DNA of 38,173 bases, from NCBI GenBank assembly GCA_937877085.1, contig CALEEY010000331.1:1-38173 (forward strand), read 5' to 3'. The position numbers and the translations under genes are program-made. The DNA comes from an uncultured Bacteroidota bacterium. Lineage in GTDB: Bacteria > Bacteroidota > Rhodothermia > Rhodothermales > UBA10348. The notes beneath the pieces are model-generated. The model ran no database searches and was not told where the DNA came from. It was given only the letters and a program-made list of their open reading frames with translations. This document shows, piece after piece, positions 1-38,173 of this stretch (positions within the stretch are counted from its first letter, which is position 1; each line of letters opens with the position of its first letter).

Positions 1-2329
1 CGCTAAATATGAGGGCGACTTGGCTTTGCTCTTCAATTCCTTTGTAAACCGCTTTTTTAACCACTCCCGGTGGGGTTCGCTTCCCGTCGTCTGCCGCTCT
101 CTCTACTCTACCTGTCGATGGGAGAGAGGCCCAGTAGGTTTCCACCAGCGGGCGGATGGCCGCTGGCTCAAATGCTCCGACCAAATAGAACGTAAAATCA
201 CTAAAATCCTCAAAACGCTCCTTAAAAAACTCAAATCCAGCTTCTAGATCGACCTCGCCCAGCACTTCAGCCGAGAGGGGCCTCGAGCGATAATGATATT
301 GGCTGAGTGTCACGTTTAAGGTATCCCCAAAAGCAGACTGTGGATTGGCAGATAGCGTAGCCAGCATACTATTTATGCGGCTCATGAAAGATGAAAAGAC
401 TTCACTATCAGCCCGAGGCGCCGTTGCGTAGAGGTAGGACAGTTGAAACAAGGTTTCCAGATCTTGTGGCGACGCTGATCCTGAAAAACCCTCTTCCAAA
501 TTCGAAACGTAGGGTCGAATCCTAGCGATTTTTCCGGTTAGTTTTTTTGAAAGCTCAATGGGTCCAAAAGAGCCCACACCGCTTCCGCCAACGATATTGG
601 TTGATAACGTAGCCGACATATAATCTTTGTCTGAAGCCAAAGAAATGCCACCGGGGCTGGTTGCGCTAAGAAGAACCTCGTCGGCTTGGAAGTCTGTTGG
701 CTTTAAAACGACCTTAATTCCATTAGAAAGGGTCCATTCTGTGAGATTTAGCGATTCCGTAAACTTTTCCTCGACCACTTTGCCAGGAGCTGGCACCTCT
801 GGCACCAAAGGGGCCTCCGTGGTAGCGTCTTCGTACGCCGTGAGCGTGACTTGGGAGACGGCCGAGAACACCTTTTCTATGTCGTTTTTGGACGGAAGAG
901 GCTGATCTTCGATACCCGGACCGGATACCGTAACCACCAAATTCTCGTTTGTCATGAGCAGCGGGACCAGAGAATTAATCTCTTCCAGCTTAATTTTAGG
1001 AATAATTTGCTGCAGCATGTTGAATTCTGCCCCAATCCCAGGGACTGACTCTCCATACAAAACGTGTCTCACGTATTCTGCTGCCAGCTGGCCCGAATGC
1101 TCGTTGTCGCGCTCATTATAGGAGACTTCCATGCGCCTGAGCCTTGCAAGTCGGACCCGGTCAAACTCAGATTGAGTAAATCCATACTGCCGAATCCTTT
1201 CGATTTCGCCCAAGGTAACTTCAAGGGCCCTCAGATAGTCTCCATCTTTGACGCTAGCATTCACCGAAAAAGCAGACTTCGTTCGGACCAGCATTCCATC
1301 CCCCACACCGGCTCCAATGAACGGAGGGTCCGCTTTTTGGGCTAACTCTCCCAATCGCTGATTGAGCATGGAAGAGAAGAAGGATCGCCGTAGCGATTCG
1401 TCATATTCGCCAAACGTCCCAGGATCCCCATTGTCATGCTTAAAGGCTAGGCCTATAAAAGCGGAGGAAGCTTCCGGGTCCGATTCAATTGAAAAGAGGG
1501 TTTCTTCGTGATCCGGTACGTCAAAGTAGGGACGGTCGAGCGTACCCCTCTTTCTCGATAGATCGCCGAAAAGGGCCTGAATCTTGCTTTCAATTTCCTT
1601 GGCGTCGACATCGCCAACGGCAATGACGGTCATGAGATCGGGCCTGTACCACTCTGAATAAAAAGCCCTAAGTCGTTCTTGGGCAGTGCCTAACAGGCTT
1701 TCTTCGGACCCAATGGGAAGGCGGTCTGCATATTGTGAGTCGTGAAGCAATACCGGAAACTGGCGGTCTTGAATGCGCGTGTCGCCGCCCCGGCGTAGCC
1801 TCCACTCTTCGATGACCACTCCGCGTTCTTTTTCCACTTCCAGCGAGTCAAAAGACACATTTCCGGCCCAATCGCGAAGTATTTGAAGCCCTGTATCTAC
1901 CACTCCCACGGAATCCGTTGGCAATTGAAGGATATAGACGGTTTCATCAAAACTGGTATAGGCATTGATATCTGGACCAAAGCGCATACCAACCGATTCC
2001 AGATAATGAACCAGATCCTGTTTTTCGAAATTGGACGTGCCATTAAAGGCCATATGCTCGACGAAATGAGCCAAACCAAGTTGGTCTTCACGTTCTAATA
2101 TGGATCCTGCGTTTAGGACCAAGCGCAATTCCACCCTTTTTTCTGGGCGATTATTTTGGCGAATCAGATATTTCATCCCGTTGGGAAGCCTGCCCTCCAG
2201 AATTTTTTCGTCCAACGGAATTTTCTCCGTCGGTAAGACTTTGGCTGCGATTTGAAAAGCGAATGCATCCAAAGGGAATAAAAACCCTAGTAGCAAAACA
2301 CCGAGTAATAGTCGGGAAGGCAAGTTCAT
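1..2329 (-). CDS. M16 family zinc metalloprotease, PqqL-like (3' end outside window)
   Basis: Secreted insulinase-family (M16) zinc protease that should degrade peptides in the periplasm. The frame opens at the ATG at 2329 and stays open to the window edge, giving about 776 residues; PqqL-type proteins have about 930, so the C-terminus is missing only because the window ends. Residues 1-24 form a signal peptide (hydrophobic LLLGVLLLGFLFPL, then AFA). The inverted zinc motif is H88-F-V-E91-H92, followed by the PqqL-like stretch NAYTSFDETVY around residues 122-132. The KERGVV motif near residues 167-172 supplies the third zinc ligand. A second M16-like half starts near residue 440. Order and motif spelling resemble E. 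coli PqqL more than pitrilysin. No downstream neighbour is visible. The family call is secure; the substrate is unknown. Confidence 0.93.
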   Translation of the reverse strand, partial: MNLPSRLLLGVLLLGFLFPLDAFAFQIAAKVLPTEKIPLDEKILEGRLPNGMKYLIRQNNRPEKRVELRLVLNAGSILEREDQLGLAHFVEHMAFNGTSNFEKQDLVHYLESVGMRFGPDINAYTSFDETVYILQLPTDSVGVVDTGLQILRDWAGNVSFDSLEVEKERGVVIEEWRLRRGGDTRIQDRQFPVLLHDSQYADRLPIGSEESLLGTAQERLRAFYSEWYRPDLMTVIAVGDVDAKEIESKIQALFGDLSRKRGTLDRPYFDVPDHEETLFSIESDPEASSAFIGLAFKHDNGDPGTFGEYDESLRRSFFSSMLNQRLGELAQKADPPFIGAGVGDGMLVRTKSAFSVNASVKDGDYLRALEVTLGEIERIRQYGFTQSEFDRVRLARLRRMEVSYNERDNEHSGQLAAEYVRHVLYGESVPGIGAEFNMLQQIIPKIKLEEINSLVPLLMTNENLVVTVSGPGIEDQPLPSKNDIEKVFSAVSQVTLTAYEDATTEAPLVPEVPAPGKVVEEKFTESLNLTEWTLSNGIKVVLKPTDFQADEVLLSATSPGGISLASDKDYMSATLSTNIVGGSGVGSFGPIELSKKLTGKIARIRPYVSNLEEGFSGSASPQDLETLFQLSYLYATAPRADSEVFSSFMSRINSMLATLSANPQSAFGDTLNVTLSQYHYRSRPLSAEVLGEVDLEAGFEFFKERFEDFSDFTFYLVGAFEPAAIRPLVETYWASLPSTGRVERAADDGKRTPPGVVKKAVYKGIEEQSQVALIFS

Positions 2330-2387
2330 AGGATCGACACGTAAAACAGGAGAGGTATAAAAGTAAAAAACCAGACCAATAAGCGTC

Positions 2388-2966
2388 CTATTTCGGATAT
2401 ATTCGCTTTTCGATTCGTTGGTCAGGCACGAGCCACATAATAGCAACTAACGCAAATATGGCCATAGATACCCATGCCGACCAAAATGCGATGGGAATCG
2501 CGACGACGTAAAAAAGTACAGATAGTCGCCCTTTAATGTCATTTTTCAAGGCAAGACCCAGTACGGAATCTTTCGAATGATGCGATAGAAGGGCTTTGGT
2601 AAGAATGGTATACGCAACTCCAGCCATCAATAGATTGAAGCCATACAAGGCTACGGGAGCGGTTTGAAAGTGATTTTCTCCCATCCATCCGGTCGTGAAG
2701 GGCACTAAAGAGAGCCAAAATAGCAGATGCAAATTGGCCCAAAGGACATTCCCAGCCAGTATTTCTGAAGCGTGAAACAGATGGTGGTGATTATTCCAAT
2801 AGATCCCCAAATAGACGAAGCTCAACAAATAACTTAGAAAAATGGGGAGAATGGGCACCAATGCGGCAAATTCGCCAACATGAGGCACTTTCATCTCCAA
2901 CACCATGATCATGATGATGATCGCAAATACGCCGTCGCTAAAAGCTTCTAAACGGGTTGTGTTCAT
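2388..2966 (-). CDS. TMEM175 (DUF1211) family membrane protein, putative K+ channel
   Basis: Small integral membrane protein of the TMEM175/DUF1211 family; characterised bacterial members are potassium-selective channels. The family signature RLEAFSDGVFAII lies at the N-terminus (residues 5-17 from the chosen ATG). A tryptophan/histidine-rich stretch (YWNNHHHLFH) follows helix 2-3, and about six hydrophobic segments are visible, as expected for this family of about 200 residues. I start it at the ATG at 2966 because the signature normally lies within the first ten residues; an upstream in-frame TTG at 3002 would add 12 residues but has no ribosome-binding site. It is separated from the M16 gene by 58 bp on the same strand. 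The channel role is family knowledge, not shown here. Confidence 0.88.
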   Translation of the reverse strand: MNTTRLEAFSDGVFAIIIMIMVLEMKVPHVGEFAALVPILPIFLSYLLSFVYLGIYWNNHHHLFHASEILAGNVLWANLHLLFWLSLVPFTTGWMGENHFQTAPVALYGFNLLMAGVAYTILTKALLSHHSKDSVLGLALKNDIKGRLSVLFYVVAIPIAFWSAWVSMAIFALVAIMWLVPDQRIEKRIYPK

Positions 2967-3013
2967 AATATTGATGTTCTTTATACTTGTACCAACCCCC
3001 AAAGGAGGTGGTC

Positions 3014-3212
3014 ATGAGATTGTTATTTTTTTTCAGTACTACTTGTTTGCTTCAGTGTTCTAGATTCGGCTGCCCAATCGCTTGGGTACTACCGACAGCC
3101 CGACATCTTCAACGGAAAGATAGCTTTTAGCGCTGAAGGGGATATATGGATTGTAGCGGCCACAGGCGGTACAGCCCAGCGGCTCACCACGCATCCAGGC
3201 GAAGAGTCATGA
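3014..3212 (+). pseudogene. Remnant of the N-terminus of a tricorn-like (S41/WD40) protease
   Basis: A decayed gene start. A strong Shine-Dalgarno (AAAGGAGG, 3001-3008) sits 5 nt before the ATG at 3014. The first codons read MRLLFF, then the frame is lost at a run of eight T. Shifting by one base after the run restores a signal peptide (SVLLVCFSVLDSAAQS) and the sequence GYYRQPDIFNGKIAF, then SAEGDIWIVAATGG, then AQRLTTHPGEES, ending at a TGA at 3210-3212. Signal peptide, GYYR.P, EGD.W.V...GG and RLTTHPGEES together are typical of the first propeller blade of secreted tricorn/PDZ-type S41 proteases, which exceed 1000 residues. A further shift after 3206 reads HDPRFS, the expected next motif, so decay continues beyond 3212. 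The rest of the gene is absent. The plus-strand orientation is opposite to the neighbouring channel gene. Confidence 0.75.
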
Positions 3213-3250
3213 CCCTCGCTTTTCAAGAACCAGCCGCTGCTTATATGCGA

Positions 3251-3320
3251 AAAGGTGCATCAGATCGGAGCTGGTGCACCTTTATGTGAAGGTGATTTCA
3301 TCGGATGGGGGGAATCCCCC
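3251..3320. repeat. Two inverted repeats in the decayed region before nhaA
   Basis: The arms AAAGGTGCA (3251-3259) and TGCACCTTT (3275-3283) are a perfect 9-bp inverted repeat with a 15-nt loop. A second hairpin of G and C runs follows (GGGGGG 3307-3312, CCCCC 3316-3320). Neither is followed by a convincing T-run, so I do not call them terminators. From 3321 to 3424 I see nothing beyond a TTGACA at 3398-3403 with no good -10 partner. Confidence 0.5.
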
Positions 3321-3424
3321 TTCGCTCGAGTCCGTAAATATCGTCTTGATCAAGAGCCCGAAGCTTCATTTTTCATGTTCGAAAAGGTAAAGGGATCTTG
3401 ACATACCCAAACCCCCGATAGTTA

Positions 3425-4759
3425 ATGGCGAGACCCTACAATTTATTGCCCTCCAATCGTCCAGTGGACGGACTACTTCGTCCAATCCAGTCTTTTATGA
3501 AGATGGAGGCTGGGTCGGGCGTTCTTCTGCTTACCATGGCTTTAGTAGCGTTAGTTTGGGCGAATTCACCTTGGTCTGCGACCTATTTCGATTTCTGGAA
3601 AATTCAATTCACGGTTGGGGCTGGCTCGTTTATGATCCAGAAACCCATTTTATTGTGGGTTAACGATGGCTTAATGGCCCTCTTTTTCTTTCTGGTGGGT
3701 CTAGAAATCAAGCGGGAAGTATTGACCGGCGAACTTTCCTCCCCAAGGCAAGCCGTATTGCCGTTTGCGGCGGCAATTGGCGGTATGGTCGTGCCTGCTG
3801 GATTGTATGCCTTAGTCACCGGAAACACGCCCTTTTTGAGCGGATGGGGAATACCCATGGCTACGGATATCGCATTTGCACTGGGTATTTTGGCCTTGCT
3901 AGGAAGCCGCGCGCCTGTTTCGCTCAAGATATTTCTGACGGCTTTGGCCATTATTGATGATTTGGGTGCCGTTTTGGTGATTGCGTTTTTATATACGCAT
4001 GGGCTAAATCTTGTCGCTATAGCTATCGGAGGGGCGATCTTGGTCGCTTTGGCCATTGGAAATAGACTAGGGATTCAAAAAACGGCTTTTTACGTGGTTT
4101 TGGGAATCTTCTTGTGGTTGGCATTCTTAAAGTCAGGCGTGCACGCGACCATTGCCGGCGTTTTGTTAGCCCTTACCATACCAGCGAAACGCCAAATCGA
4201 CGTAGGTAGCTTCAAAGATAAAGCAGGGTCCATTCTGGGGTCGTTATTCCATCCGGATAAAGCACTGCCGACCATCGAAGACGAGCAGCATGCCGTACAT
4301 GCACTTGAAGTCCTTTCGAAAGGAGCCTCAACGCCCTTGAGCCGCATGGAACACGCACTACACGGTTGGGTCGCCTTTGTGATCATGCCGGTTTTTGCAT
4401 TGGCCAACGCAGGTGTCGATTTGCGATCGATACCCATCCTTGAGGCGCTCGTTCATCCGGTGGCTCTCGGAATCATATTGGGCCTTTTTGTCGGTAAACA
4501 GGTCGGTGTGGCTCTATTTTCGTGGGTGGCTATTCGGTTGGGACTTGCCGAGATGCCAAAAGATGTAACGTGGCCACAGTTGTATGGGGTAGCCATATTG
4601 ACCGGTATAGGATTTACGATGTCCCTATTTATCGGGGGGCTTTCTTTTGATGACCCGGAAATCATAGATCGGGCTAAGGCAGGTATCTTAACCGCTTCAT
4701 TTCTGGCGGGAATTGTAGGCTATGTGTTGCTGAGGAAGGTGGGCCCAGAGCCCAAATAG
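3425..4759 (+). CDS. nhaA: Na+/H+ antiporter NhaA
   Basis: Inner-membrane electrogenic antiporter that exports Na+ (or Li+) in exchange for two protons, giving sodium and alkaline-pH tolerance, as expected in a marine bacterium. The 444-residue length suits the family (E. coli 388) with a longer loop near residues 265-300. The signature residues are present: D148 in ATDIAFALGILALLG and the paired D178-D179 in ALAIIDDLGAVLVIAFLY, equivalent to D133, D163 and D164 of the E. coli protein. The VGLEIKREVLTGEL motif is at residues 91-104. About twelve hydrophobic helices can be counted. The ATG at 3425 is preceded by no Shine-Dalgarno. The gene is a single plus-strand unit facing the minus-strand selO end, with 26 bp between them and no visible terminator hairpin. 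Confidence 0.97.
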   Translation: MARPYNLLPSNRPVDGLLRPIQSFMKMEAGSGVLLLTMALVALVWANSPWSATYFDFWKIQFTVGAGSFMIQKPILLWVNDGLMALFFFLVGLEIKREVLTGELSSPRQAVLPFAAAIGGMVVPAGLYALVTGNTPFLSGWGIPMATDIAFALGILALLGSRAPVSLKIFLTALAIIDDLGAVLVIAFLYTHGLNLVAIAIGGAILVALAIGNRLGIQKTAFYVVLGIFLWLAFLKSGVHATIAGVLLALTIPAKRQIDVGSFKDKAGSILGSLFHPDKALPTIEDEQHAVHALEVLSKGASTPLSRMEHALHGWVAFVIMPVFALANAGVDLRSIPILEALVHPVALGIILGLFVGKQVGVALFSWVAIRLGLAEMPKDVTWPQLYGVAILTGIGFTMSLFIGGLSFDDPEIIDRAKAGILTASFLAGIVGYVLLRKVGPEPK

Positions 4760-4785
4760 AAGCCGCACAACATCTGAAGCCTAGT

Positions 4786-6387
4786 CTAGGAACTGCAAGA
4801 AAGCATGGAACACCCGGCCTTATCGCGGGCCCAGTCGGGTCGTTTTGCGAAATACCGCTCGAATTCGGGTTGCTCATCGTAGGGGCGGTGCATGACTTCT
4901 AAGAGTTCACCAATCATGGCGTAGTCTCCCTCGTGAGCTTTTTCTATGGCCTCTTGAGCTAGGTAATTTCGGAGGACGTATTTGGGATTGGTTGCGTCCA
5001 TGAGCCCTCGCCGAGGAAGCTCCAATTTCCCAACAGGATCTTGCATTACACGGGCGTTCCATCCTTTCAGCCACTCCATCCAATCCTTTTTCTCACCAGC
5101 CTGCGCCCCATACTGCGAATCTTGTAAGATGCTCCACTGCTCTTCCAAAGCAGACACTGGATTTACCTTCCCCAAGAGCCTGAAAAAGAGGGTCATGTCT
5201 GTTTCGTAGGTTGAAAGAAGCTCTTCCAACTTTTTGAACAGCAACGAGTCGGTTTCTGATTGGACGGATGAAAGTCCAAGTTTGGCGCCCATCATCTGCT
5301 CATGTCCCTGCTTAAACCGCGATGAATAGGTCTGAAGAATCGCACCTAACGACTCAGCATCGTTAACCACCGGCATAATGGCCCGTGCAAGTTGGGCTAG
5401 GTTCCACCCGGCAACTCCGGCCTGATTGCCAAAAATGTAACGACGGGATTCAGCGTCTGTGGTATTTGGGGTCCAGTCCAAATCGTAGTCATCGATCCAT
5501 CCGTACGGGCCATAGTCGATGGTAAGCCCCAAAATTGACATGTTATCCGTGTTCATGACACCATGTACAAATCCAACGCGCATCCAATGCACCATCAAAT
5601 CTGCTGTTCGATCGCAGATTTCCTGAAACCAGCGGAGATAAATAGGCGGGGTAGATGAGTTGGTGGAGGAAAGCAGGCTGGGAAAGTCATTTTCGATAGA
5701 AAAGTCCATCAATTGCTTCAAAATATCGAACTCCTGTCGAGCAGCATGTACCTGGAAATTGCCAAATCGTAGGAATGATGGTGCAACCCTGCAAACGATG
5801 GCCCCTGGCTCTTCTTTTGCACGGCCGTCATAGAACATGTCCCGGACTACGGAATCGCCAGTTACAACCAAGCTCAATGCACGCGTGGTAGGGACGCCTA
5901 AGTGATACATGGCCTCACTACACAAGAACTCGCGAATGGAGGAACGTAGAACGGCTCTGCCGTCTGCCGTGCGAGAATAGGGGGTTGGCCCGGCACCTTT
6001 TAACTGCAAGGTCCACTGCTGACCATCCATCCCTTTAAGTTCGCCCAAATTAATGGCCCGTCCATCGCCCAGTTGACCCGCCCAATGGCCGAATTGATGT
6101 CCAGCGTAATTCATGGCATACGGATCCATGCCTTTCAACACGTGGTTGCCGCCAAATGTCTGAGCAAATTCAGGAGAGGTCACGAACGCAGGGTCCATGG
6201 CCAACAGGTGGGCGACTTCCTGAGAATAAGCGACTAGCTTTGGCGCAGCGACGGGTGTTGGAAGAACCTTAGAATAGCTTGCTCTTGGTACTTGGCGACG
6301 TGCATTGGTCGTTAAAGGATCGCTGGGAAGCGCGCGAACAAATCGATTGTCAAAAGAAAGGGCGTCGCTCATTGGGGCATCATTCAT
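4786..6387 (-). CDS. selO: SelO family protein adenylyltransferase (YdiU/UPF0061)
   Basis: Pseudokinase-fold enzyme that transfers AMP from ATP to Ser/Thr/Tyr hydroxyls of target proteins; known members respond to oxidative stress. SelO landmarks run in order: LSFDNRFVRALP near the N-terminus, YAGHQFGHWAGQLGDGRA, the nucleotide-binding LKGAGPTPYSR (K130), SEAMYHLGVPTTRALSLV, and the catalytic segment HGVMNTDNMSILG..IDYGP with D281, N282 and metal ligand D291. The protein ends in SCSS; that cysteine occupies the place of selenocysteine in eukaryotic SelO. I use the first ATG (6387), which overlaps the gre stop by 8 nt and suggests translational coupling; an ATG at 6372 and a TTG at 6396 are alternatives. 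It is the last gene of the glp-ABC-gre-selO run. Confidence 0.95.
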   Translation of the reverse strand: MNDAPMSDALSFDNRFVRALPSDPLTTNARRQVPRASYSKVLPTPVAAPKLVAYSQEVAHLLAMDPAFVTSPEFAQTFGGNHVLKGMDPYAMNYAGHQFGHWAGQLGDGRAINLGELKGMDGQQWTLQLKGAGPTPYSRTADGRAVLRSSIREFLCSEAMYHLGVPTTRALSLVVTGDSVVRDMFYDGRAKEEPGAIVCRVAPSFLRFGNFQVHAARQEFDILKQLMDFSIENDFPSLLSSTNSSTPPIYLRWFQEICDRTADLMVHWMRVGFVHGVMNTDNMSILGLTIDYGPYGWIDDYDLDWTPNTTDAESRRYIFGNQAGVAGWNLAQLARAIMPVVNDAESLGAILQTYSSRFKQGHEQMMGAKLGLSSVQSETDSLLFKKLEELLSTYETDMTLFFRLLGKVNPVSALEEQWSILQDSQYGAQAGEKKDWMEWLKGWNARVMQDPVGKLELPRRGLMDATNPKYVLRNYLAQEAIEKAHEGDYAMIGELLEVMHRPYDEQPEFERYFAKRPDWARDKAGCSMLSCSS

Positions 6388-6901
6388 GGTAAGCAATGGA
6401 GGTCACTTCGAGTGTTTCTTCGATTCCGCCCATCAACTGAGTGGCCGTCTCACCGAGGCTCAATCCGATCAGAGCACGAGCTATGGGGGCAATATAGGCT
6501 ACACGCATATTTGCCGGGTCGGATTCGTCCACGCCAACAAGGGTGAACGTCCTTGTGAATCCTACTTTACGACCTTTGAGCGTTTTTATCGTGACGGTGG
6601 CGCCGAAGCGAACCTCCGAAGGAGGTTGGTCTTCGGCGCGAACCAATTTGGCACCGATAATCCGGGATTGAAGATCCGTAATACGACCTCGAACAATGGT
6701 CAAGGCCCGGTTACGATCGGCCGATTCTTTGTCGCCCTTTTTTAGTCGCTCGCGTTCCGTTTCCAACTCCTCCATCTCCGTTTGTAGCAAAGCCAATCCT
6801 CTGGGTGTCACAAAATTTACGGCACCGGCTGGAAGCGGCGCGCGCGGAGAAATGTATACGACCCCATCTGGAGCGTCTTCTTTTACGAATGCTCTAGACA
6901 T
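6380..6901 (-). CDS. GreA/GreB-family transcript cleavage factor, divergent coiled coil
   Basis: Binds the secondary channel of RNA polymerase and should stimulate cleavage of backtracked RNA. The N-terminal MSRAFVKEDA is GreB-like. Residues about 33-85 form an antiparallel coiled coil (TPRGLALLQTEMEELETERE...RGRITDLQSRI), followed by the FKBP-like C-terminal domain (FGATVTIKTLKGRK, VDESDP, IAPIARALIGLSLGE). Length 173. Odd point: the segment up to the GD turn is about 14 residues shorter than in GreA, and the tip reads GDKESADRNRA rather than GDLKENAEY, so the acidic tip that positions the catalytic metal is not obviously conserved. It could be a Gre-like factor with weakened cleavage. It lies 7 bp after the ABC gene and overlaps selO. 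Confidence 0.88.
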   Translation of the reverse strand: MSRAFVKEDAPDGVVYISPRAPLPAGAVNFVTPRGLALLQTEMEELETERERLKKGDKESADRNRALTIVRGRITDLQSRIIGAKLVRAEDQPPSEVRFGATVTIKTLKGRKVGFTRTFTLVGVDESDPANMRVAYIAPIARALIGLSLGETATQLMGGIEETLEVTSIAYHE

Positions 6902-6908
6902 GAGGTAC

Positions 6909-8810
6909 CTATGATTCGGTGGTTGGTGGGAGGTAATCTTCGCCGGGATTCACAAATAGGTTTTCTTCCCAAGCATATTGTTGGTCGTGTAAGTCCTTGT
7001 AACGACCACCTTGCGCCATTAGTCGGCCATGTTTTCCGATCTCAACGATTTGACCACCTTCCAGAACCACAATTTGATCCGCACTCCGAATGGTCGAAAG
7101 TCTATGAGCGATTACGAACGTGGTTCGGCCCTGGCGAAGGCTAGCAAAACCAGCTTGAATGAGCGATTCACTTTCACTATCTAAGCTGGAGGTGGCTTCG
7201 TCCAGAATTAAAATTCTAGGGTTGGCAAGAATCGCTCGGGCAATGGCCACGCGCTGGCGCTGGCCGCCAGACAATTTGACCCCGCGTTCACCCACAATGG
7301 TTTCGTATCCTTGCGGAAACTCTTGGATAAAATCGTGGCAGTGGGCCAGTTTCGCTACGCGTTCTACTTCTGCATTGTCGGCGTCGGGTCTCGCAAAGCG
7401 AATGTTATCGGCAACCGTTCCATCAAAAAGAAAGTTTTCTTGCAGAACGACGCCCAAATTCGCTCTAAAATCAGCTAATTTGACCTTATCTAGGTCTTGG
7501 CCGTCCACTAGCAGGCGCCCTGAATTAGGTCGATTGAACGCCATAATCAGACTTACCAACGTGCTTTTACCAGAACCGCTCGAGCCGACAAGTGCCGTCG
7601 TGCTCCCGGCTTCGGCTACCAGCGATACGCCTTTTAACACGGGCACATCTTCTTCATACGAAAAATGGACGTCCTCGAGTTCAATTTTGCCTTCAATCCT
7701 ACCGATAGAAGCTTTGTCCTCATCTTCATCGTCTTCGGTTGGATGGCTCATCAGATCACGAATCCTGTCCAAACCTGCAAAAGCTTCTGAAATTTGAGTG
7801 CCTATGGACGCCATCTGAATGATGGGTGCTGCGAGCAACCCGATCAAAAAGATGTACAGAACAAAATCCCCAAGGGTCATGGTTTCGTTCGCGATGGCTC
7901 GCCCACCTACCAGAATCATCAAGATGCCGACTCCCCCGATAACAAGTCCCGCAAAAGTAGAGATGGCCGCGACCCCGGTGATAGATTTCTTAACGTTTTG
8001 AAACAGTTCGTCTACCCCTTTGGCAAATACACCCTGTTCTCTGCCTTCTACTCCGTATGCCTTCACAATTCGAATACCGCTAAGCGTTTCGCTCAACCGG
8101 CCAGTAACTTGAGAATTGATCTCACCCCGCTCGCGAAACAGGGGGCGCAAGCGCTTAAAAGCCATGGCCATCCCTGCGCCAAAGACCGTGAGGAGGGTCA
8201 AGGTCATGGCTGTGAGCAGCCAGTTGATATAAAAAAGGGCTCCTAAAGCGAAAATGGCGGTAAAAACACCACCAACTAACTGGACAATACCCGTCCCAAC
8301 GAGGTTGCGAATGCCTTCTGCATCCGTCATGATACGAGAGATGAGTACCCCCGTTTTGGTACTGTCAAAAAAGCTGATGGGTAGCCGTGTGACATGTGCC
8401 TGAACCCGACGTCTCATATCCATGATGGCTCCTTGAGCCGTGACACTGACAATCTGGGAAATAGAATACGTGGCTATGGCGCCTAATATGGCTGCTCCGC
8501 CAACGGCGAGCGCCAGAGGCCCCAGCATTTCCATCCTTTTGGGTTCGCCAAGAATGGTATCAATGAGATACTTCGACCCCGCTGGTAATACAAAACCGCT
8601 TAATCGGCTAATCACCATCAAAACGAAGCCAATGGCGAGCTTCTTGCGATGCGTCCACATCAGCGCTTGTGCTTCTTTCCACGTGGCCGACATGTTTTTA
8701 GCTTTCTTAGCTGGTTTAACAGCAGAATCAGTGGCAGTAGCTTGGGACGCCGAAGTGGCTTTAGATTCCGTAGGAGAGGGGTTTTGCTCGGGCACGGCGG
8801 GGTCGCTCAT
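6909..8810 (-). CDS. ABC transporter, fused permease-ATPase exporter (MsbA/BmrA type)
   Basis: Half-transporter with one transmembrane domain and one nucleotide-binding domain that should work as a homodimeric exporter of lipids or drugs in the inner membrane. Residues 1-40 are a Ser/Ala/Lys-rich cytoplasmic extension. Residues about 55-345 hold six helices, and 370-610 the ATPase. Visible motifs are Walker A GSSGSGKST (409-417), Q-loop VVLQENFLFDGTV, signature LSGGQRQR (513-520), Walker B ILILDEA (533-539), D-loop SSLD and switch H569. An acidic DDEDEDK linker lies at 360-366. The ATG at 8810 is used; Met40 is a possible internal start if the extension is spurious. It is 72 bp downstream of glpF and 7 bp upstream of gre. 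The substrate cannot be read from sequence. Confidence 0.93.
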   Translation of the reverse strand: MSDPAVPEQNPSPTESKATSASQATATDSAVKPAKKAKNMSATWKEAQALMWTHRKKLAIGFVLMVISRLSGFVLPAGSKYLIDTILGEPKRMEMLGPLALAVGGAAILGAIATYSISQIVSVTAQGAIMDMRRRVQAHVTRLPISFFDSTKTGVLISRIMTDAEGIRNLVGTGIVQLVGGVFTAIFALGALFYINWLLTAMTLTLLTVFGAGMAMAFKRLRPLFRERGEINSQVTGRLSETLSGIRIVKAYGVEGREQGVFAKGVDELFQNVKKSITGVAAISTFAGLVIGGVGILMILVGGRAIANETMTLGDFVLYIFLIGLLAAPIIQMASIGTQISEAFAGLDRIRDLMSHPTEDDEDEDKASIGRIEGKIELEDVHFSYEEDVPVLKGVSLVAEAGSTTALVGSSGSGKSTLVSLIMAFNRPNSGRLLVDGQDLDKVKLADFRANLGVVLQENFLFDGTVADNIRFARPDADNAEVERVAKLAHCHDFIQEFPQGYETIVGERGVKLSGGQRQRVAIARAILANPRILILDEATSSLDSESESLIQAGFASLRQGRTTFVIAHRLSTIRSADQIVVLEGGQIVEIGKHGRLMAQGGRYKDLHDQQYAWEENLFVNPGEDYLPPTTES

Positions 8811-8882
8811 CAGAAATTGGGATATTGACGGCTAAAAAGTGTAAGGTTACACGCGTGGGAAGCCAGTCCGATCCATCCTAAG

Positions 8883-9590
8883 CTACACTAGTAAACCGTA
8901 CACCCCTGCGGCAGCCAGTCCACCCAAAATGGGTCCAAGAACGGGTATCCATGCATAGGACCAGTCGCTGTCGCCCTTTCCAGCGATCGGTAACAAAGCG
9001 TGCGCGATTCTGGGTCCTAAGTCTCTGGCTGGATTAATGGCGTACCCCGTAGAACCACCCAGCCCTAAACCTATAACTAAGACCAGGAGTCCAACTGGTA
9101 GGGCATCGAGCGCCCCAAGTCCTACATCTGGCGAAGAGATGTGAAGCACTCCAAAGACCAAGACAAACGTGCCCAGAAATTCCGAAACCAAATTCCACCA
9201 GGAGGTCCGAATAGCGGGGGCGGTGCAGAAAACGGCCAATTTATCCGCTTTGTCTTTCGTGACGGCAAAATGTGGGTAGTAGTGAAGCCAAACCAAAAAG
9301 GCTCCCAGAAAGGCACCAATCATTTGTGCTGCAATGTAACCGGGTACTAAATCCCAAGAAAAGCCGCCTGCCAATGCGAGCCCTAACGTTACGGCAGGAT
9401 TGAGATGGGCTCCGCTTATAGGGCCTACTATAAATACGGCAGCGAAAACCGCCAGACCCCAACCAAAAGTGATCACAATCCATCCACCATCGTTGCCTTT
9501 GGTCTTATTCAACACGACGTTGGCCACAACCCCGTCGCCAAGTAAGACAAGGATGGCTGTGCCAATAATTTCAGCTAAAAACGGTGTCAT
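8883..9590 (-). CDS. glpF: Glycerol uptake facilitator, aquaglyceroporin (MIP family)
   Basis: Inner-membrane channel for facilitated glycerol entry. Length 235, with six hydrophobic helices and two half-helices bearing the NPA boxes: GAHLNPAVTLG (N64-A66) and GYAINPARDLGPRI (N186-A188). The aspartate right after the second box (NPARD, D190) is typical of glycerol-conducting GlpF proteins rather than water-only AqpZ. It lies 28 bp after the phosphodiesterase gene on the same strand and is co-located with glpK and glpD, which supports a role in glycerol catabolism. The start ATG (9590) begins directly at the first helix. Confidence 0.95.
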   Translation of the reverse strand: MTPFLAEIIGTAILVLLGDGVVANVVLNKTKGNDGGWIVITFGWGLAVFAAVFIVGPISGAHLNPAVTLGLALAGGFSWDLVPGYIAAQMIGAFLGAFLVWLHYYPHFAVTKDKADKLAVFCTAPAIRTSWWNLVSEFLGTFVLVFGVLHISSPDVGLGALDALPVGLLVLVIGLGLGGSTGYAINPARDLGPRIAHALLPIAGKGDSDWSYAWIPVLGPILGGLAAAGVYGLLV

Positions 9591-9618
9591 TTGCGTGCTG
9601 TTCGGTCTGGTTAATGCT

Positions 9619-10626
9619 TCACTGGCGGCTATTCAATTCTTCGATAAGAGCTTTCCCACGATCCGGATAATCCGTAATCAATCCATCAATTCCAAGCGCG
9701 ATCAATTCTTTCATTTTTTCGGGCTCATTAACGGTCCAAGGGATAACGGTCACCCCTTTCTGATGGGCATTGGCAACCAGAACAGCATCGACTAATTGAA
9801 CGTTTGGGCTGTAAATGGCGGGAAGAAAGCTCAATTTGGCTAGATTCGCTTCAAATCCCTCGTCGTTTGAGATCAACCAAACCAGATGTACGGATGAATC
9901 TAGGGCGTGCATGGCCTCCAGTGCTCGCGGGTCAAATGACTGGACATCGGCCATCTGTAGGAGCTCTTTTTCGGTCAAAACATCGTAGAGCCGCTGGGCA
10001 AATTCCTCAACGGAGGGATGGAAAAGGGAATCTCCTTCGGGGCTCGACTTAATTTCAATATTATATCGCGGCGGTGTATATCCCATCTGCTCAACGTGGG
10101 CGTTTACAGCATCCACGACGTCTTTGAGCCGAGGCTTGAAAGCAGCCATTGGCTTTTGATCGGGAAATCCGGGGTGCCCACGAAGTCCGCAGTCAAATTG
10201 AGCCACCTCCGCAGCGGTCATTTCATAAATAAGTAATGACTTTTCTTCGTCGAGGGTAACCGGCCGTCCATCGGCATGAGAACATGTCACGGCGGAAAAC
10301 CAGGGCTCGTGCGAAAGGATCACTTCGCCGTCCCGACTAATGGCGGCATCCATTTCTAGCGTGGTCACGCCTATATCCAAAGCCAACAGGAAGGCGGGAA
10401 TGGTGTTTTCGGGAGCCAGTCCTCGCGCACCTCGATGTCCTTGAAGGTCAAAGGGTACTCCGTTTATCGTGTTGTGGCCCATAGTGTTAGAAGAAGGTTG
10501 TGTGCATCCCGATAGCCCATTTGCAAGAATCAATAACCATACTGCCGGCCATGAACCATTGGTGTGTCCGTTATTAAAACGGAAAGTTGAACGGAGAAGG
10601 GAGCGAAAAATGATTGGACCTATCAT
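9619..10626 (-). CDS. Glycerophosphodiester phosphodiesterase lipoprotein
   Basis: Hydrolyses glycerophosphodiesters from phospholipid head groups to glycerol 3-phosphate and an alcohol; probably lipid-anchored in the periplasm or outer membrane. The lipobox LSGC (C41) follows a hydrophobic stretch (WPAVWLLILANG), so the export signal has an unusually long n-region of about 25 residues. The catalytic core is H64-R65 and E74-N75 in GHRGARGLAPENT, E91-x-D93 in LEMDAA and H106 in LSHEP, the standard GDPD set (GlpQ/UgpQ-like). The C-terminal VIPWTVNEPEKMKELIALG and DGLITDYPD close the TIM barrel. Length 335 matches the periplasmic GlpQ type. It starts 14 bp after the glpD stop; its product feeds GlpD, although no glycerol-3-phosphate permease is visible here. 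Confidence 0.93.
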   Translation of the reverse strand: MIGPIIFRSLLRSTFRFNNGHTNGSWPAVWLLILANGLSGCTQPSSNTMGHNTINGVPFDLQGHRGARGLAPENTIPAFLLALDIGVTTLEMDAAISRDGEVILSHEPWFSAVTCSHADGRPVTLDEEKSLLIYEMTAAEVAQFDCGLRGHPGFPDQKPMAAFKPRLKDVVDAVNAHVEQMGYTPPRYNIEIKSSPEGDSLFHPSVEEFAQRLYDVLTEKELLQMADVQSFDPRALEAMHALDSSVHLVWLISNDEGFEANLAKLSFLPAIYSPNVQLVDAVLVANAHQKGVTVIPWTVNEPEKMKELIALGIDGLITDYPDRGKALIEELNSRQ

Positions 10627-10640
10627 AGAAAACGCCCGAT

Positions 10641-12143
10641 TTAATGCTGAACGAGATAGATTTGAGCTACTTTATTGAACGCTTGAACTTCGGTTTTTTG
10701 GCGGGCTTCGTCCCATCCGAGCTCGTGGCCCACGAAGAAGGCGACCTTTGGAGCCGCTTCAATGGCCGCTTTTGCATCTAGAAATAAACACCTCGTCCTG
10801 CGCGATAAAACGTCTTCCACTGACCGTGCCCATTCGGAGGTCACTGCGCGTCGAATATGCTCCTCAAAATAGGGGAGATTGGGATGGATTAAGTTGTTTT
10901 CGGATGAGTCCATATCCTTTTCAGCTTCGGGGTCCATGAGAGGAAGCGTGCGCGTTATACAGGGCCGTTTTAATAGGCCGGCTGTTTTTTCGGCTCTATT
11001 CACCGCGTCCTCAGCCATCTGTCGGTAGGTGGTCCATTTCCCACCGGTAATAGTCACCAAGCCTGACGTCGAAACGACTAACGTGTGATCTCGGGAAATC
11101 GATTTCGTTTCGGCCTTGTTGGCCCGAACAAGCGGCCGCAAACCTGCAAAAACACTTAAAACGTCCTTTCGACCGAGTGGCTTGGACAAATACCGAGCAA
11201 CGTGGGACAGGAGGTAGTCTACCTCTTCATCGAGTGGCACAGGCTCGCGACTGATGTGCTCGCGGGGGGTATCCGTTGTACCGATAATCACTTTACCGTG
11301 CCATGGAACGCCAAAAATGACGCGGCCATCGTCGGTGTCAGGAACCATGATGGCGGTATCAGTAGATAGAAAAGAGGTGTCTACCACAAGATGGATGCCT
11401 TGAGCAGCCTGCATCATCGGAACAGCCTGTGCATTGTCCATGGTGCGGATAAAATCGGTGCCGATTCCGGTGGCATTAATTACGGTTTTCGATTCAAAAG
11501 CGTATTCCAATCCCGATTCCATGTCTTTCGCCCTGACGCCGGTGACGGTACCCTTCTCCTTTATTAGGTCGGCTACTTCTACATAATTGAGGACCACGGC
11601 TCCGTTTTGAACGGCTGTTTGGGCAATACTGATGAGCAAACGGGTATCGTCAAACTGACCGTCCCAATAGGCGACTCCGCCCCTGAGGCCCTCGGAGTTG
11701 ATTCCGGGGAGGTACGCCAAGGTTTCTTCCCGATTCAGGATGTGTGTATGACCAATTCCTAAATGGCGGGCCAATAGGTCATATAGCTTCAGCCCGAGAC
11801 CATACCATGGTTTGTGCCACCATTTGGTACACGGCACCACAAATCGAAGCGGGTGGACGATATGAGGGGCATTTTTGAGCAGGCGACCGCGTTCCCTCAA
11901 CGCCTTCATCACCATTTTGACATTGCCCTGCCGCAGGTAGCGAACACCGCCGTGAATGAGTTTGGTACTTTTACTCGACGTTCCTTTTCCGAAGTCACGG
12001 GCTTCCAAAAGCAGGGTAGTATGCCCCCGGGATGCGGCGTCTAGGGCCGTACCCAGCCCGGTGGCACCCCCGCCTATAATGATAATATCCCAACGCGGCT
12101 TCGAAACCGCCTTTTTGAGCAATTCGTCTCGGCTCGGAATCAT
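10641..12143 (-). CDS. glpD: Aerobic glycerol-3-phosphate dehydrogenase (FAD)
   Basis: Membrane-associated flavoenzyme that oxidises sn-glycerol 3-phosphate to dihydroxyacetone phosphate and passes electrons to quinone. Residues 19-40 form the Rossmann FAD motif [12 protein letters not shown]. They are followed by [29 protein letters not shown], abbreviated here to its hallmark [12 protein letters not shown], which is diagnostic of GlpD. The segment [10 protein letters not shown] and the [16 protein letters not shown] box are also conserved. Length 500 is normal. Its ATG overlaps the glpK stop by 4 nt (ATGA arrangement), so the two are translationally coupled and act consecutively. Confidence 0.96.
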
Positions 12144-13624
12144 TCGGTAATCCAGCCTTTAGTCCGATCCAGAGCCCGCTCCCAATTCCTCATCATTCCC
12201 TTCATTTTATCATCCATTTTGGAAGGGTGGAAAGTTTCGTCGACCTGCCAATAGGCATTTACTTCGTCGGAATCTTTCCAAAAAGAAACAGCTAGACCTG
12301 CCAAAAAAGCGGCCCCAAGCGCGGTTGTTTCAAGGATTTTCGGACGAATGACCGACGTCTGAAGGACGTCCGCTTGAAATTGCATGAGTAAGTCGTTGGC
12401 GGAAGCCCCGCCATCTACTCGGAGCTCAGCCAAGCCAATCCCAGCGTCTTTTTCCATAGCATGAATGACGTCGGACACCTGAAACGCGATGCTTTCGAGG
12501 GCCGCCCGCGCAATATGTGCTTTTGTTGAGCCTCTGGTCAGACCGAAAATCGTTCCCCGAGCGTAGGCGTCCCAATGCGGAGCCCCCAAACCGGTGAAAG
12601 CAGGAACCATAACTACGCCATCGGAGGACTCGACTTCCATGGCTAGGGCTTCAATTTCAGACGAAGCCCCTACAAACTCCAGACCGTCTCTGAGCCACTG
12701 CACGACGGCACCACCAATAAAAACGCTGCCCTCCAGGGCATATTCGGTCTTTCCATCGATCTGCCAGGCGATGGTTGTGAGCAAATTATTGGTTGATGGA
12801 ACGGGCTTGGTGCCCGTGTTCATCAGCATAAAACAACCCGTACCGTAGGTGTTCTTAACCATGCCGGCTTCCAGACAGCCTTGGCCAAACAGCGCTGCCT
12901 GCTGATCTCCAGCAATACCGGCAATGGGAATTGCAGCTCCTAACAGGTCGGAATCGGTGTGTGCAACTACCGCACTGGAAGAAACAATTTCAGGGAGTAA
13001 ACTAGTCGGGACATCCAAAATCTGGCAGAGTTCGGTGTCCCAAGCCACTGAATGAATGTTACACAACAGCGTCCGCGAGGCATTACTCGCGTCGGTGACA
13101 TGCGTTTTTCCGCCAGTCAGGTTCCAAATAAGCCAAGAATCGATGGTTCCAAAGGCCAAATGGCCTTGATCGGCCAATGCTCGTGCCCCTGAAACGTTAT
13201 CTAAGATCCACTGAACCTTGGTGCCCGAAAAATAGGCGTCTAACACCAGCCCAGTTTTTTCCTGAAACAGCTTCGTTTTTCCGGAGGCTCTGAGTGCATC
13301 ACACGCACCAGCGGTGCGCCGATCCTGCCAAACAATGGCATTATAGACTGGTTCGCCGGTACGACGGTCCCAAACAACGGTTGTTTCTCGTTGATTGGTG
13401 ATTCCGATGGCCTTGACGTCCGAGGCCTTTACACCGGAATCCTTGAGGACTTTTCTGGCGGTCGCAAGTTGCGAGGCCCAGATGTCCTTCGGATCGTGTT
13501 CCACCCAGCCAGGTTTAGGAAATAGTTGCTCAAACTCTTCTTGAGCCACACCAACAATAGAGCCCGCATGATTGAACAAAATGGCTCTAGAGCTTGTCGT
13601 TCCCTGGTCGAGTGCGAGAATCAT
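12140..13624 (-). CDS. glpK: Glycerol kinase
   Basis: Phosphorylates glycerol to glycerol 3-phosphate with ATP, trapping what GlpF admits. FGGY-family landmarks: N-terminal [48 protein letters not shown], the nucleotide-binding [14 protein letters not shown], and the signature [19 protein letters not shown] set the start at the ATG at 13624: it begins exactly at the conserved [12 protein letters not shown] and gives 494 residues, the usual size. A longer frame reaching 13696 would only overlap the peptidase gene. The upstream M19 stop ends 4 nt before this ATG, and the 3' end overlaps glpD, so it is inside an operon. Confidence 0.97.
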
Positions 13625-13628
13625 AGGA

Positions 13629-14933
13629 TTAACCTGGACCTTGGATTTCTCTTGCGATGCGCTGTACTTCATCCAAAACGCGTAGCAGGTTTCCACTCCA
13701 CATTTTTTCGATCTGCTCTTCGGTATACCCGCGGCGAACCAATTCCAACGTCACATTAAACGTTTCTGCCGCATTGTTCCAACCGTCAATTCCGCCGCCG
13801 CCATCAAAGTCAGAGCTGATTCCGACGTGATCGACACCAATCAGATTGACTAAGTAGTCGATGTGGTCGACAAAATCGGAGACGTTAACAGGCTCAGCAG
13901 TTACCTCGCCTTTTCGAGCCTCGAATGCTTCATCGACCGGGGCAACGGAAGCTTGGTAGGCCTCACGTTGCTCGGCAGGCATCTGGAATAGATCGCGACG
14001 ATTAGCAATCAGGGTGACGCCCATTTCTGCTGCAATCGCATTGCGCAGAGAGTCAGAAGCTGCTTGGTAGGCGTCATTTTTGGCAGAGTTTACATAGCCA
14101 CGGAACGCTACCGTTTGGATCACACCGCCATTGGCTTTGAGCGCTAAAAGCTGCTCATCGTCCATATTGCGACTAACGTCGTTCATGGTCCGAGCGGCTG
14201 AATGGGAGGCAATAACAGGTGCTTTAGACAACGCCATAGCTTGCATGTTTGAAAGCTTTGAAGGGTGGGAGAGGTCAATCATGATCCCCCATTTGTTCAT
14301 TTCAGCGATGGCTTCTTTACCCATCTCGCTTAAACCATTGTACAGCCAGGTGCTGTCTCTTTCTCCTGTATTGGAGTCTGAAAACTGGCTGTGTCCGTTG
14401 TGCGACAACGACATATAGCGGCCGCCAAGTTCTTGGAATTTCTTGATATTGCCAAGATCCATGCCAACCTGATACGCATTTTCAATGGCGATCATGGCGA
14501 CTTTTTTCCCCGAAGCAGAGATGCGGCGAACATCGTCCGAAGTCAAAGCCAACTCAATCTGATCGGGAGCTTTTTCCTCCGTTAGCCAGTGAATGGCTTC
14601 AAATTTGGCAAGGGCGTCGGCGTTAGCCTCTGCGAAGCCTTCATCCGTTAAAGGACCTTGTCCTACGTAGACAACCATCCAGCTTACATCGAGGCCGCCT
14701 GCGACCATTTTCGGGATGTTAACTTGATTGTCTAGGTCCATCGTGTAATTGCTTTCTTCGGTGAAGTTGGCCACGCTGATGTCGTTGTGGGTGTCGAGCG
14801 TAATGACGCGTTCGTGAATGCCGCGTGCGCGCGCAACCAGCTCTTCCTCAGTTTCAGCGGCTTCAGTACAGGCGCCCAGGAGGAAAATGGCTAGAAGCAA
14901 GGTTAGCTTTGTGGCCGAATGTAGAAATTTCAT
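13629..14933 (-). CDS. M19 family membrane dipeptidase lipoprotein
   Basis: Zinc dipeptidase of the renal-dipeptidase family, cleaving dipeptides (possibly including D-residues) at the cell envelope. A lipoprotein signal ends at the lipobox LLGAC (C22). The binuclear zinc ligands are H49 and D51 (LDTHND), bridging E151 (IAIENAYQ), H223 (IDLSHPS) and H244 ([12 protein letters not shown]). A conserved [12 protein letters not shown] precedes the C-terminus. Length 434 is normal. It is the first gene of the minus-strand run and lies 4 nt from glpK; a peptidase leading a glycerol operon is unusual. An inverted repeat, CCCGTAAAACGGG, lies 47 bp upstream (14980-14992). Confidence 0.93.
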
Positions 14934-15046
14934 GATACAGTACGGTGGGTATACAATGAGGCTGTGGAATGCGCTTTAACCCGTAAAACGGGCTGTTTAT
15001 CACCTCTTGAGTACGATGAATCACAAACGGCGCATCCATCAATATA

Positions 15047-15241
15047 CTACATCATGATGGTCATTCCACCGCCACCACCACCGCCCATCCTAGGGTTCAC
15101 AACGTTGTTGAAAATGGAACCGAATCGGTAGGTGAACCCAAAATTGACGTTGTAGGAATATCCCGTTGGTAGTTGAACTGACCTCAATCGTTGCGCTCGC
15201 AACTGAAATTTGAGTGACCGGCTATCGCAGTTTGTCGGAAA
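15047..15241 (-). pseudogene. C-terminal fragment of an outer-membrane beta-barrel protein
   Basis: A 64-codon open stretch with no start codon, ending at a TAG (15047-15049) and limited upstream by a TAA (15242-15244). Read on the minus strand it gives alternating beta-strand sequence: LKFQLRAQRLRSVQLPTG, then YSYNVNFGFTYRFGSIFNN, VVNPRM, a run of seven glycines and MTIMM at the end. The last-strand pattern FGFTYRFG and the tail NNVVNPR-Gly(n) resemble the C-terminus of DUF481-like or similar Bacteroidota outer-membrane proteins (from memory of the family, not searched). No upstream part exists before the divergent peptidase gene at 15314, so this is a truncated relic. The rest of 14934-15313 shows no gene. 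Confidence 0.6.
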
Positions 15242-15313
15242 TTACCTTATCGTAATGCGTTGACTTTTGTAAGTCTTGCGACTTCCACATAACGGCGGCT
15301 GCGTCAGCTTATT

Positions 15314-16804
15314 ATGCTCAGAAAAAAGATTGTTTTTCTATTGTTCGGCATCTTCTTGTACACACCGGTCCTCAAGCCAGTTGTTGCCCAAGATGCGCCG
15401 CTATTTACCCAAGATTTCCCCCCAGCTGAATTTGCCGCGCGACGCGAAAAGGTGTACGATGCGATCGGACCGGGAGCTGTGGCGGTTATTCAAGGAGAGG
15501 CGACGGTCCGGGGGTATGTTCGTTTTCGCCAGTCAAACGAATTTTACTATCTGTCCGGCATTGAAGTCCCCCATTCCTATCTCGTATTGAATGGTGGCTC
15601 CCGACAAGCCACCCTTTATTTGGAGCACCGAAAGGAGGGACGCGAAAGAAGCGAGGGGAAAATGCTCTCCGTGGAAGATGCCGACTTGGCTCGATCACTT
15701 TCTGGAATTGATCGGGTTGCGGCGGTGGAAGACCTCAGTGCAGATCTTGGCGGAATGCTCCGTAGAAGCTCAAACAGCGCCATTTACACCCTTTTTCAAC
15801 CGGCGGAAGGCTTTGCTGAAAGTCGCGACCTCGGCATTCGACGCGTTACGGATCGGTTGTCGGATCCTTGGGACGGAAGACCCTCCCGCGAGGCTCATTT
15901 TATTGGGCTGTTGAAAGATCGTTTTCCGGGTTTTTCGATTAGCGATCTGAATCCGATTTTGGATGAATTGAGACTCATAAAGAGTCCGCTCGAGATGGAG
16001 ATCATCCGAAAAGCAACCAATTTGGCCAGTTTAGCCATTATGGAAGCCATGCGCTCCGTTGAACCAGGGGTAGTGGAGCGTGAGGTGGATGCACTTGCCA
16101 AGTTTATTTATTACCGACACGGAGCTCAAGGCGATGCCTATTACTCGCTCGTGGCGAGTGGCCCCAATGCTCCGTTTCCGCATTACCATCAGGGCTCAAG
16201 AACCATGCAGGATGGTGAATTGCTGCTCATGGACTATGCCCCTGATGTAGGATATTACATGTCGGATATTACTCGGATGATGCCCGTGAATGGTCGATTC
16301 ACGACCGAACAACGCGAACTTTACGGATTCTATGTACGGGCTTATCGCGCCATTCTAGACCGGATTCGTCCCGGCGTGACCGCCAACCAGATTAAACAAG
16401 AAGCCGCAGCTGCCATGCGAACCACGCTCGAAGGCTGGAAATTTACCAAATCAAATCATCGAGACGCCGCTACCCAGTTCGTAGAATCGTATGAAGCGGG
16501 CGCCCAGAGTGCTGGCAGTGGCCGTTTGGGGCACGGGGTGGGCATGGCCACGCACGACGTGGGGACGTTTGACGGTCCGTTGCGGGAAGGAATGGTTTTC
16601 ACCATCGAGCCTGCTTTGCGGGTACCCGAGGAAAACATCTACATCCGAATGGAGGACCTCATTATCATTCACAAGGATCGCGCGGAAATAGTTTCAGATT
16701 TTCTGCCCATGGAAATTGAAGACATTGAAGCGTTGATGATCGAGCAGGGCATCTTGCAGAAATATCCTGAAATCATTGAGCACACGGGCGCAGTGAAGAA
16801 ATAG
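15314..16804 (+). CDS. Secreted Xaa-Pro aminopeptidase (M24B, aminopeptidase P)
   Basis: Removes N-terminal residues that precede proline. A signal peptide (KKIVFLLFGIFLYTPVL...VVAQ, residues 1-26) sends it to the periplasm, unlike cytosolic PepP. Residues about 36-180 form the AMP_N domain (FRQSNEFYYLSGIE), and 225-470 the pita-bread catalytic domain. All five metal ligands are present: D307 (LLMDYAP), D318 (YMSDITR), H407 (LGHGVGM), E432 (FTIEPAL) and E447 (IRMEDLI). Length 496 is typical for the secreted form. The chosen ATG begins directly at the signal peptide. The stop codon at 16802-16804 lies inside a 15-nt tandem repeat, and a strong terminator follows. Confidence 0.95.
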   Translation: MLRKKIVFLLFGIFLYTPVLKPVVAQDAPLFTQDFPPAEFAARREKVYDAIGPGAVAVIQGEATVRGYVRFRQSNEFYYLSGIEVPHSYLVLNGGSRQATLYLEHRKEGRERSEGKMLSVEDADLARSLSGIDRVAAVEDLSADLGGMLRRSSNSAIYTLFQPAEGFAESRDLGIRRVTDRLSDPWDGRPSREAHFIGLLKDRFPGFSISDLNPILDELRLIKSPLEMEIIRKATNLASLAIMEAMRSVEPGVVEREVDALAKFIYYRHGAQGDAYYSLVASGPNAPFPHYHQGSRTMQDGELLLMDYAPDVGYYMSDITRMMPVNGRFTTEQRELYGFYVRAYRAILDRIRPGVTANQIKQEAAAAMRTTLEGWKFTKSNHRDAATQFVESYEAGAQSAGSGRLGHGVGMATHDVGTFDGPLREGMVFTIEPALRVPEENIYIRMEDLIIIHKDRAEIVSDFLPMEIEDIEALMIEQGILQKYPEIIEHTGAVKK

Positions 16805-16858
16805 CGACCCGCTTAATAGCGATCCGCTTAATAACGATCCGCTTAATAACGGACCCTA
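16801..16858. repeat. 15-nt tandem repeat carrying stop codons
   Basis: Four consecutive 15-nt units (the last truncated), with consensus ATAGCGATCCGCTTA: 16801-16815, 16816-16830, 16831-16845 and 16846-16858, differing at one to three positions. Unit one holds the TAG of the aminopeptidase gene, and each following unit repeats TAA/TAG in the same reading frame, so copy-number change would not alter the protein. Confidence 0.9.
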
Positions 16859-16869
16859 AAGCATTGGAT

Positions 16870-16907
16870 AAAAAAAAGGGCCGGCCTCGAAGAGGCCGGC
16901 CCTTTTT
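16870..16907. terminator. Bidirectional rho-independent terminator
   Basis: Perfect 11-bp GC-rich stem GGGCCGGCCTC (16878-16888), loop GAA, and GAGGCCGGCCC (16892-16902), flanked by eight A on the left and TTTTT on the right. It works for the plus-strand aminopeptidase gene and for the convergent minus-strand gene ending at 16942. Confidence 0.93.
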
Positions 16908-16941
16908 ACATAAAAGAAGCTCAATCGTTTTAAAACGATGC

Positions 16942-17643
16942 CTACTTCATCAGCATAAAGTTAGCAACAGTGGCTTCCACGTTGTGGCCAAAGCGAACGC
17001 CAAAAGCGCCATCCGTAGATTTAAGCTTGCCTGCTCCAACGATATCCGATTTTGGATAAGTACCTACAACCGTTCCGTTTATAGAACAGCTTACTGCGTC
17101 TTTGGTAACGGAAATGGAAATATCCTGCGAAACAGAAGCTCCATCTTCTTTAGCCACATGGATAGCTTCATTAGCAGTGGAAGAATCGCCACTCACTTTG
17201 AAAGGCTCTGGGCTAAAACCGCGGACAATAAATTTACCACTGCCATAGGCCATGCAGTACAGCAGAGACGACTTATCGGTCCCCATATCGTTGCCACCGA
17301 TAAAGAGGCCGTACGGGTGCGGGTGTGAGGACAAGTTTTTGAACTTTGGCTCGGTGAATGTAGCCATTACTGTATAGCTACCATCCGCTTTCTTGTTTTC
17401 TTGCCAATAGGAGACCGAAGGGCCGGTCACGGCATGCATGATGCCTTCCATCTGCATGAAGCTAGATCCATCAATCTTTGCGCCTTTTGCAGCCTCAGCA
17501 GCATCGACTTGACCAGCCCAGCCTTTTACGAAATTGCCGCCATTTTTAACAGCGTTTGATTGATCTTGGGCAAAAGAGTAGTTGGGGGCAAGCAAAAGGG
17601 CCATGGTAAGCGCAAAAGCAGCCCTAACTGAAATACGATTCAT
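16942..17643 (-). CDS. Secreted protein of unknown function, beta-sandwich-like
   Basis: I do not recognise a named family. From the ATG at 17643 the product has about 233 residues with a clean signal peptide (VRAAFALTMALLLAPNYSFA, then QDQ). An upstream ATG at 17670 would add nine residues and is less typical. The mature part is rich in beta-strands: KIDGSSFMQMEGIMHA, YTVMATFTEPKF, GLFIGGNDM, YGSGKFIVRGF, DISISVTKDAVSCSINGTVV and GAFGVRFGHNVEATVANF. This order resembles the jelly-roll fold of LamG / 3-keto-disaccharide hydrolase (DUF1080) domains, where the final FGVRFGHN..V.V.NF strands are usual. That similarity is an inference from the pattern. Two cysteines are present in the mature part. 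The gene shares the terminator at 16870-16907 and lies 161 bp downstream of the serine hydrolase gene. Confidence 0.75.
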   Translation of the reverse strand: MNRISVRAAFALTMALLLAPNYSFAQDQSNAVKNGGNFVKGWAGQVDAAEAAKGAKIDGSSFMQMEGIMHAVTGPSVSYWQENKKADGSYTVMATFTEPKFKNLSSHPHPYGLFIGGNDMGTDKSSLLYCMAYGSGKFIVRGFSPEPFKVSGDSSTANEAIHVAKEDGASVSQDISISVTKDAVSCSINGTVVGTYPKSDIVGAGKLKSTDGAFGVRFGHNVEATVANFMLMK

Positions 17644-17803
17644 TCGAGTAACTCTGGTTGTGGGGTTCATTGGAAAAAGTGGTTAACTCAAAAAGACGGC
17701 CTCGGATCCATTGGTTGGAGGGGGCAAAATCGATGACCTGACACCCCTATTGTTTCCGGGCGCCGTTTCTCGGGGCGTGATCCGGGGAGCAGACGCCATT
17801 GCC

Positions 17804-19408
17804 TCAGCGCACAGGCCGAAGGTCTAAATCTTCGAAATCGTACGAAAAATCGACCAAAGGAGACGCTGGAGCCATGAGAACGCGTTGAATCTTTCCGTCG
17901 GGCCCTAACGAAAACGTTACAAAAGCATCGGCCCTCAATTCGCGATCGTCCCACCGCACGACGAAGGTGTCGTATTGCCAATGTTCGAGGTTGCCAACCA
18001 GCGAAGGCGTATGGGAAAACTCCATGCGGAGAAGTCCATTTTGGATTTTGATCGCGACATCGCCGTACCACGCATCGCGATACGTACCGACATATTGAGC
18101 GAACGGAAGGGATGGTTTGGAGGCAGCGTTTCTAGAGCCCGCCGCTTCCGCTTCGGCTTTTGCCGCCGCTGCCGCCGATTCTTTGGAAGCTCGTGTATAG
18201 GCTTCAAGCCAATCGGTATCTGACGCATTGAGGTATCCATCCAACACGTAGTTGACAATCGCATTAAACGCATCGCCAGATTCTTGATTGGTAAAAACAG
18301 CTACCCCCAATTTGAGGCCCGGGATCATGGCAATTCTAGATACATAGCCAGGCAGCCCTCCGGTGTGGGTTACCATCTTGTGGCCCCGATAGTCCTGGAC
18401 ATTGAACCCCAATCCATAGCCGTAAAAATTGGTTCGGGTTGCTTGTAGGTAGGCCGGGGGTTCGTTGATCGGTTTTGGAGTCACAATGCTCCATAACTCG
18501 TTGGTCGTGTTTGTGGTGAAAAGGTGCCCACCCGTGGCAACCCTTCCGGAATCTAGCTGAACCACCAACCATTTTGCGATGTCGACTGCATTGGTGTTGA
18601 TTCCGCCGGCTGGATTGGTGTTGTCGGATGCAAAGGGGCTAATTTGCTGAACGGTGCCGTTAACCGCGGCGTGAGGCGCCGCCGTATTGGTTCCGTGTGC
18701 TGCCGCTGAGTGCAAAACGTTGCTTTCTGTCATCCCAATGCGGTCCAATATCCGGGTCTGGACAAACTCTTCCCATGTTTTCCCCGACACGACCTCAATG
18801 ACCTCGCCAGCTACCGAGTACAGCACGTTGTCGTAGGCATACGCGCTCCTAAAACTGGTTTTCAGGGGCAAATAGCGCAGGCGCCGGACAATTTCCTTGC
18901 GATCGTAATCCGATGGGGGCCACCACATTAGGTCTCCTGCGCCGAGCCCAAGACCGCTCCGGTGGACCAATAAGTCGCGGATGCTGAGTTCAGCCGTCAC
19001 GTACGGATCCGACATCCGAAACGAGGGGAGGTAATCGATGACTGGGTCGTCCCAGTCCAGTTTCCCTTCTTCTACCAGCATACCCAGGGCGGAAGCGGTG
19101 AACGCCTTGGTATTACTGGCGATACCAAATAGCGTGTGTTCGTCCGCCATTCCGCCTGCCTGTAGGCTTTTTACGCCATAACCCTTCGTAACGACCGCTT
19201 TCCCATCTTTTACAATGGTCAAACTGATGCCGGGCACGTCAAAGCGTTCCAATACCGATTGCACAAACGCATCTGTTTCGACCTGGGTGTGTTGGGCGAT
19301 CGCTGGAGAGACGCTCCAAAAAAGCAAAACAAAGGCCCGTAGCATCTTGGTGAAATGCCGGGTTGCTTGGGGGCTTGGAGTGAGATTCATATGCATGGTC
19401 GAGGTCAT
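17804..19408 (-). CDS. Secreted serine hydrolase, beta-lactamase/PBP4* fold with DUF3471 tail
   Basis: Serine hydrolase of the class C beta-lactamase / D-aminopeptidase / esterase fold, exported by a signal peptide (MLRAFVLLFWSVSPAIA, after a 21-residue lead; Met22 is an alternative start). The catalytic motifs are S98-N-T-K101 (FGIASNTKAFTA), Y192-D-N194 (AYAYDNVLYS) and the HTGG box at 348-351 replacing KTG. HTGG rather than KTG is common in esterases and peptidases of this fold, so a true beta-lactamase role is unlikely. Residues about 430-534 form a DUF3471-like beta domain (PFAQYVGTYRDAWYGDVAI), preceded by an alanine/glutamate-rich linker (ESAAAAAKAEAEAAGS). The gene is followed by the unknown secreted protein and preceded by the cytochrome gene, 26 bp away, on the same strand. 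Confidence 0.92.
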   Translation of the reverse strand: MTSTMHMNLTPSPQATRHFTKMLRAFVLLFWSVSPAIAQHTQVETDAFVQSVLERFDVPGISLTIVKDGKAVVTKGYGVKSLQAGGMADEHTLFGIASNTKAFTASALGMLVEEGKLDWDDPVIDYLPSFRMSDPYVTAELSIRDLLVHRSGLGLGAGDLMWWPPSDYDRKEIVRRLRYLPLKTSFRSAYAYDNVLYSVAGEVIEVVSGKTWEEFVQTRILDRIGMTESNVLHSAAAHGTNTAAPHAAVNGTVQQISPFASDNTNPAGGINTNAVDIAKWLVVQLDSGRVATGGHLFTTNTTNELWSIVTPKPINEPPAYLQATRTNFYGYGLGFNVQDYRGHKMVTHTGGLPGYVSRIAMIPGLKLGVAVFTNQESGDAFNAIVNYVLDGYLNASDTDWLEAYTRASKESAAAAAKAEAEAAGSRNAASKPSLPFAQYVGTYRDAWYGDVAIKIQNGLLRMEFSHTPSLVGNLEHWQYDTFVVRWDDRELRADAFVTFSLGPDGKIQRVLMAPASPLVDFSYDFEDLDLRPVR

Positions 19409-19434
19409 CTAATCGAAGGTGTCAGTCAAAAAAG

Positions 19435-20310
19435 CTACGGTAAACTGTTTAGGTAGGCCCAAATGGAGGATAGTTGGGTATCCGTTAGCCGCGTAAAACC
19501 GGGCCAAGGCATGAGATTGGGGTCCAGGATGGTTCCATCAGGCCTAGCGCCCGATCGAACGGCATGTAAAAACTCTGCTTCGGACCAGGTGGCCAACGCG
19601 CCCGTCCTTGTCAGGTCTGGTCCGGGAGGAGGGCCTTCAAACGCTGGCCCCTTCAAGGCTACGCCATGACATTCGCCACATGCCGCTAAATTCGTAAGGT
19701 ATTTTCCGTACTCGATAGTCGATCCGGTGGGCGGGCTGGTCGCGTGTACCATTTCCGGATCCACCACCAAGGATGGTGGGGAATAAATGCCCGCTCCGAT
19801 CAATAATTTGGCAAGAAGTGCAGGCTTGGTCTTCGGCAGTTCGTTGTCTATAGGCGGCAACTGTTTGAGATAGGATAAGAGGGCCGAAAAATCTTCGTCA
19901 CTGTAGGCGCTGAAAAATTCGGCCGGCATGCCAACCAGCACGCGTCCATCGCCCCCAATACCATGTCTAACGGCTTTTTCCCAATCTCCATCGGTAAATG
20001 AGCCTCCGACGCCTCCTTTACCCGAGGTCAGATTGGATGCTACAAAAAGGCCAAATGCGTCTTCTTCTCCCAACGCAGCCCCTTGTAGGCCCACCCCGTG
20101 GCACCCAATACATCGGCTGACGACCGTTGCGAGTTGCTCGCCGTGAGCCAGCATGCTCGAGTCTGGCGCTTGGGAAGTAAAATCGTGCGCTACTGAAGGC
20201 GAAGCCGCGATCTTTTTTGATCCCAAAAAGGAAATAATACCTACGGCTAAAAGGAGAACTCCCACGATGCTCGCTAACCCGATTCCAACGATTCGAAACA
20301 GCTTTTTCAT
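19435..20310 (-). CDS. Membrane-anchored diheme cytochrome c
   Basis: Periplasmic electron carrier held by an uncleaved N-terminal helix (FRIVGIGLASIVGVLLLAVGIISFL). Two class-I-like cytochrome domains carry heme motifs C67-I-G-C70-H71 and C211-G-E-C214-H215, with candidate distal ligands M128 (LVGMPAEFF) and M267 (DPNLMPWPGF). The layout resembles the small subunit of alcohol/aldehyde dehydrogenases or a free diheme cytochrome; no dehydrogenase subunit lies nearby, so the partner is unknown. The start overlaps the DUF2164 stop by 4 nt (ATGA), indicating coupling. Confidence 0.92.
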   Translation of the reverse strand: MKKLFRIVGIGLASIVGVLLLAVGIISFLGSKKIAASPSVAHDFTSQAPDSSMLAHGEQLATVVSRCIGCHGVGLQGAALGEEDAFGLFVASNLTSGKGGVGGSFTDGDWEKAVRHGIGGDGRVLVGMPAEFFSAYSDEDFSALLSYLKQLPPIDNELPKTKPALLAKLLIGAGIYSPPSLVVDPEMVHATSPPTGSTIEYGKYLTNLAACGECHGVALKGPAFEGPPPGPDLTRTGALATWSEAEFLHAVRSGARPDGTILDPNLMPWPGFTRLTDTQLSSIWAYLNSLP

Positions 20311-20546
20311 ATTTTTTCGAGTTCGTGAATGGCTTCTGTGATCGTTTCCATTCTCTTTTCGAGAATGGCTTGGGCATCGAAAAGGCCCTGGTTGTAGAAC
20401 TGGGTGCCCATTTTGTCCGAGAAAAAGTCAAGGACATACCCGGCTTCAAATCGTCCTATTTCCTGCCCGAGTTCTTCCAGAAAATAGACCTGAATCGTCC
20501 GTTCTAACTGTTCCTTCTGTTCGGTTGTGAATTCGACTATGGCCAT
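20307..20546 (-). CDS. DUF2164 family protein
   Basis: A 79-residue cytosolic helical protein. Family features seen: TEQKEQLERTIQVYFLEELG at residues 8-27, then EIGRFEAGYVLDFFSDKMG, then YNQGLFDAQ, the F.YNQG..DA box typical of DUF2164. No function is established for the family. It is the first gene of the cytochrome operon and overlaps it by 4 nt. Confidence 0.85.
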   Translation of the reverse strand: MAIVEFTTEQKEQLERTIQVYFLEELGQEIGRFEAGYVLDFFSDKMGTQFYNQGLFDAQAILEKRMETITEAIHELEKI

Positions 20547-20625
20547 TACGCGAATGAGGATTGGTTGAAGCGTTAGATGCTCAGTGAAGGGCCGAAACTA
20601 TGGATTCCGGTGGGCTCTTCAAAGC

Positions 20626-20633
20626 CAAATGTA
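20626..20633 (-). promoter_or_regulatory. Possible Bacteroidota-type -7 element for the DUF2164/cytochrome operon
   Basis: The minus strand reads TACATTTG, matching the TAnnTTTG -7 consensus, about 80 bp upstream of the DUF2164 start. A TTG lies 26 nt further upstream (20662-20660), longer than the usual spacing, so the match is partial. Confidence 0.3.
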
Positions 20634-20759
20634 GTAAAAATGGGTATCTTCACCTTCCCCAAGTGCCAATTGTGCATTACACTCAAAGCATGAAAGAGCA
20701 GCAGCCAACCGCGCGCTGATTGTTTTACGCGAATAAGCTACACGGAAGAGTATTTATTT

Positions 20760-23270
20760 ATGCCTGATTTTGAAAAACTAGGATCGTTTTATCTAGGAAA
20801 AATAGTGGACGGCAAAAGCCAAGTAACGACGGAAGACTTGCTCCTTTATGACGCCAAAGACCTGACTACCCACGCACTTTGTGTGGGCATGACAGGCTCA
20901 GGGAAAACGGGCTTGTGCATCGGATTGCTGGAAGAGGCCGCCATAGACGGGATCCCGGCCATTGTCATTGATCCCAAAGGGGACATTGGCAATCTCATGC
21001 TGACGTTTCCGGGCCTGTCCGCTTCCGAATTCAGGCCATGGATTGATGAGGGGGAAGCTCTTCGCAAGGGCCAAACTCCCGATGCGTTTGCTCAAAGCAC
21101 CGCCACCATGTGGAAAGACGGGTTGGCCCAATGGGGACAGGATGCCGCGCGTATCGAGCGGTTGAAATCGGCTGCGGATTTTGCGATTTATACGCCCGGA
21201 AGTTCTTCAGGTCTTCCCATCACCATTCTCAAATCCTTTTCGGCTCCAAAAGCAGCCATTCTGGCCGACAACGACGCCCTCCAGGACCGCGTTCAAGGGG
21301 CCGTGTCTGGACTGCTTGGTTTGTTGGGGATCGATGCCGATCCCGTTCAGAGCAGGGAGCACATTTTATTGTCGAACATCCTCCACGAGGCGTGGCGAAG
21401 CGGAAAAGATCTGGCCCTGACCGATCTGATTCGAGCCATTATGTCTCCGCCGTTTACGCACTTGGGGGTATTCGATATGGAGACATTTTATCCGGCGTCT
21501 GAACGAAGCGCGTTGGCCATGCGCCTCAACAACGTGATTGCTTCACCTTCATTTTCGTCGTGGATGGAGGGCGAGCCCCTCGATATCGAGCGATTGCTGC
21601 ACACGGAGCAAGGAAAACCTCGCATTTCGATAATATCTATTGCTCATCTGAACGACGAGGAGCGCATGTTTTTTGTGACATTGCTGCTCAATGAGATGAT
21701 TTCGTGGATGAGGCAGCAAGCTGGAACGGCGAGTTTGCGGGCAATCTTATATATGGATGAGATTTTCGGATACTTTCCTCCTTCCGCCAATCCGCCGTCG
21801 AAAGCGCCCATGTTGACGCTTCTAAAACAAGCTCGGGCCTACGGTCTGGGATGTGTGTTGGCTACCCAAAACCCGGTGGATTTGGATTACAAGGGCCTGG
21901 GAAATACCGGAACTTGGTTCATTGGTCGTTTGCAAACCGAGCGCGACAAAATGCGGGTTCTAGATGGCCTCGAGGGAGCGTCTGCCGCTGCGGGTCAGGC
22001 TTTTTCTAGAGCGGAAATGGACATCGCTCTTTCGGGCTTGGACAAGCGCGTTTTTCTGATGAACAACGTCCACGACGACGCCCCTGTCATGTTTAACACG
22101 CGCTGGGCCATGTCCTACTTACGAGGACCGTTAAGCAAACAGCATATTGAAACGCTCATGGCGCCGAGGAAAAGCGGACGTGGAGCCCAATTAGGCGAGG
22201 CTACGCATACCGTGGGTGGTGGATCGGGTTTTGGGGCTGTTTCTGACGCTCCAAGCCCCGGTTCGGCGAGTTTCGGGTCGCAGCCCGATTCCGATTCCTA
22301 TTCAGATTCAGGCGGAAAAAATGCCCTGCAGCCCATGCTGCCCTCGGCTGTGCCCCAATCCTTTGTGAAATTGACCAAGCCCTTGGTTTCTGGAAGCCGC
22401 CTAGTGTATCGGCCCATGCTCGCCGCCACGGCTCAGATGCATTTTGTTCATGCAAAAGCACGGTTGGACGATTGGATGACCTTTGGATACCACGTTTCGA
22501 TTCCTGAAAGTTTGAACTCCCAGGTGTGGGACGCCGCAACCGTCTTTACAGGCCAGCTTCCTGCCACTGGTTCACAATCTGAGCAAGGAGCCACTTTTAG
22601 CGACCTTCCGGCCATTGCTTCGGGCGAAAAAAATTACGACGTCTGGATGAAAATGCTGGAGAGCCATCTGTACCAAAATCACGTCCTGGAGTTGAAGGTT
22701 GACCCCAAATCGAACCTGATTTCATCACCCAACGAATCGGAAGGGACCTTTCAAGCACGCGTGCAGCATGCGAACCGGGAGATGCGCGACGCGGAACTTG
22801 CAAAACTCAAGGACAAATATGCCCCCAAGCTTTCCGCTTTAAATGAACGCATCAGAAAAGCGGAAATGCGGGTGGAGCGGGAAGAGTCCCAGTACGAGCG
22901 GAGTAAAATTTCCACGGCCGTTTCAGTGGGCTCGACCCTGCTGGGCGCCCTCTTGGGGCGAAAAGCCGTCAGTATTGGGTCCATGCAGCGGGCGGCTTCG
23001 ACCATGAATCGGGCGGGCAGTACCATGAGGGAGCGAAGCGATATTGCCCGAGCGGGCCAGGATCTTGACACTGAAAAGCTGAAATTGGCTGAATTGGAGG
23101 CACAATTTCAAGCGGATGCGACGGCCATCGCCACACAAATAGAATCGACTGGATTTTTGGAAGACATTCAAGTACGGCCCAGAAAGTCAGATATTTCGGT
23201 TTCCCGTATTGCGGTGGCATGGACGCCGTGGCAAGTGGATTCCAATGGTATTGCGGATCGCCTATATTGA
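20760..23270 (+). CDS. HerA/FtsK-like P-loop ATPase with C-terminal coiled coil
   Basis: Large ATPase of the HerA/VirB4/FtsK type, probably a DNA- or protein-translocating motor. Walker A is GMTGSGKTG (G43-T50), followed by AIVIDPKGDIGNL (about 66-79), a common HerA-type motif. Walker B is ILYMDEIFGYFPP (D333-E334), with a sensor-like VLATQNPVDLDYKGL. Residues about 480-520 are a Gly/Ser/Asp-rich linker. After a middle beta domain, residues 650-800 form two coiled coils separated by a Gly/Ser-rich hydrophobic stretch (STAVSVGSTLLGALLGRKAV) that may be a hairpin or membrane-touching helix. A NurA partner is not encoded nearby. ATG 20760 begins the typical family start (DFEKLGSFYLGK). The downstream lipoprotein starts 161 bp after the stop. 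Confidence 0.87.
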   Translation: MPDFEKLGSFYLGKIVDGKSQVTTEDLLLYDAKDLTTHALCVGMTGSGKTGLCIGLLEEAAIDGIPAIVIDPKGDIGNLMLTFPGLSASEFRPWIDEGEALRKGQTPDAFAQSTATMWKDGLAQWGQDAARIERLKSAADFAIYTPGSSSGLPITILKSFSAPKAAILADNDALQDRVQGAVSGLLGLLGIDADPVQSREHILLSNILHEAWRSGKDLALTDLIRAIMSPPFTHLGVFDMETFYPASERSALAMRLNNVIASPSFSSWMEGEPLDIERLLHTEQGKPRISIISIAHLNDEERMFFVTLLLNEMISWMRQQAGTASLRAILYMDEIFGYFPPSANPPSKAPMLTLLKQARAYGLGCVLATQNPVDLDYKGLGNTGTWFIGRLQTERDKMRVLDGLEGASAAAGQAFSRAEMDIALSGLDKRVFLMNNVHDDAPVMFNTRWAMSYLRGPLSKQHIETLMAPRKSGRGAQLGEATHTVGGGSGFGAVSDAPSPGSASFGSQPDSDSYSDSGGKNALQPMLPSAVPQSFVKLTKPLVSGSRLVYRPMLAATAQMHFVHAKARLDDWMTFGYHVSIPESLNSQVWDAATVFTGQLPATGSQSEQGATFSDLPAIASGEKNYDVWMKMLESHLYQNHVLELKVDPKSNLISSPNESEGTFQARVQHANREMRDAELAKLKDKYAPKLSALNERIRKAEMRVEREESQYERSKISTAVSVGSTLLGALLGRKAVSIGSMQRAASTMNRAGSTMRERSDIARAGQDLDTEKLKLAELEAQFQADATAIATQIESTGFLEDIQVRPRKSDISVSRIAVAWTPWQVDSNGIADRLY

Positions 23271-23431
23271 GAAAGCTTGATGGTATTGCCAGTATGGACG
23301 GTGAGGCTCGCAACGCCCAGTGCGGCTCGCAAGGCCTTCGGGGCCATGACGGCAACGGTGGCCGCGCCCTCTGACCCTCTGACCGTTTGATTTACCAGTG
23401 AATGCATTTTTTGCTCGAAAAGAGAACCCAA

Positions 23432-25189
23432 ATGAAATCGTATGTAGCTCGTGTGTGTTTGGTTTGTTGCGCCTCCTTCTTATGGTCGGCTTGCACAGAA
23501 TCGGGACCTGTTCCAACGAAGAATGTGCTCCAAGTGGTGGATGGAACGCAGCCCGGAGCTAAAATATTGGCTTCATTCGATGGTTTGGGCCAAGGATTTG
23601 AAGGACCGCAAGGCACCAGCATCCAGCGCAATCCGTCGGATAATTCGTTGGCCGTGGGCCCCGATCACATTATTCAAACCGTCAACACGCGTACCGCCAT
23701 TTTTACGAAGAAAGGGGCCAAATACGCTGAAACGGGGCAAGTATTGCTGGGTCCTGTCGGAAATAATACCTTTTTCAAAGGGTTTGGGGGAGCCTGTGAA
23801 GAGAATAATAATGGCGATACCGTGGTCACTTTCGATCAGTTGGCGAATCGTTGGCTCGTGGTGATGCCCATTTTTCGCCGGTTGGCCCTCCGGGAAAATG
23901 AACCTCCGGTCCCAACGCCAGCCGATGGTCCGGTGTTGAGCGCCCTAGGAAGGGCCGATCAGCCAGGGCCCGCGGTCGTTTTGTACCAGCCACCCGCTAT
24001 GACCCCCGAGGAGGTTGCGGCCCAGCTTGAAGCCGATCAGGCAGAACGGGCCCGGCGGCGCGAAGCGCCGCCGGCAGATGGGACGTTTGCCATGTGCTAC
24101 GCCATCAGCACCACGGCGGACCCCCTTGGAGAATGGTACCGCTACGAATTTGTCCGTCCATTATTCCCCGACTATCCGCGCCCAGCCGTGTGGCCTGATG
24201 GTTACTACGTACCCACCAGCACGGGGGACGAAGTCATCGAAAAGCACGCTTGTGTCGTGGAAAGAGAAAAAATGTTGGTGGGAGAGTCAGCGCGGGAGAT
24301 CTGCGTTATCGTGCCCGGCGTTAATTTTTTGAACAACGCCGACCTTGACGGAACGGAACTACCGCCACCCGGAGCACCCAACCCCATGTTGGCTACCGGG
24401 GGTTCTCAGCTCAACGGTGTTTTAGGCGACAATAAAATTCAGTATTGGAATTTCTTTGTCGACTGGAACGACATCAGCAAAACCCACATCGAAGGGCCCG
24501 TCGATGTGGCCGTGGAGCCTTACGCCTTCCTTTGCGGTGGCCAGTTGACCAAATGTGTGCCGCAGCCAGGGACGGATGAACGACTCGATTCGCAGGGAGA
24601 TAAACTGATGGCCCGCGTTTCGTATCGCAAAAGGGGAAACACGGAGTCGATTGTTGCAGCCCACTCGATTGCGGCTGGATATGATGGTCCCATTAACGTG
24701 GAAGTTGCTCCCAAATACGGCGACGGTGGATTTTCTCCATCGACCGGCGGTGGGGTCAGGTGGTATGAATTCCGAGTAGGAACCGACCGTTCGGCGGCCC
24801 TTTATCAGCAAGGCACTTATGCTCCAGGCGTAGTAGACGGCGGCGCCGCCGATTCTGGACCCTTCCGATGGCTCCCAAGCCCGGCCATGGATTCACAAGG
24901 GAATATAGGTATTGGATATTCATGGGGCTCGGCAGAAGACTATGCGGGCCAACGCTTTGCGGGGAGAACACCGACGGACTCGCTCGGCTATTTTGGGCTC
25001 GCCGAAACCTTACTTATTGACGGAAGGGCGCCTCAGACCAACACTCTTCGTTGGGAAGATTATACCCAGACGGCTGTGGACCCATCAGACGATTGTACCA
25101 TTTGGTACGTGGGCGACTACTATCAGGAAGGAGCCGAAAACTACTCGACGCGCATTGGCGCTTTTCAAATGCCTGGTTGCGGGAAATAG
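23432..25189 (+). CDS. Large lipoprotein of unknown function
   Basis: Unknown product of about 585 residues, exported as a lipoprotein: lipobox LWSAC, C21 from the ATG at 23432 (an ATG at 23402 would add ten residues before the signal and is less likely). Recognisable repeated themes are DNSLAVGPDHIIQTVNTRTAIF, cut here to its core LAVGPDHIIQTVN, then VVTFDQLANRWLVV, then MCYAISTTADPLGEWYRYEF and PDYPRPAVWPDGYYV. These are blade-like segments seen in uncharacterised secreted proteins of several phyla (from memory), and a beta-propeller fold is plausible. A low-complexity Pro/Glu/Ala/Arg insertion of about 60 residues interrupts the fold between the second and third themes. Four or more cysteines in the second half may form disulfides. 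No enzymatic motif is visible. Confidence 0.85.
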   Translation: MKSYVARVCLVCCASFLWSACTESGPVPTKNVLQVVDGTQPGAKILASFDGLGQGFEGPQGTSIQRNPSDNSLAVGPDHIIQTVNTRTAIFTKKGAKYAETGQVLLGPVGNNTFFKGFGGACEENNNGDTVVTFDQLANRWLVVMPIFRRLALRENEPPVPTPADGPVLSALGRADQPGPAVVLYQPPAMTPEEVAAQLEADQAERARRREAPPADGTFAMCYAISTTADPLGEWYRYEFVRPLFPDYPRPAVWPDGYYVPTSTGDEVIEKHACVVEREKMLVGESAREICVIVPGVNFLNNADLDGTELPPPGAPNPMLATGGSQLNGVLGDNKIQYWNFFVDWNDISKTHIEGPVDVAVEPYAFLCGGQLTKCVPQPGTDERLDSQGDKLMARVSYRKRGNTESIVAAHSIAAGYDGPINVEVAPKYGDGGFSPSTGGGVRWYEFRVGTDRSAALYQQGTYAPGVVDGGAADSGPFRWLPSPAMDSQGNIGIGYSWGSAEDYAGQRFAGRTPTDSLGYFGLAETLLIDGRAPQTNTLRWEDYTQTAVDPSDDCTIWYVGDYYQEGAENYSTRIGAFQMPGCGK

Positions 25190-25207
25190 GGAGTGGGAGC
25201 CGTTCAA

Positions 25208-25666
25208 ATGCCTGACGAAGACATTATTTCAAGCCTCTGCTTACAGTGTGGAAATCCGATCTCTTCGAGCCTATCGGTTTGTCCGCACTGTGGGGGGGAG
25301 GAGTTAGACGTTCCAATCGAATCTATTCGCATAAAGCGGATTGATATTGGGCATGACAACTTGACTGTAGCGCAAGCGCGGAGCGCACTCGAGCGGGAAT
25401 TTAGCGCCTCATTAAAAGCTCCTGACGATTTTTTGATCATTGTGCACGGACACGGTTCTTCCGGGACGGGCGGGAAGATTAAAGTTATGGTTCACGACTT
25501 TGCGCGCTCTATGATCGGGGCGAAACGAGCCAAAGATTTTATCAAAGGAGAAGACTTAACGCGAACCTCTTCGTCATCGAAGCGCATTTCGTCGAATTAT
25601 CCAATGGCGAAGAACTTGAAGGAATGGAATAAGCGCAATGCGGGGCTGTCTATTTTGGTCCTTTAA
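25208..25666 (+). CDS. Zinc-ribbon protein with Smr-like domain
   Basis: A 152-residue protein that starts with a rubredoxin-like zinc ribbon (CLQCGN and CPHCGG, residues about 12-31) and continues with an Smr-type domain: RIDIGHDNLTVAQARSALE, then FLIIVHGHGSSGTGGKIKV. The HGHG.GG.GG box and the LT...A...L helix are Smr hallmarks; Smr domains bind or nick nucleic acids, often linked to MutS2. The usual LDLHG motif is replaced by IDIGHDN, so nuclease activity is uncertain. I use the ATG at 25208, preceded by GGGAG; a GTG at 25193 is the alternative. It starts 18 bp after the lipoprotein stop, and the C-terminal 45 residues are polar and unstructured-looking. Confidence 0.8.
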   Translation: MPDEDIISSLCLQCGNPISSSLSVCPHCGGEELDVPIESIRIKRIDIGHDNLTVAQARSALEREFSASLKAPDDFLIIVHGHGSSGTGGKIKVMVHDFARSMIGAKRAKDFIKGEDLTRTSSSSKRISSNYPMAKNLKEWNKRNAGLSILVL

Positions 25667-25738
25667 CCATCCGTCCCTCCAAGTCAGTTCGAAACTTCCT
25701 ATTTTGCACTTTAGCTTCTCCGAACAAAAGAGTCTCGC

Positions 25739-26968
25739 ATGAAACACCACGTCGATTCCATAGAATGCCCTAAATGTGGCGAGACCATAGATGTAAGTGC
25801 GGCCCTGGCGGAGCGGTTGAGGCGTGAAAACGAGGTTGAATTATCATCCGCAAGAAAGGCCCTCAAGGATGCAGAGAAAGCCTTGGAGGAAAAAAAACAG
25901 GACCTGGAAGCCACGATTGAAGTGGAATTAAAGGCTCGCCTCGGCGCCGAGCGGACCAAGTTGAAAACGGAGCTCGACCGCGAAAAAAGCGAACAACTGG
26001 ACGCATTGCAGAAGGAATTATCAGCCAAAAGCCTTCAAATCAAGGAATTCAACCAGCTCAAGGCCACGCACAGCCAATTGGAGCGGCGGGTGGATGAAAT
26101 GAAAGGCGAATACGAGGCCAAGGCGCAGCTCGTGATCAATGCCGAAGTGAAACGGGTAAGGGAGGAGTCGCTCAAAAGCGCCCGAGAAGATTCGGAGCTC
26201 AAACTTCGGGAGCGCGACAAAACGATTGATGACCTCAAAAACGCGTTGGCGGAGGCCAAACTGCGCGCGGAGCAGGGGTCGATGCAGTTACAAGGCGAAG
26301 TTCAAGAATTAGCTATCGAAGAATGGCTTATGGGCGCCTTTCCTCTCGATACGATTGAAGAGATTAAAAAGGGCGCGATGGGAGGAGACTGTATTCAACA
26401 TGTCAATACCCGAGAACGCATGCAATGCGGGATGATTTATTACGAATCCAAGCGAACCAAAACCTTTCAATCGGCCTGGATCAGCAAATTAAAGGAGGAT
26501 ATGCGCCAGCGGGGAGCCGATATCGGGGTCTTGGTTACCGAAGTCATGCCCGCCGATATGAGCTCGATGGGGCAAGTAGACGGCGTTTGGGTTTGCACGT
26601 TCGCTGAATTCAAAAGTCTCGCTACCATTCTTCGTGCCATGGTCATCAAATTAGACGCCGCCGTAGAATCCTCACACAACCGTGGCGAAAAAATGGGTAT
26701 GTTATACGATTATATGACCGGGGCAGAGTTCAAAATGACTATTGAATCGATCGTTGAAGGGATAGGATCGATGCATCAGGACCTGGAATCCGAGAAGCGA
26801 TCGATGCGCCGAATTTGGAAAAAGCGGGAAAAGCAGATTGAACGGGTTATTTTCTCTACCACAGACATGTACGGTGCCATCCAGGGAATCGCAGGACTCA
26901 AGGCACTTCCCACGTTTAAGGCTTTGGAGCTCACGGGCGGAGATGACGATACTGAGGATTTAGACTAA
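25739..26968 (+). CDS. DUF2130 family protein with long coiled coil
   Basis: A 409-residue cytosolic protein. The N-terminal single CPKCG knuckle (residues 10-14) is followed by a coiled coil of about 150 residues (ENEVELSSARKALKDAEKAL and on) and then the DUF2130 domain (about 205-370): ELAIEEWLMGAFPLDTIEEI, GGDCIQHVNTRE, IYYESKRTKTFQSAWISKLK and VLVTEVMPADM. D and ExK in GGDCIQHV...IYYESKRT are spaced like a PD-(D/E)xK nuclease core; that reading is an inference. An acidic tail (GGDDDTEDLD) ends it. The function of DUF2130 is not established. It is 72 bp after the zinc-ribbon/Smr gene on the same strand. Confidence 0.9.
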   Translation: MKHHVDSIECPKCGETIDVSAALAERLRRENEVELSSARKALKDAEKALEEKKQDLEATIEVELKARLGAERTKLKTELDREKSEQLDALQKELSAKSLQIKEFNQLKATHSQLERRVDEMKGEYEAKAQLVINAEVKRVREESLKSAREDSELKLRERDKTIDDLKNALAEAKLRAEQGSMQLQGEVQELAIEEWLMGAFPLDTIEEIKKGAMGGDCIQHVNTRERMQCGMIYYESKRTKTFQSAWISKLKEDMRQRGADIGVLVTEVMPADMSSMGQVDGVWVCTFAEFKSLATILRAMVIKLDAAVESSHNRGEKMGMLYDYMTGAEFKMTIESIVEGIGSMHQDLESEKRSMRRIWKKREKQIERVIFSTTDMYGAIQGIAGLKALPTFKALELTGGDDDTEDLD

Positions 26969-27054
26969 ACCGTATAATAATTTGGTTTGGGTCTCAACAA
27001 TTCCCGAACTGACGCATAGAACCACGCTGAACCACCGTTACACACAACAAAAAA

Positions 27055-27372
27055 ATGACACTTTACAAACGCAAGGCCGCTACACTCAATGGCCTAGATG
27101 GTAACGGCTACGCCTTTCTGGTCCCGGATTCCTTTCGAGAAGATTGTCAAGGCGTGTTTTTTGCCGACCGTGAGCATCAAGAGGCGCTCGACGCACTTGT
27201 TGAATTATCCAGCGTTGCGTTTGACGGAATTTTGTACAAGCGTACACAAGCTGGTACGGTCCGCGGAGTCAAGAAATCCTTGACCGTCAAAGTTGAAAAA
27301 ATTGTGCCTGTTTCGTTAGGGTTACGCGCCAACTTTCGGGTTGTAGTCGAAGAAACCGAAGCGGCAGAATAA
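27055..27372 (+). CDS. Small hypothetical protein
   Basis: A 105-residue soluble protein I do not recognise. It has no signal peptide, no cysteine pair and no recognisable motif beyond one Cys (EDCQG). The pattern suggests alternating beta-strands: GNGYAFLVPDSF, GILYKRTQAG, SLTVKVEKIVPVS and LRANFRVVVEETE. It lies 86 bp after the DUF2130 gene, on the same strand, with an A-rich leader (CAACAAAAAA) just before the ATG. The lack of frame disruption and normal codon use make it a likely gene. Confidence 0.65.
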   Translation: MTLYKRKAATLNGLDGNGYAFLVPDSFREDCQGVFFADREHQEALDALVELSSVAFDGILYKRTQAGTVRGVKKSLTVKVEKIVPVSLGLRANFRVVVEETEAAE

Positions 27373-27463
27373 GTATTCCTGCCCGCCTTGCAGTTGCCGA
27401 TTGTTGCCTTACACGGAGCCAGCTACCGCTATTTGCACGCGTTTGTGTGCTTGCCGCCTGTTG

Positions 27464-28330
27464 TTAGCTGCGCAGCGTCTTGTCTAGAAACGCCTTCAAC
27501 CGCGTCCAAGCGTCAAGTCCGGCGCTCGATCTGACTTCCATGTCTTCGTCGATTCGTAGCCAAAAGCCATGGCCAACCGCGTCATAAATATGGACGTCGT
27601 TTTCGATTCCAGCTCCCTTTAAAGCTTCCTCAAAAGCAAGGACCTCTTCGGTTGGAATGCCATTGTCGAGTTCGGCGAAGGTTCCGTAAACCGCGTGATC
27701 CATTTGCGCCAAACGGGCGGGATCGTCAATGAGGCGTCCGTAAAACATGGCCGTCGCATCATGTTGATCGCCATCTAGTCCAAAAGAAAGCGCAATTCCT
27801 CCGCCAAAGCACCATCCCATGGCGCCAACTTTTCCCGTGACGTCGGAGCGTCCCTTCAAATAGGCCACGGCTGCATTTAGGTTGGCAATAACGCTCGGCA
27901 TGTTTTCATTGGCAGCCGTCATTAAAGCCACATTTTCTTCTTGCGAAGTGCCGACTTGCCCCGAATAAAGGTCTACGGCAAGTGTTATATAGCCTTCGGC
28001 TGCAAAATCGTCGGCAACCTGGCGTACGCGATCTGTAAGCCCGTTCCACTCATGAATAATGACCAGTGCGGGGAAAGGCCCATCTCCAGCAGGCACCGCC
28101 AAATATCCGGTGGTCGAAGAATCGCTGGCTACGTATTGTAGATCCATCCCTTCGAGCGCACCACCATTGCCAATAATCGCAGGGGGCATTTCGCCTTCAG
28201 CTGTTGGAGCATAGGCTACGCGTGGGGTTAATTCCGCAGTTTCGTTGGTGCCGCCGGTTGGGGCGCACGCTGAAAACAAACCAAAGAGGGCGAAAAAAAG
28301 CAGGCTTAAGAGGACGTTTGAACGTTGCAT
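27464..28330 (-). CDS. Dienelactone hydrolase family lipoprotein
   Basis: Alpha/beta hydrolase of the dienelactone hydrolase type, anchored as a lipoprotein (LFSAC, C22). The Cys-Asp-His triad is visible: C174 in GAMGWCFGGG, D222 in AELDNGIP and H254 in VGHGFW. The oxyanion-side motif IIHEWNGLTDRVRQVADDFA is typical of the family. Length 288 is longer than cytosolic enzymes (about 235) because of the export signal and a 40-residue linker. Envelope-located members act on unknown esters or lactones; a chlorocatechol pathway is not implied. It lies 52 bp downstream of the methyltransferase gene on the same strand. Confidence 0.93.
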   Translation of the reverse strand: MQRSNVLLSLLFFALFGLFSACAPTGGTNETAELTPRVAYAPTAEGEMPPAIIGNGGALEGMDLQYVASDSSTTGYLAVPAGDGPFPALVIIHEWNGLTDRVRQVADDFAAEGYITLAVDLYSGQVGTSQEENVALMTAANENMPSVIANLNAAVAYLKGRSDVTGKVGAMGWCFGGGIALSFGLDGDQHDATAMFYGRLIDDPARLAQMDHAVYGTFAELDNGIPTEEVLAFEEALKGAGIENDVHIYDAVGHGFWLRIDEDMEVRSSAGLDAWTRLKAFLDKTLRS

Positions 28331-28382
28331 GGGCTTTCGATGAGGGTGTTGGAATTGAGTCTGGCACGTAACAAGCGCGCCG

Positions 28383-29090
28383 CTAAGACTTTTTAAATAC
28401 GATCAATCTTTCATCTACTGTTAAAGTTGAAAAATACCACTTTTCCTGGATCCACTTCAAGGTAGCTGCCTGGTAGATGAACGAGTGGGTTTTGTCTCGC
28501 CGGTAATACCAGTTATCGAAGTTGATCGCGGGCGTATAGAGGTGGGTCATGCAGTACAAGTGCCCACCCGGCTTGAGGAGCGATTGCAGAAGGTGAAATT
28601 CCTTTTTTGGATTATGAAAGTGCTCCATCACTTCGCAGCAGGCGATGTAGTCGTACTGGCACTCCAGAACTTCGGGCTTATTGTCAAAAAACGGGTCGTA
28701 CTGCTTGATATCGTAGCCTGCCTCCAGAAGAACTTGGGAAATGACAGGGCCGGTGCCCGAACCAAAATCGAGTCCTACGCTCTCGGGTCCATAGTCGCGA
28801 ATAACGCTGGAGGTAATGGGGGACACAAATTGCCGGTATCTCGGGTCCAAAACATCGTTATGATGCTCTTCATATCTGGATTTTTCGTCTTCCGAAGTGG
28901 GTAAATACTCCCGAGTTCGGAAAATGCCCGCGCAATTGACGCATTCGAAAAAGACATCGAGGTAAAATGGCCGAGCCGCTTGGTGGCACAGCGGGCATCC
29001 ATTCTCCAGAATAACGGGTGCTGGGTTCGTTTTTAGAGGATCAAAGCTCAAAGCGTCCGTTTTTTGGTGATGTTGCAACTTGCCAATCAA
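28383..29090 (-). CDS. Class I SAM-dependent methyltransferase with zinc-ribbon head
   Basis: Methyltransferase of the Methyltransf_23-like group. Two CxxC pairs near the N-terminus (NGCPLCH, FECVNCAGIF) form a zinc ribbon. The SAM-binding motif is VGLDFGSGTGPVISQVL, followed by YDPFFDNKPEV and the post-motif YIACCEVMEHFHNPKKE, then LKPGGHLYCMTHLY. No ATG exists in frame before the ribbon; I place the start at TTG 29090, downstream of a promoter-like element, while a TTG at 29171 would add 27 residues. The start is therefore uncertain. The substrate is unknown. The gene upstream ends 83 bp before this start. Confidence 0.83.
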   Translation of the reverse strand: MIGKLQHHQKTDALSFDPLKTNPAPVILENGCPLCHQAARPFYLDVFFECVNCAGIFRTREYLPTSEDEKSRYEEHHNDVLDPRYRQFVSPITSSVIRDYGPESVGLDFGSGTGPVISQVLLEAGYDIKQYDPFFDNKPEVLECQYDYIACCEVMEHFHNPKKEFHLLQSLLKPGGHLYCMTHLYTPAINFDNWYYRRDKTHSFIYQAATLKWIQEKWYFSTLTVDERLIVFKKS

Positions 29091-29107
29091 TCCATTTCCA
29101 ACTTTAC

Positions 29108-29133
29108 CAAAGGTACGTTGTACTTTTAGCAAA
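29108..29133 (-). promoter_or_regulatory. Possible promoter of the methyltransferase gene
   Basis: On the minus strand TTTG (29133-29130) is followed after 14 nt by TACCTTTG (29115-29108), matching the TAnnTTTG -7 consensus of Bacteroidota, but the spacing is shorter than the usual 17-23 nt. Its place supports a start downstream of 29108. Confidence 0.3.
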
Positions 29134-29172
29134 TATTCCCTTAAAAGGCATCCGAATGCGACGCGGCTCAAA

Positions 29173-29760
29173 TCAAAAAAAATGGATTCTCCTTGCCTTT
29201 GTTATGGTTGGGGTGAGTCTTTTGTTCATGGTATCCAACAAAGAGTTTGTCGATTTTTCGAATCTTTCTGGTACAATGGCTAGAAAGACGACGGTTTCCC
29301 TTGAAAACATGACCGCCACATGGGCCGACGGGACCGGTCGCGAAGCAACTAATGGCAGCCCAGACGCTCCGATCTTAAAGTCAGGATCTGGTGGGACTTC
29401 CTGTCCTTCAGGCTTGTGAATGCGAAAAGAGACTTTGTGATAAACACCAACTGGAACAGTAGCCACCGTTAATTCCGTTACTAAGGTATCGGTCCGAAGA
29501 TTGACAACAAGTGTTTCGGTTTGGAAATCCAGGGAATCGCTTTCAGAATCTGTAGATCTAGCGTGAAATTTGATTTCCCGAACGAGCAGCTTCACGGACG
29601 TAAATTGGATGTGACCATTGCTTTTAGGTGCAAGGGTGTTGGACTGCGTCGATGTAGCAAAACTCAAAGAAACAGTCGAAGTGTCTGCTGAGTCCTTGGA
29701 TGCATCGCATCCGGAAGTCAACAGGATGGCAAATATGCCAATAAGAATATAGTTTTTCAT
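29173..29760 (-). CDS. Small lipoprotein, possibly DUF4382-like
   Basis: A 195-residue lipoprotein (LLTSGC, C18). The first 75 mature residues show beta-strand sequence HIQFTSVKLLVREIKFHA and LVVNLRTDTLVTELTVATVP, then VGVYHKVSFRIHKPEG. These recall DUF4382-type domains of Bacteroidota lipoproteins, but the resemblance is weak. The C-terminus ends in KARRIHFF directly at a run of eight T, so a slip-type truncation is possible. It reads upstream of the methyltransferase on the same strand. No function can be assigned. Confidence 0.75.
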   Translation of the reverse strand: MKNYILIGIFAILLTSGCDASKDSADTSTVSLSFATSTQSNTLAPKSNGHIQFTSVKLLVREIKFHARSTDSESDSLDFQTETLVVNLRTDTLVTELTVATVPVGVYHKVSFRIHKPEGQEVPPDPDFKIGASGLPLVASRPVPSAHVAVMFSRETVVFLAIVPERFEKSTNSLLDTMNKRLTPTITKARRIHFF

Positions 29761-29942
29761 AGTTCAAAACAGAATTAAAGAACATTTCAGACCGGAACGT
29801 AATGTTCAGGTGTAGACCCTAATCATGGCTTGAATACACACCATGTTCGATTGACGACTTTCTTTTTTCCGCACACCAATCCTTGCAAGACACTCGTTTT
29901 GTCGATGTCTTTTTGGACGTTTATTAGATAGCGAACGGACAA

Positions 29943-30113
29943 TCAGGAAGGATATCCATCCTTCCTGAGGTCGTAAAACCTGAAAATCATTTTAAGAAGT
30001 GCAATCCCGCAATCTGCGGGCGTCACACGGTCCCTTGCTGTGATCAAGCGAAGGGTCGAAACCGCGAAATGACTTTTTGGAAGGGCTCCGGCATGAAGGG
30101 TCCCTGCCATGCC
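29943..30113. other. Non-coding stretch with serial inverted repeats (candidate structured RNA)
   Basis: The region 29761-30270 has no convincing gene. It holds four stem-loops in a row: TCAGGAAGGAT/ATCCTTCCTGA (29943-29968, perfect 11 bp), CCCGCA/TGCGGG (30006-30020), CCCTTGCT/AGCGAAGGG (30032-30055, one bulge, extended by CGGT/ACCG at 30028 and 30061) and GGCATG/CATGCC (30090-30113). A further ATCAC-N6-GTGAT palindrome lies at about 30153-30168. None has a T-run. This could be a small RNA, a set of regulatory sites or relic DNA. Confidence 0.4.
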
Positions 30114-30270
30114 AGTTGGTTGTAGTACTGAAAAAACCCTAATATTGTTCCATAATCACGTATATGTGATATTCTACCTATTAAGAAATTCTATTCATTG
30201 TTCGCGTTTTGACTCTATGCTCAAGAGGCAAAACGGACTGTATAGGTAAAGAATTGAGTACTGATTGCCC

Positions 30271-33156
30271 TTACTCCCGAGCCAGCACCGTCATTTTGCC
30301 GTTCATAGTAGCGCGATGGCCAGGGAAGGAACAGATAATATCGTATACCCCGGGCTCCGAAGGAGCCGTAAATTCGATCATCTGTTCGGCGTCGTGACTC
30401 AACAGGTCGGTGGCTACGATAATGATGGCATTTTCGGGAATGAATCCCTTGGCAAACCCATCGCCTCCCATGGCGTCCGCGAGGGCGCCCACCGATTCTC
30501 CCTGTCCCGGAGGCACGATAATCAGGTTATGCGGGATGAAATCATGGTTTTCAAAGCGAATTTTGACTGTTTCGCCGGCAGTGACCGCAAAATTGGGCCG
30601 GTTGAATCGCATCTGTTCCATTACGGTCCCCACGACGATCAGCCCATCTTCCGATTTTCCTTCGAACTGCGCCGCGAGCTGTTCCGGAGTCATATCAAAT
30701 GGCGATCGATCGAGAGCTGGCACGAGGGCCGAAGAGTCGTGATCCCACAATATTTCGACGCGCTGGGCGGCCAGTCGGGCATGAGCCACCGGCGAGGCCA
30801 GTACCTGAGCAAGTAGTTCGCGGTCTTTGACGTTATGTTGTTGATGCAGCCACAATCCTTCCAGCACGTGATGAGCATCCTTGGCTGAGGATGGGTCAAA
30901 CCCAGCCAGCCATTTGTCGGCAGCCGCTATCACTTCGTCCGTGTTGCGCTCGGAGAGTTCGATTCGTGCGCGGTATCTGACTCCGTTTACTGGGTTTTTC
31001 AGATGCTCGAGGAGGGCTTCGATGGGTGCGCCATCGATTACAGCATGCTCCGAAAGAGGTCTTCCAGGCGCTGTGATGCGGTAAATGCGGCCGTGCTCAT
31101 GATCCCGGTTGGGGTCGCGCACGTTGTGCTGCATGTGTCCAATGATGGCGTTTGCCCAATCGGCCACGTACAGCGCGCCATCGTCACCTATTTCAAAGTC
31201 GGAAGGCCTGAAATTGAGGTCTGCAGAGTCTAAAAGGTCAGCGGTCTCCTTCCCGGTCACAAATCCGGTTTTGGTATCAAAGGTCAAATCGTATTCCTTA
31301 ATCCCGAGGAATGCGATGACGTTTAGTAGAATGAAATCCCCTTCCATCGATGGGGGTAGATGCGAGCTGGAAATAATGCCGCTAGCAGTAACCGGTCGGA
31401 CGGTGTTTTCGAGCAGCTTTCGCATGCTAAACGTGCCAGATCCGTCGTCGCTGGGCACAACCTGGTAGGCGCGTCCTCCGGTAGCATCTGTGGCGTAGTG
31501 GTAGCCCCAGTAGTCGAACGAAGTGCCGTGTGCGTTCGGCGAATTGTCTGCGTGGAAGCTGAATTCATGGGTTCTGGGATTGAATCGATACATGCCCGAT
31601 ACATCCGACTCCTGGTTGTTGGTCCAGGGCGTTTCCACGTTCGAGACGTTGAAAACACCTCGCTGATAGTAGATAAATCCGTCAGGGCCGTACACAAATC
31701 CATTGGCCGAGTGATGCGTGTCTGCCGAGCCCAAGCCTCCCATCAATTCGATGCGCACATCGGCGACGTCATCGCCATCGGTGTCTTTGAGGAATAGGAG
31801 ATTGGGGACCGAAGCCACAATGACGCCGCCATTCCAGAATTCGAACCCTGTAGGATTGTGCACTTTGGCAAATGTTATGACCGTGTCGGCTACGCCATCG
31901 CGGTTTTCATCCGGAAGAATCAAGATGCGGTCGTCCATTTGCTTGAGGGGTTCCCATTTGGGATACGTAGCCCACGATGCCACCCAGAGTCGTCCTTTCG
32001 TATCGACACTCATTTGAACGGGGTTGACGAGTTCGGGAAACATCTCTTCCGAAGCAAATAAGTTGACAGCTAGGTCAGGTGGCAACTTCATGGCGGCCAT
32101 GGATTGTGCGGAGGTGGCGTATTGGACCGTTCCCGTTTTGCTTTCGCCGTCTTGAATCTGCTCTTCGCCGAGATTGGTCTCCACCTCTACGGGAGGAGGG
32201 ACATTTGAATCGTCGGGAGCTACGACGCGGCCTTTAGCGGCTGCCCACACGACTGTATCCCGGTTGGCGGTCATATAGTCTAGCTGAATCAGTTCGTGGT
32301 TCAGCACATCGTAATTGGTCTGTCCGTTCGTGAAGGAGAGCAGCGAGCGGCCACCCCACACATCGTTCCCATCGGTCGCGCGATACCGGTTGAACCAGTG
32401 CCAGTTTTTATCTAAAACCGCTTGGCGAATAGTTTCTAGTTTGTCTTCGTTTTCTTCAGGAGTCCAGCCTAGGATGGCTTCGGCAGCGATTTTAGCGACT
32501 ACGCGATTTCCCTCGCTATTGAGATGCACCCCGTTGATGGTAAGCGCTTCATTGGAACTCTCAAAAGCGGCGAGGGAGGGGTGAAAAAGGTCAACAAAGT
32601 CGACTCCCTTTGCCGCAGCGACCGTTTTTGTGACCTCGGTGTACGCTTCCAGGCGCCTGTTGTGCGCAGCCCCATCGGGGAAATTGGGATCGTTTAGGTT
32701 CTCGAAGGCGATAGGAGAAAACAGGACGATACGCGGCGGACCTTCTCCGTTGTACGTTTTGGTCTGCGTACTATCAATCCACACGGTTAGCGCCTGGCCA
32801 TATCCTTCGGCATCGTCGAAAAAGGACTCGTTGTAGCCAAACATCACAAACAAGACATCTGCGCCTGAGAGCTCCAAGTACGCGTCTTCGGTAGGGAATC
32901 CGACGCTTCGAGGACGCCGATCGATCCGGTCCCCTGAGAAACCTTGATTGCGAATCACCAGATCAGATCCCGACAATTCATTTTGAAGGTACGTCTCGAA
33001 CCAGCCGTCGTGCTGCATACGATCCGCTAACCCGTTGCCTATCAACACAATGTGGTCTCCCTTTTTCAGCTCGATGGCGCTGTCGGGGGTACAACCAACA
33101 ACGGTGATAAGCAGAAAGGCGAAAAAGCCGAGGCGGGCACGGGTTGCGAATTTCAT
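30271..33156 (-). CDS. Lipoprotein: SGNH-like domain, dehydrogenase-type beta-propeller, type-1 copper domain
   Basis: A 961-residue multidomain envelope lipoprotein (VVGC, C22). Residues 33-230 resemble an SGNH hydrolase, but the expected GDS nucleophile box reads GNGLAD (IVLIGNGLADRM), while the block-V His is kept (NGVHLNSEGN, H211). Residues 350-700 match the soluble-dehydrogenase-like beta-propeller of PVC-type membrane-bound dehydrogenases (KLPPDLAVNLFASEEMFPE, VASWATYPKWEPL, SSHLPPSMEGDFIL, ALYVADWANAIIGHMQH). Residues 705-810 look like HEAT-type helices. Residues 845-960 form an azurin-like cupredoxin with H876, C942, H947 and M951; C-x4-H-x3-M is exactly the azurin spacing. No CxxCH heme motif is present, so copper may replace the usual cytochrome. 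It is last in a unit with the ThuA and TonB genes. Confidence 0.9.
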   Translation of the reverse strand: MKFATRARLGFFAFLLITVVGCTPDSAIELKKGDHIVLIGNGLADRMQHDGWFETYLQNELSGSDLVIRNQGFSGDRIDRRPRSVGFPTEDAYLELSGADVLFVMFGYNESFFDDAEGYGQALTVWIDSTQTKTYNGEGPPRIVLFSPIAFENLNDPNFPDGAAHNRRLEAYTEVTKTVAAAKGVDFVDLFHPSLAAFESSNEALTINGVHLNSEGNRVVAKIAAEAILGWTPEENEDKLETIRQAVLDKNWHWFNRYRATDGNDVWGGRSLLSFTNGQTNYDVLNHELIQLDYMTANRDTVVWAAAKGRVVAPDDSNVPPPVEVETNLGEEQIQDGESKTGTVQYATSAQSMAAMKLPPDLAVNLFASEEMFPELVNPVQMSVDTKGRLWVASWATYPKWEPLKQMDDRILILPDENRDGVADTVITFAKVHNPTGFEFWNGGVIVASVPNLLFLKDTDGDDVADVRIELMGGLGSADTHHSANGFVYGPDGFIYYQRGVFNVSNVETPWTNNQESDVSGMYRFNPRTHEFSFHADNSPNAHGTSFDYWGYHYATDATGGRAYQVVPSDDGSGTFSMRKLLENTVRPVTASGIISSSHLPPSMEGDFILLNVIAFLGIKEYDLTFDTKTGFVTGKETADLLDSADLNFRPSDFEIGDDGALYVADWANAIIGHMQHNVRDPNRDHEHGRIYRITAPGRPLSEHAVIDGAPIEALLEHLKNPVNGVRYRARIELSERNTDEVIAAADKWLAGFDPSSAKDAHHVLEGLWLHQQHNVKDRELLAQVLASPVAHARLAAQRVEILWDHDSSALVPALDRSPFDMTPEQLAAQFEGKSEDGLIVVGTVMEQMRFNRPNFAVTAGETVKIRFENHDFIPHNLIIVPPGQGESVGALADAMGGDGFAKGFIPENAIIIVATDLLSHDAEQMIEFTAPSEPGVYDIICSFPGHRATMNGKMTVLARE

Positions 33157-33182
33157 GGTAGGGTGGTGTTTGGGGTGAGATC

Positions 33183-33263
33183 AGTTTTCTGGCGTGACGG
33201 GCTGGGTCGTGGGTTAAGTTTGCCGGGTTTAGTTTTCCGGCGTGCCGGGCTGGGTCGTGGGTT
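33183..33263. repeat. 48-nt period direct repeat at the ThuA gene end
   Basis: A 33-nt block (33183-33215) recurs 48 nt later (33231-33263) with 31 of 33 bases equal. In the ThuA frame both copies read PTTQP-x-TPEN followed by a stop, so the last ten codons and the stop codon are duplicated, with the outer copy untranslated. Confidence 0.85.
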
Positions 33264-34335
33264 TAGATGCGTCCATGATGGGCGAATCCCATCCCGCCAT
33301 ATCTGCGGGGCGAACTCCCAGGCGATATCCGTCGAAGGCAAACGGTGCTGGATTGTACGGGCCGACCAAGTCAACACTCATGTCGCTCGTTATGGAATCT
33401 TCCATTCCGGCTGCCCAGAACGCAGCGTTGATCATCAAACGCCTGAATCCGTCATTCAAAAAGTCTTCCGAAGCGCCGTGGGTGGTGGTGAAAACACGGC
33501 CTTCTGGCACATTTGCACCGGAGTAGCTGCGCGTCCAAACCACGGGGACTTGTTCTTTCTCGGGATCGGGCTGGGCGTCGGCTTCCATTCCATTGAGCAC
33601 CACGCCAACCGCGAGAGGACGGAAGTCAGGCATTGGATTGGCGAAATAGCCCCCCGATTGGACATGCACGTCGTGAACGCCCCGCAGAATGGGGTGATCG
33701 GCCTCGGTTTCGAGGGGCATGACAAGCGAACTCTGTTCGTGATTGGTTCCATAATGTCCCGCCCACGTTTCGCCCAGAACCTGCCGACCAAACCCTTTGA
33801 GGTACTCTTCGCCGTCATAATTCCAATTGTACATGGCGAATTTCCCTTCGATACCCGCGAAAGCATGCGTCGATGTACGAATACCGATGATGGGCCCAGC
33901 CCGGTTTACATAATCGACAATGTGCTGCATTTCCTCCTCAGGAAAGTTCTGAAAACGAAGCCCCATCACTAGAAGATCGGCCGTTTCCAGCGCCTCAAGC
34001 CCCTTTATGTCGGAGCTGCCTGGTTGGATGAACCCTTCGTCGTCAAGGGTAAAGAAGACGCTTGTTTTAAAACCATAGCGTTTCGAAAGAATCCGGGCCA
34101 TGGCTGGCAGAATTTCCTCGGATCGGTATTCGTGATCTCCGGCTAGAAATACGATGTGTTTGCCGACTCCTGGGCCCTCGGTTCCTTCATACGAAACCAT
34201 ATAAGGGTTTGGGTCGCTTTCGGGTACCGGCACGGCAGCGTCCTGACAGCTTACGAGGAGGGGCGAAATAAAGAGGAGAGCAGCGAGCGATATTCCGGCC
34301 ATGGAATGAGGTGTTCTGCGGGCGAAGTCCTTCAT
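33229..34335 (-). CDS. ThuA-domain lipoprotein
   Basis: ThuA-like (class I glutamine amidotransferase-like fold) protein; ThuA members act in trehalose or other sugar utilisation, but no general enzyme activity is firmly known. From ATG 34335 the product has 368 residues with lipobox LLVSC (C30). The longer frame from 34428 is rejected because it runs through a tandem repeat before the signal peptide. Fold landmarks: HIVFLAGDHEYRSEEILP, LLVMGLRFQNFPEEEMQHI, IIGIRTSTHAFAG, ETWAGHYGTNHE, VVWTRSYSGANVPEGRVFTT and GASEDFLNDGFRRL, all usual for ThuA. The gene is 96 bp after the TonB receptor and 72 bp before the propeller lipoprotein; ThuA and such propellers often occur together in PVC bacteria (from memory). 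Confidence 0.9.
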   Translation of the reverse strand: MKDFARRTPHSMAGISLAALLFISPLLVSCQDAAVPVPESDPNPYMVSYEGTEGPGVGKHIVFLAGDHEYRSEEILPAMARILSKRYGFKTSVFFTLDDEGFIQPGSSDIKGLEALETADLLVMGLRFQNFPEEEMQHIVDYVNRAGPIIGIRTSTHAFAGIEGKFAMYNWNYDGEEYLKGFGRQVLGETWAGHYGTNHEQSSLVMPLETEADHPILRGVHDVHVQSGGYFANPMPDFRPLAVGVVLNGMEADAQPDPEKEQVPVVWTRSYSGANVPEGRVFTTTHGASEDFLNDGFRRLMINAAFWAAGMEDSITSDMSVDLVGPYNPAPFAFDGYRLGVRPADMAGWDSPIMDASKPTTQPGTPEN

Positions 34336-34364
34336 AGCGGTACGTAAGAAATGGGTGAATTGGC

Positions 34365-34421
34365 TTGCATTAAAATGGGCGCCTTGCATTAAAACGGGTG
34401 CCTTGTAGTAAAACGGGTGAA
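34365..34421. repeat. 19-nt tandem repeat between TonB receptor and ThuA genes
   Basis: Three 19-nt units TTGCATTAAAATGGGCGCC (34365-34383), TTGCATTAAAACGGGTGCC (34384-34402) and TTGTAGTAAAACGGGTGAA (34403-34421). The flanks also match each other: GGGTGAATTGGC occurs at 34353-34364 and 34415-34426. The zone lies in the 96-bp gap between the two genes and would change the spacing of their translation signals. Confidence 0.88.
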
Positions 34422-34431
34422 TTGGCATCCA

Positions 34432-36528
34432 CTAAAGGGCAACCTCGATTCCAATAGAAACGGTGCGTAGGGCAGCCGGGAAGATGAATATCGATTCCGA
34501 TCCTCCCGGATCTGGATAGGCCGTGCTGTTAAACTTTTTGTCGAGCGCATTGAAGACACTGAGCGAAAGCGTGTAGGCGTTACGCGTGTAGGCGTTACGC
34601 GTGTAGGCAACGCGTGCGTCCACCGTCGCATAGTCGGGTAGAGATTGCGAATTGGCGTCGTCAAGGTACATTTTTCGCAGTCCTTTAAGAACAACACTGG
34701 CCGATACGGGACCATGTTCAGCGACGATTCCACCACTAAACGAGTGTCTGGGGATGGCTTTAACGGCATTTCCTTTGTTTTCACCCTTTTCCAAGGTCAC
34801 ATCCTGTAGGGTGTAGTTCAAAAATGCGGAGCCAAGAACTTCTTTCGCTAGCTTGATGCCCGTTTCTATGCCTTTATGACGGCTCTTACCAATATTGATG
34901 TTCGAAAAGGTCTCGAAGGAAAAATCAATCTCATTGGTCATGTCAATGGAATAGGCAGACGTGCTCACCAATGCCGACCATCCATCGGGAGTCGCTATAC
35001 GGTGATAGAATCCGACTTCGTAGCTGGTCCCTTCTTGAGGGGTAAGGGCCGCATTGGCAATTCGGATGGAATAGGGCGGGAAGGGCACGGGGAAAGCGCG
35101 CAGGTCGTACAATTGATCGAGGGTGGGTGCTTTGAAGGAACGGCTCACATTCGCGTACACATTGCCCACGTGTTGACTGCTCGATGCGTACCGATAGTTT
35201 ACACCCGCTTTTGGACTAAATGCCGTGTGGGAGGCGCTTGGAACGGCTTCGGACAGCCCCACACCTTCGTCAAACGCGTCTTCGAGCCAATCGGCCCGCG
35301 CACCAAGTGACAGGTTCAGCCGCGGCGTGGGGTTGAGTTCTAACTGAGCATAGCCGGCGAAGCCGGCTCTAGAGGCGGTCCCATCCGACGAAATATCCCC
35401 AGGAGTGCCAGAAGCGTTCAAATAAGCATCGTCCAGACCTCCGGTTGCAATAGGTGCGTAGCGGGTGTCCAAAGATCCGTAAAAAGCATCCACGCCAATG
35501 GTGAGATGGTGCTCGATTGGAAAGGGGAGAACGATTTCTGCGAGTTGGATACCCGCTTTTAGCCCTTGGGCGTCCACCTTCCGTTGTTGGGTGTCAGCGA
35601 AATCGGCGCTCAAGGGCAACGTCCTGACAAGGTCTTGATTGCGAAGATGTCCAGATAGCGACGTGGTCAGTTGGCCTAGGTCCAGTGCCCAGCTTCCGTC
35701 GAGTGCTGCTCGGTACGTTTGCTCGCTTACCCCGTCAAATTGAAAGAATGCGAGGCTTTCTGCGCCATCCTTCGTGGCATCAGTCGATCGTAGGGGGCCT
35801 GGTGTGTCAAATTCCCGGAGGTTTGCAGAGCCGCTCACGTCGAGCGATCGATTGATCTCTTGAACGAGTCGATACGATCCCTGAATCGTGCCGGACCTTC
35901 GGTTACTGTGGTCTCGGAAACCTTCGTTTTCATTATAATCACCCAAAATTGAATATCGCTCGCTCATCATGGACGCTTGAACGGCCCGAGCGCCATAGGA
36001 GCCCGTACTGGCCTTGAACCGCTTCGTGGTTTCGAGGGGCGCCTGAGTGCGCACGTTGATAACCGCTCCGATCGCGGCATCACCATAGAGAGAAGACGAG
36101 CCGCCACGAAGTACTTCGATGGTAGTTGTCGGCGATTGGGTGATGGCCTCCCAGTTCACGAGCCCGTTTTCCATGTTATTGATGGGCTTCCCGTTGAGCA
36201 TCACAATAACATATTCAGCTTCGCCGCCACCGTAAAAGCCACGCGTAACTGATTGTGGCGCATAGCCTAAGCCATCAAAATCGAGAAAGGTTATTCCCGG
36301 CAAAAAGCTTAGCAAGCTGGCCGCATTTCTATTTGGGAGGGCGCCGAGCTCGCGAGGCGCCAGAACGGATACGCCAGCCGTTGAAGAGGAAAGGGTAGAA
36401 GCCGTACGCTCAGCCGTGACTACAATCGGATCTAGCGCACGGGTGGCGAGGGTGTCGGCTACTTGGGCATGCGCCTGTGAAACGAACAGGGTCATGAAAA
36501 GAGCAAAAGACGATAGGCTGAATTTCAT
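34432..36528 (-). CDS. TonB-dependent outer-membrane receptor
   Basis: Ligand-gated outer-membrane channel powered by TonB/ExbBD. From the ATG at 36528 it has about 698 residues; a TTG at 36537 would add three. A signal peptide (FALFMTLFVSQAHA) is followed by a TonB-box-like DPIVVTAER (residues about 34-42). The plug (about 45-155) shows ASLLSFLPGITFLDFDG and VIVMLNGKPINN, then IEVLRGGSSSLYGDAAIGAV, all conserved. A 22-strand-type barrel ends with RTVSIGIEVAL, lacking the usual final aromatic. The barrel contains a 15-nt tandem repeat encoding repeated TRNAY. Its gene starts the minus-strand unit with ThuA and the propeller lipoprotein. No SusD homologue is nearby, so it is not a typical Sus pair; the substrate is unknown. 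Confidence 0.95.
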   Translation of the reverse strand: MKFSLSSFALFMTLFVSQAHAQVADTLATRALDPIVVTAERTASTLSSSTAGVSVLAPRELGALPNRNAASLLSFLPGITFLDFDGLGYAPQSVTRGFYGGGEAEYVIVMLNGKPINNMENGLVNWEAITQSPTTTIEVLRGGSSSLYGDAAIGAVINVRTQAPLETTKRFKASTGSYGARAVQASMMSERYSILGDYNENEGFRDHSNRRSGTIQGSYRLVQEINRSLDVSGSANLREFDTPGPLRSTDATKDGAESLAFFQFDGVSEQTYRAALDGSWALDLGQLTTSLSGHLRNQDLVRTLPLSADFADTQQRKVDAQGLKAGIQLAEIVLPFPIEHHLTIGVDAFYGSLDTRYAPIATGGLDDAYLNASGTPGDISSDGTASRAGFAGYAQLELNPTPRLNLSLGARADWLEDAFDEGVGLSEAVPSASHTAFSPKAGVNYRYASSSQHVGNVYANVSRSFKAPTLDQLYDLRAFPVPFPPYSIRIANAALTPQEGTSYEVGFYHRIATPDGWSALVSTSAYSIDMTNEIDFSFETFSNINIGKSRHKGIETGIKLAKEVLGSAFLNYTLQDVTLEKGENKGNAVKAIPRHSFSGGIVAEHGPVSASVVLKGLRKMYLDDANSQSLPDYATVDARVAYTRNAYTRNAYTLSLSVFNALDKKFNSTAYPDPGGSESIFIFPAALRTVSIGIEVAL
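34569..34611. repeat. 15-nt coding tandem repeat in the TonB receptor
   Basis: Two exact units GCGTGTAGGCGTTAC (34569-34583, 34584-34598) and a diverged third (34599-34611). On the coding strand they give repeated TRNAY in the penultimate barrel region (ARVAYTRNAYTRNAYTLS). Being multiples of three, copy changes keep the frame and lengthen or shorten a strand or loop. Confidence 0.88.
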
Positions 36529-36678
36529 TGAGGACAAGGCAAGTTTGTGGTCGTTCGAAAATCTACCCTAGAATATAGGACAGAGAATGAAGGGATATCT
36601 TTCCCATGAATGCAACATGCGTGTTGAAGTGCTATTTTGTCCACGCGTCTGCCTCTCACTCAGCAATATCAAAAGCCC

Positions 36679-37539
36679 GTGATCACTAAACGAATATCGA
36701 CCGCTCACATTCTGGCCAATCTGCAAGCAAAAGTAGATAAGCGCATCCCGATTATGATATCGTCGGCGGGGAGTGGCCTAGTGGCCAAGCTGCTTGAAAG
36801 ATGCGGCACCGATTGCGTGAATACGTTCTCTGGCGCGCGACTGCGCGCCAATGGAATGGGAACGATGGCCATGATGTGGCCCATTCTCGATTCGAACCGC
36901 CAAACGCTCGACTACACCCGCGAGGATATTATGCCGGCCATGGAAGGGAAGGCCTTTGTGTGCGCCTGCCTCAACGCGAACGACCCGCTCAAAGACATGC
37001 GGATGGTGCTACAAGAATGCAAGGATATGGGGGTTAATTCGGTGTCGAACATCGGCCCATCCATTTCTTATGTCGATCACGACTCAGAGATTTACAAAGT
37101 GCTCAATTCTGCCGGCATCACCCTGCAAAATGAGATCGATATGCTCAAATTGGCCCGAGAAGAGATGGATATGGTGACCATCGGGCTCGGTTTCACATTG
37201 GAAGACTCGATAGCTGTTTGCGCCGGCGCGCGGCCGCATATTTTTTGTTACCACGCAGGGACCACCAAAGGGGGGCTCAAGGGGTATGATAGCGGCTTAA
37301 CCATCGAGCAGACCGCCGAGCAAACAGAAGAAGCCTATCAGAAATGTAGAGCCGTTCACCCGGATGTGATTTTAATTGCCCACGGCGCCGCCATGGAGAA
37401 TCCGGAAGATGCACAGTATATGCTCGACCATACGTCGGGTCATGGATTTTGGACCGGATCATCGACCGAGCGCCTGCCCATCGAACGCGCCGTGACGGCG
37501 GCGGCGTCTGAGTTCGCCAGTCTCCGCTTTTCTAAATAA
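36679..37539 (+). CDS. PEP-hydrolase-family TIM barrel protein (C-terminal Tm-1 half)
   Basis: Member of the PF09370-type family, the TIM-barrel half of the plant Tm-1 resistance protein; its bacterial reaction is not established. Landmarks: ISTAHILANLQAKVDKRIPI, SSAGSGLVAKLLERCGTDC, VSNIGPSISYVDHD, EEMDMVTIGLGFTLEDS, CYHAGTTKGGLKGYDSG and LIAHGAAMENPEDAQYML. I start it at GTG 36679, where family similarity begins; the frame extends to a TTG at 36637, which would add 14 residues. No ATG fits. The downstream UPF0261 gene starts 65 bp later on the same strand, as expected for a two-gene Tm-1 unit. Divergent from the TonB receptor, with 150 bp between the start codons. Confidence 0.88.
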   Translation: MITKRISTAHILANLQAKVDKRIPIMISSAGSGLVAKLLERCGTDCVNTFSGARLRANGMGTMAMMWPILDSNRQTLDYTREDIMPAMEGKAFVCACLNANDPLKDMRMVLQECKDMGVNSVSNIGPSISYVDHDSEIYKVLNSAGITLQNEIDMLKLAREEMDMVTIGLGFTLEDSIAVCAGARPHIFCYHAGTTKGGLKGYDSGLTIEQTAEQTEEAYQKCRAVHPDVILIAHGAAMENPEDAQYMLDHTSGHGFWTGSSTERLPIERAVTAAASEFASLRFSK

Positions 37540-37604
37540 GCCCCCGGCACCCTGCCCATCTCTGTCCACCTCCGCTCTCCTCGACTTTCTCAACCACGAT
37601 TCTC

Positions 37605-38173
37605 ATGAAAACCATCGCCATCCTCGCGACTCTGGACACCAAAGCGGCCGAAGCCGACTTCATGCGGCAACAGATTGAGCTTCTCGGAGGGAAGGCGTTT
37701 CTCATTAACATCGGCGTGCTTGGTGCTTCATCCGTACAGGCGGATGTGACCAAGGAGGAGATTATTGAGGCCGGCGGAGGGTCATTGGCCGAACTGATGA
37801 AGGCCCCCACCCGCGAAAAAGCGAATCCATTTGTGGTTGCGGGCGCTACCAAAAAGATGTTGGAGCTGCAGCAATCGGGCGCCATCCACGGCGTGGTTGC
37901 GCTTGGCGGAACGCAAGGAACGTCCACGTGTGCTCCGGTGCTCCAGGCGCTGCCCTATGGCTTTCCCAAGGTCATACTTTCGACGGCTGCTTCCGGGGAC
38001 ACGTCCCCGTTTGTGGGGATTAAGGATATCACGATGATGTTCGCGGTCAGTGATATTCTGGGGCTTAACGTGTTCTCTCGTAGGATATTAGCGAATGCAG
38101 CCGCGTGCGCGTGGGGCATGGCCCAGGTAGAGATGAGTATCACCAAATCGACGGCCAAGGGTGTGATTGGGAT
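37605..38173 (+). CDS. UPF0261 / Tm-1-like ATP-binding protein (3' end outside window)
   Basis: N-terminal half of Tm-1 as a separate gene: PF06792-type protein with an ATP-binding-like fold. The 189 visible codons of about 400 start at ATG 37605: MKTIAILATLDTKAAEADFM, then LINIGVLGASSVQADVTKEE, then GVVALGGTQGTSTCAPVLQ, LPYGFPKVILSTAASGDTSP, FVGIKDITMMFAVSDILGLN. LDTK..E, GG..GT and STAASGD..P are family hallmarks. It has 65 bp of leader with no visible terminator after the preceding gene, so the two probably share a transcript. The function in bacteria is unknown. Confidence 0.92.
   Translation, partial: MKTIAILATLDTKAAEADFMRQQIELLGGKAFLINIGVLGASSVQADVTKEEIIEAGGGSLAELMKAPTREKANPFVVAGATKKMLELQQSGAIHGVVALGGTQGTSTCAPVLQALPYGFPKVILSTAASGDTSPFVGIKDITMMFAVSDILGLNVFSRRILANAAACAWGMAQVEMSITKSTAKGVIG

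Follow-up and report, generated by a model that had tools for sequence, protein, structure and literature searches.

The two domains of the tomato virus-resistance protein Tm-1, of the UPF0261 and TIM-barrel families, occur widely among bacteria, archaea and fungi and are reported to co-evolve; their original function is unknown (PMC5028733). The plant protein binds a viral protein (PMC12432084). Literature searches found no biochemistry behind the PEP_hydrolase name of the TIM-barrel family PF09370, and the activity of its member Mll9387 from Mesorhizobium loti (2p10, a putative phosphonopyruvate hydrolase related to the isocitrate lyase/PEP mutase superfamily) is itself only putative. PVC-type CxxCH proteins (TIGR02604/DUF7133), some of them Verrucomicrobial fusions, combine a propeller with a cytochrome c. 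In Sinorhizobium, thuA and thuB are responsible for trehalose utilisation and encode a cytosolic pair with a Gfo/Idh/MocA oxidoreductase.

The locus analysed here belongs to a marine Rhodothermales bacterium and lies in a window of 38,173 nucleotides (the whole stretch of DNA analysed, which is the whole contig CALEEY010000331.1). It comprises a minus-strand trio, or envelope unit, encoding a TonB-dependent receptor, a ThuA lipoprotein and a 961-aa lipoprotein. Divergent from this unit and back to back with it are the plus-strand genes of a PF09370 TIM barrel and of UPF0261 (together the Tm-1 pair), the latter being interrupted by the contig end (Table 1). All five genes were confirmed as real, at the positions originally predicted.

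The 961-aa protein shares its propeller and domain order with the PVC-type proteins (33–36% identity to the Verrucomicrobial fusions) but lacks CxxCH, an azurin-type copper domain replacing the cytochrome c; furthermore, ThuA is here a separate gene and a TonB receptor is added. Both Tm-1 families are present as an adjacent pair, as is typical for bacteria, and not as the single fused protein of plants; they have catabolic neighbours and no tie to viral resistance. The TIM barrel shares family and fold with 2p10 at 29% identity but belongs to a separate, very conserved clade. Genes known from lsr (LsrF) or class II aldolase-SDR operons (LsrF-family aldolase, RPE-like epimerase, SDR or aldolase-SDR, FGGY kinase, AraC) lie beside TIM-UPF0261 in relatives; however, the LsrF-family gene occurs only in Verrucomicrobial relatives and not among the scanned window genes, no LsrG was noted and the LsrF/LsrG/LsrK set is not found together, and neither TIM-UPF0261 nor ThuA-propeller is part of lsr. 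ThuA resembles its Sinorhizobium namesake in family name and sugar context, but it is a lipoprotein and its partner is a propeller protein.

This gene content would suit the original prediction that a single compound is taken up, oxidised and then converted further. We give a probability of roughly 0.55 to the reading that the locus serves carbohydrate catabolism as a single module, one half oxidising in the periplasm and the other cleaving in the cytosol. The earlier statement was that no described pathway with this exact set is known; literature searches gave no description of it, and no functional paper on the Tm-1 pair, on ThuA with PVC-type proteins or on LsrF in Verrucomicrobia.

Table 1. 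Positions of the genes and domains of the locus in the window
Feature	Position	Strand	Evidence or remark
961-aa propeller lipoprotein	30271..33156	-	PF23500 4.7e-65, PF13472 4.5e-14, PF00127 1.5e-8 (Pfam)
SGNH/GDSL-like domain of 961-aa lipoprotein	32467..33054	-	PF13472; serine nucleophile not conserved
DUF7133 beta-propeller of 961-aa lipoprotein	31057..32109	-	Conserved DTHH and RDHxHGRIYR motifs; Pfam, Foldseek
HEAT-like helical repeats of 961-aa lipoprotein	30742..31023	-	Helices in predicted model; PF13646 in fused Verrucomicrobial homologues
Type-1 copper cupredoxin of 961-aa lipoprotein	30283..30645	-	Ligands H876, C942, H947, M951
ThuA lipoprotein	33229..34428	-	PF06283 5.8e-12; lipobox LLVSC
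TonB-dependent receptor	34432..36537	-	PF00593 3.9e-46, PF07715 1.7e-14
Divergent intergenic region, TonB receptor/TIM gene	36538..36678	.	-7-like element 5' of TIM gene in relatives
PF09370 TIM barrel	36679..37539, very likely GTG start (longest ORF from 36637)	+	PF09370 2.2e-55
UPF0261 (Tm-1 N-terminal type), first 189 codons only	37605..38171	+	PF06792 9.2e-53

The envelope unit

The 961-aa protein (lipobox VVGC) consists of four parts: an SGNH-like domain, a DUF7133/TIGR02604 propeller (TIGR02604 score of 198 bits for a curated NCBIfam cut-off of 122.2), HEAT-like repeats and a cupredoxin of the azurin/auracyanin type. The original prediction had recognised the propeller and the copper domain and had overlooked the SGNH-like domain. 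No CxxCH heme motif is found anywhere in the protein; the C-terminal place is occupied by the cupredoxin, which matches auracyanin A (1.7e-14) and has an intact set of type-1 copper ligands (His, Cys, His, Met). Between this protein and the cytochrome c-carrying Verrucomicrobial fusions the C-terminal carrier is swapped at the same place, so that nature has exchanged heme and copper in the role of proposed electron outlet. The best Foldseek matches are PQQ sugar dehydrogenases (2ism, 3a9g and 6jt5), SGNH esterases and auracyanin A. The first of these are the nearest folds of the propeller, but at ~12% identity and with a model of moderate confidence (pLDDT 70). Neither the propeller nor ThuA gave an informative match when searched as profiles against the sequences of the PDB. 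An SGNH esterase as main function was rejected, as the serine nucleophile is not conserved (block I reads GNGLADRM, and the serine position is G, A or S among close homologues).

The lipoprotein is proposed to be a candidate periplasmic sugar oxidoreductase with a built-in copper electron carrier. We infer the oxidising role of the propeller from its fold matches to PQQ sugar dehydrogenases, the copper/heme carrier swap and the three heme-copper oxidases encoded by the genome; PQQ is a putative cofactor. PqqE was found over cut-off in none of 27 family genomes; therefore PQQ, if used, would need to be imported. This proposal provides a candidate role for the DUF7133/PVC-type proteins, a large and uncharacterised group of proteins from marine bacteria.

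ThuA reaches 46.7 bits with PF06283 (gathering score 33.4), and the starts of aligned homologues place its probable start near 34338. The receptor consists of a Plug and a beta-barrel, carries a TonB-box-like DPIVVTA and is nearer to BtuB/CirA types than to SusC according to NCBIfam and its PDB relatives. Its neighbours are ThuA and the propeller protein, with no SusD nearby, and SusC/SusD glycan uptake was rejected on both grounds. Neither a cobalamin riboswitch nor any other known RNA was detected in the window at gathering thresholds. The receptor, proposed to import the substrate or a cofactor, is the least fixed part of the unit and does not adjoin ThuA in G004, G006, G009 and G017. No inner-membrane transporter is found among the genes of the unit.

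The Tm-1 pair and its neighbours across phyla

The TIM protein reaches 188 bits with PF09370 (gathering score 33.8) and matches 2p10 at 8.7e-36; as in its homologues, its gene very likely starts at the GTG. Relatives carry a -7-like TATTTTG/TATATT element 5' of this gene, and the two divergent units may be co-regulated. UPF0261 (179 bits with PF06792, threshold 27) is encoded by a separate gene 65 bp away. Its C-terminal PF23189 would fall beyond the contig end: a same-genus homologue (405 aa, 90% identical over the part present in the window) has both PF06792 and PF23189, and the missing half was found on no other contig of the assembly. In nearly every relative, UPF0261 is followed by a class II aldolase gene, whose catalytic Glu, HxH and His are intact in 13 of 13 adjacent cases; the window stops before that position and the aldolase was not found in this assembly. 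UPF0261 is present in 26 of the 27 genomes with TIM and in 0 of 33 others. Between phyla, the free TIM protein keeps ~71–95% identity; several of its polar residues (D59, R68, R70, N87, D116, E166, H206, H249, E278 and R279) are invariant, and its Foldseek neighbours are 2-methylisocitrate lyase, CPEP phosphonomutase and Pdx1. It is proposed to be a C-C lyase-type enzyme working with UPF0261.

Outside Bacteroidota, an Opitutaceae operon has the order AraC>TIM>UPF0261>fusion, the last gene, which begins 8 bp after UPF0261, encoding ThuA, SGNH, propeller, HEAT and cytochrome c domains as one protein. The same fusion is co-directional with TIM-UPF0261 in Akkermansiaceae, where the loci also hold LsrF-type aldolase, epimerase and SDR genes. 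In a planctomycete-like bin (L170), a gene for an SGNH-propeller-cupredoxin protein lies divergently to ThuA>TIM>UPF0261. Cultured carriers of TIM-UPF0261 include Roseibacillus ishigakijimensis, Ahrensia kielensis and Pacificibacter marinus. On the TIM tree, the presence of ThuA/PVC genes requires 9 changes, at least 4 of them forced by well-supported branches.

The wider set of 80 TIM loci includes 18 with ThuA and 13 with PVC genes within the flanking stretch examined, and most have neither. TIM-UPF0261 elsewhere neighbours genes for aldolase-SDR fusions, RPE-like proteins, FGGY kinases, HAD phosphatases, AraC regulators and sugar ABC transporters; the rhizobial UPF0261-TIM adjoins sugar ABC, Gfo/Idh/MocA and cupin genes, and the Verrucomicrobial LsrF-family gene near TIM reaches 428 bits (cut-off 297). 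The Verrucomicrobial 'k2' gene encodes an SDR alone, not a class II aldolase-SDR. Most of these contexts point to sugar catabolism. A PcaD-like hydrolase lies near TIM in 36 of the 80 loci but in none of the Rhodothermales family of the window, lending thin support to a lactone as substrate class. Naming a substrate from neighbours (trehalose, fucose, AI-2 or apiose) was rejected as unsupported.

Linkage within the Rhodothermales family

The envelope unit adjoins the Tm-1 pair in 14 of the 18 same-family genomes that carry the pair, with differing outer flanks and, in one case (G018), a rearranged order. The two are on separate contigs or in separate regions in G006, G009 and G017; the pair occurs without the unit in G016 (74% complete), and the unit without the pair in G014 (98% complete). 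Antisense artefact ORFs, such as c13 over UPF0261 in L055, were left out of neighbour calls. Orthologous propeller and TIM genes are both present in 16 genomes, singly in 2 and 2 and both missing in 7 (Fisher p 0.001, uncorrected for ancestry). In other Rhodothermales families, a more distant TIM gene lies beside a cupin and a DUF7133 gene. As PF09370 exceeds its cut-off in no more than 18 of the 296 genomes sampled from the phylum, yet the layout is kept in most of those from the same family and recurs in other phyla, the arrangement is more than chance.

The claim that the five genes form one system is therefore upheld in part. This linkage, the Opitutaceae and Akkermansiaceae fusions, L170 and the TIM neighbours in other Rhodothermales families agree with it; the three split genomes, G016 and G014 do not. 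For the most part the claim withstood the check proposed for it, on gene neighbourhoods in relatives: the pair adjoins the unit in most, and a minority shows the pattern named as contrary.

One module or two systems

Taken as a whole, the preferred single module could be viewed as follows. The TonB receptor would let in a small compound resembling a sugar, or else a cofactor that the oxidase needs, and ThuA and the propeller lipoprotein would bind and oxidise the compound on the periplasmic face. Electrons would exit to the respiratory chain through the fused copper domain, or the fused cytochrome c in Verrucomicrobia. Once the oxidised product has reached the cytosol, UPF0261, probably in nucleotide or substrate binding, and the TIM barrel, by metal-dependent chemistry on a C-C bond as in the isocitrate lyase/PEP mutase type, would act on it jointly. 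A class II aldolase (Rhodothermales), or an LsrF-type aldolase with an epimerase and an SDR (Verrucomicrobia), would then lead to central metabolites. A single module is suggested by the family linkage, the propeller-TIM and UPF0261-TIM co-occurrences, the repeated changes on the TIM tree and the Rosetta-stone fusion sharing an operon with TIM-UPF0261 in Opitutaceae and Akkermansiaceae. Sugar catabolism is suggested by the adjacent aldolase, LsrF, epimerase, kinase, AraC and sugar ABC genes and by a TIM fold near C-C/C-P lyases.

The splits in G006, G009 and G017, the unit alone in G014 and the many TIM loci without ThuA/PVC genes weaken this reading. They would suit two independent systems that are often co-located, a periplasmic ThuA/propeller oxidase with its receptor and a cytosolic Tm-1/aldolase sugar pathway, linked in the family mostly by ancestry and in other phyla by coincidence among many PVC-type genes. 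Verrucomicrobia do have up to ~26 mostly partial paralogues, and single adjacencies carry little weight because these genomes are rich in DUF7133 paralogues. However, the full-length fusion is single-copy and in six genomes it is this copy that the TIM-UPF0261 operon contains, while the AraC-TIM-UPF0261-fusion and ThuA>TIM>UPF0261 operons are hard to derive from an ancestry common with Rhodothermales, which leaves two systems rather unlikely. The single module is also weakened by the lack of an inner-membrane transporter in the unit and of PqqE in the family, and by the moderate model and low identity of the propeller. The family's lack of a PQQ synthesis gene over cut-off, together with a BtuB/CirA-like, not SusC-like receptor with weak similarity to the PQQ receptor PqqU (56.8 bits, far under the cut-off of 1200), might suggest import of a cofactor for the propeller oxidase (PQQ, a corrinoid or a copper chelate) instead of a catabolic substrate. 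Yet generic TonB-receptor similarity spans many ligands, receptor identity is only ~47–64% outside close relatives, which is not expected for an invariant cofactor, several relatives lack the receptor beside ThuA, and PQQ use by the propeller is only putative; cofactor import thus seems improbable. Even less probable is a sensing or regulatory TIM/UPF0261 pair that detects a sugar intermediate, as might be proposed from the mode of action of plant Tm-1, through binding of a viral protein (PMC12432084), and from Azospirillum and Qingshengfaniella, where a sigma-54 activator carries a fused PF09370 domain and a free UPF0261-TIM pair lies beside it. Strong conservation of the free TIM protein, its active-site-like invariant polar residues, its lyase and synthase fold neighbours and its early place in catabolic operons that already hold AraC or GntR regulators argue for an enzyme.

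A more specific form of the preferred reading is tentative: TIM and UPF0261 may be a two-component, nucleotide-dependent C-C-cleaving enzyme of an undescribed pathway, taking the product of the periplasmic ThuA/propeller oxidase. In that case, the fused plant Tm-1 would descend from this metabolic enzyme and might still perform its reaction. The recurrent linkage places the Tm-1 pair in a defined metabolic setting, a route to what Tm-1 proteins do. Its candidate partners there (the oxidase, the aldolase, the LsrF-type aldolase, the epimerase, the SDR and the AraC regulator) can be tested, and the small size of the minimal Opitutaceae operon would allow its expression as a whole.

Gene content and linkage within the family

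The observation of a receptor/ThuA/propeller unit on the minus strand, with a Tm-1 pair (a PF09370 TIM-barrel gene, TIM, then a UPF0261 gene) divergent from it, is right, all five genes lying at the end of a 38,173-base contig, one of 332 in a 2.9-Mb assembly. The UPF0261 gene is interrupted by the contig end, and its missing part is absent from the other contigs of the assembly. In relatives, the divergent spacer has a promoter-like element ahead of the TIM gene, which hints weakly at a promoter.

Features of the window and of the compared loci (L-numbers)
Feature	Position	Strand	Context
TonB-dependent receptor	34432-36537	-
ThuA-family lipoprotein	33229-34428	-
961-aa propeller lipoprotein	30271-33156	-
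TIM (PF09370)	36679-37539 (probable start)	+
UPF0261	37605-38171	+	189 codons present
GlpF-type aquaporin, glycerophosphodiester phosphodiesterase, FAD glycerol-3-phosphate dehydrogenase, FGGY (glycerol) kinase	8883-13696	-	glycerol block; adjoins M19 dipeptidase
Protein with two cytochrome c-type matches	19435-20310	-	adjoins beta-lactamase-fold/DUF3471 protein
Small methyltransferase-like gene (some genomes of genus g9, same family)	L039:5495-6046; L046:2860-3426; L047:9422-9973		between ThuA and propeller genes
Second, diverged DUF7133-cupredoxin protein, 866 aa (G021)	L044:4344-6944		adjoins class II aldolase; near fatty-acid hydroxylase-family and VCPO-like proteins
PF09370 domain fused to sigma-54 activator	L191:9267-11015; L192:4859-6640		beside free UPF0261-TIM pair

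PF09370 is present in 18 of the 27 family genomes compared, and a gene of the envelope unit adjoins the TIM-UPF0261 cluster in 14 of these 18 (G000-G004, G010, G013, G018, G020, G021, G023-G026). Several apparent gaps (G003, G010, G020, G023) arise because a contig ends within the unit; G018 has the same cluster in a different gene order, and the outer flanks vary among genera. ThuA and propeller genes remain together even where they lie away from TIM-UPF0261 (G006, G009, G017), the receptor being the loosest member of the unit. G016 (74% complete) carries TIM and lacks ThuA-propeller, and G014 (98% complete) carries receptor-ThuA-propeller without TIM or UPF0261. Orthologous propeller and TIM occur together in 16 of the 27 genomes, TIM only in two, propeller only in two and neither in seven (Fisher p ~0.001, relatedness of genomes left uncorrected). 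The original prediction that both halves form one system is favoured by this adjacency and by the fusion operons found elsewhere, but tempered by the minority of close relatives in which the halves are apart; it is better supported than the sequence alone could show. No description of this gene set was found in the searchable literature.

A candidate redox enzyme in the envelope

The 961-aa lipoprotein has more parts than a copper propeller alone: an SGNH-like domain lacking a conserved nucleophile serine, a propeller of the DUF7133/TIGR02604 type, HEAT-like repeats and, at the C-terminus, a cupredoxin nearest to auracyanin A with its His/Cys/His/Met ligands all in place; its whole sequence lacks any CxxCH motif. 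The best structural matches of its model (pLDDT 70) are PQQ-type sugar dehydrogenases (2ism, 3a9g, 6jt5), followed, domain by domain, by SGNH esterases and auracyanin A, and nitrous oxide reductase matches in its propeller-plus-cupredoxin plan. No PqqE over the cut-off was found in the family genomes. Propeller proteins that are otherwise collinear carry either cytochrome c or cupredoxin at one and the same position; this swap argues for the C-terminal domain as an electron outlet and, by extension, for the propeller as a redox enzyme.

Computation supports the signal and lipobox sequences, the domain content, the intact copper and aldolase motifs, the fold relationships, the linkage and the co-occurrence. 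The proposed mechanism can be drawn as follows: a putative substrate of the locus would be oxidized with a presumed cofactor, and electrons leaving through the outlet would be received by the three heme-copper oxidases that the genome encodes. Inner-membrane transport, co-regulation of the two units and nucleotide binding by UPF0261, a role that we take from its NCBI name 'Tm-1-like ATP-binding', would complete it. The cytochrome c-type protein encoded elsewhere in the window, without link to the locus, is a possible electron-transfer partner.

The TIM-UPF0261 pair and its catabolic neighbours

TIM and UPF0261 behave as an obligate pair: of 27 genomes that carry PF09370, 26 also have UPF0261, and all 33 genomes that lack PF09370 lack UPF0261 too, a co-occurrence already published for bacteria at large (PMC5028733). 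PF09370 is rare in the phylum (over the cut-off in 18 of 296 genomes), and the named TIM relatives at 84-95% identity are mostly MAGs of Bacteroidetes and Rhodothermales, an order presently placed in Rhodothermota; the host is accordingly taken to be a Rhodothermales-like bacterium. Outside its own family, the next-best structural relatives of the barrel are 2-methylisocitrate lyase, carboxyphosphonoenolpyruvate mutase and Pdx1, a fold that would suit C-C bond chemistry; D59, R68, R70, N87, D116, E166, H206, H249, E278 and R279 are among the residues that never vary in either TIM clade. The TIM domain of the sigma-54 activator fusions is likely a sensor of the pathway's own ligand. At 13 loci of same-family relatives, UPF0261 is followed by a mostly convergent class II aldolase-type gene (~205-270 codons), and in each of the 13 proteins the catalytic Glu, HxH pair and third His are intact. 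This gene was not found in the window's own assembly, and the window stops before its place.

Catabolic neighbours recur around TIM-UPF0261 among 80 named TIM loci, other phyla included. The gene order in marine Alphaproteobacteria is AraC, alpha/beta hydrolase, TIM, UPF0261 and an aldolase-SDR fusion, followed by FGGY kinase, HAD phosphatase and class II aldolase, or else by a sugar ABC transporter. The Akkermansiaceae set comprises AraC, TIM, UPF0261, LsrF-family aldolase (428 bits; threshold 297), RPE-like epimerase and SDR. In four Akkermansiaceae/Verrucomicrobiales loci (L104-L106, L132), this operon is extended by the gene for a fusion protein, ThuA-SGNH-propeller-HEAT-cytochrome c, of ~1,380 residues. 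Two Opitutaceae loci (L154, L155) show only AraC, TIM, UPF0261 and this fusion, in that order, the fusion starting 8 bases past UPF0261. In genomes with fusion operons, the full fusion is single-copy and its sole copy is the one next to TIM-UPF0261 in the operon, although in G332 it is divided between contigs; in Roseibacillus persicicus (G338), it sits outside the TIM operon. L170, a locus that the TIM tree places on its planctomycete-like branch, has ThuA, TIM and UPF0261 in this order, divergent from an SGNH-propeller-cupredoxin gene. The ThuA/PVC label, PVC denoting PVC-type propeller genes, requires nine changes on this tree, at least four of them forced by well-supported branches. In a more distant TIM clade, two other Rhodothermales families carry TIM-UPF0261-cupin-DUF7133 or TIM-cupin-DUF7133, and in rhizobia and Qingshengfaniella the neighbours of UPF0261-TIM are sugar ABC transporters and genes of the Gfo/Idh/MocA and cupin families. 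Non-sugar contexts exist: the neighbours of the Halalkalicoccus and Xenorhabdus plasmid copies are mixed.

Taken as a whole, the locus is probably a variant among carbohydrate-catabolism loci and not a category of its own, and the finding is of value because it sets Tm-1 proteins, an uncharacterised family, and the oxidase-like proteins with DUF7133 in one testable context that they share.

A TonB receptor and a ThuA-containing protein accompany TIM-UPF0261-aldolase/SDR on a contig assigned to Chloroflexi (L158, labelled Dehalococcoidia UBA7891), which may be misbinned. Akkermansiaceae also harbour a separate clade of window-type TIM (L108, L112, L113, L116, L118, L121, L122, L124-L126, L129-L131, L133, L150), mostly adjoining sulfatase and/or alpha/beta hydrolase genes, without adjacent UPF0261. 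In two further Akkermansiaceae loci (L114, L123), UPF0261-LsrF-RPE genes follow TIM at a distance of 5-6 kb.
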